Positions 1 through 64,000 of a stretch of 64,000 nucleotides of DNA are shown here, in pieces. The number at the start of each line of letters is the position of its first letter. The first letter of the stretch is position 1. The translations under genes and the position numbers were made by a program. Source of the stretch: Stagnihabitans tardus (lineage in GTDB: Bacteria > Pseudomonadota > Alphaproteobacteria > Rhodobacterales > Rhodobacteraceae); contig NZ_JAABNR010000010.1 in assembly GCF_009925085.1 (NCBI RefSeq), positions 62,001 to 126,000 of the forward strand. The letters are read 5' to 3'. The notes under the pieces were generated by a model that had not been told where the DNA came from, searched no databases, and saw only the letters and a list, made by a program, of their open reading frames with translations.

Positions 1-2316
1 TCGCACACGATCTGGGTGCGGTTTCCGGTGTCCCATTTTGAAGCTGACACCTCGTCAAGCACACCCAAGTATCGCAACATGGATCTCAATGTTGCAAATG
101 TTGTGATCTGGACGACTACGCCTTGGACCATCCCACAAAACCGCGCGGTGTCGTTTGGCCCGAACATCTCTTATGGTCTCTACCGGGTCGACGCTAAGGC
201 CGAGAATTCTAGCACTGTCATTGGTGAGACCTTCATCATCGCAGACGCGCTGAGTGAGGCTGTAAAAGCTGCATCAAGAATTGAAGCGCTTACGCGTCTT
301 CGCTCGGTGGAACCCGCAGAGTTTGAAGGGATGGTCCTCGCCCATCCTTACCGCGGTATCGAGGGCGGCAAGGGCGAGTGGGATTATCCGGTTCCTATGC
401 TGCCGGGCGAGCATGTGACCGACGACGCGGGCACGGGGTTCGTGCATACGGCTCCGTCGCATGGCGATGACGACTACCAGATGGGGCTGAAGTTCGGCCT
501 TCCCATGACCTATAACGTCGAGGCCGATGGCACCTATCGCCAGAGCCTGCCGCTCTTCGGCGGCCAGGCCATCCTGCGCTCCGAGCCTGATCCCAAGAAC
601 AAGCGCAACCCCTGGGAGGGGGCGGCGAATGTCTCCAACATCAAGGCCTTGGCCGGCGTCGGCGCGCTTTTCGCCAAGGGCACGATGCTGCATTCCTATC
701 CGCATTCCTGGCGCTCCAAGGCTCCGCTGATCTACCGCAACACCCCGCAGTGGTTCGCCGCCATCGACCGCAAGCTGGAGGATGGGCTGGGGAACTATGG
801 CTCCACGATCCGCGAGCGGGCGCTGACCTCGATCCGCGAGCTCGTGACCTTCACCCCCGCCATCGGCAAGAACCGCCTGCAAGCGATGATCGAGAACCGC
901 CCGGACTGGGTGCTCTCGCGTCAACGCGCCTGGGGCGTGCCCTTGACTTGCTTCGTCAAGAAGGGCGCGCAGCCGAGTGATGCCGACTTCCTTCTGCGCA
1001 ACGCGGAAGTCAACGCCCGCATCAAGGCCGCCTTCGAGGCCGAGGGCGCGGATGTCTGGTATGTGCAAGGCTTCAAGGAAAAGGTCCTCGCTGGCCTCGC
1101 CGATCCGTCGCAATATGAACAGGTCTATGACGTGCTGGACGTCTGGTTCGATAGTGGCTCCACCCATGCCTTCGTGCTGCGCGACCGTGAGGACGGCTCG
1201 GAGGACGGCGTCGCCGACCTTTACCTCGAGGGCACCGACCAGCATCGCGGCTGGTTCCATTCCTCGCTCTTGCAGGCCTCGGGCACCAAGGGCCGGGCAC
1301 CGTATCGCGGCCTTCTGACCCATGGCTTCACGCTGGACGAGAAGGGCATGAAGATGTCCAAGTCGCTTGGCAACACGGTCGCCCCCGAAGAGGTCATCAA
1401 GGAATATGGCGCCGATATCCTGCGGCTTTGGGTGGCCTTGTCGGACTACACCCAGGACCTGCGCATCGGGAAAGAGATCCTGAAGGGCACGGCCGACAGC
1501 TACCGCCGCCTGCGCAACACGATGCGCTATATGCTGGGCGCGCTGAACGGCTTCGAGGCCGCCGAGCGGGTGGATGCCGCTGACATGCCCGAGCTGGAGC
1601 AATGGGTCCTCCACCGCCTGTCCGAGCTTGATGAGCAGGTCCGCGCGGGCTATGCGGCTTATGACTTCCAGGGCGTCTTCCAGAAGCTCTTTACCTTTGC
1701 CACGACCGACCTCAGCGCCTTCTATTTCGACATCCGCAAGGACTCGCTTTACTGCGACGCGCCCTCCAGCCTCACCCGCCGCGCCTGCCGCACGGTGATG
1801 GAGGCGCTGTATGACCGGCTGACGACCTGGCTGGCCCCGATCCTGGTCTTCACCATGGAAGAGGTCTGGCTTTGCCGTCACCCGGGCGAGGATAGCTCGG
1901 TCCACCTGCAAGACCTGCCCGAGACGCCGAAGGCGTGGCGCAACGAGGCCCTGGCCCAGAAGTGGGAGGGCATCCGCGCCGCCCGCCGCACCGTCACCGG
2001 CGCCTTGGAGGTGCAGCGGACGGCCAAGGTGATCGGCGCCTCCCTCGAGGCCGCGCCTGTCGTCCATGTCACCGATACCGCGATCCTGGCCGCGCTGAAG
2101 TCGGTGAATTTCGCCGACCTCTGCATCACCTCTGGCCTGCAACTGACCGCCGACCCCGAGCCTGCGGAGGCCTTCCGCCTGCCCGAAGTCCAAGGCGTCG
2201 GCGTGGTCTTCGAACATGCAACGGGCGAGAAATGTCAGCGCTGCTGGAAGGTTCTGCCCGATGTCGGAACCCACAAGCACCCGGGCACCTGCGCCCGCTG
2301 CAACGACGCGCTGTAA
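1..2316 (+). CDS. ileS: Isoleucyl-tRNA synthetase, 3' part (5' end outside window)
   Basis: Class I aminoacyl-tRNA synthetase that charges tRNA-Ile in the cytoplasm. The frame is open from base 1, so the gene is cut by the window edge; about 771 residues remain and roughly 200 N-terminal residues (with the HIGH motif) are missing. Visible landmarks are the threonine-rich editing-domain stretch TTTPWTIPQNRAV near the start, the catalytic KMSKS loop (GMKMSKSLGN, around base 1350), the anticodon-binding region, and a C-terminal zinc finger with CQRCW and CARC cysteine pairs. The first 300 bases or so are clearly less GC-rich (about 53%) and use codons such as gca, aca, caa and gtt that are rarer downstream. 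A terminator follows directly. Confidence 0.97.
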   Translation, partial: SHTIWVRFPVSHFEADTSSSTPKYRNMDLNVANVVIWTTTPWTIPQNRAVSFGPNISYGLYRVDAKAENSSTVIGETFIIADALSEAVKAASRIEALTRLRSVEPAEFEGMVLAHPYRGIEGGKGEWDYPVPMLPGEHVTDDAGTGFVHTAPSHGDDDYQMGLKFGLPMTYNVEADGTYRQSLPLFGGQAILRSEPDPKNKRNPWEGAANVSNIKALAGVGALFAKGTMLHSYPHSWRSKAPLIYRNTPQWFAAIDRKLEDGLGNYGSTIRERALTSIRELVTFTPAIGKNRLQAMIENRPDWVLSRQRAWGVPLTCFVKKGAQPSDADFLLRNAEVNARIKAAFEAEGADVWYVQGFKEKVLAGLADPSQYEQVYDVLDVWFDSGSTHAFVLRDREDGSEDGVADLYLEGTDQHRGWFHSSLLQASGTKGRAPYRGLLTHGFTLDEKGMKMSKSLGNTVAPEEVIKEYGADILRLWVALSDYTQDLRIGKEILKGTADSYRRLRNTMRYMLGALNGFEAAERVDAADMPELEQWVLHRLSELDEQVRAGYAAYDFQGVFQKLFTFATTDLSAFYFDIRKDSLYCDAPSSLTRRACRTVMEALYDRLTTWLAPILVFTMEEVWLCRHPGEDSSVHLQDLPETPKAWRNEALAQKWEGIRAARRTVTGALEVQRTAKVIGASLEAAPVVHVTDTAILAALKSVNFADLCITSGLQLTADPEPAEAFRLPEVQGVGVVFEHATGEKCQRCWKVLPDVGTHKHPGTCARCNDAL

Positions 2317-2318
2317 TC

Positions 2319-2342
2319 GGGGGCCTTCGGGCCCCCTTTTCC
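2319..2342 (+). terminator. Rho-independent terminator after ileS
   Basis: A stem GGGGGCC/GGCCCCC with a TTCG loop is followed by TTTTCC. It starts three bases after the ileS stop codon and ends just before the next start codon, so ogt transcription probably depends on read-through or on a promoter inside ileS. Confidence 0.8.
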
Positions 2343-2352
2343 TTGGGACCCC

Positions 2353-2793
2353 ATGCGCCAGACCCTGATCACCCCCCTTGGCCCCATCAGCCTCTCGGAG
2401 GAGGATGGCGCCTTGACCGCGCTGCACTGGCGCGAGGGGACCGATAGCTCCCCCCTGATCACCGAGGCCCTGGCCCAGCTGCAGGCGTATTTCGCGGGCC
2501 GGCTCATGGCCTTCGACCTGCCCCTGGCCTTTCGCCCCGGCCTGACCGGCGCGGTGCAGCGGCAGATGGTGCAGATCCCCAAGGGCGAGACGCGGACCTA
2601 TGGCCAGATCGCCCGTGCCGTGAAGGCCCCGGCCCAGGCCGTGGGCCAGGCCTGCGGGGCCAATCCGCTGCCGATCCTCGTGCCCTGCCACCGGGTGCTG
2701 GGGGCGACGACCCTGGGCGGCTTCTCGGCGCCGGGGGGTGTCGAGGCCAAGGTCTGGCTTCTGCGCCACGAGGGCGGGACGCTGCTGCTATAA
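2353..2793 (+). CDS. ogt: Methylated-DNA--protein-cysteine methyltransferase
   Basis: Suicide DNA-repair enzyme that moves the alkyl group from O6-alkylguanine to its own cysteine. The 146-residue product carries the hallmark PCHRVLG active-site motif near residue 115 (Cys is the acceptor), preceded by the DNA-binding helix region (TYGQIARAV) and followed by GGFSAPGG. It is a little shorter than the usual 150-180 residues of Ogt and lacks an Ada regulatory domain. The gene lies 36 bp after ileS, behind a terminator. Ogt and Ada-C type names are both in use; the activity is safe, the exact symbol less so. Confidence 0.9.
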   Translation: MRQTLITPLGPISLSEEDGALTALHWREGTDSSPLITEALAQLQAYFAGRLMAFDLPLAFRPGLTGAVQRQMVQIPKGETRTYGQIARAVKAPAQAVGQACGANPLPILVPCHRVLGATTLGGFSAPGGVEAKVWLLRHEGGTLLL

Positions 2794-2902
2794 CGTTACA
2801 GTTTGCCCCGCCCCCGTCACAAAACGTGAAAAACCAAAGCATCGCCAGTCTCTTCCGATGCAGCACCCCGGCCTGTAGAGAGTCCCAAACGGAGGGAGAG
2901 CG

Positions 2903-4057
2903 ATGCAAGAGAATGCTGCCATGGGGCGCTGGGCGGTGGCCGCCCTGTTTCTGATCAACGGCTTCAACATGGGTGCCTGGGCGCCGCAGATCCCCAAGAT
3001 GATGGAGCGTCACGGCATCGACTCCGGCCTCATGGGGGTCTTGATCGTCATGATCGGCCTGGGCGCGGTTTCGGCCATGATCTTCGCGGGCAAGCTCATC
3101 GCGGCCCATGGGTCGCGGCGCATGGTCCTGGTCTTTGCCTGCTGTTTCATCCCGATGTTCCCCCTGATGATCCTGATGCCCTCACCCTGGTTGGCCGTGC
3201 CCTTCCTGATCGGTTTCGGCGCCTTTGGCGGCTGCATGGATGTGGCGATGAATGCCAATGCGGTCTCGGTCGAACAAAAGCTCGGCCGGGCGATCATGTC
3301 CTCCTCCCACGGGTTCTGGAGCCTGGGCGGCTTCATCGGCGGCGCCTTTGGCGGCAAGGCGATCGAGACCTTGGGCTATGGCGGCCAGGCCTTGGCCGTG
3401 GCGGCCTTGTGCGCGCTGACGCTTCTGGTCATGGCGCGCTACATCGTCACCGACCCCCCGCATGAGGCGGCCGAAAAGCCCAAGGCGCGCATGTTCCCGC
3501 CGGTGCCGGTGCTTTACCTTCTGGGCGCCATGGCCCTGTTTTCCATGGTGCCCGAGGGCGCGGTGCTGGACTGGGCGGCGGTCTATGTCCAGCGCGAGCT
3601 TGGCGCCAACCTGACCGAGGCGGGGCTGGCCTTCGGGCTTTTCTCGGGCGCCATGGCCGTGGTGCGCTTCATGGGCGACGCGGTCAGGAACCGCTTCGGC
3701 GCGGTGACGACGCTGCGCGCCTCGGGGATCATCGGGGGTGTCGGGCTGGTGATCGGGGCGCTGGCGCCTTCGACCGAGGTGGCCATCGCGGGCTTTGCCT
3801 TTGCGGGCATCGGGGTGGCCAACATGGTGCCGATCATGTTCTCGGCCGCCGGGAATTACCCGGGCCTGCCGCCGGGCTCCGGCATCGCGACCACGACCAT
3901 GATCGGCTATGCGGGCTACCTGCTGGCGCCCTCGGTCATCGGCTTCGTCGCCCAGTATGTGGGCTTCCGCTACACCTATGCCACGGTCGCCATCCTGCTC
4001 CTGGTGGTGGCTTCGCTGGCAGGCCGTGCGAAGGCGGCCGATGGGGTGAAGGGCTGA
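2903..4057 (+). CDS. MFS transporter (YbjJ-like)
   Basis: Inner-membrane major facilitator superfamily transporter of 384 residues with about twelve hydrophobic segments. The N-terminal loop after the second helix has the MFS-type HGSRRMVLV basic signature, and there are glycine-rich segments (GFGAFGGCMDVAMNANAV) typical of the YbjJ/FucP-like branch. The start at 2903 has a strong Shine-Dalgarno GGAGGGAG just upstream. It stands alone between ogt and the ABC transporter. The substrate cannot be read from sequence; sugars or small organic compounds are possible. Confidence 0.85.
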   Translation: MQENAAMGRWAVAALFLINGFNMGAWAPQIPKMMERHGIDSGLMGVLIVMIGLGAVSAMIFAGKLIAAHGSRRMVLVFACCFIPMFPLMILMPSPWLAVPFLIGFGAFGGCMDVAMNANAVSVEQKLGRAIMSSSHGFWSLGGFIGGAFGGKAIETLGYGGQALAVAALCALTLLVMARYIVTDPPHEAAEKPKARMFPPVPVLYLLGAMALFSMVPEGAVLDWAAVYVQRELGANLTEAGLAFGLFSGAMAVVRFMGDAVRNRFGAVTTLRASGIIGGVGLVIGALAPSTEVAIAGFAFAGIGVANMVPIMFSAAGNYPGLPPGSGIATTTMIGYAGYLLAPSVIGFVAQYVGFRYTYATVAILLLVVASLAGRAKAADGVKG

Positions 4058-4146
4058 CGCAGTTCCTGCTTGCTTAACTCTGGCGGCGGTTCAATATGAT
4101 CAAATGAATCGCCGCCCGTCAGAGGCGGCAAACAGGGAGCCTTGAC

Positions 4147-5298
4147 ATGAAAAGCTTGCAGATCCTGCTGACCTCGACCCTGGCCTTCAGCCTGGGTGCG
4201 GGGCCGGTCCTGGCCCAGGCCACCGCCGTCGGCGATGGCGAGGGCGAATTGTCCATCGTCGCCTGGCCCGGCTATATCGAGCGCGGCGAAAGCGACAAGG
4301 CCTATGACTGGGTGACCAAGTTCGAGGAAGCCTCGGGCTGCAAGGTCACGGTCAAGACGGCGGCGACCTCGGACGAGATGGTGTCGCTCATGAACCAGGG
4401 CGGCTTCGACCTGGTCACGGCCTCGGGCGATGCGTCCTTGCGCCTGGTGGCGGGGAAAAAGGTCCAGCCGGTGAACATCGACCTGGTGCCCTCCTGGTCC
4501 AAGGTCGATGACCGGCTGAAGGATGCGCCCTGGCACACGGTGGACGGCGTGCATTACGGCGTGCCCTATCAGTGGGGCCCCAATGTGCTGATGTACAACA
4601 CCGAGGTCTTCCCGACCGCGCCCACCTCCTGGTCGGTGGTCTTCGAGGCCCAGGACCTGCCCGATGGCAAGCCCAACAAGGGCCGCGTCCAGGCCTATGA
4701 CGGCCCGATCTACATCGCCGATGCCGCGATCTACCTGAAGGCCACCAAGCCCGAGCTGGGCATCACCGACCCCTATGCCCTGACCCAGGCGCAATACGAT
4801 GCCGCCTTGGAGCTTCTGCGCGGCCAGCGCGACCTCGTGGGCCGTTATTGGCATGACGCGGCCGTGCAGGTCGATGACTTCAAGAACGAGGGGCTGGTGG
4901 CCTCCTCCTCCTGGCCCTACCAGGTCAACCTCTTGAAGAGCGAAGGCGCCAAGGTCGAACAGACCATCCCCTCCGAGGGCGCGACCGGCTGGGCCGATAC
5001 GCTGATGCTGGCGACGGACTCTGCCCATCCGAACTGCGCCTACAAGTTCATGGAGCACTCGCTGAGCTCGAACCTGCAAAGCGACCTCTCGGTCTGGTTC
5101 GGCTCGGTGCCGGTGGTGCCCGCGGCTTGCACGGATGGTTCGGGGATGCAGACGGCCGAGGGCTGCGCGGCCAATGGGTCGGAGTTCTTCGACAAGATCG
5201 CCTTCTGGAAGACTCCGGTGGCCGAATGCGCGGCGGGGACCTGCGTGCCCTATCGCCAGTGGGTCGAGGATTACATCGCCATCATCGGCAACAACTGA
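4147..5298 (+). CDS. ABC transporter periplasmic substrate-binding protein (YdcS/PotD-like)
   Basis: Extracytoplasmic receptor of a polyamine-type ABC importer. The 383-residue protein begins with a cleavable signal peptide (MKSLQILLTSTLAFSLGAG, cleavage likely after VLA) and continues with the LSIVAWPGYIERG strand typical of PotD/PotF/YdcS proteins. Four C-terminal cysteines (CTDGS, EGCA, ECAAGTC) may form disulfides. It is followed 67 bp later by ATPase, permease and permease genes. Gene order and sizes (383/331/310/268 residues) match E. coli ydcSTUV, usually assigned to spermidine/putrescine-like substrates. The substrate here is inferred. Confidence 0.85.
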   Translation: MKSLQILLTSTLAFSLGAGPVLAQATAVGDGEGELSIVAWPGYIERGESDKAYDWVTKFEEASGCKVTVKTAATSDEMVSLMNQGGFDLVTASGDASLRLVAGKKVQPVNIDLVPSWSKVDDRLKDAPWHTVDGVHYGVPYQWGPNVLMYNTEVFPTAPTSWSVVFEAQDLPDGKPNKGRVQAYDGPIYIADAAIYLKATKPELGITDPYALTQAQYDAALELLRGQRDLVGRYWHDAAVQVDDFKNEGLVASSSWPYQVNLLKSEGAKVEQTIPSEGATGWADTLMLATDSAHPNCAYKFMEHSLSSNLQSDLSVWFGSVPVVPAACTDGSGMQTAEGCAANGSEFFDKIAFWKTPVAECAAGTCVPYRQWVEDYIAIIGNN

Positions 5299-5365
5299 CT
5301 GATGCGCGACCCCCGGGGCCCTTGGGCCCCGGGGAGCCACAGCCCGCCCCGCGGGAGGAGACCCC

Positions 5366-6361
5366 ATGTCCGCCGTTCAATTCCAGGCCGTCTCGCGGCA
5401 TTTCCCCTCGTCCCGTGGCCTGGTGCGCGCCGTGGATGGCGTGGACCTGACGATCCGCGAAGGCTCCTTCTTCGCCATGCTGGGGCCCTCGGGGTCCGGC
5501 AAGACGACTTGCCTGCGCCTGATCTCGGGCTTTGAGACGCCCACCTCCGGCGCCATCCGCATCTTCGGCGAGGATGTCAGCCAGACCCCGCCCCATCTGC
5601 GCAACGTGAACACGGTCTTCCAGGATTACGCCCTGTTTCCGCACCTGAACGTGCGCGATAACGTGGCTTACGGCTTGATGGTCAAGGGCGTCGGGCGGAG
5701 CGAACGCTACAAATCCGCCGAAGAGATGCTGGCCCTGGTGAAGCTCGACGGCTACGGCGACCGCAAGCCCGGCCAGCTTTCGGGCGGGCAAAGGCAGCGC
5801 GTGGCCCTGGCCCGGGCCCTGGTGAACAAGCCCCGGGTGCTGCTTCTGGACGAGCCGCTCGGCGCCTTGGACCTGAAGCTCCGCGAGGCGATGCAGGACG
5901 AGCTGAAGGCCCTGCAGCACCGGCTTGGCATCACCTTCGTCTTCGTGACCCATGACCAGCACGAGGCCCTGTCCATGGCCGACAGCCTCGCCGTCTTTTC
6001 CGAGGGCAAGATCGCGCAGATCGGCACGCCCGAGGAGGTCTATACCCGCCCCCGTTCCCGCTTCGTGGCCGATTTCGTGGGGTCCTCGAACGTCCTGCCC
6101 CCGGCCCTGACAAGGGCGCTGGGCGGCCCCGAGGCCTGGGCCTCGCTGCGCCCCGAGGTCACCGGCCTGGCCCCCCCGGGCGCCGTGCGCGGGCCCGTAA
6201 CAGCGCTGCGCTATCAAGGCGCGGGAACGCGGGTCGTGATCGACCTCCAGGGCAGCGAAGTCGCGGCCCTCATCCCGGCGGGCGCCCCCTTGCCCGAGCC
6301 CGGCCAGGAGGTCTCCATCGCCTTCGCCCCCGCTGCCCTGCATGTGATGGAGGGGCAATGA
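5366..6361 (+). CDS. ABC transporter ATP-binding protein (YdcT/PotA-like)
   Basis: Cytoplasmic ATPase that powers the importer encoded around it. The 331 residues include Walker A (GPSGSGKTT, near residue 38), Q-loop (FQDYALFPHL), ABC signature (LSGGQRQRVALARAL), Walker B (LLLDEPLGALD) and the switch histidine (VTHDQHEA). The C-terminal 90 or so residues form the TOBE-type domain of polyamine/iron/molybdate-class ATPases. The start has an excellent ribosome-binding site (GGGAGGAG). Unusually, 325 bp of noncoding DNA with an inverted pair of dispersed repeats separates it from the permease genes. Confidence 0.92.
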   Translation: MSAVQFQAVSRHFPSSRGLVRAVDGVDLTIREGSFFAMLGPSGSGKTTCLRLISGFETPTSGAIRIFGEDVSQTPPHLRNVNTVFQDYALFPHLNVRDNVAYGLMVKGVGRSERYKSAEEMLALVKLDGYGDRKPGQLSGGQRQRVALARALVNKPRVLLLDEPLGALDLKLREAMQDELKALQHRLGITFVFVTHDQHEALSMADSLAVFSEGKIAQIGTPEEVYTRPRSRFVADFVGSSNVLPPALTRALGGPEAWASLRPEVTGLAPPGAVRGPVTALRYQGAGTRVVIDLQGSEVAALIPAGAPLPEPGQEVSIAFAPAALHVMEGQ

Positions 6362-6461
6362 TGCAAGCCCCCCAGGCCCGGCGCTCCAGCCCCCTCCCAG
6401 CCCAGCCACCGGCCGGGCGGTCATCGGGGAAGCCCTCCAATGGATGTCCGACCCCTCATCC

Positions 6462-6491
6462 TCCCCGGAGTATTTGGGCCAAATTGAAAGC
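6462..6491 (+). repeat. Dispersed palindromic element, copy A
   Basis: The block runs from CCCCGGAG to AATTGAAAGC with the central 13-bp palindrome ATTTGGGCCAAAT at 6472-6484. It lacks one A found after CCGGAG in most other copies. Copy B lies downstream in reverse orientation. Confidence 0.85.
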
Positions 6492-6610
6492 CGCAAGGTC
6501 AGGCTCCGCAAGGGGCCGCGCAGTCCTTGTCCCCGCGTGCCGCAGCCTATACTTCGTCGCGCCATCAAGGGGCAGAGTTGAAACCTCCCGCCTCGCTCCC
6601 GCCGCCTTTG

Positions 6611-6642
6611 GCTTTCAATTTGGCCCAAATATCTCCGGGGGG
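6611..6642 (-). repeat. Dispersed palindromic element, copy B (inverted)
   Basis: Reverse orientation copy with its core palindrome at 6618-6630. Read on the minus strand it is preceded by a GC hairpin (6647-6662), as in copies C, D and F. Together with copy A it can form a long stem. Confidence 0.85.
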
Positions 6643-6686
6643 GATAGGGGGACGGCGCCCCCCTGGGTGGGCGTGGAGGGCACGGC

Positions 6687-7619
6687 ATGACGGCTGTTCT
6701 GCCTTCGCGCGGGGTCGCAGATCGGCTGACCGGGCTCTTCTGGCGCCATCCGGGGGTGCTGACCGCGCTTCTCCTCAGCCCGCCCTTCCTGTGGCTCGTC
6801 GTCGTCTACCTGGGCTCCCTGGCCGCTTTGCTGTTGCAGAGCTTCTACTCCATCGACGATTTCTCGGGCCTGATCGTGCCCGAGTTCACGCTTACGACCC
6901 TGGGGCGGCTCTTGAAACCCTCGAACCTCAGCGTGATCTGGCGGACGCTGATGATGGCCTCGGCGGTGTCCTTGGCCTCGATCCTGGTGGCCTTTCCCAT
7001 CGCCTGGTATGCGGCGCGCTTTGCCAAGGGGCGGTGGAAGGCGGTCTTCTACCTGGGCGTCATGCTGCCCTTGTGGTCCTCTTACCTGGTCAAGGTCTAT
7101 GCCTGGAAGCTGATCCTCGCCAAGGAGGGCATCGTCAGCTGGGCCGCCGAGGCCACCCATACGACCCCGGTCCTCGATGCCGTCCTGTCCTTGCCCGTCA
7201 TCGGGGGGAACTCGCTCTCCACCTCCTACCTCGGCATGTTCCTGGTCTTTCTCTATGTCTGGCTGCCCTACATGATCCTGCCCCTGCAAGCGGCACTGGA
7301 ACGCGTGCCGCAGAGCCTGTTGGAGGCCTCCTCCGACCTGGGCGCCACCCGGGCGCAGACGTTCCGCACCGTGGTCCTGCCCCTGGCCATGCCGGGGATG
7401 ATCGCGGGGTCGATCTTCACCTTCTCCTTGACCCTGGGCGATTACATCATCCCCCAGATCATCGGCAATTCGGCCAGCTTCATCGGCATGGCGGTCTATC
7501 AGCTGCAGGGCACGGCCGGAGACATCCCCCTCGCCGCCGCCTTCGCCCTGGTGCCCATCCTGATCATGCTGGTCTATCTCGCCATCGCCCGCCGGATGGG
7601 AGCCTTCGATGCACTCTGA
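6687..7619 (+). CDS. ABC transporter permease (YdcU/PotB-like)
   Basis: Inner-membrane subunit of the polyamine-type importer. It has 310 residues with six or so hydrophobic segments and the EAA-type cytoplasmic loop ([21 protein letters not shown], around residues 212-232) that docks on the ATPase. Start ATG at 6687 follows a GGAGGG-like site. The 3' end overlaps the next permease gene by 11 bases, which implies coupled translation. Family assignment is strong; substrate is inferred from the binding protein and gene order. Confidence 0.9.
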
Positions 7620-8415
7620 CCGCGCCTCCTGGGGGCTGAAGATCACCGCGGGGCTCGGGCTCTTGTTCCTGCACCTGCCCATCCTTTTGATCTTCCTCTA
7701 CGCCTTCACCACCGAAGAGCGCTCTTACGCCTTCCCGCCCCCCGGCCTGACGCTGCAATGGTTCGCCGTGGCCTGGGAGCGGCAGGACATCTGGGACGCC
7801 ATGGCCCTGTCGCTGAAGGTCGCGGCCTGGGCCACGGCCCTGGCCATGATCCTCGGCACGCTTGCGGCTGGCGCCATGAGCGGGGCGCGGTTCTTTGGCC
7901 GCGACCAGGTGACGCTCCTGGTCCTTTTGCCCATCGCCCTGCCGGGGATCGTCACCGGGCTTGCGCTGCGGTCGGCCTTTGGCGAGATGGGGATGGCCTT
8001 TTCCACCCTGACCATCGTTCTGGGCCATGCGACCTTCTGCATCGTCATCGTCTATAACAATGCCGTCGCCCGAATGCGCAGGCTGTCGGGCGCCATCCTC
8101 GAGGCCTCGGCCGACCTGGGCGCCAATTCCTTCCAGACCTTCCGCCATATCCTTCTGCCCAACCTCGGCTCGGCGCTTCTGGCGGGGGGCATGCTGGCCT
8201 TTGCCTTGTCTTTCGACGAGGTCATCGTCACGACCTTTACCGCAGGCCAGCAGTCCACCATCCCGATCTGGATGCTGGAAGAGCTGATCCGCCCGCATCA
8301 GCGCCCGGTGACCAATGTCGTCGCCATGGTGGTCTTTGCGGCGACCGTCCTGCCCATTCTCCTGGCCTTTTACCTGACGCGGGGCGGGTCCGAGACTGCG
8401 GGCGGAGGCAAGTAG
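7609..8415 (+). CDS. ABC transporter permease (YdcV/PotC-like)
   Basis: Second membrane subunit of the same importer: 268 residues, about six hydrophobic segments, and an EAA loop ([21 protein letters not shown]) near residues 164-184. It overlaps the preceding permease by 11 bases. The stop codon (TAG, 8413-8415) lies two bases from the stop of the convergent NRPS-like gene; both stops sit in the palindrome TAGGCCTA, so no terminator hairpin lies between the two genes. Confidence 0.9.
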
Positions 8416-8417
8416 GC

Positions 8418-11126
8418 CTAAAGCCGCAAGGCGATGGCGCGCTCCAGCGTCTCGGGCTTGTTGGCCAGGGGGGCGCTGCGCGGGAAGACCCGCGCCCAAT
8501 CGGCCGGGGGCGCCGTCTCGGGCAGGCGCGAGAGGATCGCGGGGGCGGCGGCAAAGAAGGGAATGTTCATCGGCAAGGCGGCCAGCTCGGCGGCCAGGTC
8601 GCGCGCCAGGGCAGGGCGGGCGAAGAGCGCGGCGAGATACAAAAGCGCCATCCGTGCCTCGGCGCCTTGCAGGGTCTTGCGGTCAAGCACCAGGGCCTCG
8701 ATCTCCAAGGGAGGGCTCTGCCGCTTCCAGGCTTGCAGGAACCGCCCGGCCATCGTGTCCATCTGCGCGGGCGGGGTGGGCAGGGGGCGGGTCAGGCCAT
8801 GAGCCGCGAAGGCCCGGGTCAGGGTCGCCAAGGTCGCCATGGCCTGAGGCTTGCCGATCTCGATGTGATCCAGCGTCGGCACGGTCAGGCGGTGCATCGC
8901 GCCATCTTCGGGCGACCAGCGGCGTTTGAACGTGTTCAACAGCCGCAGCCGCTCCAGGTCTTCGCAGGCGAGGAGCAGGGTTTCGGGATTGGCGCCGGGC
9001 CTCGGCGCCCAGGGCCGGGTATCGGGCCGGGGCAGGCGGTGGACGGGCCAGGCGTCCAAGAGCACGAGGCGCGGGGCAAGCTCTGGCGCCAGCTCCCGCG
9101 CCGTGGCCCAGGACAGGAAGCCGCCCAGCGAATAGCCCGCCATCAGAGCGGGTTCGGGCGCCTTGCCGCCACGGATCGCCTGGGCCAGGGCAAGGACCGC
9201 CCTTTGCCAGTTGTCGCCGTCGATCGTGCGACCCTGGGAAAAGCGGGCATCACAGGCCCAAAGCGCATGGTCGGGGAAGTTTCCCGCCGCGACCCAGGTC
9301 TCGGCCCCCGCCCCGCCCACCAGGCCCGGCGGGATCAGCGCCACCTGGGCGCCCGGCGTGATCTGGCGGAAGTCCAGCTCCACCCCCTCCGCCCGGCCCG
9401 TGACCGGCACGGAGGCCACCTGCGGCCCCAGTTGCCGCAAGAGCTCGCGCAGCGTGGCGCGGGCGACAAAGGCCTCGACATCCAGCCGCTGACCAAACAG
9501 GCGCTGGATTTCAAGTTGCAGGTCCATCAGCAAGAGGCTGTCCCCGCCAAGCGAGAAGAAATCGGCCTCCATCCCGACCGAGGGCAGCTTCAGGATACGG
9601 GCGACGAGGGCGGCCAGACCCTCGGCCGAGGCAGCGGCAGGCGTGGCCAGCGGCTCCAGCCCCGCCAGGAGCGCCTTGCGGTCGGTCTTGCCCCCTGGAA
9701 GCAGCGGCAGGCTTTCCTGCCACTGGAACTGGCCCGGGATCATGTGCGGCGGCAAGAGGCGGGAGAGGGCGCCGCGCGGGTCGGGATGGGTGCCGGTCAC
9801 GAAGGCCACCAGGGGATTGCCATGCGCCCCCTCCCGGACCGCCACGGCCACGGGGCCAAGTCCGGGCAGGCCGCCCAAGTGGCTCTCGATCTCGTCCAGG
9901 GACACCCTTTGGCCGTTGATCTTGACCACCCGGTCCTGGCGGCCCAGGACCTCGAGGTCTCCCGAAGCCGTCAGCCGCGCCACATCGCCCGTCGCATAAA
10001 GCCCGCCCGCAAAGCGGCTGGTGTCGATCCGGCCCTCTTGCCAGTCGCCCAGGGCGTGGAAGCCGGACTTGATGACCAGTTCGCCCGCATCCCCCGGCCC
10101 CTCTTGCCCGCGCAGGGTGAAAGAGGACAGGGGATAGATCCGCCCGATGGGCACCGTTCCCGGTGCCAGGTCCTGCCCAAGGTCGGTCCAGATGAAAAGC
10201 GCGCTTTCCGTGCTGCCATAGACGTTCTGGATCAGCGCAGCAGGCGCCACGCGCCGTGCAAGGTCCAGGTCCGAGGTCAGGAAGGGCTCGCCCGAAAAGC
10301 GCAGGCCCTGCAACAGGCCCAAGGCCGCCGCGCCCTCGGGCTGGCTGGCGGCCAGGCGAAAGAGCGAGGGGGTGAAGCGGACATGCCGCACGCCCTGGGT
10401 CTGGATCGCGGCGAAAAGCCCGGCCAGACCCTCGGTCTTGACATCCACCAGGCAAAGCGCCCCTCCGGCCAGCAGGAAGACCAGGGCGTGATGCAGGAAG
10501 CCGTAATTCGCATGGCTGCCCGCGATCAGCACCCGGTCCCCCTCCGTGACCCGCATCAGCCCTTGCGAGGCGCGCAGCTTCGCCTGCAAGGTCCGGGCGG
10601 CATAGGCGATGATCTTGGGCTCTCCGGTCGAGCCCGAGGTCGGGAACAGCAGCGCGGGCGCCTCGGGTCCAAGGCCGGGATCGGGGGCAGGGCCGGTTCC
10701 CGGACGGCCCGAGGGGGTCAGCGTGGCGATGCCCGCACCGGCCAGCGGAAGGTCGTGCAACAGAACCTGCGCCCCCGCCCGCTGGATCAGCATGAGGTTG
10801 CGCGCCTCGGGATTGCCGGGCTCCAGCAGAAGCAGCGGCCGCCCCGCCCAGGCGCAGGCGAACCAGGCCGCCACCGACAGGGGGCTGGCCTGCATCAGGA
10901 CCGCGACCGGCCCCGGCGGAGCCTGCACCGCGCGCAGCTCCTCGGCCAGGCCCTTGACCAGCCGAAAGAGCTGGCCGAACCGCGTGACCTTGCCGCCCTG
11001 GATCAGCGCGACGGCATCCGGCTGCGCCTTGGCCACCTCGCGCAGCGCCCGGACCAGGCCCTGGTTCAAGAGCCGCGCTTCGGGCGCCGGAAAGCCCGAG
11101 GTGATCCAGGTCTCGGGCGGCGTCAT
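8418..11126 (-). CDS. NRPS-like protein with adenylation, carrier and thioesterase domains (A-T-TE)
   Basis: A 902-residue single-module synthetase without a condensation domain. The adenylation domain (about 1-490) has the P-loop TSGSTGEPK (163-171), YGSTES (303-308), TGD (379-381), a GRQDR/VKINGQR hinge (395-407) and the catalytic lysine in PGGKTDRKAL (480). The carrier domain has the phosphopantetheine site GGDSL (Ser530). The thioesterase/hydrolase domain has GYSLGG (Ser666), an LLDAW acid and a late histidine (TLDHIE). About 130 further C-terminal residues are unassigned. In the A4 region a tyrosine seems to sit where amino-acid-activating domains keep Asp235, suggesting a substrate without an alpha-amine. 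ATGA overlap with the upstream gene shows a two-gene operon. The product is unknown. Confidence 0.85.
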   Translation of the reverse strand: MTPPETWITSGFPAPEARLLNQGLVRALREVAKAQPDAVALIQGGKVTRFGQLFRLVKGLAEELRAVQAPPGPVAVLMQASPLSVAAWFACAWAGRPLLLLEPGNPEARNLMLIQRAGAQVLLHDLPLAGAGIATLTPSGRPGTGPAPDPGLGPEAPALLFPTSGSTGEPKIIAYAARTLQAKLRASQGLMRVTEGDRVLIAGSHANYGFLHHALVFLLAGGALCLVDVKTEGLAGLFAAIQTQGVRHVRFTPSLFRLAASQPEGAAALGLLQGLRFSGEPFLTSDLDLARRVAPAALIQNVYGSTESALFIWTDLGQDLAPGTVPIGRIYPLSSFTLRGQEGPGDAGELVIKSGFHALGDWQEGRIDTSRFAGGLYATGDVARLTASGDLEVLGRQDRVVKINGQRVSLDEIESHLGGLPGLGPVAVAVREGAHGNPLVAFVTGTHPDPRGALSRLLPPHMIPGQFQWQESLPLLPGGKTDRKALLAGLEPLATPAAASAEGLAALVARILKLPSVGMEADFFSLGGDSLLLMDLQLEIQRLFGQRLDVEAFVARATLRELLRQLGPQVASVPVTGRAEGVELDFRQITPGAQVALIPPGLVGGAGAETWVAAGNFPDHALWACDARFSQGRTIDGDNWQRAVLALAQAIRGGKAPEPALMAGYSLGGFLSWATARELAPELAPRLVLLDAWPVHRLPRPDTRPWAPRPGANPETLLLACEDLERLRLLNTFKRRWSPEDGAMHRLTVPTLDHIEIGKPQAMATLATLTRAFAAHGLTRPLPTPPAQMDTMAGRFLQAWKRQSPPLEIEALVLDRKTLQGAEARMALLYLAALFARPALARDLAAELAALPMNIPFFAAAPAILSRLPETAPPADWARVFPRSAPLANKPETLERAIALRL

Positions 11127-12148
11127 GCCCGCAGCCGGGCCTTTTCTTCCGCCGGGAAGGGGGCCGGGTGGATCCCGTCGAAGAGGCTCAGGCGCAGGGG
11201 CAGGCCCTGGGGCATCTCGCGGTCCCAGGTCAGCGGTGTGACGAAGGCGGGCTTGACCGCCCCGCCGGCCAGGCGAAAGGTGACGGCGCCGTTCTGCACC
11301 CTGATGGCGCCGCCGGGGAAGGGGCGGAAGGACAGGCAGGCCGGGTGGCCGATCTGGCGGCAGAAGAAGCCGCCCGCCTCGGCCACGATGGCGCGCACCT
11401 CGGCTCCCCAGACCGCCTCGGCGCGTTCATAGGTGGCGATCTTCAGGCTGGCCTCCTCGACCGAACAGGACCGGCCGAGGAATCGCTCGACGATGCCATG
11501 TTCGGCCTCCGAGATGCCGGGCTTGGGCAGGACCTCGACCCTGGCCATATGGGCGGAGAAATCGCCCAGCTCGGCCTGGTTCAGCACCCAGACATGATCC
11601 TGCGCCCCAAGCCTTTCGATCATCCGCCGCAGATGGGCGACATAGGCATTGGTCTTTTCATAGGGGATGGCGTTGGTGTGAAAGGCGACGCCGTTGTTGA
11701 TGACGATGGCAAAGCGCAGACCCGGCGCATGGATCAGGTCCAGCCGCGCCTTCAACCGGGCGACCTGCCACAGAAGCATCAATTCGGTCTGGTCGGGGGC
11801 GAAAGTATGGGCCAGCGCCCCACCCCTGACATTGGTGCGGTAGCCGCCGTGAAACAGGAAATAGATCGGCAGGGGCTGATCCGCCGCAATCAGGCGACCA
11901 AAGGTCTCCAGCAGGTCCGGGGCCAGGTGGGCGGTCTTGCCCTTGGACTGGTAGTTGAACTCGTGGTGTTGCAACAGCGCGAGGATCGCTGCGGGATCGG
12001 CCTTGGTCATGGCGCTGGCGGGCCTGGCAAAGATCGCCCGCATGTCGGCGATCCGGGCATCGAGCCAAGACTGCAAGAGATCGCGCTGAGGGGACGGGGG
12101 GGCGTCCTCGGCCGGGTTCAGCTCTGGCAGGACGCTCACGCCGGGCAT
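11123..12148 (-). CDS. Possible isocyanide synthase-like protein (distant Dit1/PvcA resemblance)
   Basis: 341 residues from ATG 12148, chosen for its Shine-Dalgarno GGAGAG six bases upstream; an earlier in-frame ATG at 12259 would add 37 low-complexity residues. Not firmly recognised. Remembered family features of Dit1/PvcA align in order: a hydrophobic strand after a proline (LPIYFLFHGGYRTN), Asp...Glu in a helix (PDQTELMLLW), Pro-Gly before a strand (APGLRFAIVINNGVAF, in the place of SDGxVF), a following tyrosine helix (NAYVAHLRRM), and a late strand pair (CLSFRPFPGG) like the family's RLSIHPQ. The usual SDG is changed to NNG, so activity may differ. It overlaps the A-T-TE gene by four bases and lies 160 bp after hypE. 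Confidence 0.4.
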   Translation of the reverse strand: MPGVSVLPELNPAEDAPPSPQRDLLQSWLDARIADMRAIFARPASAMTKADPAAILALLQHHEFNYQSKGKTAHLAPDLLETFGRLIAADQPLPIYFLFHGGYRTNVRGGALAHTFAPDQTELMLLWQVARLKARLDLIHAPGLRFAIVINNGVAFHTNAIPYEKTNAYVAHLRRMIERLGAQDHVWVLNQAELGDFSAHMARVEVLPKPGISEAEHGIVERFLGRSCSVEEASLKIATYERAEAVWGAEVRAIVAEAGGFFCRQIGHPACLSFRPFPGGAIRVQNGAVTFRLAGGAVKPAFVTPLTWDREMPQGLPLRLSLFDGIHPAPFPAEEKARLRA

Positions 12149-12307
12149 GTGAAACTCTCCGTTGCGGCGGCGGCGCCAAGAGCCCGCCGCCAAATGAGCG
12201 ATGCCGAATACCATCGCGCTTCGGGCCGAAGATTGCGACAGAATCGGACCGGAATGCAACTGTGCTTTGCCCCGGGGCAGGGCCCCTGGAAGGATTCGCC
12301 TGCGCCT

Positions 12308-13321
12308 TCAGCAGATGCGGGGCAATTGTTCTCCGACCAGCATGTCGACCCGCCGCGCGCCGCCAAAGCGGGTGCGCATCGAGACCTGGCCCGCGGGGCC
12401 TGGTTTGACCTGGCCGATGACGACGGCGCCCTCACCCTCGGGCAGGGAACGCATGGCTTCCAGGATGGCGGGGGCCGAGGCCCCGGGGCAGAAGAGCACC
12501 AGTCGGCCCTCGTTGGCGAGATAGAGCGGGTCGAGCCCCAGGATCTCGCAGACGCCCACGACCTCGGGGCGCAGGGGCAGAAGCGCCTCGTCGATCTCGA
12601 CCGCGACGCCCGCCTCGGTCGCCAGCTCATTCAGCGCCGAGGCGAGGCCGCCCCGCGTGCAGTCGCGGGCGGCATGGAGGGGCGCTGCCGCCAGCGCCGC
12701 CTGCATCAGGGCGCCAAGGCTGGCGCAATCGGACTGGATGTCGGTCGAAAGCGCCAGGTCGCCCCGCGCGGCCAGGATCGTGGCGCCGTGGTCGCCCAAG
12801 ACGCCGTTGACGATGACGGCATCGCCGGGCTGGATATGGGCCGCGCCGATGTCGCAGCCCGGGGGGATGACGCCGATGCCCGAGGTGGTGACGAAGACCC
12901 CGTCGCCCTTGCCGCGCTCGACGACCTTGGTGTCGCCGGTGACGATGCGGACGCCCGCGCTTTGCGCCTCGGCGGCCATGGTGGCGGCGATGCGGCGCAA
13001 CAGGGCGATCTCGCAGCCCTCTTCGATGATGAAGGCGGCCGAAAGCCAGAGCGGCCGTGCCCCGCCCACCGCCAGGTCATTGACCGTGCCGCAGACCGCC
13101 AGCTTGCCGATATCGCCGCCGGGGAACTCCAAAGGCGTCACGACGAAGCTGTCGGTGGTGAAGGCCAGCCGCGCGCCGGGCTCTTGCAAGGCCGCCGCCA
13201 TCAGCCGCGCCTGGTCCTCCGAGCTTTCGGGCTGGAAGACCGAGGTGAAGACCGCCTCGATCAGCTCCTTCATCGCCCGCCCGCCGCCGCCATGGGCCAT
13301 GGTCACATGGGTATCGCGCAT
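12308..13321 (-). CDS. hypE: Hydrogenase maturation protein HypE
   Basis: Makes the cyanide ligand of the [NiFe] active site: HypE receives a carbamoyl group from HypF on its C-terminal cysteine and dehydrates it to thiocyanate with ATP. The 337-residue protein has the glycine-rich N-terminus (MAHGGGGRAMKELI) and ends in PRIC, the expected C-terminal cysteine. The ATG at 13321 gives the usual family length. The 53-bp gap from hypD contains a dispersed palindromic repeat rather than the four-base overlap common elsewhere in this operon. Confidence 0.96.
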   Translation of the reverse strand: MRDTHVTMAHGGGGRAMKELIEAVFTSVFQPESSEDQARLMAAALQEPGARLAFTTDSFVVTPLEFPGGDIGKLAVCGTVNDLAVGGARPLWLSAAFIIEEGCEIALLRRIAATMAAEAQSAGVRIVTGDTKVVERGKGDGVFVTTSGIGVIPPGCDIGAAHIQPGDAVIVNGVLGDHGATILAARGDLALSTDIQSDCASLGALMQAALAAAPLHAARDCTRGGLASALNELATEAGVAVEIDEALLPLRPEVVGVCEILGLDPLYLANEGRLVLFCPGASAPAILEAMRSLPEGEGAVVIGQVKPGPAGQVSMRTRFGGARRVDMLVGEQLPRIC

Positions 13322-13328
13322 CTTGTCT

Positions 13329-13375
13329 CTTTCAATTTGGCCCAAATATCTCCGGGGTGCGGGGCATAGCCCCGC
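13329..13375 (-). repeat. Dispersed palindromic element, copy C, with GC hairpin, between hypD and hypE
   Basis: Conserved block at 13329-13357 (core palindrome 13335-13347), and on its far side the hairpin GCGGGGC-ATA-GCCCCGC (13359-13375). On the transcribed minus strand the hairpin comes first and touches the hypD stop codon. It fills nearly all of the hypD-hypE gap. Confidence 0.85.
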
Positions 13376-14508
13376 TACTCCGCCGCCACCCGCGACCCGT
13401 ATTGCCAATAGGCCGCACAGGCCCCCTCGGACGAGACCATCAAGGCCCCCAAGGGCATTTCGGGCGAGCAGCCCTTGCCGAACTGCGGGCACTGGGTCGG
13501 TTTCAGCTTGCCCACCATGACCTTGCCGCATTCGCAGCCCGCGATTTCCGGCACCGGGGCGCGGGTCCTGGCATAGCCGATGCCGAATTTCTCCTCGGCA
13601 TCGAAGGCGCGGTATTTCGGCCTGATCCGCAGGCCGGAGGCGTCGATCTCGCCCAGGCCCCGCCATTCGAAAGAGGGGCGTTTCTCATAGACATCGTCGA
13701 TAGCGGCAAGGCTCACTGGGTTGCCATGCTCGGGCACCACCCGGCCATATTGGTTTTCCACCGCCGCCCGGCCCTCGGCGACCTGGGTCAGGATCATCAG
13801 GATGGACTGCAAGAGGTCCGTGGGCTCGAACCCCGCCACGACGATGGGCTTGCCATAGTCGCGGGCAATGAAATCATAGGGATGCACGCCGATGACCATG
13901 GACACATGGCCCGGCCCGATGAAGCCGTCCAGCACCATGTCCGGGTCGTCCAAGAGCGCCTTGATCGGCTCGGGCACCGTGATGTGGTTGCAAAAGACGC
14001 TGAAATTCCGCAAGCCCTCGCGCGCGGCCTGCTGAACCGAAAGCGCGGTCGAGGGCGTCGTGGTCTCGAACCCCAGGCCGAAAAACACCACCTCCCGCTC
14101 GGGGTTCCTGCGCGCCAGCTCCAGCGCGTCCAGCGGCGAATAGACCATCCGCACATCGGCGCCCCCGGCCTTGGCCTGCATGAGGCTCTTTCTGTGCCCC
14201 GGCACCCGCATCGCATCGCCGAAGGTGGTGAAGATCACCCCGGGCCTCTCGGCGATCTCGACACATTCATCCACCCGCGCCATGGGCAGGACGCAGACCG
14301 GGCAGCCGGGGCCGTGGATGAACTCGATCCCCTCATGGACCAGCTTGTCGAGGCCATAGCGGAAGATCGAATGGGTATGGCCGCCGCAGATCTCCATGAT
14401 GTGGAGCGGTTTGGCCCTGGAGGCCCCAAGGGCATCGGCCTTGTCCGCGATGGCGGACAAGAGCGCGCGGGCCAGGGCGGGGTCGCGGAATTCGCTGGCG
14501 AATTTCAT
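13375..14508 (-). CDS. hypD: Hydrogenase maturation protein HypD
   Basis: Iron-sulfur scaffold that, with HypC, assembles the Fe(CN)2CO unit. The 377-residue protein shows EICGGHTH near residue 38, GPGCPVC near residue 70, GFETTTPS near 155, and a C-terminal cysteine cluster (CECGK, QCPQFGKGC, EGAC) that binds the [4Fe-4S] centre. The chosen ATG (14508) overlaps the hypC stop codon by four bases, fitting a coupled operon. A longer open frame upstream is not protein-like. Confidence 0.96.
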   Translation of the reverse strand: MKFASEFRDPALARALLSAIADKADALGASRAKPLHIMEICGGHTHSIFRYGLDKLVHEGIEFIHGPGCPVCVLPMARVDECVEIAERPGVIFTTFGDAMRVPGHRKSLMQAKAGGADVRMVYSPLDALELARRNPEREVVFFGLGFETTTPSTALSVQQAAREGLRNFSVFCNHITVPEPIKALLDDPDMVLDGFIGPGHVSMVIGVHPYDFIARDYGKPIVVAGFEPTDLLQSILMILTQVAEGRAAVENQYGRVVPEHGNPVSLAAIDDVYEKRPSFEWRGLGEIDASGLRIRPKYRAFDAEEKFGIGYARTRAPVPEIAGCECGKVMVGKLKPTQCPQFGKGCSPEMPLGALMVSSEGACAAYWQYGSRVAAE

Positions 14509-14786
14509 GGGGCAGCCTCCAAGGCCAGGTCGGCGGCCCGCATCTGCTCCACCGCCTCCTGCGCCTCGCCGAGGTCGCGGAGCGCCTCCAGCGTGCGGGC
14601 GGCCTCGTCTTCGTCGATCAGCGCCATGGCAAAGCCCACATGGATCAAGGCCCATTTGCCGATCGGGTCCTCACCTGCCACGCAGGCGACGTTGACCGCG
14701 CGCCTCACGCCCGAGACCTCGGCCATGGCCATAAGCGAGGCCTTATCCACCCAGGCGATGATCCGCCCCGGAATCCCCAGACACAT
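14505..14786 (-). CDS. hypC: Hydrogenase maturation chaperone HypC
   Basis: Small chaperone that works with HypD and hands the iron cofactor to the large subunit precursor. The 93 residues begin MCLGIPGRI; Cys2, exposed after methionine removal, is the essential ligand residue. Overlaps hypD by four bases and hupR by one (TGATG). A second HypC-family gene (hupF) is encoded in the same operon. Confidence 0.95.
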   Translation of the reverse strand: MCLGIPGRIIAWVDKASLMAMAEVSGVRRAVNVACVAGEDPIGKWALIHVGFAMALIDEDEAARTLEALRDLGEAQEAVEQMRAADLALEAAP

Positions 14787-16258
14787 CAGTCTTCCTCCTC
14801 TTCCGAGACCCGGCCCGATGGGTCGTGAATGCCGTAACGGTCAAGTTTCGCCCGCAGTCCGACGCGCGACAGGCCCAGCTCCGCCGCGGCCCGGCTCTTG
14901 TTCCAGCGGTGCCGCGTCAGGGTCTCACGCAGGATCCGCATCTCGATCAGCTCGACCCGGTCCTTCAGCGTGCCATCGGCGGTCAGAACCCCCTCGGCGG
15001 AGCGGTCGGCCCCGCTGTCGCTGGGCGGCGCCTGCAGGATCGGCCTGGAAATCAGCTCGGCCCCGAGCAGGGGGCTTTGCGCAAAGACCAGCATCCGCGT
15101 GACCTCGGCGGTCAGCTCGCGCAGGTTGCCGGGCCAGTCGTAGCCTTCAAGGAACTCCAGCGCGGCGGGGGTGAAGCCATGGGCCGCCTTGCCATGGCGG
15201 GCGGAGAGTTCCCCCAGGAAATGCTGCGCCAAAAGCGCCACATCGCCGCGCCGGGCGCGCAAGGGCGGCAGGGGCAGTTCCGCCACGGCCAGGGCATAGT
15301 AAAGATCGGGGCGGAAGGCGCCCTCGGCCACGCGCCGCGCCAGGTCCGCGCCTGCCCCCAAGATCAGCCGCAGGTTGGTCGTCAGGACCTCTTGCCCGCC
15401 CACCGGAGAGAAACTGCCCTCCTCGACCAGCCGCCACAGCGCCAGTTGCAGGCTGGGGGAGGCGTGCTCGACCCCATCGAGGAACAGCGTCCCCCGGTCG
15501 GCCTTTTGCACCAGGCCGATCTTGCCGACGCCGCCCGCCAGGATGCCCCGCTTGGCGCCGAAAAGCTCCAGCGCCGCAAGGTCTTCGGGCAGGCCCGCCA
15601 GGTTCAGCCCCTGGACCGGCTTGTCCGACCGCAAGGAGCCATAATGGATCGCCCGCGCCAGCCGCGCCTTGCCGGTGCCGGGTTCCCCCGTGATCAGGAC
15701 CGGCACGTCGAAGGTCGCATAGCGCCGGGCGGCCTCGACCACGGCATTCATCGGCGAGCCCGGGGCGCGCAGGATGGTCTGAAAGCCCATGCCCTCGATG
15801 AGCGCCTGGCGCTTGCGGTCCAGCTTGCCCTGGGCGGTCGAGGCGAGGAAGCGCATCTCGAGCGCCATGCGCTCGTTGTCGCGGGCGAGCTGGAACAGCC
15901 GCGCGCCGTTGCGGGCGGCCATCAGAAGCTGGTCGGGATGCCAGGGCTTGGTCAGGAACTGATGGATCCCCGCCTCGTTGATCGCCTGGGCCATGGCGGC
16001 GGCATCGGTATAGCCGGTGATGATCACCCGCACGACCTCGGGCCAGCGTTCGCGCACCTCGGTCAGGAAATCGACCCCGGTGCGCCCCGGCATCCTCTGG
16101 TCGCAGATCACGACCTGGACCCAATCCTCCTCCATCCGCTTCAAGGCGCCCTCGACATCGCCCGCCGTCAGGCAGTCAAACTCGTCCTCCAGCGCCATGC
16201 GCATGGCCGAAAGCGAATGCGGTTCGTCATCGACGAGGAGAAGGGCGGGGCGGCTCAC
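14786..16258 (-). CDS. hupR: Hydrogenase response regulator HupR (NtrC family)
   Basis: DNA-binding activator of hydrogenase genes and partner of the histidine kinase HupT. The 490 residues contain a receiver domain (acidic pocket VDDE near 10, phospho-acceptor Asp53 in ICDQRMPG, Lys in TKPW), an AAA+ central domain with Walker A GEPGTGKA (191-198), and a C-terminal Fis-type helix-turn-helix ([18 protein letters not shown]). The sigma-54 contact loop is degenerate: GILAGG (238-243) replaces GAFTGA, as expected for HupR, which in R. capsulatus works with sigma-70 and activates when unphosphorylated. It sits between hypB and hypC with overlapping ends. Confidence 0.93.
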
Positions 16259-17079
16259 GGGTGATCCCCCATCTGCGCCTTCAACCAGGCGAGCCAGGCC
16301 GCCATGCCTTCGCCGGTGCGGGAGGACAGCTTCAGGATCTCGATCTGCGGGTTCACCCGGCGCAGATTGGCCTCATAAAGGTCAAGGTCGACGTCGCAAT
16401 GCGGGGCGAGGTCGACCTTGGTCAGGATGGCGAGGCGCGAGGCGGTGAACATGTCGGGATATTTCAGCGGCTTGTCCTCGCCCTCGGTCACCGAGAGGAT
16501 GGCGACCTTGGCGAATTCGCCCAGGTCGAAGCCCGCCGGGCAGACCAGGTTGCCGACGTTTTCGATGAAGAGGATCGAGTCAGGCCGGGGCCGCAAAGTG
16601 TCGATGGCGCGGCCCACCATCTCGGCATCGAGATGGCAGCCCTTGCCGGTGTTGATCTGAAGCGCGCGGGCTCCGGTGGCGCGGATGCGCTCGGCGTCGT
16701 TGCTGGTCTGCTGGTCGCCCTCGATCACCGCCAGGGGCGTGTCGCCCAGGGCTTCGATCGTCTTGCACAGAAGCGTCGTCTTGCCCGAGCCTGGCGAGGA
16801 GACCAGGTTCAGGGCCAGCACGTTCAGCGCGGAGAGCACCCGGCGGTTGCCCTCGGCGAGCGCGTCGTTCTTCGACAGGACAGCGGTTTCGACCTCGATC
16901 AGCCGGGCCTGGCTCAGCCCCGGGACCGAGACGCCCGCCGGGCCCTGGCCGTAGTGGTGGTGGTCGGGCTTCGGCGCGATGTTCGAGGCAAGCACATTGG
17001 CGAAGGGCGCCGTCGCGGATTTGGCCGCAGGCTTGGCGTCGAAGACGGGCACATCATGGCAGCCGCAGACGGTACACAT
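16255..17079 (-). CDS. hypB: Hydrogenase nickel incorporation GTPase HypB
   Basis: GTPase that, with HypA, inserts nickel into the large subunit. The 274 residues start with the metal-binding motif MCTVCGC, then a short histidine cluster (KPDHHHYG near residue 40; modest compared with the long His-rich stretches of some rhizobial HypB), and the G domain with P-loop [18 protein letters not shown] and ENVGNLVCP. Overlaps hupR by four bases and abuts hypA without a gap. Confidence 0.96.
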
Positions 17080-17421
17080 TCACAGAACCTCCATATCCTT
17101 GATCCGCATCTCATCCCCGCCCTGGGGCAAAAGCTTGCCGCCGCCACAAAGCGGGCAGGGGTCCAGCCGGTCGGCGATCTCGACCGTCGTGCCGCAGTCG
17201 AAACACAAGGCCTGTCCGGGCAGGTCGATGATCTCCAACTCGGCCTCCTCCGCCGGGGAGCCGCGCATGGCGACATCCCAGGCAAAGCTCAGCGCGGGCT
17301 TCTCGACGCCCGCGAACCGCCCGACCTCCAGACGCAGCCTGGTCACGCGGGTGAAGCCATGGGCGGCGGCCTGGTCGATCACGATGGACCTTATGCCCTC
17401 GACGAGGCTCATTTCATGCAT
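17080..17421 (-). CDS. hypA: Hydrogenase nickel metallochaperone HypA
   Basis: Delivers nickel to the hydrogenase large subunit with HypB. The 113-residue product has the invariant N-terminal His-Glu ([10 protein letters not shown]), where the histidine takes part in nickel binding, and a zinc domain made of two CxxC pairs (CFDC and CPLC). It overlaps hupK by eight bases and is followed directly by hypB. Confidence 0.96.
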
Positions 17422-18331
17422 TCTCGGCCTCCCGGATCGTCACGGCCATACAGGGATCGTGAAGCGCCAGGACCAGCGGCGCAAGGGGGCGCCGGGTGGT
17501 GGAAAGCGCGATTTCCAGCGCGCCGCCCGGGGCCATCAGGTGATCGGTCGGCGTGCGGCGGGTCAGGCCGGTGATGCGGCCCCCTTCGGTGGTGACCCGC
17601 AGCGCATAGGCCCCGCGTGAGGCCTGGACGGTGGCGATGCCCTCTTCGCAAAAGTCGGGGGGCAGGGCGCCGAGGCGCGCGGCCTCGAGATCGGCCATGA
17701 GCCCGATCAGCCGCCAGAAGGGCGAGCGGCCCTCGGCGGCCTCCAGCGCCTGCATGAGGGGGTGATGGGCCTGCCGCCCGGCGGGGGAGTTCTCGAAAGG
17801 GTGGTCGGTCAGGGCCTCGCGGCCCTTGGGGAAGGGCAGGGGCGGGGTCAAGGCCTCGCCCTCGTGGAAGGCCAGGGCCAGGGCGCGGGCGAGTTCCGCC
17901 AGGGGCAGGTCGGCGGCCAGGAATCGGGCGAGGTCGTCACGGGTTTGGGGGAAAGCACCGCCCCAGAGCGCCGGTGAGGCGGGCGGCGGCGGCAGGGGCC
18001 GCAGGTCCAGCGCCGCGCGCAGGGTAACGAAGAGGCGCGAGAGATGCAGGCGGATTACCTCGGCGCCGGTGTCGGGCAGGGGGGCCAGGCGAAGTGAGAG
18101 GCGGGCGGCCTGTTCCTGCGCCATGGGGCACAGGTTGAACAGCCGGGGGAGAAGGGCTGCGGCCTCCTCCGGCGTCCTGCCCGACAGGAGCCGGTCCAGC
18201 GGCAGGGCAGGCGGCAGATGGACACGGGCGCGGCCCGGTGAGAGCCAGACCTCGGCCCCCAGCGGCGCGCCGCCCCGGCCCCGGGCTTGACCCGGGGCCG
18301 GGGCGGCCAAATGCGCGTGGTCGGCGGTCAC
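17414..18331 (-). CDS. hupK: Hydrogenase assembly protein HupK
   Basis: Accessory protein for HupL maturation, 305 residues. It is a degenerate relative of the hydrogenase large subunit: the first ligand motif survives as NLCPMAQ (about residue 68) and the second as HDPCMAV near the C-terminus, so each CxxC pair has kept only one cysteine. From work on related systems this fits a scaffold that holds the Fe(CN)2CO unit during assembly under air. The N-terminus is alanine/glycine-rich; ATG 18331 overlaps the hupJ stop by four bases. Confidence 0.88.
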
Positions 18332-19113
18332 CCCTGGCCCCCGGTCAAAAGCGCGCGGCGGGTGGGGGCGATCAGCGTCGGCACCTCGGGCGGGCTGGGC
18401 TCGGCCTCGTCTTGCGCCACTTCGGTCAGGCTGCCCTCAGCCCGGGCGCGGATTTCGGCGCTGCGGTCGGTCTCGGCGCGGTTTTCGGACTTCATCAGCT
18501 CGGACATCACCGCATGGGCGACCTCGACCGCCTGAAGCTGCGAGGTGAAATCCCCCATCGGCGAAAACAGCGCGCAGGCGAGGTAGTCGCCGGTCTGCTC
18601 GCGGGTGTTGAAGATGAACTCGTAAGCGCCCGAGGGGAAGGTCAGGGTCAGCTTCTCGCCGGGTTTCAGCGCCAGGGGCTGATCGGGGATCAGGACCAGG
18701 TTCATGAACCAGGGCGCGATGAGCACGCCCAGGGTGCCGGGAAGCTCCGGGGCCTCATGCCGACGGAAGCCCACGGCCTGGACATGCAGCGCTTGGTTCA
18801 CCATGGGCAGGTCGCGCATCTTTGCGTGGAAGATCTCGGTGAAATCGGCCACGAGCGCGCGGGTTTGCGCCTCGATGCGGGCCTCTTCGGCATTGCCGGG
18901 GTCCTCGCGGACCAGGAACTGCGCCTTGGGGGCGTTGCACCCCGGGCAGGACCAGTCGTCGGGCAGGGCGAGGAAGGGCGTGCCGGGCAGGACCTGGCGG
19001 CTGTCGTCGCCCTCGGAGGGGTCATAGGGCGTCCAGCAGATCTTGCATTCCATGATGGCGCGGGGCGAGATCTTGTCGGATGCGCCGAGGTAGCTGCCTT
19101 CGAAACTGGTCAT
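18328..19113 (-). CDS. hupJ: HupJ: rubredoxin-like domain fused to HybE-type assembly chaperone
   Basis: 261 residues in two parts. Residues 20-70 form a rubredoxin domain with two iron-binding pairs (CKICWTPYDP and CPGCNAPK). The rest resembles the HybE/HupJ hydrogenase assembly chaperones (for example GTLGVLIAPWFMNLVLIP around 127-144), followed by a charged, probably disordered tail. In rhizobia these functions are carried by separate hupI and hupJ genes. Rubredoxin-like Hup proteins are thought to protect or assist iron-sulfur assembly of HupS in air. ATG 19113 overlaps hupH by four bases. Confidence 0.88.
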   Translation of the reverse strand: MTSFEGSYLGASDKISPRAIMECKICWTPYDPSEGDDSRQVLPGTPFLALPDDWSCPGCNAPKAQFLVREDPGNAEEARIEAQTRALVADFTEIFHAKMRDLPMVNQALHVQAVGFRRHEAPELPGTLGVLIAPWFMNLVLIPDQPLALKPGEKLTLTFPSGAYEFIFNTREQTGDYLACALFSPMGDFTSQLQAVEVAHAVMSELMKSENRAETDRSAEIRARAEGSLTEVAQDEAEPSPPEVPTLIAPTRRALLTGGQG

Positions 19114-19952
19114 TTGATGGCCTCGATCACGTCCAGGATGCGGGCGGCGCTGTCATTCAGGTCCTCCAGCGCGGCAAGGGCGGTTTCGGGCGTGTCGGTG
19201 ATCTCGAATGTATCCAGGATCAGCGTGTCCATCGAGTTGTAGAACTGCACGCGCCAGAGATGCGGCAGGGAAAGCGCCGTGATCCGGCAATTGCCATAGC
19301 CGCGCGAGAGGAGGGTCAGGGCGCCTTCTCCCAGGGCTTCGGAGAGGTAGTCGAGGTCCTCGGGCGTATGGGGCAGAAGCGTCAGGTTCACCACATGCAG
19401 GCCGCCCGGCTTGTGGCGGGCCGAGCGGTCGATGAGCTCTGCCAGGATCGAGGGGCCATTGGCCAGGCCCGGCAGGCGCTTGGCGAGCACCCCTACGGCG
19501 GGCTTGTGCGGGATATGGGCGCGGGAAAGCGCGAGGCGCGGCAGCGGCGCGACCTCGACCCGGTCGATGGCGGGTGTCGTGGGCGTGGCAGCGGCCACCA
19601 GCATCCAGACCCCCGCGAAGACGCTTTCCTGCACCAGGATCGCGGGCAACCCGCGCAGCTTCATCGAGACCTCGCCCGAGCCGAGCGCATCGGCCATGAT
19701 CCGGCGGGCGGGGGGCGAGAGGGGGGAGAGGTCGAACTCCGCCCCCGGGCCGCCCTGGGCCGCGATGGCGCAGGCGGCGGAGATTTCGGCCAGCAGGGCC
19801 AGGGCCTCGGCCATGCCCTCTTCGGCGACTTCGGGGATATGGGGGGAATAGGTCCGCATGCCCGACGGCATGGGCATGTATTGCAGCTCGCCCTCGGGGT
19901 CGGGTTGGCTGCCGGGGCCGAAGCCCGTGGGGGGGAGGGTAAAGGGGGTCAT
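19110..19952 (-). CDS. hupH: Hydrogenase expression/formation protein HupH (HyaF family)
   Basis: 280-residue cytoplasmic accessory protein, recognised by the tyrosine/proline-rich N-terminal region (LQYMPMPSGMRTYSPHIPE near residue 24) and by its place between hupG and hupJ. HyaF/HupH proteins are linked with maturation of the small subunit and its iron-sulfur clusters; the exact activity is not settled. It overlaps both neighbours by four bases. Confidence 0.88.
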   Translation of the reverse strand: MTPFTLPPTGFGPGSQPDPEGELQYMPMPSGMRTYSPHIPEVAEEGMAEALALLAEISAACAIAAQGGPGAEFDLSPLSPPARRIMADALGSGEVSMKLRGLPAILVQESVFAGVWMLVAAATPTTPAIDRVEVAPLPRLALSRAHIPHKPAVGVLAKRLPGLANGPSILAELIDRSARHKPGGLHVVNLTLLPHTPEDLDYLSEALGEGALTLLSRGYGNCRITALSLPHLWRVQFYNSMDTLILDTFEITDTPETALAALEDLNDSAARILDVIEAIK

Positions 19953-20362
19953 GCGCGGGATCCCAGGAGGAAGGTGATGCGGCCAAGGTAATCGGACCAG
20001 TCGCGGACCTTTTCGATGGCGCCGAGATATTGGCCCTCGCGGAAGAAGAGGAAGCCCGGGGTTTTCAGGGCGCGGGTTTCCTCGCGCAGGCGGGCCTCGA
20101 TGGCGTCATCCACGACGGCGCAGTCGAAGGCGCGCTGGAAGGCGATGACGAGCTCGGGGAGGATGACGGCGGCGTCCAGGGTTTCCAGGTTGCGGCGCGG
20201 ATCGCCGGGGACGAAGAGGCAATGCGCCCCGGGCCTTTGGGTGAACTCTGCGATGTCATGGGCAGAGTGCAGGCGGGGATAGCCGAATTCGGTCTCCAGC
20301 CTGGCGATGAGGGGATGGGTGGCGCTGGCCTTGGGGAGCGTGTCGGGGGCGAGGTCATGCAT
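19949..20362 (-). CDS. hupG: Hydrogenase assembly protein HupG (HyaE family, thioredoxin-like fold)
   Basis: 137-residue protein of the HyaE/HupG family. The family has a thioredoxin fold without the redox CxxC; here too no CxxC is present (the cysteines are isolated, in GAHCLFVPGD and FDCAVV). HyaE binds the Tat signal of the small subunit in E. coli and may proof-read export. Start ATG 20362 overlaps the hupF stop by one base (TGATG). Confidence 0.86.
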   Translation of the reverse strand: MHDLAPDTLPKASATHPLIARLETEFGYPRLHSAHDIAEFTQRPGAHCLFVPGDPRRNLETLDAAVILPELVIAFQRAFDCAVVDDAIEARLREETRALKTPGFLFFREGQYLGAIEKVRDWSDYLGRITFLLGSRA

Positions 20363-20670
20363 CAGGCGGTCTCCTGTCCGGCGGCGAGGGCCGCTTGCAG
20401 ATGGGGGGGGAGCTCAGGCGGGCGGTCGAGATCGGCAAAGGCTGCGGCGCCGGTGCCGCCCGCCATGATGTCGGCGAGGCCCTGGAGCGCATCGGCGATC
20501 AGGGCGGCCTGGGCCTCGGTGATGACCTCACGCGAGGTGCCGAGGAAGGTGAGGAGCCAGTCGCCGGGAAGCGCCTCGGGGGTGAGGGTCAGGTCGATGG
20601 CCTCGCCGGTCTCGGTCAGGCCGAGGATGCCCTGGACGGAGGCGAGGCGATGGGGGATGCCGAGGCACAT
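20362..20670 (-). CDS. hupF: Hydrogenase-specific HypC-like chaperone HupF
   Basis: 102 residues beginning MCLGIPHRL, so it carries the same essential Cys2 as HypC. In rhizobia HupF stabilises HupL during assembly when oxygen is present. The in-frame open stretch continues upstream through a repeat array, but Cys2 must be near the N-terminus, so ATG 20670 is chosen. The 223 bp between hupD and hupF is the only large gap in this operon and is filled by the 13-bp repeat array. Confidence 0.93.
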   Translation of the reverse strand: MCLGIPHRLASVQGILGLTETGEAIDLTLTPEALPGDWLLTFLGTSREVITEAQAALIADALQGLADIMAGGTGAAAFADLDRPPELPPHLQAALAAGQETA

Positions 20671-20687
20671 CAGCGGGGTCCTTTCGG

Positions 20688-20867
20688 GCTCTGCCGACTG
20701 CGCCGGGGGGATTGGGCGAGGGGGCGGGGCCCTGCCGACTTTGGGTTGCGGCCCTGCCGACTGCGCCGTGGCGCTGGGGCGATGGAGTTGGGCCCTGCCG
20801 ACTGCGAGGCCAGGCTCTGCCGACTGGACCGCCTGGTGCATGATTGGGGCTTGGGCCCTGCCGACTG
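20688..20867. repeat. Phased array of six 13-bp motifs (GYCCTGCCGACTG-type) between hupD and hupF
   Basis: Six copies of GCCCTGCCGACTG or GCTCTGCCGACTG begin at 20688, 20729 (last base T), 20751, 20792, 20814 and 20855. Start-to-start steps alternate 41, 22, 41, 22, 41, so a 63-bp unit with two motifs is repeated three times, with poorly conserved filler. Steps of 22, 41 and 63 bp are close to 2, 4 and 6 helix turns, placing all motifs on one DNA face. The same motif occurs at 38.4-38.5 kb and 39.6 kb. Confidence 0.9.
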
Positions 20868-20893
20868 GGGGCACAGGGAGGCGGCGCGGGCCA

Positions 20894-21505
20894 TCAGGCG
20901 GGCTCCACGGAGGTGGGGAAGAAGCGGGCGTCGCCGATGCGGCAGGCCTCGGCCTCGGAGGGGCGGCCGGTTTCATAGGCGGCGCGGCGGATCGAGGCAT
21001 CGGCGAGGTCGTCGGTCGCGGTGCGGCCCGGGGTGACCGTGATGCCCCAGCGGGCGAGGACGGCCAGGGCCATGGCGATGGCCTCGGGGATGCGGGCGGC
21101 GGTTTCGGGGCGCAATCCGCCGCCGAAATCCTCGAGCTCCACCGGTTGGCAGCCGATCAGCACCATGCGGGGCGGGCAGCGGTCCAAAAGCTTCGCCGTC
21201 GCCACCACGTCCTGAAACCCGGTCTGGTGCAGGCTCATCTTCTTGGCCCCCATGAAGGCCGGGACCTCGTCGCCCTCGATCAGCCGCAGCGTGCCGGGCG
21301 GCAGGCCATAGTCGATGGCATCGAAGACCACCATGGCCTCGGCCTCTTCGAGGAAGGGCAGGAGGTAAAGCCCCTGGGTGCCGCCATCGAGGAGGCGGAC
21401 GTTGTCGGGCATGGAATGGCTCTCGGCCAGGGCCTCGACGCAGCGCGGGCCGAAGCCCTCGTCGGCCCAAAGGACATTTCCGATCCCGAGGATCAATACG
21501 CGCAT
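20894..21505 (-). CDS. hupD: Hydrogenase maturation endopeptidase HupD
   Basis: Removes the C-terminal extension of HupL after nickel insertion. The 203-residue protein begins MRVLILGIGNVLWADEGFG, the signature of the HyaD/HupD protease family, with nickel-sensing residues expected at Glu16/Asp (ADEGFG) , Asp in VFDAIDYG and His in MSLHQTGF. ATG 21505 gives the family length; the open frame upstream is not protein-like. It is the first gene of the minus-strand block and is divergent from hupT. Confidence 0.95.
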   Translation of the reverse strand: MRVLILGIGNVLWADEGFGPRCVEALAESHSMPDNVRLLDGGTQGLYLLPFLEEAEAMVVFDAIDYGLPPGTLRLIEGDEVPAFMGAKKMSLHQTGFQDVVATAKLLDRCPPRMVLIGCQPVELEDFGGGLRPETAARIPEAIAMALAVLARWGITVTPGRTATDDLADASIRRAAYETGRPSEAEACRIGDARFFPTSVEPA

Positions 21506-21782
21506 GGTTCCCCCCCCCTTTTCGGGCGTGCCGTTTCCGGTTCTTGGCCCCAGTGGAAGGGAAATTTGCAGGGCTTGGCAGGGGGAATGTCGATTCGACG
21601 GGCATTGGGCCAAGTGACGGGGCGGCAAGGGAAATTGCCAGGGCGCGGGGTATGGGGATGGAAAGCTTGTTTCCACTATTGGCGGCCGCCCGTCTTCCCG
21701 CTTTCCACTTCGCCCCGACAATCCCCCTCCCCCGCCGTTTTTCCGCTTGGAACCCCGCGCGCATCGGCCCTAACATCGCCCC
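21506..21782. promoter_or_regulatory. Divergent control region between hupD and hupT
   Basis: 277 bp must contain start sites for both hydrogenase blocks. It holds an 18-bp imperfect direct repeat (21557-21574 and 21627-21644; 16 of 18 bases agree: aagggaaat, then tgcagggc or gccagggc types), an inverted repeat TGGAAA-N5-TTTCCA (21659-21675), arms GGCAA-N6-TTGCC (21624-21639), and the palindrome TTGGGCCAA (21605-21613). No clear R. capsulatus-type HupR site (TTG-N5-CAA) was found. Promoter elements could not be assigned with confidence. Confidence 0.5.
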
Positions 21783-23084
21783 ATGCCCATCCTGCCCCCA
21801 CCCCATCCCGAGCTCTCTGCCCGCCCGCATTTCACCGATGATGCCTGGGTCGAGGTCCTGTCGGCGGTCGACCGGACCTATGCCGACCTTGTGGGCTACC
21901 AGGAGCAGCTGGAGCGCCAGAACGCCGAGCTTCTGGAGATGCGGACCTTCCTGACCGCGATCCTGGGCTCGGTCTCGGATGTGCTGATCGTGGCGGACAA
22001 GCAGGGGGTCGTGGCCGAGGTCTCGCAGTCCTTGGACCAGACCTGGGGCGGGGCGGAGGCCAGGGGGCGCCCAGTGGCCGAGGTCTTTGCCGCCGAGGAT
22101 CGGGCGCTGCTTCTGGCCCTGATGCAGAAGGTGCGTGACGCGCGCCGCGCCCATGCGGTCGAGGTGCGGCTGGCGGTGGGGGAGCCCCTGGACCTGTCCA
22201 TCGCGCCCCGGGTGAACGACCAGGGCAGGGTCGATGGCTTTGTCCTGACCGGGCGGCCCCTGGGGGCGCTCCGCCAGGCCTATGCCGAGCTGACCCAAAG
22301 CCATGACGCGCTGAAGGAGACCCAGGCGCAGTTGGTGCGCAACGAAAAGCTCGCCTCGCTGGGGCGGCTTTTGGCGGGGGTGGCGCATGAGCTGAACAAC
22401 CCGATCAGCTTCGTCTATGCCAATGCCCATGCCCTGGAGCGCTATTCGGCCAAGTTCGAGACCTATTTCGCCCGCGTGCAAGAGGGCGCCAGCCGCGAGG
22501 AGCTGATCCAGCTTCGCGCCAGTCTGAAGCTGGATCGCGAGGTGCAGAACCTGCGCGAGGCGATCCGGGGCGCCAAGGACGGCGCCGAACGGGTGCGCGA
22601 CATCGTCGAGGACCTGCGCAGGCTCTCCTCGGACGGGTCGGGCGAGATGGTGGAGTTCGACCTGGCGGAAGTGGCGCGGATCGCGGCCTCCTGGGTCTTG
22701 CGCGGGATGAAGCAGCCGGTGGAGTTGCAGGCCGAGCTTGCGCCCGTCAAGGTGCGGGGGAGGCCGGGCCATGTGCAGCAGGTGGTGATGAACCTGGTGC
22801 AGAATGCGGTGGATGCCATGGGTTCGGGGGTGATCCGCATGGGCCTGAGGGCCGAGGGCGGCATGGCGGTGCTCCGCGTGGCCGACGAGGGGCCGGGCGT
22901 GCCCGAGGCGCTGCGGGCCTCGATCTTCGATCCTTTCTTCACGACCAAGCCCGTGGGGCGCGGCACGGGGCTTGGCCTCTCGATCAGCCACAAGATCGCC
23001 GAGGAACATGGCGGCAGCCTGACCCTGGCCGATACGGCGACCGGGGCGGAGTTCCTTTTGTCCCTGCCCTTGGAGGCATCATGA
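21783..23084 (+). CDS. hupT: Hydrogenase sensor histidine kinase HupT
   Basis: Cytosolic histidine kinase that phosphorylates HupR when H2 is absent and is controlled by the HupUV sensor. The 433 residues have a short coiled N-terminus, a PAS domain (about 55-160), the H-box GVAHELNNP with His202, an N-box (NLVQNAVDAMG) and G boxes (DEGPGVPE, GRGTGLGLS). No membrane segment is present, in line with sensing through HupUV. It overlaps hupU by four bases. Confidence 0.93.
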   Translation: MPILPPPHPELSARPHFTDDAWVEVLSAVDRTYADLVGYQEQLERQNAELLEMRTFLTAILGSVSDVLIVADKQGVVAEVSQSLDQTWGGAEARGRPVAEVFAAEDRALLLALMQKVRDARRAHAVEVRLAVGEPLDLSIAPRVNDQGRVDGFVLTGRPLGALRQAYAELTQSHDALKETQAQLVRNEKLASLGRLLAGVAHELNNPISFVYANAHALERYSAKFETYFARVQEGASREELIQLRASLKLDREVQNLREAIRGAKDGAERVRDIVEDLRRLSSDGSGEMVEFDLAEVARIAASWVLRGMKQPVELQAELAPVKVRGRPGHVQQVVMNLVQNAVDAMGSGVIRMGLRAEGGMAVLRVADEGPGVPEALRASIFDPFFTTKPVGRGTGLGLSISHKIAEEHGGSLTLADTATGAEFLLSLPLEAS

Positions 23085-24037
23085 ACCTGATCTGGCTCCA
23101 GGCCTCGGGCTGCGGCGGCTGCACCATGTCTTTGCTTTGCGCCGAAAGCCCCGGCGCGCTGGAGATGCTGGAGGATGCGGGCATAAGGCTGTTGTGGCAT
23201 CCGGCCCTGTCGGTGGAAACCGGGGAGGAGGCGCGCAAGATCCTGGAGGATGCGGCGGAGGGGCGGGTTCCCTTGGATATCCTCTGTGTCGAGGGCGCGG
23301 TGGCACGGGGGCCGGGTGGCTCGGGGCGGTTCCAGATGCTCTCGGGGACGGGGCTGTCGATGATGGCCTGGGTGCAGCGGCTTTCCGCCCGGGCGCGGCA
23401 TGTGGTGGCCGTTGGGACCTGCGCGGCCTATGGCGGGGTGACGGCGGCGGGGGGCAATCCGACCGATGCCGTGGGCCTGGCCTATGACGGGGCGCGCGAG
23501 GGCGGGGTCCTCGACCGCCCCGTCGTCAACATCGCGGGCTGCCCGACCCATCCGGGCTGGGTGACCGAGACGCTGTCGATGCTGGCGGGGGGCGAGGTCG
23601 TCGAGCTCGATGGCCTTGGCCGGCCGCGGTTCTATGCCGATCACCTGGTCCACCATGGCTGTCCCAAGAACGAGTTCTACGAATACAAGGCCTCGGCCCG
23701 CGACCTGTCGGAAATCGGCTGCATGATGGAGAACCTGGGTTGCATCGGCACCCAGGCCGTAGGGGATTGCAACATAAGGCCCTGGAACGGGGAAGGCTCC
23801 TGCACGCGGGGCGGATACCCTTGCATCTCTTGCACGAGCCCGGGGTTCGAGGACCCTTCCCATGCCTTCGTGGAAACGCCCAAGATCGCGGGCATCCCGG
23901 TGGGGCTGCCGACCGACATGCCCAAGGCCTGGTTCATGGCCCTGGCCTCGCTCTCCAAGGCCGCGACGCCTGCCAGGATCGGCACCAATGCGCGGGCCGA
24001 CCGGGTGGTCGTGCCGCCAACCCTGAGGAAGAAATGA
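23081..24037 (+). CDS. hupU: Regulatory (H2-sensing) hydrogenase small subunit HupU
   Basis: 318-residue iron-sulfur subunit of the cytoplasmic H2 sensor. It starts directly at the cluster motif (ASGCGGCTMS, Cys11/Cys14) and has no twin-arginine signal peptide or C-terminal membrane anchor, unlike HupS. Further cluster ligands are visible in GTCAAYGG, AGCPTHP, HHGCPKNEFYE and the C-terminal CSCTRGG/YPCISC region (written here as SCTRGG and CISC). Overlaps of four bases with hupT and hupV show a coupled sensor operon. Confidence 0.94.
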   Translation: MNLIWLQASGCGGCTMSLLCAESPGALEMLEDAGIRLLWHPALSVETGEEARKILEDAAEGRVPLDILCVEGAVARGPGGSGRFQMLSGTGLSMMAWVQRLSARARHVVAVGTCAAYGGVTAAGGNPTDAVGLAYDGAREGGVLDRPVVNIAGCPTHPGWVTETLSMLAGGEVVELDGLGRPRFYADHLVHHGCPKNEFYEYKASARDLSEIGCMMENLGCIGTQAVGDCNIRPWNGEGSCTRGGYPCISCTSPGFEDPSHAFVETPKIAGIPVGLPTDMPKAWFMALASLSKAATPARIGTNARADRVVVPPTLRKK

Positions 24038-25428
24038 AGCTGGTTGTCGGGCCCTTCAACCGGGTCGAGGGCGACCTCGAGGTCACGCTGGAGGCCGAGG
24101 ACGGCGTGGTGACCGAGGCGCGGGTCAATGCGCCCTTGTATCGCGGCTTCGAGGTGATGTTGCAGGGCCGCGATCCCCGCGACGCGCTGGTCATCACGCC
24201 GCGCATCTGCGGGATATGCAGCATCTCCCAGTCGGCGGCGGCGGCGAGCGCTTTGGGGGCGGCTATGGGGCTTGCCCCCACGCCTGCGGGGGCCGATATG
24301 GCCGCGCTGATCCATGCGGCCGAGAATGCCGCCGATCACCTGACGCATTTCCACCTGTTCTTCATGCCCGATTTCGCGCGGCCCGATTATGCCGGGCGGC
24401 CCTGGCATGGCCGTGTGGTCGAGCGCTTCACCGCGATGGAGGGTTCGGCCCAGCGGCAGGCCATCACGGCACGGGCCGAGCTTTTGCATGTCATGGGGCT
24501 TTTGGCGGGGAAATGGCCCCATACCCTGGCGATCCAGCCGGGCGGGGTGACCAAGGCTCCGGGCGCGCGGGAGAAAGCGCGGCTGACGGCGACGCTGCGC
24601 GCCTTTCGCCGCTATCTGGAGGGCGTGCTCTTCGGCGGGCCGCTGGAGGAGTTCATCGGCCTCAGCGATGTCCCTTCGCTGATGTCCTGGGGGCGGGGCG
24701 ATGTCGGGCTCTTTCTGACCCTGGCTGCGGATCTTGGGCTGATGGACCTCGGGCGCGGTTCGGGGCGTTACCTCAGCTTCGGCGCCTATCGCCGGGAGCG
24801 CGGTCCGTTCTTTGCCTCGGGGCTTTGGGAGGGCGGCGCGCAGGTCTTCGACCCCGGCGCCATTGTCGAGGACCTCAGCCATTCCTGGATGGAGGGGGAG
24901 GCCGCGCATCCCTACGACGGACGGACCGAGCCCGATCCGCAGATGGCTTCGGGCTATTCCTGGTGCAAGGCGCCAAGGCTTGGCGGGCGGCCGGTCGAGG
25001 TGGGGGCCTTGGCGCGGATGGTGGTGGATGGCCATGCCCTGGGGTTGGAGATGGCGGGGGGCGGGGTTCTCGCACGGGTGGCGGGGCGGCTTCTGGAGCT
25101 CGCCCGGACGCAGGTGCTGATGGAAGAGCTGGTCGCGGGCATCGTCCCGGGGGCGGAGTATATGGCGCGGGGGGGGATGCCATCGGAGGGGCGCGGGGCG
25201 GGGCTGGTCGAGGCGGCGCGGGGGGCGCTCGGCCATTGGATAAGGATCGAGAAGGGGCGGATCGCGGGCTATCAGATCATCGCGCCGACGACCTGGAACT
25301 TCTCGCCCCGGGATGCGGGGGGCGTGCCGGGGCCGTTGGAGGCGGCCTTGGTGGGGGCAAAGCCGGGGGTGGAGGTGCAGCATGTGGTCAGGTCCTTCGA
25401 TCCCTGCATGGTCTGCACGGTGCATTGA
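24034..25428 (+). CDS. hupV: Regulatory (H2-sensing) hydrogenase large subunit HupV
   Basis: 464-residue nickel-iron subunit of the H2 sensor. The ATG at 24034 overlaps the hupU stop. Active-site ligands lie in RICGICS (about residue 58) and in the C-terminal DPCMVCTVH. The protein ends exactly at that histidine, so it has no cleavable extension; this is typical of regulatory hydrogenases and means HupD is not needed for it. Compare HupL, which has 15 residues beyond the histidine. Confidence 0.95.
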   Translation: MKLVVGPFNRVEGDLEVTLEAEDGVVTEARVNAPLYRGFEVMLQGRDPRDALVITPRICGICSISQSAAAASALGAAMGLAPTPAGADMAALIHAAENAADHLTHFHLFFMPDFARPDYAGRPWHGRVVERFTAMEGSAQRQAITARAELLHVMGLLAGKWPHTLAIQPGGVTKAPGAREKARLTATLRAFRRYLEGVLFGGPLEEFIGLSDVPSLMSWGRGDVGLFLTLAADLGLMDLGRGSGRYLSFGAYRRERGPFFASGLWEGGAQVFDPGAIVEDLSHSWMEGEAAHPYDGRTEPDPQMASGYSWCKAPRLGGRPVEVGALARMVVDGHALGLEMAGGGVLARVAGRLLELARTQVLMEELVAGIVPGAEYMARGGMPSEGRGAGLVEAARGALGHWIRIEKGRIAGYQIIAPTTWNFSPRDAGGVPGPLEAALVGAKPGVEVQHVVRSFDPCMVCTVH

Positions 25429-25454
25429 GGTCGCTTGGGGCGTTGAGGTCGCAT

Positions 25455-25504
25455 GGGGGCGCTGCCCCCAAACCCCCGGAGATATTTGAGCCAAATTGAA
25501 AGCC
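25455..25504 (+). repeat. Dispersed palindromic element, copy D, with GC hairpin
   Basis: Hairpin GGGGGC-GCT-GCCCCC (25455-25469) followed by the conserved block (25473-25504), whose core at 25484-25496 reads ATTTGAGCCAAAT with one change from the palindrome. It lies 26 bp after the hupV stop. Confidence 0.85.
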
Positions 25505-25561
25505 ATGAGGGGTCGGCGCATCGGGGGCGGGTGAAGGGGCGGGTGAGGGGGGCGAAGTGCT

Positions 25562-25607
25562 GGGGGGTGACCCCCTCACCCCCGGGGGATTTGTGACCAG
25601 ATGAAGG
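25562..25607 (+). repeat. Degenerate member of the palindromic element family, copy E
   Basis: Hairpin GGGGG-TGA-CCCCC (25563-25575), then CCCCCGGGGGATTTGTGACC and AGATGAAGGGG, which keeps the layout (hairpin, CCCCGG block, ATTT, GAA) but not the core palindrome. Its 3' edge merges with the hypF ribosome-binding site. Confidence 0.6.
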
Positions 25608-25619
25608 GGAGGCGGCGCT

Positions 25620-27809
25620 TTGGGGGCGGGCGGATGGCGGATCAGGGTCAGGGGCCAGGTGCAGGGCGTGGGCTTCCGGCCCTTCGTCTGGGCCCTGGCG
25701 CGGGAGTTCGGGCTGAGGGGCCGTGTCTGGAATGACCCGGAAGGCGTGGGGATCGAGGCTTGGGGGCCCACTTCCACGGCGCTGGAGGGCTTTGTCGCGG
25801 GGCTGACGGCGCGGGCGCCGGGGCTGGCGCGGGTCGATGCGGTGGAGGTTGAGGCGTTTGACGGGGCGGCGCCCGAGGGCTTCGAGATCGCGGAAAGCCG
25901 GGGCAGGGGGGCCGAGACCCGGGTCGTGCCCGATGCGGCGACCTGTCCGGACTGCCTGGCGGAGGTCCTCGGGCCGGGGCGGCGTGCGGGCTATGCCTTT
26001 ACCAACTGCACCCATTGCGGGCCCAGGTTCTCGATCCTGAAGGGCCTGCCCTATGACCGGGGGCAGACGACCATGGCCGAGTTTGGCCTCTGTCCCGACT
26101 GCGCGGCGGAGTATCGCGACCCTTCCGACCGGCGCTTTCATGCCCAGCCGATTGCCTGCCCCGCCTGCGGGCCTCGGCTTTGGTTCGAGACCGGGGGCGC
26201 GGAGGTTCCGGGCGATCCCCTGGCGCTGGCGGTCGGGGTCTTGCGGGCGGGCGGTGTCGTCGCGGTCAAGGGGCTCGGCGGGTTTCACCTGGCTTGCGAT
26301 GCGGGGAATGCTGCGGCCCTGGCGCTGCTTCGTGAACGCAAGCGGCGGGTGTCGAAGCCCTTTGCCGTGATGGGCAGCCTTGAGGCGCTGGGCGCCGTGG
26401 CGGAGGTCGCAGGGGCGGAGGGGCTTTTGCGCTCGGCCGCGGCGCCGGTGGTCCTGGTGCCCTCGCGCGGGGTTCTGCCCGAGGGCGTGGCGCCGGGGAT
26501 GGTGACTTTGGGGGTCATGCTGCCCGCGACGCCCTTGCATCATCTGCTGGTGGCGGCCTTCGGCGGGGTGCTGGTCATGACCTCGGGGAACCTGTCGGGC
26601 GAGCCGCAGGTGATCCATAACGACGAGGCGCGGGAGAAGCTTTCGCCTTTCGTCGACGGGTTCCTGATGCATGACAGGGATATCGCGCGGCGGCTGGATG
26701 ACGGGGTGGAGCGGGCAAGCCCTCCCATGGTCTTGCGGCGGGGGCGGGGGCGGGTGCCGGGGGTCTTCCCGGTGCCGTTCCAGGGCCAGGCCCTGGGCCT
26801 TGGCGGGCAGATGAAGGGGGCGATTTGCGCGGTGAAGAAGGGCCAGGCGCTCTTGGGCCATCACCTGGGCGACCTCGACGGGGTTCTGAACGCGGCGGAG
26901 TTCCACCGGGCGATTGCCGATTACACGGCGCTTTTCGATCTGAAGCCGCAGGTCGTGGCCTGCGACCTGCACCCCGATTTCACCGCGACACGGGCGGCGG
27001 AGGCGATGGGGCTGCCGGTCGAAAGGGTCCAGCATCACCATGCGCATCTGGCCGCTTGCCTGGCCGAGAACCAGTGGCAGGGCGGCAAGGTTGCAGGGAT
27101 CGTGCTGGATGGCACGGGGCTCGGGGAGGACGGCACGATCTGGGGCGGCGAGCTGCTTTTGGGCGACTGCCTGGGGTATGAGCGGGTGGGGAGCCTCACG
27201 CCCGCGCCCCTGCCCGGGGGCGACCGGGCGGCGCGGGAGCCCTGGCGGAACGCGCTGATGCGGCTGGACATGGCGGGGCAGGGCGATCTGGCCGACAGGC
27301 TCTTCGACGGGCCGGTCGAGACCCTGCGGGCCATGGCCTCAAAGCGGGTGAATGCGCCCCTCTCCTCCAGCGCGGGGCGGCTGTTCGATGCGGTGGCGGC
27401 CTGCCTCGGGATCGGTACGCAGAGCTATGAGGGGGAGGCCGCCATGCGGCTGGAGGCCCTGGCGGTGGAGGGGCTGGAGCCATACCCTTTCGACGGGCTG
27501 GACCCCGCGCCGATGTTCCGCGAGATCGCCCGCGACCTTGGGCGCGTTCCGCCCGGGGTGATCGCGGGGCGCTTCCATGAAGGGTTGGCCCTGGCCTTTG
27601 CCCGGGTCGCACGGGCCTTGGTTGAAGAGGGCCGGGCCGAGGCCGTGGCGCTCTCGGGCGGGTGCTTGCAGAACGCGGTCCTGCACCGGGCGCTGGTGCG
27701 GCACCTGGGCGGTGTTACGGTCCTGACCCATGCCCAGACGCCTTGCGGCGATGGTGGGCTGGCGCTCGGTCAGGCGGTCGTGGCCCTGGCGCGGCTGGAA
27801 AGGGGCTGA
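25620..27809 (+). CDS. hypF: Carbamoyltransferase HypF
   Basis: Converts carbamoyl phosphate and ATP to carbamoyl-adenylate and loads HypE, feeding cyanide ligand synthesis. The 729 residues show an acylphosphatase domain ([15 protein letters not shown], near 10-24), two double zinc fingers (CPDC/CTHC and CPDC/CPAC, about 100-180), a YrdC-like domain and a C-terminal Kae1-like domain ([12 protein letters not shown] near 475). The start is a TTG at 25620: an in-frame TGA lies at 25602-25604 and no ATG or GTG comes before the acylphosphatase motif, while AGGGGAGG sits eight bases upstream of the TTG. Confidence 0.94.
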
Positions 27810-27978
27810 CCAGGGCTGGCGGCTTCTGGTCAGGGTCTTGCCGGGCAGGGCGGCGCATTCCGCGCTCAATCCCATGAATTGCCTGAATTTTCTGCGAAAT
27901 CTCAGGGGCTGCGCTTCTGTTGGTGGCAGCGCCACGTTTCGGCACACCATGGGACACCACGAGGAGGGAGGCCGCCCC
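27810..27978. promoter_or_regulatory. Likely promoter region of hupSL
   Basis: 169 bp between hypF and hupS, locally more AT-rich around 27865-27905. It contains an inverted repeat CAAT-N7-ATTG (27867-27881) and a near match to the R. capsulatus HupR site (TTG-CCGGG-CAG at 27838-27848, consensus TTG-N5-CAA). The ribosome-binding site GAGGAGGGA (27961-27969) is strong. Independent control of hupSL from this gap is inferred from family knowledge. Confidence 0.4.
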
Positions 27979-29073
27979 ATGAGTCTTGTCGAAAGCCAGA
28001 TCGAGACCTTTTACGAGGTCATGCGCAAACAGGGGATCACCCGGCGCAGCTTCATGAAATACTGTTCTCTGACCGCCAGCGCCCTTGGGCTGGGGCCAAG
28101 CTTCGTCCCCCAGATCGCCCATGCGATGGAGACCAAGCCCCGCACCCCGGTCATCTGGGTCAACGGGCTGGAATGCACCTGCTGCTCTGAGTCCTTCATC
28201 CGCGGCGCCCATCCGCTGGCCAAGGATGTCGTCCTGTCGATGATCTCCCTGGATTACTCGCATACGCTGATGGCTTCTGCGGGCCATCATGCCGAGGCCG
28301 CGCTGGAAGAGACGATCGAGAAATACAAGGGCAACTACATCCTGGCGGTCGAGGGCAACCCTCCGCTGAACGAGGACGGGATGTTCTGCATCGTCGGCGG
28401 CAAGCCCTTTGTCGAACAGCTGAAACGCGTGGCCAAGGATGCCAAGGCGGTGATCGCCTGGGGGGCCTGTGCCTCTTATGGCTGCGTCCAGGCGGCGGCT
28501 CCGAACCCGACGCAGGCGACGCCGGTCCACAAGGTCATCACCGACAAGCCGATCATCAAGGTCCCGGGCTGCCCGCCCATCGCCGAGGTCATGACCGGGG
28601 TCATCACCTATATGCTGACCTTCGACCGCCTGCCGGAACTGGACCGCCAGGGCCGCCCCGCGATGTTCTACGGCCAGCGCATCCATGACAAATGCTATCG
28701 CCGCCCGCATTTCGACGCGGGCCAGTTCGTCGAACACTGGGACGACGAGAACGCCCGCAAGGGGTATTGCCTGTACAAGATGGGCTGCAAGGGGCCTACG
28801 ACCTACAACGCTTGCTCGACGGTCAGGTGGAACGAGGGGACGAGCTTCCCGATCCAGTCGGGCCATGGCTGCATCGGCTGTTCCGAGGACGGGTTCTGGG
28901 ACCAGGGCTCCTTCTATGACCGGCTGACCAATATCAAGCAATTCGGCATCGAGGCCAATGCCGACCAGGTCGGCATGGCGGCGGCGGGCGTCGTGGGGGG
29001 CGCGGTGGCGGTCCATGCGGCGGTCAGCGCCTTGAAGCGCGCGCAGAAGAAAAACGAGAAAGTGGAGGGTTAA
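27979..29073 (+). CDS. hupS: Uptake [NiFe]-hydrogenase small subunit HupS
   Basis: Iron-sulfur subunit of the membrane-bound H2-uptake enzyme, 364 residues. The N-terminus carries a twin-arginine signal ([17 protein letters not shown], residues about 21-38), so the folded heterodimer is exported by Tat. Cluster ligands appear in [27 protein letters not shown] and the C-terminal cysteine-rich region ([23 protein letters not shown]). A hydrophobic segment near the C-terminus ([19 protein letters not shown]) anchors it to the membrane. ATG 27979 is set by the strong ribosome-binding site; hupL follows after three bases. Confidence 0.97.
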
Positions 29074-29076
29074 GCC

Positions 29077-30867
29077 ATGGGAGCGACGCCGAACGGCTTC
29101 AACCTCGACAACACGGGCCAGCGTATCGTGGTCGATCCGGTCTGCCGGATCGAGGGCCATATGCGCTGCGAAGTGAACGTGGACGACCAGGGCATCATCC
29201 GCAACGCGGTCTCGACCGGGACCATGTGGCGCGGGCTGGAGGTCATCCTGAAGGGCCGCGATCCCCGCGATGCCTGGGCCTTTACCGAGCGGATCTGCGG
29301 GGTCTGCACCGGGACCCATGCGCTGACCTCGGTCAGGGCGGTGGAGGATGCGCTGGGCATCACCATCCCGGACAATGCCAATTCGATCCGCAATATCATG
29401 CAGTTGAACCTGCAGATCCATGACCATATCGTGCATTTCTACCACCTGCATGCCTTGGACTGGGTCAACCCGGTCAATGCCTTGCGCGCCGATCCCAAGG
29501 CGACGTCGGAGCTGCAGCAGGCGGTCTCGCCCAGCCATCCGCTGTCCTCTCCGGGCTACTTCCGCGATGTGCAGAACCGGCTGAAGGCTTTCGTGGAATC
29601 CGGCCAGCTTGGCATCTTCAAGAACGGCTATTGGGACAACCCGGCCTATCTTCTGCCGCCCGAGGCCGACCTGATGGCCACGACCCATTACCTCGAGGCG
29701 CTGGACCTGCAGAAAGAAGTCGTCAAGGTCCACACGATCTTTGGCGGCAAGAACCCGCATCCGAACTGGCTGGTGGGCGGCGTGCCTTGCCCGATCAATG
29801 TCCATTCGACGGGCGCTGTCGGCGCGATCAATATGGAGCGGCTGAACCTGGTGTCGTCGATCATCGACAAATGCATCGAGTTCAACCGCAACGTCTATAT
29901 CCCCGACGTCAAGGCGATCGGCGGCTTCTACAAGAACTGGCTTTACGGCGGCGGGCTCTCGGGCAAGTCGGTGCTGGCCTATGGCGATATCCCGGAAAAC
30001 GCCAATGACTTCTCGCCCGGCCAGCTGCACCTTCCGCGCGGCGCGATCATCAACGGCAACCTCAACGAGGTCCATGAGGTCGATCAGCGCGACCCCGAGC
30101 AGATCCAGGAATTCGTCGATCACTCCTGGTATGAATATGGCGAGCCGGGCAAGGGCCTGCACCCGTGGGATGGCGAGACCAAGCCCAAGTTCGAGCTGGG
30201 GCCGAACGCCAAGGGCACGAAGACCAATATCGAGCAGCTGGACGAGGCGGCCAAGTATTCCTGGATCAAGGCGCCGCGCTGGAAGGGTCATGCGATGGAG
30301 GTGGGGCCCCTGGCCCGCTATGTCGTGGGCTATGCCGGGGGGCATGAGGACATCAAGAACCAGGTGGATGGCCTCTTGGGCGAGATGGGGCTGCCCCTGA
30401 CGGCGATCTTCTCGACGCTGGGCCGGACGGCGGCCCGGGCGCTGGAGTCGGAATACTGCGGCCGCCTGCAGAAGCATTTCTTCGACAAGCTGGTGACCAA
30501 TATCAAGAACGGCGACAGCACCACGGCCAATGTGGCGAAATGGGACCCTTCGACCTGGCCCAAGGAGGCCAAGGGCGTCGGTGCGACTGAGGCGCCGCGT
30601 GGCGCCCTGGGCCACTGGGTCAAGATCAAGGACGGCCGCATCGAGAACTATCAATGCGTGGTGCCGACGACCTGGAACGGAAGCCCCCGCGACACGCAGG
30701 GCAATATCGGCGCTTTCGAGGCCAGCCTCATGGACACCAAGATGGAGCGTCCCGAAGAGCCGGTCGAGATCCTGCGCACGCTGCATTCTTTCGATCCCTG
30801 CCTGGCTTGCTCCACCCATGTCATCTCGCCCGAGGGTCAGGAACTGACCCGGGTCAAAGTCCGCTAA
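29077..30867 (+). CDS. hupL: Uptake [NiFe]-hydrogenase large subunit HupL
   Basis: Catalytic nickel-iron subunit, 596 residues, oxidising H2 at the periplasmic face. Nickel ligands are in [10 protein letters not shown] (near residue 71) and DPCLACSTH near the C-terminus. Fifteen residues ([15 protein letters not shown]) follow the final histidine; this extension is what HupD should cut off after nickel insertion. Other family landmarks include [16 protein letters not shown] near residue 50. No signal peptide is present, so export depends on HupS. Confidence 0.98.
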
Positions 30868-30879
30868 AGGGAGGTCACG

Positions 30880-31404
30880 ATGAAGAAACTTGCACTGCTC
30901 CTGGCCCTGGTGGCGGGGCCTGCGATGGCCCATCCGGGGCATGGCTTCGGCTTTCCCGATGGCATGCTGCATCCCCTGACCGGGGCGGATCACATGGCGG
31001 CGATGCTGGCCGTGGGGCTCTGGTCGGGGATCGCGCTGCGGCGGGTCTGGACGGGGGCCCTGGTCTTCATGGCCGGGCTGACCCTGGGAGCGCTGTCTGG
31101 GGTGACGCTGGGCGCCGAGCCCCTGGTGCTTGCGTCGCTGCTGGCCCTGGGGGCCATGGTGGCCACGGCGCGCAAGGGGGGGGCGGTCGTCGCTCCCCTG
31201 GTGCTGATCGGCGGCTTTGCCCTGGCCCATGGCATGGCCCATGGGGCGGAAGGCTCCGGCGCAGGCTTTGTCCTGGGCATGCTGGCGGGGTCGGCCGTCC
31301 TGCATGGGCTGGGGATCGGCCTGGCCCAGATGGTCTCGGCCCGGACGCAGCGCGCGCTCGGCTGGGGCGTCGGCGCCCTTGGTCTTGCCCTGATGGTGGC
31401 CTGA
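30880..31404 (+). CDS. hupE: HupE/UreJ family membrane protein (probable nickel permease)
   Basis: 174-residue membrane protein with an N-terminal signal-like segment ending AMA and about five further hydrophobic segments. It has the family signature HPLTGADHMAAMLAVGLWS (residues about 27-45) and an additional His-rich turn (ALAHGMAHG). HupE of Rhizobium leguminosarum transports nickel by diffusion and supports hydrogenase synthesis; transport is inferred here. It lies between hupL and hupC, with AGGGAGG upstream and one base before hupC. Confidence 0.88.
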   Translation: MKKLALLLALVAGPAMAHPGHGFGFPDGMLHPLTGADHMAAMLAVGLWSGIALRRVWTGALVFMAGLTLGALSGVTLGAEPLVLASLLALGAMVATARKGGAVVAPLVLIGGFALAHGMAHGAEGSGAGFVLGMLAGSAVLHGLGIGLAQMVSARTQRALGWGVGALGLALMVA

Positions 31405-31405
31405 C

Positions 31406-32158
31406 ATGGCCGAAATCCCCAAGGGCTACGAGGCCTCGCATCTGACGGGCGACGCCACCGAGGAAGACCTGGCCACGCTGCGCAAAAGCACCACGGTCTA
31501 TGTCTATGAGGCTCCGGTGCGGCTTTGGCACTGGCTGAACGCCCTGGCCATCGTCGTGCTGATCGTCACGGGCTATTTCATCGGGCGGCCCCTGCCGTCC
31601 ATGCAGATCGCCGAGGCCTATGACCAATTCGTCATGGGTTACATCCGCTTCGCCCATTTCGCGGCGGCGCAACTGGTGACGGTGGGCTTCTTCGGCCGCA
31701 TCTACTGGGCCTTCGTCGGCAATTCCCATGCGCGGCAGATGTTCGTCCTGCCGATCTTCAACCGCCGCTGGTGGAAGGAGGTCTTCTTTGAACTGCGCTG
31801 GTATGCCTTCCTGGAGCCCGAGCCGAAGAAATACGTCGGCCACAATCCCCTGGCCCAGGGCGCGATGTTCTTCTTCATGACGCTGGGCCTGACCTTCATG
31901 CTGCTGACCGGCTGGGCGCTTTATGCCGAAGGCGCGGGGCAGGGCAGCCTGCCCGACCTGGTCATGGGCTGGCTTCTGGGGCTGGTCGGCAATTCCCAGC
32001 GGCTCCACACTCTGCATCACCTGGGGATGTGGGCCATCGTGGTCTTCATGATCGTCCATATCTATGCGGCGGTGCGCGAGGACATCATGTCGCGGCAAAG
32101 CATCGTCTCGACCATGATCTCGGGGCATCGCAGCTTCAAGGACGACCGGCCAAGCTGA
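31406..32158 (+). CDS. hupC: Hydrogenase b-type cytochrome subunit HupC
   Basis: Di-haem membrane cytochrome that anchors HupSL and passes electrons to quinone. The 250 residues contain four hydrophobic segments; likely haem ligands are the histidines in VRLWHWLNA (near 45), RFAHFAA (near 78), and LHTLHHLGMW (near 197-201). The N-terminal 35 residues are soluble. This is the last gene of the plus-strand hydrogenase block; hupD does not follow it as it would in R. capsulatus but lies at the divergent side of the cluster. Confidence 0.95.
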   Translation: MAEIPKGYEASHLTGDATEEDLATLRKSTTVYVYEAPVRLWHWLNALAIVVLIVTGYFIGRPLPSMQIAEAYDQFVMGYIRFAHFAAAQLVTVGFFGRIYWAFVGNSHARQMFVLPIFNRRWWKEVFFELRWYAFLEPEPKKYVGHNPLAQGAMFFFMTLGLTFMLLTGWALYAEGAGQGSLPDLVMGWLLGLVGNSQRLHTLHHLGMWAIVVFMIVHIYAAVREDIMSRQSIVSTMISGHRSFKDDRPS

Positions 32159-32181
32159 GTGTTGCAGCGATTGACGCTTTC

Positions 32182-32211
32182 GGGACCGGCCCTGTGCAAG
32201 GGACCGGTCCC
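32182..32211 (+). terminator. Possible terminator or leader hairpin between hupC and msrA
   Basis: Stem GGGACCGG/CCGGTCCC with a 14-base loop, 23 bp after the hupC stop. No clean T-run follows (only GTCCTATATT), so it may instead be part of the msrA leader. A -35-like TTGACG lies at 32171. Confidence 0.4.
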
Positions 32212-32245
32212 GTCCTATATTGAGCGGGCAATGATGGAGGCTTTC

Positions 32246-32902
32246 ATGTTCCTGCTCGACCGCGCCAAGATGCAGATGGTGACCCCTGACCGCGCCCTTC
32301 CGGGTCGCGCCGATCCCCTGCCCACCGCCGAGACGCATTTCCTGAGCGGCTTGCCCCTGAAATCCCCGGTGCCGGACGGGTTCCAGGTCGCGCTCTTCGG
32401 CATGGGCTGCTTTTGGGGCGTGGAGCGCAAGTTCTGGGCGGTGCCGGGCGTCTGGCTGACCATGGTGGGCTATGCGGGCGGCTTCACGCCCAACCCGACC
32501 TATAAGGAGACCTGCACCCAGCTGACTGGCCATAACGAGGTCGTGCGGGTGATCTTCGATCCCGCCAAGGTCAGCTACGCGGCGCTGCTGAAGGTCTTTT
32601 GGGAGAACCATGACCCGACCCAGGGCATGCGGCAGGGCAATGACGTGGGCTCCACCTATCGCTCGGGGATCTATTTTGCCGACGCGGGGCAAGAGGCCGA
32701 GGCGCGGGCCTCGAAGGTCGCCTACCAGGCGGCGCTGACCGCCCGGGGCCATGGCGCGATCACGACCGAGATCATCCCGGCGCCGATCTTCTACTTCGCC
32801 GAGGATTACCACCAGCAATACCTGGCCAAGAACCCCGATGGCTATTGCGGCATCGGCGGTACCGGCGTCACCTGCCCGATCGGGGTTGGCGTCAGCGCTT
32901 GA
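32246..32902 (+). CDS. msrA: Peptide methionine (S)-S-oxide reductase MsrA
   Basis: Reduces methionine-S-sulfoxide in oxidised proteins. The 218-residue product has the catalytic GCFWGVE motif (near residue 55) and EDYHQQY, and the C-terminal [11 protein letters not shown] with likely resolving cysteines. ATG 32246 is preceded by GGAGG at a five-base distance; two earlier in-frame ATG codons (32231, 32234 region) fit less well. The 3' end overlaps the convergent TetR gene by 11 bases. Confidence 0.95.
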
Positions 32903-33518
32903 CGGCCAGCTCGGTCTCGATGGCCCGGATCATCAGCTCGATCCCGTGCTGGAAGGTCGCTGCCCGGCGCTCGGGCGCGAAATGCGGGGCGATGGACATG
33001 AGGCCGGGGAAGGCCGTCGCCGCCTCGGCCACGGGCAGGGGCGTGACGGCGGCCGGGGAATGCGGCCCCGTGACCTCGTCGAGACAGGCGCCGTTGAGGT
33101 AGAAGCCAAAGGCGCGGAAATGGCGGCTGCGGCCCTTGGGTTGCAGGCCCGCCGCCTCGAAGATCGCAAGCTGGCGTTCGAGGAGCGCGAGGCCGGGGCC
33201 GTGGTTCAGGCGGAACTGCGCGAGATAGGGGTAGAAGCCCGGATGGGCCAGGGCCATCTCGCGCCAGGCCGTCGCCGCCTGGCGGTAGCGTGCCTGCCAT
33301 TCGCCCGTGTCGGGAAAGTCGCCCGCCTCGGCCAGGAGGAGGTTCACCAGGGCTTCGAAGAGATGCTGCTTGCTGGGGAAGTAGTGGTAGATGCTCATGG
33401 CCTGGCAGCCGAGCCGCGCGGCGAGGCTGCGGAAGGAAAAGGCCTCGAGCCCCTCGGCATCGATCAAGGCAAGGGTCGCCGCGGTGATCTTGTCGGCGGA
33501 GAGGGCGGGGCGGGGCAT
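32892..33518 (-). CDS. TetR family transcriptional regulator
   Basis: 208-residue repressor-type protein. The N-terminal helix-turn-helix is clear ([19 protein letters not shown] with SKQHLF after it, residues about 29-55); the C-terminal ligand domain is of a type often annotated TetR_C. No divergent target gene is adjacent, since a double-hairpin repeat and prmA lie upstream. The inducer and targets are unknown. It converges on msrA with an 11-base overlap. Confidence 0.88.
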
Positions 33519-33571
33519 GGGTGACCTTCTTGTGTTTGGGGGATGTTAACCCTGGCTTCCTCTCCGGGCAA

Positions 33572-33631
33572 GCGGGGGGGCTGCCGCCCCCCCGCACCCC
33601 CCTGCCCAAAGGGGGATGCATCCCCCTTTGG
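33572..33631. repeat. Double-hairpin repeat between the tetR-type gene and prmA
   Basis: Two strong palindromes in a row: GCGGGGGGGC-TGCC-GCCCCCCCGC (33572-33595, 10-bp stem) and the 26-bp perfect palindrome CCAAAGGGGGATGC/ATCCCCCTTTGG (33606-33631). Similar pairs are scattered between genes in many Rhodobacterales, from memory. It could act as a transcript boundary for both flanking genes, although no T-run is present. Confidence 0.8.
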
Positions 33632-33699
33632 AAACCCTGCGGCCCTTGACGTCACAGGGCGCGCGGCCTAACCGGGGGGAAACCCTGCGGAGACTGCCG

Positions 33700-34572
33700 A
33701 TGCCCACTTACACCGCCTTGACGACCCTGATGGGCGAAGACCGCGCCGAGGCCTTGGGCGAGGCGCTGGAAAAGCTGCAGCCCGAACCCATCGGCGTCGG
33801 CGTCTTTGAAATCGAGGATGACAGCGGGCTTTGGGAGGTCGGCGCCTATTACACCGAAGAGCCGAACCTGGCCTTCCTGGAGCTGCTGTCGACCGCTTTC
33901 GAGGCCAAGCCTTTCGTGGTCTCCGAGGTGCCCGAGGTCGATTGGGTTGCCCATGTGCGCCGCGAACTGGCGCCGGTCGAGGCGGGGCGCTTCTTCGTCT
34001 ATGGCAGCCATGACGCCGACAAGGTGCCCGATGACGGCCGCATCGCCTTGCAGATCGAGGCGACGGTGGCCTTCGGCACCGGGCATCACAACACGACGCT
34101 GGGTTGCCTTCTGGCCTGGGACCGGCTTTTCGACGGTGGCTTCCGCCCCGCCCGGGTGGCCGATATCGGCTGCGGCACGGCCGTCCTGGCCATGGCGGCG
34201 GCCAAGGTCCTGCCGGATGCGGTCATCATGGCCTCGGATATCGACAAGGTGGCCGTTGACGTGGCCCTGGCCAATGTCGAGATCAACGGGCTGAAGGGCC
34301 GCATCGCCTGCATGGAGGCGGCGGGCTTTGCCCATCCCGATCTGCAAAAGGCGCCTTTCGACCTGGTCTTCGCCAATATCCTCAAGGGCCCGCTGATCGA
34401 ACTGGCCCCCGAGATGGCGCGCTACACCGCGCCGCGAGGGCTGGTCATCCTCTCCGGCCTCCTGGTCATCCAGGCCGAGGCGGTAACCGCGGCCTATGTC
34501 GCGGCGGGCTTCACACCCGTCTCGCGCGATGACCTGGGTGAATGGTCGGCCCTGGTCCTGCAACGCCAGTAG
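33700..34572 (+). CDS. prmA: Ribosomal protein L11 methyltransferase PrmA
   Basis: SAM-dependent enzyme that trimethylates lysines of ribosomal protein L11. 290 residues from ATG 33700 (CGGAGA upstream). It has the family stretch FGTGHHNTTLGCL (near residue 128), SAM motif I DIGCGTAVLAMAAAKV (near 156), and FANILKGPLIELAP near 226. An upstream in-frame start would add low-quality sequence across the repeat. Confidence 0.95.
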   Translation: MPTYTALTTLMGEDRAEALGEALEKLQPEPIGVGVFEIEDDSGLWEVGAYYTEEPNLAFLELLSTAFEAKPFVVSEVPEVDWVAHVRRELAPVEAGRFFVYGSHDADKVPDDGRIALQIEATVAFGTGHHNTTLGCLLAWDRLFDGGFRPARVADIGCGTAVLAMAAAKVLPDAVIMASDIDKVAVDVALANVEINGLKGRIACMEAAGFAHPDLQKAPFDLVFANILKGPLIELAPEMARYTAPRGLVILSGLLVIQAEAVTAAYVAAGFTPVSRDDLGEWSALVLQRQ

Positions 34573-34655
34573 GGCGGATGCGGTGGGCTTGCCCTAATCT
34601 CGCCACAATTTCTTCGTAAATAAACCTTGGGTGGGGTCGGAATCAGGAGCTTGGG

Positions 34656-35006
34656 ATGGCCGACCCGAATATGAGCGACTTTTATCGCCGCGTGGAGCGG
34701 ATCCAGAAGGCGCGTGCCAAGGGCTATGGCTTCGAGGCACCGGGCACCTTGGGGCGGTCGCACTACTATCGTCCGCGCACGCAGCGCCGGGGGCTTCTTG
34801 GCCCTGTTCTCTTGCTGCTGGCGGCGGTTTTTCTCATGAAAGGGCTGATGATCAGCCAGATCGGGACCTCCGATTACCAGGCGCGGGTCGACCGTCTGCG
34901 CGCGGGCAAGGGGATCGAGCCGCTGGGCGGATGGGTGATGCAGGTCGACCCGGTCTCGACCCTCGTGGCCGAGAAGCTGGGGCCGCTGATCCCGCCGCTG
35001 CGTTAA
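34656..35006 (+). CDS. Conserved small membrane protein of unknown function
   Basis: 116-residue protein with a basic N-terminal half (YRRVERIQKARAKGYGF, HYYRPRTQRRG) and one transmembrane segment (LLGPVLLLLAAVFLMKGLMI, about 47-66), followed by a 50-residue tail rich in proline and glycine. No enzymatic motif is visible. An AGGAG site precedes ATG 34656. A terminator stands after the gene. Function unknown; topology suggests a single-pass inner-membrane protein with the C-terminus outside. Confidence 0.8.
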   Translation: MADPNMSDFYRRVERIQKARAKGYGFEAPGTLGRSHYYRPRTQRRGLLGPVLLLLAAVFLMKGLMISQIGTSDYQARVDRLRAGKGIEPLGGWVMQVDPVSTLVAEKLGPLIPPLR

Positions 35007-35028
35007 GCCGGAGGTTCAGACCATGCGA

Positions 35029-35049
35029 GGGGGCTTCGGCCCCCTTTTT
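35029..35049 (+). terminator. Rho-independent terminator after the small membrane protein gene
   Basis: Stem GGGGGC/GCCCCC with TTCG loop followed by five T. It lies 23 bp after the stop codon at 35006. Confidence 0.85.
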
Positions 35050-35084
35050 CATGTCCAGGGCGGTGCGCCGGGTCGCGGAAAAGC

Positions 35085-35109
35085 AAAAGGGCCGCAGAAG
35101 CTGCGGCCC
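35085..35109 (-). terminator. Rho-independent terminator of the DUF1127 gene
   Basis: On the minus strand, stem GGGCCGCAG/CTGCGGCCC with a three-base loop (35089-35109) followed by TTTTGCTTTT. It stands back-to-back with the plus-strand terminator at 35029-35049. Confidence 0.85.
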
Positions 35110-35132
35110 TCGATCACTCATGTGGCGGCGCT

Positions 35133-35336
35133 TCAGCGGCCGATCATCTCGATGTCACCGCGGCACAGCCCGATATCGTCGAGCTCGCGGTTGGACAGGC
35201 GGTGCAGGGCCTTGCGGGTCACGCGCGCCGAATTCCAGCGGCGGAAGGCTTCCGAGCCTTCGGCAAGGGTCTGCACGAAGCGGTACACGGTGATGGCGCC
35301 GAACGGCGCCGCGGCGGACGTCTCATAGGCGGCCAT
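35133..35336 (-). CDS. DUF1127 domain small protein
   Basis: 67-residue protein with the DUF1127 signature in its C-terminal half (LSNRELDDIGLCRGDIE, residues about 47-63). In Rhodobacter one such protein (CcaF1) is an RNA-binding protein co-transcribed with stress sRNAs; whether this paralogue binds RNA is not known. AAAGGA lies eight bases before the ATG. A clear terminator follows, so it appears to be a monocistronic transcript. Confidence 0.9.
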   Translation of the reverse strand: MAAYETSAAAPFGAITVYRFVQTLAEGSEAFRRWNSARVTRKALHRLSNRELDDIGLCRGDIEMIGR

Positions 35337-35649
35337 AGCGGGTATCCTTTCACAATTTGCACAAACGCAAGGCGTTCATTCGCCTTCGATGCAGCCTAAA
35401 TAGTCTTGCTGCGAAGCGGCAGCAAGCCGCGCCACGGCAAGGCCGCCTTGCATTGCGTGCATGGCAAGAACATCCGCTTCTATACTGATTTTACAGAACT
35501 TTTACATATTCTCCCGGGGTCCGCGTCGCCCGCAGCCGCCATCCCGTCGCTTTTTGCACATGCAGCATCCGCAGGCGACCCCGGAATATCACTTGGCCCG
35601 TGTTCCCCTTTCGTGCTAACCCTTCCCTAACGATAATAAAGGGGCGGGC
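35337..35649. other. 313-bp divergent intergenic region between DUF1127 gene and ruvC
   Basis: The only clearly AT-rich noncoding stretch of the window (notably 35480-35512, TATACTGATTTTACAGAAC and TTTTACATATT). It must hold promoters for the DUF1127 gene (minus) and the ruvC operon (plus), and has a small inverted repeat GCAAGGC-CG-CCTTGC-like around 35437-35451. No gene or confident promoter pair was assigned. Confidence 0.6.
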
Positions 35650-36162
35650 ATGCGGGTTTTGGGCATCGATCCGGGGTTGAGGAATCTGGGCTGGGGCGTG
35701 ATCGACGTCCAGGGCGCGAGAATCACCCATGTCGCGAATGGCATCTGCCACTCGGACGGCAAGGAGGGCGACCTGGCCTTCCGCCTCGTCTCCTTGCATA
35801 CCCAGTTGACCGAGGTAGTCCGCCTTTACGCCCCGGATGCGGCGGCGGTGGAGCATACTTTCGTCAACAAGGACGCGGTGGCGACCTTGAAGCTGGGCCA
35901 GGCCCGGGGGATCGCGCTGTTGGTCCCCGCCCAGGCCGGGCTGACGGTGGGGGAATATGCGCCCAATGCCGTCAAGAAGACCATCGTCGGCGTGGGCCAT
36001 GCGGCCAAGGCGCAGATCGACCACATGATCCGCATCCACCTGCCGGGCGTCCAGATCGCGGGCCCCGATGCGGCCGATGCCCTTGCCATCGCCATCTGCC
36101 ATGCGCACCATATGCAAAGCGCGGGCCGGCTTCAGGCCGCAGTAGCAAGGGCGCAGGCATGA
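35650..36162 (+). CDS. ruvC: Holliday junction endonuclease RuvC
   Basis: Resolves Holliday junctions together with RuvAB. 170 residues, starting [16 protein letters not shown] with the first catalytic Asp at position 7; the second acidic residue is in [12 protein letters not shown] and the last in [11 protein letters not shown] near residue 140. It overlaps ruvA by four bases. Confidence 0.97.
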
Positions 36163-36833
36163 TCGGCAAGCTTTCGGGCATCGTGGATTGGAAGGGGCCT
36201 GACCAGGTCCTGCTGGATGTGCGCGGCGTGGGCTATATCGTGCATGTCAACGACCGGACCCTGGCGCAGTTGCCCCCCCCGGGCGAGGCCGTGGCGCTTT
36301 ACACCGACCTCCTGGTGCGCGAGGACCTGCTGCAGCTCTTCGGCTTCCTGACGCTGTTCGAGCGCGAATGGCACAAGGTGCTGATGACGGTGCAGGGGGT
36401 GGGGGCCAAGGCCTCGATGTCGATCCTGGGGGCCTTGGGCGCCGATGGCGTGGCTCGGGCGATCACCCTGGGTGATGCGCGGGCGATCCAGGCCGCCAAT
36501 GGCGTCGGGCCGAAACTGGCGCAGCGCGTGATCCTGGAGTTGAAGTCCAAGGCCCCCGGCATGATGGTCATGGGCGGGTCGCTGAATACCGCAAGCCCCC
36601 TGGTCGAGCCCCTGGCCGAGCCCGAGCCCAAACCCTCCCGCCGCAAGGCCCCCCCGCCGCCCCCCGGCCCCAACCGCGCCGCCTTTGCCTCCGACGCGCT
36701 CTCGGCGCTGTTGAACCTGGGCTATGGCCATTCCGAGGCCGCCGAGGCCGTCACCCTCTCCTCCGACGAGACGCCCGAGGCCGATACCGCGACGCTGATC
36801 CGCATGGCCCTGAAACGCCTGGCGCCGAAATGA
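36159..36833 (+). CDS. ruvA: Holliday junction branch migration protein RuvA
   Basis: Tetrameric protein that binds four-way junctions and loads the RuvB motor. 224 residues: OB-fold N-terminus ([13 protein letters not shown]), helix-hairpin-helix region ([17 protein letters not shown] and [16 protein letters not shown]), a proline-rich linker (about 145-170) and a C-terminal RuvB-binding domain ([15 protein letters not shown]). Overlaps the following membrane protein gene by four bases. Confidence 0.97.
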
Positions 36834-37372
36834 CCTATGTTCCCCTTCCCGATGCGCGTTTCAGCATCATCGACACGCCCAATGGCCCGGCCCTGCGCAT
36901 CCCCGCACAGCGCAATCTCTTTGTCGCGGCCTTTCTGGCGGTCTGGCTTTGCGGCTGGACGGCGGGGGGCGTGGCGACAATCCACCAGTTCCTGGCGCAG
37001 CCCCAGGCCTTCCTCGGCTTCTGGCTCTGCGGCTGGGCGCTGGGCTGGGGATTTGCGGCCCTCACCCTGGCCCGGATGGCCGCCGGGGTCGAGACGGTGT
37101 CGGTGATCGCCGGAGACCTGGAAATCCGCCGCAGCCTCTTTGGCCTCTCGCGCGGCAAGCTCTATCGCGGCCGCGAGGTCAAGGCGCTGAGCGTGACCGT
37201 GCAGCCCAATTGGGGCGGCTTTTTCCAACCGCGCGGCTTCGGCCCGCATATGGGCCGGGTGCAGTTCACCTATGGCGGCCGCAGCCAGTCCTTCGCCGCA
37301 GGGCTGGACGAGGCCGAGGGCGCCGAGGTCGTGGCCTGGCTCCGCCAGCGCCTGGAGCCAGCCACACGATGA
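36830..37372 (+). CDS. Membrane protein of unknown function between ruvA and ruvB
   Basis: 180 residues with two transmembrane segments near the N-terminus ([19 protein letters not shown], about 30-48, and [20 protein letters not shown], about 62-82) followed by a soluble beta-rich domain that looks like a bacterial PH-type module ([20 protein letters not shown], then [10 protein letters not shown]). It overlaps ruvA and ruvB by four bases each, so it is translated with the resolvasome. A role in junction processing is not implied by its sequence. Confidence 0.8.
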
Positions 37373-38394
37373 CCCCTGACCGCCCCCTCTCGCCCGAAAA
37401 ACAGCCCGAAGACCTGGACCGCGCGCTTCGCCCCCAGACGCTGGACGATTTCACCGGCCAGGCCGAGGCGCGGGCCAACCTCCGCGTCTTCATCCAATCC
37501 GCCAAGCAGCGCGGCGAGGCGATGGACCACACGCTCTTCCACGGCCCCCCCGGCCTGGGGAAAACCACCCTCGCCCAGATCATGGCCCGCGAATTGGGCG
37601 TGGGCTTCCGCATGACCTCCGGCCCCGTGCTCGCCAAACCGGGCGACCTGGCCGCGATCCTGACCAACCTCGAACCCCGCGACGTGCTCTTCATCGACGA
37701 GATCCACCGCCTTTCCCCCGTCGTCGAAGAGGTCCTCTACCCCGCCCTCGAAGACTTCGCCCTCGACCTGGTGATCGGCGAGGGCCCCGCCGCCCGCACC
37801 GTGAGGATCGAGCTGCAACCCTTTACCCTGGTCGGCGCCACGACGCGCCTGGGCCTCCTCACCACGCCCCTCCGCGACCGCTTCGGCATCCCGACGCGGC
37901 TGGAGTTCTACACGGTCGAAGAGCTCGACCTCATCGTCACCCGCGCCGCAAGGCTCCTCGGCATCACCCCCGAGCCCCAGGGCACCCGCGAGATCGCCGC
38001 CCGCGCCCGGGGCACCCCGCGCATCGCGGGCCGCCTGTTGCGCCGCGTGGTCGATTTCGTCACGGTCGAGGGCAATGGTGTCCTGACCCGCGAGATCGCC
38101 GACTCATCCCTCACCCGGCTTGGCGTCGACAAGCTTGGCCTCGATGGCAACGACCGCCGCTACCTGACGCTGCTGGCCGAGCACTACGGCGGCGGCCCCG
38201 TCGGCGTCGAAACCATCGCCGCCGCCCTCTCCGAGGCGCGCGACGCCATCGAAGAGGTCATCGAGCCCTATCTCCTGCAACAGGGTCTGATCCTGCGCAC
38301 CCCGCGCGGCCGCATGCTGGGCCGCAGCGCCTGGCGCCACCTGGGTCTCGAGGCCCCCCGCCCCCCCGGCCAAAGCGACCTCTTCGAGGCCTGA
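37369..38394 (+). CDS. ruvB: Holliday junction branch migration ATPase RuvB
   Basis: Hexameric AAA+ motor that drives branch migration. 341 residues from ATG 37369. Walker [12 protein letters not shown] (near 61), Walker [11 protein letters not shown] (near 107), sensor region [18 protein letters not shown] (near 155-172) and a C-terminal winged helix ([19 protein letters not shown]). Last gene of the ruv operon; a motif array follows. Confidence 0.98.
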
Positions 38395-38751
38395 GCCGCC
38401 GGGCCCCGTCCTCGCAGTCGGCAGGGCCCGCGCCAATCCGGGCAGAACACCTGTCCCTCGGCAGAGCCTCTGGCGAACCCGTGCAGTCGGCGGGGCAGGG
38501 CACGACGGGACAGGGCGAGGCTCCAGTCGGCAGGGCACCTTAGGGCAGGCGGGCCCCTCCCTGACCTCCGCGCCTGCCATTCCAAGGCCCCGCGCCAGGC
38601 CGACCTGGCGCCCGGTTGGGCGGCGAATAGCCCCCCGTCACGCCAATCCCCACCCGTTCAGGCGGCGGAAAACCCCTCCGCAGACTAATACACGATAAAA
38701 GCGCTAGAGTTTAAGTTGATTCCATGTCATCCTGCCCGCAAGGAGACCAAG
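38395..38751. other. 357-bp intergenic region after ruvB
   Basis: Holds four copies of the 13-bp motif (38415-38536) and then a GC-rich stretch with a GCCAGG/CCTGGC type inverted repeat near 38593-38610. The last 60 bp are AT-richer (38684-38722) and probably contain the promoter for the 35-codon small ORF and hydrolase. No ORF with gene-like composition was seen before 38752. Confidence 0.6.
38415..38536 (-). repeat. Second array of the 13-bp motif (four copies, reverse orientation)
   Basis: CAGTCGGCAGGGC at 38415-38427 and 38524-38536, CAGTCGGCGGGGC at 38484-38496, and a degenerate CCCTCGGCAGAGC at about 38455-38467. Steps are about 41, 28 and 40 bp, again including the 40-41 bp spacing of the array at 20.7 kb. 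Confidence 0.8.
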
Positions 38752-38859
38752 ATGCCCCGAATCCCTCGCCCCAGCCTGACGCTCCCCGCCCTCGCCGCCT
38801 GGGCTTCGGCGCTCTTCGCCCCCACCCTGCCGCAGTCGCGGCGCACCAGCTTCGAATGA
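38752..38859 (+). CDS. Small ORF (35 codons) upstream of the RBBP9-like hydrolase gene
   Basis: A 35-residue ORF that starts MPRIPRPSLTLPALAAWASA and ends RTSFE. It has an excellent ribosome-binding site (AAGGAG, six bases before ATG 38752), a basic/proline start, a hydrophobic middle and an Arg-Arg near the end. It stops eight bases before the hydrolase start codon, so it may be a real small protein or a leader peptide. No homologue is recalled with certainty. Confidence 0.5.
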   Translation: MPRIPRPSLTLPALAAWASALFAPTLPQSRRTSFE

Positions 38860-38867
38860 GGTTCGCA

Positions 38868-39455
38868 ATGACCACGACCTTGATCATCCCCGGACTCGAC
38901 GGCTCGCGTGAGGGCCATTGGCAGCAATGGTGGCTGGACAGCGATTCCACGGCCCGGCCCGTGCTCTTGACCGAGCTCTACAACCCCGTCCCCCAGGCCT
39001 GGGAGGTCGAGCTCGTCTCGGCCATCCTCGACCACCCGGGCGCCATCCTGGTCGGCCACTCGCTCGGCGCCGTGCTGATCGCCCGGGTCCTGGCGCAATG
39101 GCCGCATCTGGATGTGAAGGGCGCGCTTCTCGTGGCCCCGGCAGAGGACCCCTCCCACCCGCGTGCCAAGCCCTTCACGCCCTTGCCGGAACTGTCGCTG
39201 CGTCGCCCCGCGACCGTCGTGGCCAGCCGCAACGACCCCTGGATGCGCCATGACCGCGCGCGCGAGCTGGCCCGGCATTGGCAGGCCCGCTTCGTCGATC
39301 TCGGCCGGGCCGGACATGTCAATATCGAAGCGGGTTTCGGCCCCTGGCCGCTGGGGCTTGCCCTGCGCGACGACCTGGTCGAGCGCGCCGCCCGGGGCGA
39401 GAGCAACACGCGCGCCTGGGGCGTCGAAAGCGCACTCGCGGCCCCCCTTCTCTGA
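38868..39455 (+). CDS. RBBP9/YdeN-like serine hydrolase (alpha/beta fold)
   Basis: 195-residue alpha/beta hydrolase of the small RBBP9 type. It starts TTTLIIPGLDGSREGHWQQW, a family hallmark, with the nucleophile in GHSLGA (near residue 66), an acid in ASRNDPW and histidine in AGHVNIEAGFGPWP. Physiological substrate unknown. ATG 38868 has GAGG six bases upstream and lies just behind a 35-codon ORF. Confidence 0.88.
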   Translation: MTTTLIIPGLDGSREGHWQQWWLDSDSTARPVLLTELYNPVPQAWEVELVSAILDHPGAILVGHSLGAVLIARVLAQWPHLDVKGALLVAPAEDPSHPRAKPFTPLPELSLRRPATVVASRNDPWMRHDRARELARHWQARFVDLGRAGHVNIEAGFGPWPLGLALRDDLVERAARGESNTRAWGVESALAAPLL

Positions 39456-39577
39456 CGGGGGCCGCGCGCCCCTGGCCAGAGGCTTTCCGACCAAGCCCCG
39501 GGCGACAATCAAGTCGCGCCACCGTGCCGCAGCTACCCCTTGACGCAAGGGGAAACCGCTCCGCCGCGCCCCCGCAG

Positions 39578-39630
39578 CAGTCGGCAGGACAGGGGCTGGC
39601 CCCAAGGCGCGCCCTGCCAGTCGGCAGAGC
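39578..39630 (-). repeat. Third locus of the 13-bp motif (two copies)
   Basis: CAGTCGGCAGGAC (39578-39590) and CAGTCGGCAGAGC (39618-39630), 40 bp apart, just downstream of ubiK (which ends at 39656 on the minus strand) and after the hydrolase gene. Confidence 0.75.
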
Positions 39631-39655
39631 CCCAGGGCCGCCCCGATCTTCCGCC

Positions 39656-39904
39656 TTACTTGCCGAGCTTGGCTTCCAGCGCCGCGATGCGCTCTTCCAG
39701 CGCGATATTCTCTTCCCGCGCCTTCTGGGCCATGGCCCGCACCGCGTCGAACTCTTCGCGCGTCACGAAATCGCGGTCGGCCATCCAGCGGTCGATGAAG
39801 CCCTTCATCGCCGTCTCTGCCTCGGAGCGTGCGCCCTGCGCCACGCCCATGGCATTGGTCATCAGCTTGCTCATGTCGTCGAAGAACTTGTTGCCGGGCT
39901 GCAT
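39656..39904 (-). CDS. ubiK: Ubiquinone biosynthesis accessory factor UbiK (YqiC family)
   Basis: 82-residue protein of the UbiK/BMFP family: amphipathic N-terminal helix (NKFFDDMSKLMTNAMG) and a C-terminal coiled coil (REENIALEERIAALEAKLG, residues about 62-81). In E. coli UbiK helps the aerobic Ubi complex at the membrane. The gene is divergent from lgt, an arrangement common in Rhodobacterales. Confidence 0.85.
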   Translation of the reverse strand: MQPGNKFFDDMSKLMTNAMGVAQGARSEAETAMKGFIDRWMADRDFVTREEFDAVRAMAQKAREENIALEERIAALEAKLGK

Positions 39905-40028
39905 CTTTGGTCTCCATCTCTTTCCCCCTATATGGCGGCAAGGGGCTGCCGGGGCAAGGGAGCCCCAGCGGATCGGCGGTTGACTTCCCTCCCGCCGCCC
40001 CGGAAAACGCAGCCAACCCGGAGGCCCG

Positions 40029-40913
40029 ATGTCCTATATCCCCTTTCCGCCCCTTTCGCCCGAGATCTTCTCGATCGACATCGGCGGCATGACCTTTGCG
40101 CTGCGCTGGTATGCCCTGGCCTATATCGTGGGTCTCATGGCCGGGGTCTGGCTGATCCGTCGCGCCCTGCGGAGCGCGCGGCTCTGGGACGCGGTGCCCA
40201 TGACCGAGGACCAGCTCGACCGACTGCTGACCTGGGTCATCGCGGGCGTGCTGATCGGTGGGCGGCTCGGCTATGTGCTCTTCTACCAGCCCGCCCATTT
40301 CGCCGCCCATCCCGAGCTCATCATCCGGGTCTGGGAGGGCGGCATGTCCTTCCACGGCGGCTTCCTCGGCGTGACGATTGCGGGCCTGATCTTCGCCTGG
40401 CGCGAGAAGATCCCTGCGCTGACGGTGGGCGATCTCTTCGCCATGGTCGCCCCCATCGGCCTTTTCCTGGGCCGCCTGTCCAACTTCATCAATGCCGAGC
40501 TCTGGGGACGGCCCACGACCATGCCCTGGGGCGTGGCCTTCCCGGGGGACGAGGCCCAGCTCTGCCCCGGCGTGGTCGGCATCTGCGCCCGCCATCCCTC
40601 GCAACTCTACGAGGCCGCGCTCGAGGGACTGCTGCTCGGCGCCATCGTCCTCTGGGCCGCATGGCGTGGCGACTGGCTCCGCCGCCCAGGGCGCATCATG
40701 GGGACCTTCATCGCGGGCTATGGCATCGCGCGCTTCGTGGTCGAATTCTTCCGCCAGCCCGATGTGCAATTCATCACCGAGGGCAATCCCCTGGGCCTCG
40801 CCTGGCAGGTCGGCGGCTATGGCCTGACCCAGGGCCAGGCCCTCTCTTTGCCGATGATCGCCGCCGGGCTCTGGTTCTTCGCCCGGGCCCGCCACGTCCA
40901 GGGCTCCAAGTGA
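40029..40913 (+). CDS. lgt: Prolipoprotein diacylglyceryl transferase
   Basis: Inner-membrane enzyme that transfers diacylglycerol from phosphatidylglycerol to the lipobox cysteine of prolipoproteins. 294 residues with about seven hydrophobic segments. The family signature [20 protein letters not shown] (near residue 141-160) and the HGGFLG turn (near 116) are intact. The stop codon overlaps the GTG start of the next gene. Confidence 0.96.
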
Positions 40914-41953
40914 CGGAGCTGGCCGAGATCCTGGCCGCCCGCATCCGGGCCGAAGGGCCCTTGCGGCTTTCCGACTACATGGCCGAATGCCTGCTGCACC
41001 CCACTCATGGCTATTACACCACCAGGCCGCCCTTCGGCGCCGAGGGCGATTTCATCACCGCCCCGGAAATCTCCCAGATGTTCGGCGAGCTCCTGGGCCT
41101 CTGCCTCGCGCAATCCTGGCTCGACCAGGGGGCCCCATCGCCCTTTACGCTCGCCGAAATCGGCCCGGGCCGAGGCACGCTGATGGCCGATATCCTGCGC
41201 GCCACCCGGGGCGTGCCGGGCTTTCACGCCGCCATGCGCCTGCGCCTGGTCGAGGCCTCGCCCCGCCTGCGCGCGCTTCAGGCCCAGGCGCTGAAGGGCT
41301 ATGCGCCCGAGTGGTGCGAGATCGAGGCGCTTGAGGGGCCCCTCTTCCTGGTCGCCAACGAGTTCTTCGACGCCCTGCCGATCCGCCAGTTCCTGCGCAC
41401 GGGCCCCGCCTGGCGCGAGCGCATGGTCGGGCTGGTCGAGGGCCGCCTGACCCTTGGCCTCGGCCCCGTCCTGCCGGTTCCGGAGCTCTCCCACCGCCTT
41501 GCCGACACGACCGACGGCCAGATCGTCGAGCTCTGCCCCCAGGCCCCCGGCATCCTCGCCCAGATCACCCCGCGCCTCGGCCTGGCGCTGATCCTCGACT
41601 ACGGCGGCTGGCAGAGCCGAGGCGACACCTTCCAGGCCCTGCGCGCCCATAAACCCACCGACCCTTTCGCGGCGCCCGGAGAGGCCGATCTGACCGCCCA
41701 TGTCGATTTCGCCGCCCTCGCCCAGGCCGCCCCCTGCGCCCATGCCTATACGACTCAAGGCGCGCTTCTGACCGCGCTTGGCATCGGCGCCCGCTCCGAA
41801 AGGCTGGCCCGCAACATGACCGGAGCCGCCCTGCAAAACCACCTCGCCGCCACGCAGCGCTTGACCGCGCCCTCGGAAATGGGGACGCTGTTCAAGGCGC
41901 TGGCCCTCTTTCCGGCCGGCGCCCCCCAGCCACCCGGGTTCCCCGATGCTTGA
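40910..41953 (+). CDS. SAM-dependent methyltransferase, NDUFAF7/MidA family
   Basis: 347 residues from a GTG at 40910 that overlaps the lgt stop by four bases; the protein resembles the NDUFAF7 (DUF185) family, which in mitochondria dimethylates an arginine of complex I. Landmarks are [18 protein letters not shown] at the start, [19 protein letters not shown] (about 45-63) and the SAM motif [15 protein letters not shown] (near 83). A similar role in bacterial complex I is plausible but not shown. The end overlaps pgeF by eight bases. Confidence 0.88.
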
Positions 41954-42695
41954 AATCCTGACCTCCGACGACATCACCGCGCGCCATGGTTTCTTCACCC
42001 GCAAGGGCGGGGCCTCCTCGGGGATATTCGCCGGGCTGAACTGCGGGCCGGGCTCCTCCGACATGGCCCAGGCCGTCGCCGTCAACCGCGCCCGCGTGGC
42101 CGAGGCCATGGGGCTGGCCTCCGAGGCGCTGGTCAGCCTGAACCAGACCCATTCCGCCGATGTCGTGACCCTGACCGCGCCGCCCCAGGGCCGCGTCTCG
42201 GCCGATGGCATGGTGACCGCGACCCCCGGGATCGGCCTTGGCATCCTGACCGCCGATTGCCAGCCGGTCCTGTTCTCCGACCCGAAAGCGGGCGTGATCG
42301 GCGCCGCCCATGCCGGTTGGCGCGGCACCCGCGATGGCGTGCTCGAGGCGACGCTCTCCGCCATGCAGGCCCTTGGCGCCCGGCTTCAGGATATCTCGGT
42401 CGTCATCGGCCCGACCATCAGCCAGGCCGCCTACGAGGTCGGGCCGGAGTTCTTCGAGACCTTCACCGACGACGACCGCGCCGCCGCGCGCTATTTCATC
42501 AACGGCAAGGGCGACCGGATGCTCTTCGACCTGCCGGGCTATGCCCTGGGGCGGCTGAGGGCTTCGGGCGTGGGTCAAGCCGCCTGGATCGGCCATTGCA
42601 CCTATCGCGACCCAGAGCGATTCTACTCCTATCGCCGCACGACGCATCAGAAAGAGGCCGATTACGGCCGCCTGATCTCGGTCATCCGGCTTTAG
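41946..42695 (+). CDS. pgeF: Purine nucleoside phosphorylase LACC1-like / polyphenol oxidase family protein
   Basis: 249-residue YfiH-family protein with a zinc site built from His in NQTHSADV, Cys in TADCQPVLF and His in AAHAGWRGT. Members act on purine nucleosides (phosphorylase/deaminase) and were earlier called laccases; E. coli PgeF also edits peptidoglycan precursors. Overlaps the methyltransferase gene, so the lgt-NDUFAF7-pgeF trio is an operon. A terminator follows at 42781. Confidence 0.88.
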   Translation: MLEILTSDDITARHGFFTRKGGASSGIFAGLNCGPGSSDMAQAVAVNRARVAEAMGLASEALVSLNQTHSADVVTLTAPPQGRVSADGMVTATPGIGLGILTADCQPVLFSDPKAGVIGAAHAGWRGTRDGVLEATLSAMQALGARLQDISVVIGPTISQAAYEVGPEFFETFTDDDRAAARYFINGKGDRMLFDLPGYALGRLRASGVGQAAWIGHCTYRDPERFYSYRRTTHQKEADYGRLISVIRL

Positions 42696-42780
42696 ATTCG
42701 GTCCAGGCCCCGGGGGAGCCCGCCGCCGCTTGGCCCGCGATCCCCTTCCCGGCCAGCATTTGCCGCAAGTTTGCCACAAA

Positions 42781-42804
42781 CCCGCGCGGTCCCGGCCGCG
42801 CGGG
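42781..42804 (+). terminator. Likely terminator after pgeF
   Basis: Stem CCCGCGCGG/CCGCGCGGG with a six-base loop, then TTACGCTTTG. The T-run is weak, so termination strength is uncertain. Confidence 0.55.
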
Positions 42805-42970
42805 TTACGCTTTGTTAAGCAATTTCAGGCGATTGTTCAGGGGAAAGCCAAACTCCCGCCCCATCGTTTCCGCCACGGAAATAATCGCAAACTGTCGTTT
42901 CGCCGCCCAAGACATGCCCCAAACGGGGGGCAGATTGTCTCCATGGTCGAAACGAAGAAAGGAACCTGAG

Positions 42971-43141
42971 ATGAAAAAGGAACGCCGCTGGCTCAAGTCC
43001 GCCATCGCTGCCGCCAATGAGCCCCAGGTTGCGCTTCCCTGGGCCCGTGGCTCTCGTCGCCGCCCGGCCTCGATGATGCCCGCCGTTTCGCAACCCGCGC
43101 CGACGCCGGTTTCCCAACCGCAGGCTGTCGCCGCCCGCTGA
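42971..43141 (+). CDS. Small basic protein (56 residues), unknown function
   Basis: 56-residue ORF starting MKKERRWLKSAIAAANEPQV, followed by LPWARGSRRRPAS and a proline/glutamine/alanine tail. It has an AAGGAA site seven bases before the ATG, a strongly basic N-terminal half and no membrane segment. Similar short Lys/Arg-rich proteins with ALPWARG-type motifs occur in Rhodobacterales, from memory. It is flanked by its own upstream region and a GC hairpin downstream, which supports a real monocistronic gene. Confidence 0.65.
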   Translation: MKKERRWLKSAIAAANEPQVALPWARGSRRRPASMMPAVSQPAPTPVSQPQAVAAR

Positions 43142-43283
43142 ATTTCCCCGGGGGTCCTCCCCCCGGGTCCTGCCGCAAGGCCTTGCCAGAGACTTTGCGG
43201 ATCTCCTCCCTGTTGCTTCCCTCGTGCTTTTGCCTGCTGTGAGAGCATGTCCTTGGGGTCGGTTCGCCGACCCCATTTTTTTT
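43142..43283 (+). ncRNA. Possible structured 3' UTR or sRNA ending in a strong terminator
   Basis: Between the small ORF and a perfect terminator lie a hairpin CCCGGGGG-TCCT-CCCCCGGG (about 43147-43167) and a stem CCGCAA/TTGCGG (about 43173-43200), followed by the anti-Shine-Dalgarno-like CTCCTCCC at 43203-43210. Alphaproteobacterial 'cuckoo' sRNAs carry a CCUCCUCCC motif, often behind a small stress protein gene. Here the motif is not in an obvious loop, so the call is tentative. Confidence 0.3.
43255..43283 (+). terminator. Strong rho-independent terminator
   Basis: Perfect 8-bp stem GGGGTCGG/CCGACCCC with TTCG loop, then A and eight T. It lies 114 bp after the 56-residue ORF. Confidence 0.93.
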
Positions 43284-43857
43284 GGCTTCAAGGGTTTGAC
43301 GCCCAGGGCAGGGCTCCGCACCGCCAAGCCGCCCTTGGGCCTTTGGCTCCAAGGAAAACACCCAAGCCCCGGACTTGGCCTTTTCCGACCTCCGCCCCCG
43401 GCGATTCGCAGCTCCTTTGGCCCGATTCGCACCGATTGTGGCGGGATTGATCCCGGACGTTAACCAATAACCCCTGGCTAACCACCTTGTGGAAAACACG
43501 GACCCCAATGCGCCGCAGTTTTTGACAAGCTGCCCAGATTGCGCCAAATTCCGTCTTGTTGGATCCCACCGCGACAGGTGAGGGTGAAGGGGTAAGACCT
43601 GCAAAGGCGCCTCATCCTTGCTGCGGCCGTTACAAACGGAATGGGAAGGTTTCGGGGCGGTTTCCGTGGTCCTCTGCCACATGAAGGAAGCCGCCCTTTC
43701 CTTTTGCCGCAGCCGATCCGAAGTTCCGACCTTGGACCCGCTCCCCGCGCCCCGGGATGCCCCCGCCCAAGCGCCGCCGGACTTTTCTCCCCCGGGACTT
43801 TCTTTTGATCAAATTCCTTGCCATAACGGGGCATATTCCCAAGCCCCGGATGACCCC
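43284..43857. other. 574-bp intergenic region without a recognised gene
   Basis: No ORF here has gene-like composition. The stretch contains a repeated pattern of CCAAGG/CCTTGG-type words (43297-43370), an AT-richer segment with GTTAACCAATAACC (43460 region), and a TTGATCAAATTCC stretch (43805-43818) just ahead of the aminotransferase gene that may be promoter DNA. An in-frame upstream extension of the aminotransferase gene exists but is not homologous to the family. Confidence 0.55.
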
Positions 43858-45216
43858 ATGACCCTGATTGCCGGTATCGACCCCGCCCGACTGGAGGCTC
43901 TGCGCAGCCGTGAGGCCGCCCGTTTCGTGGCGGCGCATCCGAAATCGGCGGCGGCCCTGGCGCGCGGGGCGGGGAACTACCTGGACGGCGTGCCGCTGCA
44001 TTGGATGAAGGACTGGCCGATGCCGCATCTGCCGGTGGTCGAAAGCGCCAAGGGGGCGCGGATCACCGATATCGACGGCCATACGATCCATGACTTCTGC
44101 CTGGGCGACACGGGGTCGATGTTCGGCCATTCTCCGCCCCCCGTGGCCCGCGCGATCAAGGCCCAGGCGGGCAGGGGGCTGACCTACATGCTGCCCTCCG
44201 AGGCCGCGCTGGAGGCCGGGCGGCTGCTGACCGCGACCTTCGGCGCCTTTGAATGGCAGATTGCGACGACCGCGACCGATGCCAACCGCTTTGCTCTGCG
44301 GGTGGCGCGGGCGGTGACGGGGCGGCCCAAGGTCCTGGTCTTTCACGGCTGCTATCACGGCACGGTGGATGACGCGATGGTCTGCCTTGAGAATGGCGTG
44401 ACGGTCAACCGCCCCGGGCTTCTGGGCCAGGTGGCGGACCTCACCCAACTGGCCGTGGCGGCGGAGTTCAACGACCTGGCTTCCGTCGAGGCCGCGCTCA
44501 AGGCCGGAGATGTCGCCGCCATCCTGACCGAGCCGGTGATGACCAACTCCTGCATGGTCCTGCCCGCGCCGGGCTTCCATGAGGGGTTGCGGGCGCTGGC
44601 CACCCAGTATGGCGCGCTCTTGATCATCGACGAGACGCATACGATCTCCTCCGGCCATGGCGGCTATACGCGGGTGCATGGGCTCCAGCCCGATATCTTC
44701 GTCGTCGGCAAATGCGTGGCGGGGGGGATACCGACCTCGGTCTGGGGGCTGAACGCCGCCACCGCCGCGCGTTACCACAAGGCCAATGCGGCCCGCGCCT
44801 CGGGTCATTCCGGCATGGGGACGACGCTTTCGGCCAATCCGATGCAATTCGCCTGCCTGGAGGCGACCTTGTCCCAGGTCATGACGCCTGGGGCCTATGC
44901 CCATATGGAAAGCCTGGCCGAGACCCTGCAACAGGGCCTCTCCAAGGCCATCGCCCAGCACAATCTCCCCTGGCACGCGATCCGCGTCGGCGCCCGGGTG
45001 GAGTTCATCTGCGCCCCCGGACCCCTGAAGAACGGGACCGAGGCGGCGCTGGCCCATGTCCATGCCGTCGAAAGCGCCGTCCATGTCGCGCTCTTGAATC
45101 GCGGCTGCCTGATTGCGCCCTTCCACAACATGATGCTGATCTCGCCCGCCACGCGCGCCCCCCAGGTCCGCGCGCTGATCCGGGCCTTTGAAGAGGTGCT
45201 GGAGGCGCTGACATGA
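43858..45216 (+). CDS. Class III (GSAM-like) PLP-dependent aminotransferase
   Basis: 452-residue fold-type I aminotransferase related to glutamate-1-semialdehyde mutase and omega-transaminases. The cofactor site is visible as FHGCYHG (near 163), ILTEPVMTN, DETHT (near 262) and the Schiff-base lysine in VVGKCVAGG (near 284). The gene is translationally coupled (four-base overlap) to a PuuA-like ligase gene, so the substrate is probably an amine or amino acid entering the gamma-glutamyl route. This is inferred from context. ATG 43858 gives the family start. Confidence 0.88.
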   Translation: MTLIAGIDPARLEALRSREAARFVAAHPKSAAALARGAGNYLDGVPLHWMKDWPMPHLPVVESAKGARITDIDGHTIHDFCLGDTGSMFGHSPPPVARAIKAQAGRGLTYMLPSEAALEAGRLLTATFGAFEWQIATTATDANRFALRVARAVTGRPKVLVFHGCYHGTVDDAMVCLENGVTVNRPGLLGQVADLTQLAVAAEFNDLASVEAALKAGDVAAILTEPVMTNSCMVLPAPGFHEGLRALATQYGALLIIDETHTISSGHGGYTRVHGLQPDIFVVGKCVAGGIPTSVWGLNAATAARYHKANAARASGHSGMGTTLSANPMQFACLEATLSQVMTPGAYAHMESLAETLQQGLSKAIAQHNLPWHAIRVGARVEFICAPGPLKNGTEAALAHVHAVESAVHVALLNRGCLIAPFHNMMLISPATRAPQVRALIRAFEEVLEALT

Positions 45217-46577
45217 GAGCTGACCCTTCCGAGGCCCAGGCCTTCCTGGACGCAAATCCCCAGATCGAGGCCTTTGACCTCGTCCTGATCGACGCCAATG
45301 GCATCGCGCGCGGCAAGATCATCCGGCGGCACGAGCTGACGGGCGTCTATACCTCGGGCCGCCACCTGCCGATCTCGATCCTGGGGCTGGATGTGCTGGG
45401 TGAAGATGTCGACGAGACCGGCCTCGTCTGGGACCAGGGCGATGCCGACCGCCGCGCCTGGCCTTTGCCCGGCGGCTTGAAGGCGCTGCATGGGACCAAC
45501 CGGGGCGAGGTCCAGGTCTCGCTTTACGAGCTGGACGGCGCGCCGATGACCAGCGATCCCCGGCATGCCCTGGCGGCCCAGGTCCAGGCCCTGGCCGCCG
45601 ATGGCCTGCGGGCCAGTGGCGCTTTCGAGCTGGAGTTCTTCCTTCTGGAGCCCGAGCTTGGCCCCGATGGCAAGGTCGTGGCGGCGCGGGATGTGCTGGA
45701 TGGCCGCACGGGGCGGCGGACCGATGTCTATTCGGTCGATGCCCTGCACGGCATGCTGCCCTTCCTCGACGACGTTTACGCAGCGGCCCGCCTGGCCGAT
45801 CTTCCCGCCGAGACGGCGATTTCCGAATATGCCCCCGGCCAATTCGAACTGACCCTGCATTACCGCGACGACGTGCTCCAGGCGGCCGATGACCTGTGCC
45901 GGCTCAAGCGCATCGTCAGGGCGGCGGCGCGCAAACATGGGCGGCTCGCCTGTTTCATGGCCAAGCCGCATGAAGACCGTGCGGGCTCGGGGATGCATTT
46001 CCATGTCTCCCTGTGGGACGGCAAAAGGAACATCTTCGTCGAAGAGGTCGAGGGCGAGTGGAACGCAGCCCTGCGCCATGCCATCGGCGGGCTGGCCGCG
46101 ACGATGGGCGAGGCCATGCTGGTCTTTGCCCCCCATGCCAATTCCTGGCGCCGCTTCGTCGGCAATTCCTATGCGCCGGTGAAGCCGACCTGGGGGGTGA
46201 ACAACCGCTCGGTCGCCTTGCGCATTCCGGCGGGGGCCAAGGCGGGGCGGCGGATCGAACATCGGCCCTCGGGCGTCGATGCGAACCCCTATCTTGTGGC
46301 CACGGCCGTGCTTGCGGGGATCCGCAAGGGCCTGGCCGAGGGCATCGATCCAGGGCCCGAGACCACCGGCAACGGCTATGCCGAAAGCCCGGATGCGCCC
46401 GCCCTGCCGCGCGATTGGCGCGAGGCGATCGACATGGCAAGGGGCAGCACCTTTTTGAAGGAGGCCTTGGGCGAGGGGATGCACCGCACCTTCCTGGCCG
46501 TCATCGGGGCGGAATATGCCAGGGTGGCGCGCGAGGTCTCGGAGCTGGACCTCAAGCTTTACTTGCAGACCGTCTGA
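45213..46577 (+). CDS. Glutamine synthetase family protein (PuuA/gamma-glutamylpolyamine synthetase-like)
   Basis: 454-residue cytoplasmic ATP-dependent ligase. The N-terminal beta-grasp (DLVLIDANGIARGKIIRR) and C-terminal catalytic domain match the PuuA/GlnT branch: ELEFFLLEPE (metal ligands), GSGMHFHVSLW, NSYAPVKPTWGVNNRSVALRIP and RIEHRPSGVDANPYL. Such enzymes attach glutamate to putrescine or similar amines, starting their breakdown; whether this one uses putrescine cannot be told. The YdcSTUV-like transporter at 4-8 kb would be a natural partner. The 3' end overlaps the convergent chelatase gene by 26 bases. Confidence 0.87.
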   Translation: MRADPSEAQAFLDANPQIEAFDLVLIDANGIARGKIIRRHELTGVYTSGRHLPISILGLDVLGEDVDETGLVWDQGDADRRAWPLPGGLKALHGTNRGEVQVSLYELDGAPMTSDPRHALAAQVQALAADGLRASGAFELEFFLLEPELGPDGKVVAARDVLDGRTGRRTDVYSVDALHGMLPFLDDVYAAARLADLPAETAISEYAPGQFELTLHYRDDVLQAADDLCRLKRIVRAAARKHGRLACFMAKPHEDRAGSGMHFHVSLWDGKRNIFVEEVEGEWNAALRHAIGGLAATMGEAMLVFAPHANSWRRFVGNSYAPVKPTWGVNNRSVALRIPAGAKAGRRIEHRPSGVDANPYLVATAVLAGIRKGLAEGIDPGPETTGNGYAESPDAPALPRDWREAIDMARGSTFLKEALGEGMHRTFLAVIGAEYARVAREVSELDLKLYLQTV

Positions 46578-47241
46578 GCGCTGCGGCGATCAGGGCGGGG
46601 ACGCGGGGGTCCAATCCCAGGGGCGGCAGGCAAAGCCCCTGGAAGCCCGCTTCTTGCAGGGCTTCGGGCAGGTCATCGGTGACATGGCCTCCCTCTGCCG
46701 CGAAGAAGGGCAGGCAGAGCGCGCCTGGGCCAAAGCCCTGGGCGCTGGCGATGAAGGGCGCTTCCTCGATGAAATAGGCCTCCGCCCGGGTGAAGCCTGC
46801 GGCGCACAGGCGGGCGGCGAGGCTTTCCGCCACCTCAGCAGGCGCGCGGGATCGGCCGGAGCCATGGGCTGCGATCAGCACGGGCGTGGTGGCGGGGCTT
46901 TGGCCGAGGCGCGCGGCGGCCTCGGTCGCCAGGGTCACTGCGAGGTCCTGGACCTCCTCAGCCAGACCGAAAGGGGCCAGGTGCTGCCAGTCCGCCCCGA
47001 CCTCGGCCATGCGGCGGGGCAGTTCGGTCTTGGTGAACCAGCCGCCTGCCATGAACATCGGATAGACATAACCGGGTTCTGGATCCACCGCCCGGGCCAG
47101 CGCTCCGGGCAGGGCCAGGGTGGCGAAGCGGATGTCCCAGCCGGGCAGGTGACCCGCGACCTGGCAGGCAAGCTCTCCCAGTGCCGCCTGGGCGGGTTCG
47201 GGGTCCGAGGGCTGGCCATGGGCGACGAGGAGCGCTTTCAT
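46552..47241 (-). CDS. CbiX/SirB family cobaltochelatase-like protein
   Basis: 229-residue protein with two chelatase half-domains, each starting with a metal-site motif: LLVAHGQPS at residue 4 and VLIAAHGSG near 141. Family members insert cobalt or iron into sirohydrochlorin. Cobalamin or sirohaem pathway genes are not adjacent, so the metal is uncertain. It converges on the glutamine synthetase-like gene with a 26-base overlap. Confidence 0.8.
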   Translation of the reverse strand: MKALLVAHGQPSDPEPAQAALGELACQVAGHLPGWDIRFATLALPGALARAVDPEPGYVYPMFMAGGWFTKTELPRRMAEVGADWQHLAPFGLAEEVQDLAVTLATEAAARLGQSPATTPVLIAAHGSGRSRAPAEVAESLAARLCAAGFTRAEAYFIEEAPFIASAQGFGPGALCLPFFAAEGGHVTDDLPEALQEAGFQGLCLPPLGLDPRVPALIAAALRRSASKA

Positions 47242-47271
47242 GTCAGGCAGATAGGGGACGGGGCGAGGGGG

Positions 47272-48012
47272 TCAAGGCGTGACCGGATAGGGCCAGGGCG
47301 CCTGGGAGAAGGTGCCGCCGTCGACGTAAAGCGTCTGGCCCGTGACGAAGGCCGCGGCCTCCGAGATGAAGAAGAGCATCGGCCCCACGAGGTCTTGCGG
47401 CGTGCCGATGCGGCGGAGGGGGGTGATGGGCGACCAGGTGGCGGCGTAGTCGCCGGATTCGGAGGCCGTGCGCTCGGTCGCGATGGCGCCGGGGGCGATG
47501 CAGTTGACGCGGATGCCGTGTGGCCCGAGTTCACTGGCGGCGACCTTGGTGAATTGCTCGATCCCGCCCTTGGAAGCGGTGTAATCGACAAGCCGCGGGA
47601 AGGCGTGCTTGTTGCAGCCAGAGCCGAGCGTGATGATCGAACCGCCATGGCCTGCGGCGATCATGGCTTTCGCCGCCGCTTGGGTGTTCAGGAAAGTCCC
47701 GCGCAGGTTCGTCGCCATGACGCGGTCCCATTGGTCGGCGCCCAGGTCCAGAAGCGAGGACCAGGTCTGGATGCCCGCGTTGCAGATCATCACCCGGGGG
47801 GCCTCTCCGGCCCAGTCAACTGCCTTGGCGTGGAAATCCGCGACCTGGGCGGGGTCTCCGGCGTCGGAATGCAGCGCAAGGCCGCCCACTTCGGCGGCGA
47901 GGTCAGTGGCCGCGTCCAGGTGGGTGAAGGCGACCTTGTAGCCCGCGCTCGCCAGTCCTTTGACGAGGTGGCTTCCGATGGCCGAGGTTCCGGCAGTGAC
48001 GAGGGCAAGCAT
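47272..48012 (-). CDS. Short-chain dehydrogenase/reductase (SDR)
   Basis: 246-residue classical SDR oxidoreductase. It has a Rossmann cofactor loop VTAGTSAIGSHL (the usual TGxxxGIG is altered to TAGTSAIG), CNAGI (near 79), a serine in TLGSG, and the catalytic DYTASKGG (near 150), then the NCIAPGAI loop. Substrate unknown. ATG 48012 is chosen; the longer upstream frame runs through the repeat block. Three repeat copies separate it from the proline iminopeptidase gene. Confidence 0.88.
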   Translation of the reverse strand: MLALVTAGTSAIGSHLVKGLASAGYKVAFTHLDAATDLAAEVGGLALHSDAGDPAQVADFHAKAVDWAGEAPRVMICNAGIQTWSSLLDLGADQWDRVMATNLRGTFLNTQAAAKAMIAAGHGGSIITLGSGCNKHAFPRLVDYTASKGGIEQFTKVAASELGPHGIRVNCIAPGAIATERTASESGDYAATWSPITPLRRIGTPQDLVGPMLFFISEAAAFVTGQTLYVDGGTFSQAPWPYPVTP

Positions 48013-48060
48013 GGGGGTCTCCTTTCGCCGCAGGGTAGCTTTTGACGCCTGCGGGGGGAA

Positions 48061-48205
48061 GGGGGCGCTGCCCCCGGCCTGCGGCCTCCCCCGGGATATT
48101 TGGGCCAAGTGTGAAAGGGGGAAGGAAGAAAGGGAGTATTTGAGCCAAATTGAAAGCAGGGGGCCGGGGGCGGCAAGGGAGTATTTGGGCAAGCATGAAA
48201 GGGGC
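48061..48205 (+). repeat. Three tandem copies (F, G, H) of the dispersed palindromic element
   Basis: Copy F: hairpin GGGGGC-GCT-GCCCCC (48061-48075) and block 48088-48118 with GTGTGAAAGG end. Copy G: 48133-48158 with TATTTGAGCCAAATTGAAAG. Copy H: 48177-48203 with TATTTGGGCAAGCATGAAAG. All face the same way, between divergent SDR and pip genes. The copies are increasingly degenerate. Confidence 0.8.
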
Positions 48206-48252
48206 TTGAGTTCGGACGCCTGGCCGTCAGGATGGGGCCAAAGGAGAGCCCC

Positions 48253-49209
48253 ATGACCCCAGTTGCTGACCGTCGTCCCCTGTATCCCTCGATCCCGGCT
48301 GGCCGCGAGGGGCGGCTGCGGGTGAGCGCCTTGCACGAGATTCGCTGGGAGGAGAGCGGCAATCCCTTGGGCAAGCCTGTGGTCGTGCTGCATGGGGGGC
48401 CGGGGTCGGGCGTGTCGGACTTCATCCGGCGCGGGCATGATCCGGCGCGCTATCGCATCATCTCTTTCGATCAGCGGGGCTGTGGCGGCTCGACGCCCTT
48501 TGCGGAGTTGGAGGGCAATACGACCTGGGACCTGGTGGCCGATATGGAGAAGTTGCGGGTCCACCTGGGGGTGGAGCGCTGGCAGGTGGTGGGGGGGTCG
48601 TGGGGGTCCACCCTGGCGCTGGTCTACGCGATCAGCCATCCTTCGCGGGTCACGGAGTTGGTCCTGCGCGGCATCTTCATGCTGCGGCAGGAGGAGGTGG
48701 ACTGGTTCTATGAATGGGGCGGGGCGTCCTTCCTGTTTCCCGAGGCCTTTGCGGATTACGCGGCGGGGGTGAGCGGGCGCGGGTCGCTGGTGGCGGAATA
48801 CCACCGGGTCCTGACCGGGCCCGACACGCCCGAGCGGCGCCGGGCCGCCATGGCCTGGACGCTGTGGGAGGCGCGGACGATTTCGCTCTTGCCCGACCCC
48901 AAGCGCGAGGCGGCCTGGGAGGATGACCGTTTCGCCCTGGCCTTCGCGCGGATCGAGAATCACTACTTCATGCATCGGGGCTTCTTCGACCGCGACGACT
49001 GGATCCTGGCCCATGCCGACCGGCTGAAGGACATCCCCGGGGTCATCATCCATGGCCGCTATGACGCCTGCACGCCGGTCAAGAACGCCGTCGATCTGGC
49101 TGCGGCCTGGCCCGAGGCGCGGTTGGTGATCATCGACGACGCGGGCCATACCGGGGTCGAACCCGGGATTGCCGATGCCATGGTGCGCGCCACCGATGCA
49201 TTTGCCTGA
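48253..49209 (+). CDS. pip: Proline iminopeptidase
   Basis: Alpha/beta hydrolase that releases N-terminal proline from peptides. 318 residues from ATG 48253 (AAGGAG six bases upstream). Conserved HGGPGSGVSDF (oxyanion region, near 47), FDQRGCGGSTPF, and the nucleophile in GGSWGSTLAL (near 115); the acid is in GRYDACTP and the histidine in AGHTG. It stands ahead of a peptide transporter operon and an M19 dipeptidase, forming a peptide-use group. Confidence 0.92.
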   Translation: MTPVADRRPLYPSIPAGREGRLRVSALHEIRWEESGNPLGKPVVVLHGGPGSGVSDFIRRGHDPARYRIISFDQRGCGGSTPFAELEGNTTWDLVADMEKLRVHLGVERWQVVGGSWGSTLALVYAISHPSRVTELVLRGIFMLRQEEVDWFYEWGGASFLFPEAFADYAAGVSGRGSLVAEYHRVLTGPDTPERRRAAMAWTLWEARTISLLPDPKREAAWEDDRFALAFARIENHYFMHRGFFDRDDWILAHADRLKDIPGVIIHGRYDACTPVKNAVDLAAAWPEARLVIIDDAGHTGVEPGIADAMVRATDAFA

Positions 49210-49342
49210 AGAACGGGCAGGGCGCTCGCCGGGGGCAAAGGTTCTGTTGACATCTGCGTGAAGAAGTTGCCCAATCGGTCAGGAACCAAAGACGGGACTC
49301 ATCCCGCGAAGATAAAATTCCAACGATGACAGGGAGTTGCTG

Positions 49343-50941
49343 ATGACCTTTCTTCCTCTTGCCCGCAAGGCTGGGGCTGCTGCCCTCGCAGGGCTGCTGC
49401 TGACCGCGGCGCCGACCGCGCTTTTCGCGGAGACGCCTGCCGATACGCTCGTGGTGGCCTCGGCCATCGACGATATCGTGTCCCTGGACCCGGCCGAGGC
49501 CTATGAGTTCTCGGGCCTCGACATGGTCAACAACGTCTATGACGGGCTGGTGGAAATCAACCCGGTGACGCTGGAGCTGGAGCCGGGCCTGGCCGAAAGC
49601 TGGTCGGTGGCCGATGATGGCGTGACCTATACGTTCAAGATGAAGTCGGGCGTCACCTTTGCCTCGGGCAATCCGGTGACGGCGGATTCTGCCGCCTGGT
49701 CGCTGCAACGCGCGGTCAAGCTGAACAAGACCCCGGCCTTCATCCTGAACCAGTTCGGCTGGACGGCGGAGAATGTCGACAGCATGATCACCGCCTCGGG
49801 CGATGTGCTGACGATCAAGGTCGACAAGCCCTTCGCGCCGACCTTCCTCTACAACTGCCTGACCGCTGGCGTGGCCTCGATCGTCGATGCCGAGACGGTC
49901 AAGACCCATGACGTCGCGGGCGACATGGGCAACGAATGGCTGAAGTCGAACTCGGCCGGGACCGGGGCTTATGTCCTGGCCTCCTTCAAGCCCAACGAGG
50001 GCATGGTCCTGACCGCGCGTCCGGGCTACTGGCGCGGCGATGCCAAGATCGCCAATGTCTTCATCCAGCATATCCCCGAAGCCGCGACCGAGCGTCTGCA
50101 GCTGGAAAAGGGTGACATCGACGTGGCGCGCAGCCTGACGCCGACCGATGTCGAGGGCATGGCGGGCAATGCCGATGTCAAGATCCAGTCCGACGTGGGC
50201 GGCCAAGTCTACTACATGGCCTTCAACCAGAAGAACGAGAACTACAAGAACGCCAAGTTCCTCGATGCGATGCGCTGGGCCATCGACTACCAGGGCATGG
50301 CCGACACGATCATGAAGGGCGCGGTCATCCCGCACCAGGCCTTCCTGCCCAAGGGCTATCTCGGCGCGCTGGACGACCTGCCCTATAGCCTCGACCTGGA
50401 AAAGGCCAAGGCGCTTCTGGCGGAATCGGGGATCGAAAACCCGACGATCAAGCTCTCGGTCCGCAACTCGGCCGACCGGATCGACGTTGCGACCTCGATC
50501 CAGAACACCTTCGGCCAGGCGGGCATCAAGGTCGAGCTCGACGTGGGTGAGGGTGCCGATCAGCTGAAGGCCTACCGCGCCCGGACCCATGATGCGACGC
50601 TGCAGACCTGGGGCCCGGATTATCCTGATCCGAACACCAACTCCTCGACCTTCGCGGAAAACCCCGACAACTCGGACGAGGCCAACAACACGGGCTACCT
50701 GGCCTGGCGCAACGCCTATGACCCGGGCGAGATGACCGCCATGAGCCAGGCCGCCGTGATGGAGCGTGATCCCGCCAAGCGCGTCGAGATGTATGCCGAG
50801 ATCCAGAAGAAGCACCGCGAGACCTCGCCCTTCATCCTGATGTTCCAGCAGGCGCGTCAGACCGGCCTGCGGGCCGGGGTCGAAGGCTTCTATACCGGTG
50901 GCGCGGTGGATGCCGCCGCCTACTGGCTGGCCACGAAGTAA
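49343..50941 (+). CDS. Peptide-type ABC transporter substrate-binding protein (DppA/OppA family)
   Basis: 532-residue periplasmic binding protein of the SBP_bac_5 family, with a signal peptide (MTFLPLARKAGAAALAGLLL, cleavage after FA). Typical features are IVSLDPAEAYEFSG and LESWSV-type stretches and the C-terminal NTNSSTFAENPDNSDEAN region. ATG 49343 follows AGGGAG. It begins a five-gene transporter operon; a hairpin directly behind it probably keeps its mRNA more abundant than that of the permeases. Ligand unknown, peptides likely. Confidence 0.9.
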   Translation: MTFLPLARKAGAAALAGLLLTAAPTALFAETPADTLVVASAIDDIVSLDPAEAYEFSGLDMVNNVYDGLVEINPVTLELEPGLAESWSVADDGVTYTFKMKSGVTFASGNPVTADSAAWSLQRAVKLNKTPAFILNQFGWTAENVDSMITASGDVLTIKVDKPFAPTFLYNCLTAGVASIVDAETVKTHDVAGDMGNEWLKSNSAGTGAYVLASFKPNEGMVLTARPGYWRGDAKIANVFIQHIPEAATERLQLEKGDIDVARSLTPTDVEGMAGNADVKIQSDVGGQVYYMAFNQKNENYKNAKFLDAMRWAIDYQGMADTIMKGAVIPHQAFLPKGYLGALDDLPYSLDLEKAKALLAESGIENPTIKLSVRNSADRIDVATSIQNTFGQAGIKVELDVGEGADQLKAYRARTHDATLQTWGPDYPDPNTNSSTFAENPDNSDEANNTGYLAWRNAYDPGEMTAMSQAAVMERDPAKRVEMYAEIQKKHRETSPFILMFQQARQTGLRAGVEGFYTGGAVDAAAYWLATK

Positions 50942-50947
50942 AGGCAT

Positions 50948-50974
50948 GGCGCCGTGGGGATGACCCACGGCGCC
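50948..50974 (+). promoter_or_regulatory. Stem-loop between binding-protein and permease genes
   Basis: Perfect 11-bp stem GGCGCCGTGGG/CCCACGGCGCC with a five-base loop, followed by TTTCCC. It lies seven bases after the binding-protein stop and six before the permease ATG. Such hairpins stabilise upstream mRNA or limit read-through, giving more binding protein than permease. Confidence 0.7.
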
Positions 50975-50980
50975 TTTCCC

Positions 50981-52006
50981 ATGACCCCTTTCCTGAAGCA
51001 AACGGGCAAGACCCTGTTTTCGCTGGCCCTGACCTTTCTGGGCCTGCTGATCGTCACATTCATCATCGCCCGCGTGGTCCCGGTCGATCCGGTCACCGCC
51101 ATCCTGGGCGAGCGCGCGACGGGCGAACAGATCGCCGAGATGCGGGCCAAGCTCGGCCTCGATGACCCGATCTGGAAGCAGTTCGGCATCTATCTCTGGG
51201 ATGTGATTCATTTCGACCTCGGCACCTCGATCCGCACCCGCGAGCCGGTGCTGGAGGAGGTCGGCCGCTATTTCCCCGCCACCCTGGAATTGTCCACCCT
51301 CGCCACGATCTTCGGCGTCCTCTTCGGTGTCCCGGCGGGCGTGCTGGGCGCGACGCGGCCCGGGTCGGTCTTTGACCAGTTCACCAGGCTTTTCGGGTTG
51401 ATCGGCTATTCGGTCCCCGTCTTTTGGCTGAGCCTCATCGGGCTTCTCTTGTTCTACGGCCAGTTGGGCTGGGTCGGCGGGCCGGGGCGGCTCGATAGCA
51501 TGTATGACATGATGTATGACATGAAGGTCCCCGCCGTCACCCATATGATCCTGATCGACACGGCGCTGGCCGGAGAGTGGGACATGTGGAGGAACGCGGT
51601 GTCCCACATCATCCTGCCTGCGGGGATCCTCGCCTGGCTCTCGATGGCCTATATCTCGCGCATGACGCGGTCCTTCATGATGAATGAGATGGGGCAGGAA
51701 TATATCACCACCGCCCGCGTCAAGGGCATGCCCGAGGGCCGCGTCATCTGGGTCCATGGGCTGCGCAACACGATGGTGCCGCTGATCACCGTGATTGCGC
51801 TCTCCTACGCCTATCTCCTGGAGGGCGCCGTCCTGACCGAGACGATCTTCGCCTGGCCGGGCCTTGGCCGCTACATCACCGACGCGCTCTTGATCGGCGA
51901 CATGCCTGCCGTTCTGGGCGGCACCATCGTCGTGGGCGCCGTCTATATCGGGCTGAACATGCTCTCTGACATCCTGTACCGCCTGGCAGATCCGAGGGCC
52001 CGATGA
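50981..52006 (+). CDS. Peptide-type ABC transporter permease (DppB-like)
   Basis: 341-residue inner-membrane permease with six hydrophobic segments and the family signature near the C-terminus (ARVKGMPEGRVIWVHGLRN). ATG 50981 is preferred over upstream GTG/ATG codons (50954, 50960) because those lie in the stem-loop. Overlaps the next permease gene by four bases. Confidence 0.9.
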   Translation: MTPFLKQTGKTLFSLALTFLGLLIVTFIIARVVPVDPVTAILGERATGEQIAEMRAKLGLDDPIWKQFGIYLWDVIHFDLGTSIRTREPVLEEVGRYFPATLELSTLATIFGVLFGVPAGVLGATRPGSVFDQFTRLFGLIGYSVPVFWLSLIGLLLFYGQLGWVGGPGRLDSMYDMMYDMKVPAVTHMILIDTALAGEWDMWRNAVSHIILPAGILAWLSMAYISRMTRSFMMNEMGQEYITTARVKGMPEGRVIWVHGLRNTMVPLITVIALSYAYLLEGAVLTETIFAWPGLGRYITDALLIGDMPAVLGGTIVVGAVYIGLNMLSDILYRLADPRAR

Positions 52007-52902
52007 CCTGGAACGAATGGCTCCTTGACCCCAACCCCAAGTCCCGCGCCCAGTCCCGCGCGGGGCAGGCCTGGCTGCAATGGTTGCGCTTTCGGCGCAA
52101 TCACCTGGCCATGGCGGGGCTTTTCATCACGCTCGCCCTGGTCCTGGCCGCGATCTTCGCGCCCTGGATCGCGCCGCATGACCCTATCGCGCAGTCTCTG
52201 GCCGACCGCTTGCAGCCGCCCCTGACCCCGGGCCACCTGATGGGCACGGATGATTTCGGCCGCGATATCCTCAGCCGCATCCTCTACGGCAGCCGCATCA
52301 CGCTTTACATCGTGGGCCTGGTGATCCTGACCGCCCCCGTGGCTGGCCTGATCATCGGCACGGTGGCGGGCTATTTCGGCGGCTGGGTCGATGCGGTGCT
52401 CATGCGGATCACCGACATCTTCCTCGCCTTCCCCAAGCTGATCCTGGCGCTCGCCCTCGTCGCCGTCCTCGGCAAGGGGATGGAGAATGCCGTCCTCGCC
52501 ATCGCCCTGACCTCCTGGCCGCCCTATGCAAGGGTCGCAAGGGCCGAGACCCTGACCGTCCGAAACTCCGACTACATCGCCGCCGTGAGGCTGCAAGGCG
52601 CGGGCGCCACGCGGATCATCTGGGGCCATGTCATGCCGATGTGCCTGCCCTCGGTGATTATCCGAGTCACCTTGGACATGGCAGGCATCATCCTGACCGC
52701 CGCGGGCCTGGGCTTCCTCGGCCTTGGCGTGCAGCCGCCGGACCCGGAATGGGGCGTCATGATCTCCGCCGGCCGCAAGTTCCTGTTCGAGCAATGGTGG
52801 GTCGCCACCATGCCCGGCCTTGCGATCTTCCTGGTCTCATTGGGCTTCAACCTGATGGGAGACGGCCTCCGCGACGTCCTCGACCCCAAGGGGGCGCGAT
52901 GA
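52003..52902 (+). CDS. Peptide-type ABC transporter permease (DppC-like)
   Basis: 299-residue second permease. It has the DppC N-terminal extension (a basic segment, LQWLRFRRNHLAM) and the GTDDFGRDILSRILYGSRITL motif near residue 80, with an EAA-like loop (RLQGAGATRIIWGHVMP). Overlaps the ATPase gene by four bases. Confidence 0.92.
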   Translation: MTWNEWLLDPNPKSRAQSRAGQAWLQWLRFRRNHLAMAGLFITLALVLAAIFAPWIAPHDPIAQSLADRLQPPLTPGHLMGTDDFGRDILSRILYGSRITLYIVGLVILTAPVAGLIIGTVAGYFGGWVDAVLMRITDIFLAFPKLILALALVAVLGKGMENAVLAIALTSWPPYARVARAETLTVRNSDYIAAVRLQGAGATRIIWGHVMPMCLPSVIIRVTLDMAGIILTAAGLGFLGLGVQPPDPEWGVMISAGRKFLFEQWWVATMPGLAIFLVSLGFNLMGDGLRDVLDPKGAR

Positions 52903-53732
52903 CCCTGCTGTCCGTCGAAAACCTGCGGGTGACCTTCGACACCGAGACCGGCCCGGTCCAGGCCGTGCGCGGCGTGTCATTCTCCCTGGGCCGTGAGCGG
53001 CTGGGGATCGTCGGCGAAAGCGGCTCTGGCAAGACCATGACGGGCCGCTCGGTCCTGCGCCTGATCCGCCCCCCGGGCCGGATCGAGGCCGATGCGATGG
53101 TCTTCGACGGCCAGGACCTGATGCGCCTGCCCGAGCCGCAGATGCGCGCCCTCCGCGGGCGGCGGATCGCCATGGTCATGCAGGACCCCAAATTCTCCCT
53201 GAACCCGGTGATGAAAGTGGGCGCGCAGCTGACCGAGGGGCTCCGCCAACGCGACCGCATGTCGGCGAAGGAAGCCCGCACCAAGGCCCTCGCCGCCCTC
53301 GAGGCCGTCCAAATCCGCGACCCCGAGCGCGTCATGGAAGCCTGGCCGCATGAGCTTTCCGGCGGCATGGGTCAGCGCGTGATGATCGCGATGATGCTGA
53401 TCCCCGAGCCCGACCTGCTGATCGCCGACGAACCCACCTCGGCCCTCGATGTCACCGTCCAGGCCGAGGTCCTGTCCATCCTCGACAACCTGGTCAAGAC
53501 CCGTGGCATGGGGCTGATCTTCATCTCCCACGACCTGCGCCTCGTCTCACGCTTCTGCGACCGGGTGCTGGTCATGTACAAGGGCCGCGTGGTCGAGGAG
53601 CTCGCCGCCCGCGACCTGATGCAGGCCCGGCACCCCTATACGCAAGGGTTGCTGAACTGCCTGCCCAGGATCGGAGGGCCCCGCACCCCCCTCCCCGCCC
53701 TGGACCGCTCTGCCGCATGGGCGAAAGAATGA
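52899..53732 (+). CDS. Peptide-type ABC transporter ATP-binding protein (DppD-like)
   Basis: 277-residue ATPase from ATG 52899. Walker A GESGSGKTMTG (near 42), ABC signature LSGGMGQRVMIAM (near 158), Walker B LLIADEPTSALDV and switch histidine ISHDLRLV. The C-terminal end is short: the usual oligopeptide C-domain with conserved cysteines is nearly absent (only CLPRIGGPR). Overlaps the second ATPase gene. Confidence 0.92.
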   Translation: MTLLSVENLRVTFDTETGPVQAVRGVSFSLGRERLGIVGESGSGKTMTGRSVLRLIRPPGRIEADAMVFDGQDLMRLPEPQMRALRGRRIAMVMQDPKFSLNPVMKVGAQLTEGLRQRDRMSAKEARTKALAALEAVQIRDPERVMEAWPHELSGGMGQRVMIAMMLIPEPDLLIADEPTSALDVTVQAEVLSILDNLVKTRGMGLIFISHDLRLVSRFCDRVLVMYKGRVVEELAARDLMQARHPYTQGLLNCLPRIGGPRTPLPALDRSAAWAKE

Positions 53733-54475
53733 TCGAGATCGACAACCTCTCCGTTACCTTCCAAGCCTCCGGCCGCGTGGTTCGCGCGGTGGAAAACGTC
53801 TCCCTCTCCGTCGCCGAGCAAGAGAGCTTCGGTCTGGTCGGAGAATCCGGCTCCGGCAAATCGACCATCCTGCGGGCCATCTGCGGCCTCGCCCCCATCT
53901 CTGGCGGCTCCATCAAGATCGATGGCAAGCCCGTGACGCCGCAAACCAAGGCATTCGCCCGCCAGGTCCAGATGGTCTTCCAGGACCCCTATGCCTCGCT
54001 CCACCCCCGCCACACGATCGACAGCGTGCTGTCCGAGCCGCTTGCGATCCACGGGATCAAGAACACCGACACCCGCATCGAACAGGCCCTGACCGATGTG
54101 GGCCTTCCCCCCGCCTTCCGCTTCCGCTTCCCCCACCAGCTCTCGGGCGGTCAACGTCAGCGCGTCGCCATCGCCCGCGCCCTGATGCTGGAGCCGCGCA
54201 TCCTCCTCCTCGACGAGCCCACCTCGGCATTGGACGCCTCGGTCCAGGCCGAGACCCTGAACCTCCTGACCCGCCTCCGCGAAACCCGGGGCCTCACCTT
54301 CCTCATGGTCTCCCATGACCTCGCCGTCATCGACCACATGTGCGACCGCATCCTCGTCATGCAGCACGGAAAAGCGGTCGAGACCCTGACCCGCGAGGCC
54401 CTGGCCGCCGCCGAGATGACCACCGACTACGCCCGCGCCCTCTTCACCGCCTCGGCCGACCGGATGCTGGCGTGA
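53729..54475 (+). CDS. Peptide-type ABC transporter ATP-binding protein (DppF-like)
   Basis: 248-residue ATPase starting MIEIDNLSVTF; ATG 53729 overlaps the dppD-like stop by four bases (an alternative ATG at 53717 adds four residues). Walker A GESGSGKSTIL, Q-loop FQDPYASLHPRHT, signature LSGGQRQRVAIARAL, Walker B ILLLDEPTSALD. Lacks the C-terminal extension present in many DppF proteins. Completes the two-ATPase importer. Confidence 0.92.
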   Translation: MIEIDNLSVTFQASGRVVRAVENVSLSVAEQESFGLVGESGSGKSTILRAICGLAPISGGSIKIDGKPVTPQTKAFARQVQMVFQDPYASLHPRHTIDSVLSEPLAIHGIKNTDTRIEQALTDVGLPPAFRFRFPHQLSGGQRQRVAIARALMLEPRILLLDEPTSALDASVQAETLNLLTRLRETRGLTFLMVSHDLAVIDHMCDRILVMQHGKAVETLTREALAAAEMTTDYARALFTASADRMLA

Positions 54476-54492
54476 CCCCTCTGGACACTCAA

Positions 54493-54544
54493 ATTCATCT
54501 TTTCATAAATATCCCGCAGGGGTCCGGGGACGCGAAGTCCCCGG
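54493..54544 (-). repeat. Dispersed element-like copy I with strong hairpin after the transporter operon
   Basis: Reverse-orientation relative of the element (TTCATCTTTTCATAAATATC, then CCCGCAGGGG) followed by the stem CCGGGGAC/GTCCCCGG (54524-54544). The core palindrome is not kept. It may act as a transcript boundary between the ATPase and dipeptidase genes. Confidence 0.55.
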
Positions 54545-54562
54545 CGCTATCAAGGAGAGCCC

Positions 54563-55621
54563 ATGTTTCCGGTTTTCGACGGCCATAACGACATCCTCCT
54601 GCGGCTCTACAACGCCCCCGAAAAGCGGGAAGCAATCTGGCTGACGGGGGAGGGCAAGGGACATCTCGACCTGCCCCGGATGAAGAAGGGCGGCTTCGCG
54701 GGCGGCTTCTTCGCCATCTATATCCCCTCGCCGCATGACGACGACGGCATCGACTATCAGCAGTTGATGGAGAACCCGCCCTTCCTCCTGCCGCTCCCCG
54801 CCCTCATCCCGGCCTCCGAGGCGCTGCCGGTGGCCTGGGCCATGGCCAACCACTTCCTCTGGATGGAGCGCGCCAGTGCCGGCGCCTTCAAGCTGGTGCG
54901 GAGCGTGGCCGAGATCCGCGCCAATATGGCGCAGGGAGTGATCTCGGGCATTCTGCACATGGAGGGCGCCGAGGCCATCGGCCCCGACCTCGACGCGCTG
55001 CATGCGTTCCACGCCATGGGCCTGCGCTCGCTGGGCCCGGTCTGGTCGCGGCCCACGGTCTTTGGCCATGGCGTGCCCTTTGCCTTCCCCTCGACCCCCG
55101 ACACGGGTGCGGGCTTGACCGAGGCGGGCAAGCGCCTGGTCCGCGAATGCAATGCGCTGAAGATCATGGTCGACCTGAGCCATATCAACGAAAAGGGCTT
55201 CGACGATGTGGCGGCGATCTCGGATGCGCCGCTCGTCGCCACCCATTCCAACGCCCATGCGGTGACCCAGTCGTCCCGCAACCTGACCGACCGCCAGCTT
55301 GCGGTGATCGCCGAGAGCGGCGGCATGGTGGGGCTGAACTACGCCACCTCTTTCCTGCGCCGCGATGGCAAGCAATCGGCCGATATGGACTGGACCGATG
55401 TGCTGGCCCACCTGGACCATCTGCTTGCGAAGCTGGGCGAGGATCACGTGGGCCTCGGGAGCGATTTCGACGGCGCGACCATCCCGCAGGGGATCGGCGA
55501 CGTGACGGGTCAGCCCGCGCTGCAACAGGCCATGCTGGACCATGGTTATGGCGAAGCGCTGGTGAAAAAGATCAGCTCCGAGAACTGGTTGCGGCTTCTG
55601 GAGCGGACCTGGGGGGCGTGA
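54563..55621 (+). CDS. Membrane dipeptidase (peptidase family M19)
   Basis: 352-residue zinc dipeptidase of the renal-dipeptidase family. Metal ligands are seen in FDGHNDILLR (near residue 7), HMEGAEA (Glu near 134), and the histidines of DLSHINEKG and ATHSNAHAV. Splits dipeptides, or related compounds, brought in by the transporter encoded just upstream. AAGGAG precedes the ATG. Confidence 0.92.
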   Translation: MFPVFDGHNDILLRLYNAPEKREAIWLTGEGKGHLDLPRMKKGGFAGGFFAIYIPSPHDDDGIDYQQLMENPPFLLPLPALIPASEALPVAWAMANHFLWMERASAGAFKLVRSVAEIRANMAQGVISGILHMEGAEAIGPDLDALHAFHAMGLRSLGPVWSRPTVFGHGVPFAFPSTPDTGAGLTEAGKRLVRECNALKIMVDLSHINEKGFDDVAAISDAPLVATHSNAHAVTQSSRNLTDRQLAVIAESGGMVGLNYATSFLRRDGKQSADMDWTDVLAHLDHLLAKLGEDHVGLGSDFDGATIPQGIGDVTGQPALQQAMLDHGYGEALVKKISSENWLRLLERTWGA

Positions 55622-55666
55622 GGGCGTCGAGGTTCCCGCCTGCGCGGGAACAGCGCGGCGCTGCGG

Positions 55667-56646
55667 TCAGTCGGTCACCCGGGCCTCGACCGAGATGCGA
55701 TCCAGCTCGACCCCTTCGCGGGTCAGGGTGACCGTGCCACGATAGTCTCCTGGCGCCGCGTCGATCTTGCGGCCCTGCGCGCGGAAGGCCCGGGCCTGGG
55801 GTTTTTCCAGAACGGCCTCGCCTTGATACACTGCACCTTCGGGACCCTGCAGGTCAAAGGTCAGCACATCGCCCGGCCTTGCGCCAAAGACCTCGCCCCA
55901 GATCACCAGGGCCCCGGCATGGGCCCTGGGCCCGGGCAGGGCGCCCGCCTTGACCGCTTCGTAATCGGGGATCGCGTCGGCAATGCCCGCCTGGACCAGA
56001 CCCGCAGGGACATAGGGCAGGGGATCGGCCCAAAGCGCCTCGGCCGGGCCGCAGGTCGCGGCCTGGGAGAAGGGATCGATGGGTTTCCCGCCCCGGCGGA
56101 GGGTCAGGTGCAGATGCGGGAAATCGGCATTGCCCGACTGCCCGATGAGGCCGAGCGGAGTTCCCGTCTCGACGACCTGGCCCTTTTGCACCAGGACCGA
56201 CCCCTCGCGCAGGTGGCAATATTGCTCTTGGCCCAGGGCGCTTTCGATCAGCACGCCATTGCCGCAATCCTGGCCCTCGGGGAAGGGGGCGGCGTCGGGG
56301 ACCCCGTCGCGGATGCCCTTGACGACGCCGGGCAGGGCGGCGGTCACGGTGACGCCCCGGGCCATCTCCGCCCGGTTGGCGATGGCGATATCGGTGCCGT
56401 CGTGGCCGTCGTAAGAGAGGCTGCCGCAGCCGTAATCCTGCACCCCGGCTCCCGGATCGCGGTCGACATAATGCTGGATGAAGCAGGTCTCGCCCAGGGT
56501 GCAATCGACCGGAAAGGCCAGCGCCTCGGCCTGGGCAAGGCCGGGCAGGGCGCCCCAGGTCACCAACGCAAAGGCGCCCCCGCGCAGGCGGGGGCCTCTT
56601 GCGGCGCAGAAAAAGGCCCCCGCTTTCACGAGGGCCCCAATCCTGC

Positions 56647-56650
<4 letters not shown>
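55667..56650 (-). CDS. M23 family metallopeptidase (secreted)
   Basis: 327-residue exported zinc peptidase. The signal peptide ends about ALPGLAQA (residue 42). The M23 site is visible as GHDGTDIA (near 84; His/Asp) and HLHLTLRRGG (near 177). Family members cut peptide cross-links of the cell wall, though some are inactive scaffolds. The C-terminal third (about 200-327) is a beta-rich domain of unknown function. The 5' end overlaps clpA's stop by four bases. Confidence 0.88.
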
Positions 56651-58968
<2,318 letters not shown>

Positions 58969-59153
58969 CGTTTCGTGCTCCTGTCCTGCAGGTCGTCAGG
59001 CTGGGGCGGGCATCGCCCCGGGCCTGTCTTCGACCGTGGCCTCATACTCTTAAGGATCGGTTTTTAGCGCGCCACTTCAAGTGCTATTTCTGGGGAAAAC
59101 TGCCGGAAGGCCCGATGGGTCACAAAATGTGATGATGACCGCCCCCCCGCGGC

Positions 59154-59900
59154 CTAGAACTTGTCCTTCCGCGCGCGAATTTCGGCAAAGGCCTCGACGT
59201 CGGAGGTCTTCCCGATTGCGGCTTTCAACAGGGGCGCGCGCAGGAAAGGGTTGGTCGCCTTCTCCAGCGCCAGGGTCGAGGGCACGGTGGGCTCGGCCAT
59301 GGCATTGGCGCGGGCGGTGGCCGCGATCCGGGCGGCAAGCGCCGTGTTGTCGGGGTCCACCGTCGCTGCAAAGCGCAGGTTGGAGGCGGTGTATTCATGG
59401 CCCGAACAGATCAGCGTGTCATCGGGCAGGGCGGCCAGCTTTTGCAGGCTCTCCCACATCACGGCCGGAGAGCCTTCAAACAGCCGCCCGCAGCCGCCTG
59501 CCATCAGGCTGTCGGCGGTAAAGCACATCCCCGGGAAGGAAAAGGCGATATGTCCCATCGTATGGCCCGAAACGTCCAGGACCACGCCCTCGACACCGCC
59601 GATGGTCACCCGGTCGCCCTCGGCCAGCGCGCGGTCAAGGCGGGGCAGGCGGGCAGAGTCGGCCCGCGCGCCCAGAACCATGGCCCCCGTCGCCTCGACC
59701 AGCGCTGCCACGCCCTGGACATGGTCGGCATGGTGATGGGTCAGAAGGATCATCCCCAGCTTCCAGCCGCGCTCTTGCAGGGCCTCGATCACTGGAATGG
59801 CGTCGGGCACATCGATGCAGGCGCATTGGCCCGTCTCGGGATCGCGGATCAGGAAGGCGTAATTGTCCTTGAGACAGGGGATCGTGACGAGGTCGAGCAT
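59154..59900 (-). CDS. gloB: Hydroxyacylglutathione hydrolase (glyoxalase II)
   Basis: 248-residue metallo-beta-lactamase fold enzyme that hydrolyses S-lactoylglutathione, the second step of methylglyoxal detoxification. Metal motif THHHADH near residue 57, plus GHTMGH and CSGHEYT. ATG 59900 has GGTGGA six bases upstream; another ATG lies at 59906 and would add two residues. Divergent from the methyltransferase gene. Confidence 0.95.
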   Translation of the reverse strand: MLDLVTIPCLKDNYAFLIRDPETGQCACIDVPDAIPVIEALQERGWKLGMILLTHHHADHVQGVAALVEATGAMVLGARADSARLPRLDRALAEGDRVTIGGVEGVVLDVSGHTMGHIAFSFPGMCFTADSLMAGGCGRLFEGSPAVMWESLQKLAALPDDTLICSGHEYTASNLRFAATVDPDNTALAARIAATARANAMAEPTVPSTLALEKATNPFLRAPLLKAAIGKTSDVEAFAEIRARKDKF

Positions 59901-59957
59901 GGGCATTCCACCGGCAATGAGACTGTGCCACTGTGACCGCGAAAGGACCGGGGGACA

Positions 59958-60752
59958 ATGCATCTCGATGTCGTCGATCTGCGCAACTTTTACTACCGCA
60001 CGGCCCTGGGTCGCGTGGCGCAAAGGGGCATCCGCGAGCGCGTGACCGAACTTTGGCCGCCCCTGCCGGGCCAGACCGTGGCGGGCTATGGCTTTGCCGT
60101 GCCGCTGTTGCGCCCCTACCTGGCCGAGGCGCGGCGGGTGATCGGGCTCATGCCGGGGCCGCAGGGGGTCATGCCCTGGCCCTTTGGCGAGGCCAATGTC
60201 TCGGTCCTGTGCGAGGATGGCGCCTGGCCCTTGGCCACCGGCTTTGTCGACCGGCTGATCGTGATGCATGGGCTGGAGACCTCGGACGACCCGGCCCTGG
60301 TGCTGGAAGAGGCGCATCGGGTGATCGGCCCCGGGGGGCGGGTGCTCTTCATCGTGCCCAACCGCATGGGGCTCTGGTCGCGCGGCGACGGCACGCCCTT
60401 TGGCCATGGCCGTCCCTATTCCATCGGCCAGATGGAGGCCGAGCTGAAGCGCCACGGTTTCACCCCCGAACGCGCCATGACGGCGCTCTTCTCGCCGCCC
60501 TCGGTCTCGCGCTTCTGGCTGCGGACCTCGAACTTCTGGGAGTGGATGGGGCGGCGCGCGCCCTGGCTGGCGGGGGGGGTCCTGATGGTCGAGGCCTCCA
60601 AGCAGGTTTTCCAGCCGACGCGGGGGGGAATCGGGGCCATCGTGCGCCGCCCGCTGAGGGCGCTGGAGGGGCTTCCGGCGCCCGCCCCGGTGCCGCGCCG
60701 GGGGGCGGAAACCGAGGCTTTGCCGCATCACGAGGGCGTTACGGGGGCGTGA
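59958..60752 (+). CDS. Class I SAM-dependent methyltransferase (unknown substrate)
   Basis: 264-residue protein. It has a weak SAM motif I ([18 protein letters not shown] instead of the usual DxGxGxG) and good motifs II-III ([39 protein letters not shown]). The altered first motif means activity needs testing. It starts 57 bp from the divergent gloB start. Confidence 0.78.
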
Positions 60753-60819
60753 CGCGCGGCCCTTTCGCATCTGCGGCAAAAGACCCTTACCGAAGCCTTA
60801 CTTCACGCGGGATTCTTGG

Positions 60820-60848
60820 TTGCGGGGTGGCAGTCGCTCTGCTATGCA
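60820..60848 (+). promoter_or_regulatory. Likely promoter of the atp operon
   Basis: TTGCGG (60820-60825), a 17-bp spacer and TATGCA (60843-60848) fit a sigma-70 type promoter. It would give a leader of about 85 bases before the GTG start of atpH. A second -35-like TTGACA lies at about 60859. Confidence 0.45.
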
Positions 60849-60939
60849 CCCCCCAACTTTGACAAGACGCAGACAATAGTGTGCGCCAACGGTGGCACAT
60901 GGTCGCAAGCCCATGTGTCCAGACAGCGGAAGGGTTGAC

Positions 60940-61499
60940 GTGTCCGAAACAGCATCCATCTCGCTCAGCATCGCCGGGCGCTATGCCCAGGCTCTGTTCG
61001 AACTGGCCAAGGAAGAGGGCGCGCTGACAGCCCTTGAGGCCGACGCCAACGCCCTGGGCGTGGTCCTTGCCGAAAGCCCCGAGCTGAACGGCGTGATCCA
61101 TTCTCCGGTCATCGGTCGTGATGAGCAAACCGCCGCGCTGAACGCCGTGGCCGCTGCCATGGGGCTGCATGCGCTGACCCGGCAGACCATCGCCCTGATG
61201 GCGCAAAAGCGCCGACTTTTCGTCCTGCCGCAACTGGTCTCCGACCTCAAGGCGCGGATTTCGACCGAGAAGGGCGAAGTGACTGCCGAAGTGACCTCTG
61301 CCGTGGCCCTGTCGCCCGCGCAGGCCGAGGCGCTGACCGCCGCCATCAAGGCCAAGACCGGCCGCGATGTGAAACTGAATGCTGCCGTCGATGGGTCTCT
61401 CATCGGTGGCCTCGTCGTCAAGCTGGGCTCGACCATGGTCGACACCTCGATCAAGGCCAAGCTCGCCGCACTCCAGAATGCAATGAAAGAGGTTGGGTA

Positions 61500-61500
<1 letters not shown>
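60940..61500 (+). CDS. atpH: F1F0 ATP synthase delta subunit
   Basis: 186 residues beginning with GTG 60940 ([19 protein letters not shown]), with GGAAGGG upstream. Delta connects F1 to the peripheral stalk. The C-terminal [19 protein letters not shown] is typical. Stop overlaps the atpA start by one base. It is the first gene of an F1-only operon; F0 genes are elsewhere, as usual in Rhodobacterales. Confidence 0.97.
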
Positions 61501-63038
<1,538 letters not shown>

Positions 63039-63056
63039 TCCTGAAAGGACAGGGAC

Positions 63057-63923
63057 ATGCCCAGCCTTAAGGACCTAAAAAACCGTATCGGAAGCGTGAA
63101 GAACACGCGGAAGATCACCAAGGCCATGCAGATGGTCGCCGCGGCCAAGCTGCGGCGCGCCCAGGACTCCGCCGAAGCCGCCCGGCCCTATGCCGATCGG
63201 ATGAACGCGGTCATGGGCGCTCTGGCCGCTTCGGTCGGGACGGGTGACGGGGCTCCGAAGCTCCTCGCCGGTTCGGGCGCGGACAAGGTGCATCTCCTGG
63301 TCGTCATGACCTCCGAGCGCGGCCTTTGCGGCGGCTTCAACACCACGATCGTCCGGCTTGCCCGGGCCAAGGTCGCGGAGTTGCTGGCTGCCGGCAAGAC
63401 GGTGAAGATCCTCACCGTCGGCAAGAAGGGCCGCGAGCAGATGAAGCGCGACTATGGCCAATACTATGTTGGCCATGTCGACCTGACGGCCGTGAAGCGC
63501 GTGGGCTATGCCGACGCCCTGGGCATCGCCCGGGACGTCATCGCCCGGTTCGAACATGGCGAGGCCGATGTGGTCACGCTGTTCTACAACCGCTTCCAAT
63601 CGGTGATCAGCCAGATCCCGACGGCTCAACAGGTGATCCCTGCGGTCTTCGAAGGGGCGGAAACCACCGCCTCCTACGACTACGAACCCGGCGAAGAGGC
63701 CATCCTGGCCGACCTTCTGCCGCGCAACGTGGCGACCCAGGTCTTTACCGCGCTCCTTGAAAACGCCGCCTCCGAACAGGGCGCGCGGATGTCCGCCATG
63801 GACAACGCGACCCGCAACGCAGGCGACATGATCAACAAGCTGACGGTTGTGTACAACCGCTCGCGTCAGGCTGCGATCACCAAGGAACTCATCGAAATCA
63901 TTTCGGGCGCCGAGGCGCTCTGA
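63057..63923 (+). CDS. atpG: F1F0 ATP synthase gamma subunit
   Basis: 288-residue rotor shaft. N-terminal helix [20 protein letters not shown] and the C-terminal [17 protein letters not shown] and [15 protein letters not shown] signatures are intact. Confidence 0.99.
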
Positions 63924-63941
63924 TAACCGGAGACACGAAAT

Positions 63942-64000
63942 ATGGCTCAAGGTAAGGTCACTCAGGTCATCGGCGCCGTCGTGGACGTGCAGTTCGATGG
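63942..64000 (+). CDS. atpD: F1F0 ATP synthase beta subunit, start only (cut by window)
   Basis: The first 19 codons (MAQGKVTQVIGAVVDVQFD) match the conserved N-terminus of the beta subunit. The rest is beyond the window. Confidence 0.96.
   Translation, partial: MAQGKVTQVIGAVVDVQFD

Follow-up and report, generated by a model that had tools for sequence, protein, structure and literature searches.

On its minus strand, the window (the whole 64,000-nucleotide stretch of Stagnihabitans tardus DNA analyzed) contains two overlapping genes. The first (11123..12148) encodes a 341-residue protein, P0001, which resembles isocyanide synthases (ICS) and has a predicted PvcA/IsnA fold. The second (8418..11126) encodes P0002, a 902-residue, one-module synthetase with matches to the Pfam families AMP-binding and PP-binding and arranged into adenylation (A), thiolation (T) and thioesterase (TE) domains. 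The genes share the bases ATGA (11123..11126, minus strand), identical in the window and in three related loci (L008, L009, and L010), and this overlap probably couples their translation. A GGAGAG sequence lies upstream of the ATG of the first gene, its end 6 nt away. Between the window and L008, whose first protein is 75% identical, dN is lower than dS in both the P0001 gene and the A domain, so the two frames are genes and not chance openings. A sequence-only reading had proposed both genes and their four-base overlap, and these are indeed present on the minus strand, with the ATGA common to the relatives. The pair is a real, rare and coupled two-gene unit.

The A domain of P0002 (residues ~20-490, 9657..11069, minus strand) and the T domain (residues ~495-575, 9402..9644, minus strand), in which Ser530 belongs to a GGDS motif, both score above the Pfam cut-offs (AMP-binding, 118.8 bits; PP-binding, 45.8 bits). 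The thioesterase-like domain (residues ~576-790, 8757..9401, minus strand) stays below them, with 18.3 bits for Thioesterase against a cut-off of 26.4 and Abhydrolase_1 likewise under its own. The P-loop (TSGSTGEPK, 163-171), GGDS (527-530) and GYSLGG (664-669) motifs on which the A-T-TE assignment had been based are all found. Judged by its motifs, the TE triad is probably S666 (GYSLGG), D691 (LLDAWP) and H754 (PTLDHIE). Neither a condensation domain nor a transferase family is among the four Pfam families listed for P0002 at E up to 1. The protein ends in a C-terminal extension (residues ~791-902, 8418..8756, minus strand) that is predicted to be helical, at low confidence and in a poor model; the mean pLDDT for P0002 is 46. 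A PF01648 search of the same genome finds a single phosphopantetheinyl transferase match, which looks AcpS-like (named from its neighbor genes). One-module A-T-TE synthetases without a condensation domain are known, and some of them join aryl keto acids. P0002 shares with these the domain order and the P-loop, GGDS and GxSxG motifs, but differs in having a dedicated ICS-like partner gene, an NYGF pocket, and a divergent TE with a C-terminal extension.

This NYGF motif (N207-Y-G-F-210, 10497..10508, minus strand) occupies what we take to be the place of FD (Asp235, GrsA numbering) in A domains for alpha-amino acids. When P0002 is aligned to two A domains of LgrA, their alpha-amino-binding Asp falls on Y208 or G209, and NYGF stands at this site in all four family members. 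That Asp is typically missing from A domains whose substrates have no free alpha-amino group. The products expected of a PvcA- or Dit1-like enzyme, isocyano acids and N-formyl amino acids, would fall into this class and may suit the A domain of P0002. By GrsA positions, the pocket presumably consists of Y208, G209, H212, S254, R276, S278, V302, L310 and F311. Weaker PDB matches of the A domain include salicylate- and 2,3-dihydroxybenzoate-AMP ligases.

The AlphaFold2 model of P0001 is more like PvcA and PIsnA than other PDB chains (Foldseek and VIA), and suggests a PvcA/IsnA fold with middling model confidence (mean pLDDT, 65.3; below 50 at 105 of the 341 residues). Two of the outcomes named beforehand as refuting the idea were looked for and did not occur: the predicted structure does resemble PvcA/PIsnA, and the two genes remain paired in relatives. 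The family model PF05141 (DIT1_PvcA) gives 14.5 bits, under the curated cut-off of 26.4. Relatives L010 and L009 score 20.4 and 20.6 bits, respectively (L008 was left out), vs. 277-286 bits for three canonical bacterial ICS.

The motifs of the family are altered as well. In alignments to PvcA and the three canonical ICS, the SDG motif corresponds to I150-N151-N152 of P0001, part of an INNG stretch (I150-N-N-G153, 11690..11701, minus strand) that is invariant in the four family members, window included. The sequence-only reading had called this motif NNG; the loss of the Asp stands, its placement does not, being one residue off. Under either placement the Asp is an Asn in 4/4 members. Where canonical enzymes carry FPxKS, P0001 aligns with H100-GGYR-104 (11837..11851, minus strand), also invariant in 4/4, and the Asp of the FxD that follows SDG is not kept either; RxxxHP and PD are retained. 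The reaction that defines the family makes an isocyanide from an amino group and a carbon of ribulose-5-phosphate. Because the SDG Asp, the FxD Asp and FPxKS are not kept, isocyanide chemistry may have been lost or changed in P0001. The earlier idea of an isocyanide maker is partly supported, with the PvcA-like predicted structure and the persistence of the pair in relatives on one side, and the sub-threshold Pfam score and the changed motifs on the other; an isocyanide product and an aromatic substrate would both be suppositions.

Relatives of P0001 are scarce. Searches with the protein or its profile match one of 385 genomes of the class (its own), two of 394 of the family and two of 398 of the phylum (in each case its own plus one chance match), and three of 16 of the genus, its own included. 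Around the genome of a methylococcal relative, 2/151 genomes match (itself and one chance match), and only that genome does among 216 of its class. These genome draws overlap, and the chance matches stay within the numbers quoted. Three matches were rejected: L002 in G692 is antisense to a 676-residue frame read as methylmalonyl-CoA mutase, L012 in G063 spans only 63 positions, and L048 in G1183 covers 43 positions, contains an internal stop and is antisense to a 729-residue frame. A scan of genome contigs with two peptide patterns yields three loci among 51 pattern-bearing stretches, a lower bound, since the patterns are narrow. P0001 has no relatives in plasmids and, as judged from its peptide patterns, none in viral contigs; P0002 has none in plasmids at E 1e-60.

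The three relatives are L008, from a Pseudorhodobacter metagenome-assembled genome (MAG, G783); L009, from a Rhodobacterales MAG (G777); and L010, from a Methylococcales MAG. In all four known loci, two of which are cut by contig ends, a synthetase gene follows the P0001-type gene with the ATGA overlap, so that the pairing proposed for the window extends to relatives, including a gammaproteobacterium. The frames are open in L010, in the window and in the available part of L008, whose contig begins inside the first gene. In L009 a stop interrupts the first gene inside its homologous N-terminal part, and homology of its synthetase ends in the A domain ~290 bases short of the contig end; this copy therefore looks broken, barring an error in the MAG.

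The two halves of the synthetase differ in conservation. With domain bounds chosen by us, identity between the window and L008 is 75% for P0001, 69% for the A domain, 54% for T, 56% for TE and 49% for the C-terminal extension; for L010 the corresponding values are 44, 55, 24, 24, and 22%. Across the relatives, the A domain has kept far more of its sequence than T-TE. Purifying selection between the window and L008 is visible in the P0001 gene (dN/dS, 0.19/0.65) and the A domain (0.24/0.74), and is weaker in the TE (0.40/0.76) and the C-terminus (0.50/0.92). In L010 the TE is a typical member of Pfam Thioesterase, at 66.5 bits, and the T domain carries GGHS, whereas L008 scores 15.3 bits for Thioesterase, under the cut-off as in the window. 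The Ser and Asp motifs of the TE align in the window, L008 and L010; the His of the window aligns in L008 only, and L010 has a candidate His at another column. The simplest reading is that an intermediate is common to P0001 and the A domain, which would be kept together, and that the T-TE release module has diverged or been exchanged.

Upstream of the pair, on the same strand and across a 159-nt gap, lies a gene for a HypE-type AIRS protein; beyond it come HypD, HypC, a sigma-54 response regulator and a HypB-type protein. The gap itself contains no terminator-like site (4 sites found in the scan, 2.6 expected). Co-transcription with hypE was considered as a functional link and rejected, as neither L009 nor L010 shows the hyp context and the L008 contig breaks off at that point. 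On the other side, a convergent ABC transporter operon begins two bases from the synthetase stop. Its solute-binding protein and ATPase are assigned by Pfam and its permeases by our own reading; the convergent frame adjoining the synthetase, read as a permease, has no Pfam family at E 1e-10. The ABC side is common to the window and L005/L008, where an aldehyde dehydrogenase gene stands between the pair and the permeases; none is present in the window, and this gene is thus left out of the system. No TauD-type Fe/2OG dioxygenase adjoins the pair, and no neighboring gene stands out as a dedicated regulator or exporter. A potC homologue (E 1e-100) is present in 11 of the 16 genus genomes. In six of these other than G000, G783 and G777, with flanks reaching ~1.4 to 12.5 kb past potC, tblastn (E 1e-15) detects none of the pair, hyp and aldehyde dehydrogenase genes, and a clean empty site is not demonstrable from these flanks.

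Among characterized systems, a close one in outline is CrmA of Aspergillus fumigatus (crm cluster), an ICS-A-T-transferase that, in the available part of the source, makes valine isocyanide, also found in mannitol esters (PMC9381783). Both systems combine an isocyanide-synthase-type enzyme with A and T domains and handle a single amino-acid-derived unit. CrmA, however, fuses its domains in a single polypeptide that ends in a transferase. The present system is bacterial and split over two genes, has a TE instead, and its ICS-like protein scores under the Pfam threshold. In outline, then, the pair is a split bacterial counterpart of CrmA, a likeness drawn from descriptions and not from compared sequences. 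As far as its accessible text goes, an A. fumigatus survey reports multidomain ICS-NRPS enzymes from fungi alone (PMC5974471); by analogy with that fused form, the pair would represent the ICS-NRPS idea realized in bacteria as two genes. Separate genes also occur in fungi: family 8 of the Fusarium gene clusters, as partially consulted, pairs an NRPS-like gene with a separate ICS gene of one domain (PMC10153163), a resemblance that is again one of description and not of sequence.

The bacterial systems differ further. Relative to PvcA/PvcB and IsnA/IsnB (solved structures: PvcA, 3e59; PIsnA, 9dh4 and 9dhm), SDG and FPxKS, seen in the canonical bacterial members compared, are changed in P0001. 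The partner here is an A-T-TE synthetase, in contrast to the TauD-type dioxygenase that adjoins two of three canonical ICS loci (L020 and L021); in the third, L022, none is recognized among the listed reading frames of at least 250 residues. Legionella isnAB (PMC5126622) and the DIT1-type genes of Pseudomonas corrugata (PMC5890197) have partners other than A-T-TE, in the portions of these sources available. A bacterial pair of ICS-like and A-T-TE proteins does not appear among the literature matches listed, from a coverage outside which most subscription journals fall. Yeast Dit1, an ICS-like protein of the same superfamily as P0001, is paired with a P450 (Dit2) and not with an A-T-TE protein. 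Its product is reported as N-formyl tyrosine, on the grounds, in the part of the paper at hand, that PvcA fails to rescue the mutant and that formyl tyrosine appears after mild hydrolysis (PMC7345447).

We put at about even the chance that the two genes form one biosynthetic unit with the following chemistry. P0001 would act on a free amino acid, whose amino group would become an isocyanide or, as is reported for yeast Dit1, an N-formyl group. The Asp-less A domain would then adenylate the carboxylate of the N-masked acid and load it onto the T domain, from which the TE would free the product as an acid, ester, amide or dimer, perhaps onto an alcohol or amine. Since the T-TE part appears to have diverged or been exchanged, release may differ between lineages. 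This reading draws on the predicted fold, the domain order, gene coupling in two bacterial classes, purifying selection and the missing Asp. Against it count the sub-threshold Pfam score and changed motifs of P0001, its middling model, the missing neighbor dioxygenase and dedicated regulator or exporter, the AcpS-like enzyme as sole phosphopantetheinyl transferase found with PF01648 (a doubtful activator of the T domain), the broken-looking G777 copy and the small number of known loci. The product may be a small bioactive or metal-binding compound. More tentative, and somewhat short of an even chance, is the fuller proposal of a bacterial split ICS-NRPS lineage lying below the Pfam ICS cut-off. 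In it, an acid N-masked by a rebuilt enzyme of PvcA fold, as isocyano or formyl, would pass straight to its own A domain, which would be unable to accept free amino acids, and lineage-specific T-TE release would give different esters, amides or dimers, some maybe metal-binding.

The changes of SDG Asp to Asn and of FPxKS to HGGYR in 4/4 members, together with the A domain devoid of the alpha-amino Asp, also agree with a P0001 that is N-formylating, like Dit1, or otherwise altered, and never makes an isocyanide, the A-T-TE protein then activating an N-formyl amino acid. The formyl tyrosine reported for ICS-like Dit1 speaks for this as far as the consulted part of the source goes (PMC7345447), but that evidence is indirect, isocyanides hydrate to formyl groups so that the outcomes are hard to separate, and RxxxHP and PD are retained in P0001; we regard it as unlikely, yet worth serious attention. 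Loading of a keto, hydroxy or aryl acid would be just as compatible with an Asp-less A domain. The A-T-TE protein might thus use an unrelated acid of this kind, with the PvcA-like protein acting later or on another substrate of the same pathway. A-T-TE enzymes that couple aryl keto acids and have no C domain set a precedent, the NY of NYGF is, we presume, reminiscent of aryl-acid A domains, and the weaker PDB hits to salicylate- and 2,3-dihydroxybenzoate-AMP ligases point the same way; the ATGA overlap, and the fact that P0001 and the A domain are conserved in parallel, would instead favor a shared intermediate, and we consider such a use of unrelated acids rather improbable. Very improbable indeed is that the pair has no present function and is a cryptic cassette or one in decay. 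Its sporadic spread (3/16 genus genomes, its own among them), the G777 copy with its N-terminal stop and truncated synthetase homology, and the higher dN/dS in the TE and C-terminus are what decay would predict, but the window copy, the available part of L008 and L010 are open, and the first gene and A domain are under purifying selection.

Under the preferred reading of an N-masked acid passed from P0001 to P0002, the coupled bacterial pair, with its two separate proteins, makes the sequence of steps directly testable, above all whether the amino group is masked before adenylation. Two further loci with PF05141 relatives, L023 and L024, show no A-T-TE gene by eye among reading-frame starts of at least 180 residues within 12-20 kb. 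The PF05141 model finds nothing in the genome of the window and matches five of 398 phylum genomes, four of them over the cut-off. As 0/14 control genomes matched in either PF05141 search, these searches indicate the divergence of P0001 and not the absence of the family. The standard family model misses divergent relatives of isocyanide synthases, and the bacterial capacity for isocyanide chemistry may therefore be undercounted.

The copy of the pair in the Rhodobacterales MAG G777/JANYFE (locus L009, 10001-12261) looks broken. Its first gene, encoding the PvcA-like protein, has a stop inside the homologous N-terminal stretch, and the homology of the synthetase is lost within the A domain, close to the contig end, as if there were an insertion at this point. 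In the Pseudorhodobacter MAG, the pair is separated from the ABC permeases by an aldehyde dehydrogenase gene (L005, 3606-5018, minus strand; Pfam Aldedh, 522.7 bits). In the window, the convergent stop codons of the pair and the ABC side are just two bases apart.

Two alphaproteobacterial proteins suggest that further divergent isocyanide-synthase relatives exist. Their similarity to DIT1_PvcA is weak: the 466-aa protein of locus L023 (892-2289, minus strand) scores 52.0 bits, over the curated cut-off of 26.4 bits, and the 281-aa protein of locus L024 (1195-2037, minus strand) scores 21.9 bits, below it. Inspection by eye of ORF starts of at least 180 aa recognised no A-T-TE beside either protein within the 12-20 kb fetched.

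The stretches 12308-17079 and 21783-23084 of the window carry hydrogenase-maturation-type genes (HypE-, HypD-, HypC- and HypB-type) together with a sigma-54 response regulator, located between the HypC-type and the HypB-type gene, and, farther along, a protein of histidine kinase type.

The sequence ATATTTGGGCCAAATTGAA recurs as a dispersed, palindrome-like repeat, apparently an element of the REP type. Allowing up to three mismatches, the window contains five copies (6470-6488, 25482-25500 and 48136-48154 on the plus strand, 6614-6632 and 13331-13349 on the minus strand), against a mean of 0.00 in 100 shuffles. At the same tolerance a 21-base form has 159 copies genome-wide (87 forward, 72 reverse), and its reversed control has 0. 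The copies at 6470 and 6614 form an inverted pair, flanked by two ABC-transporter genes.
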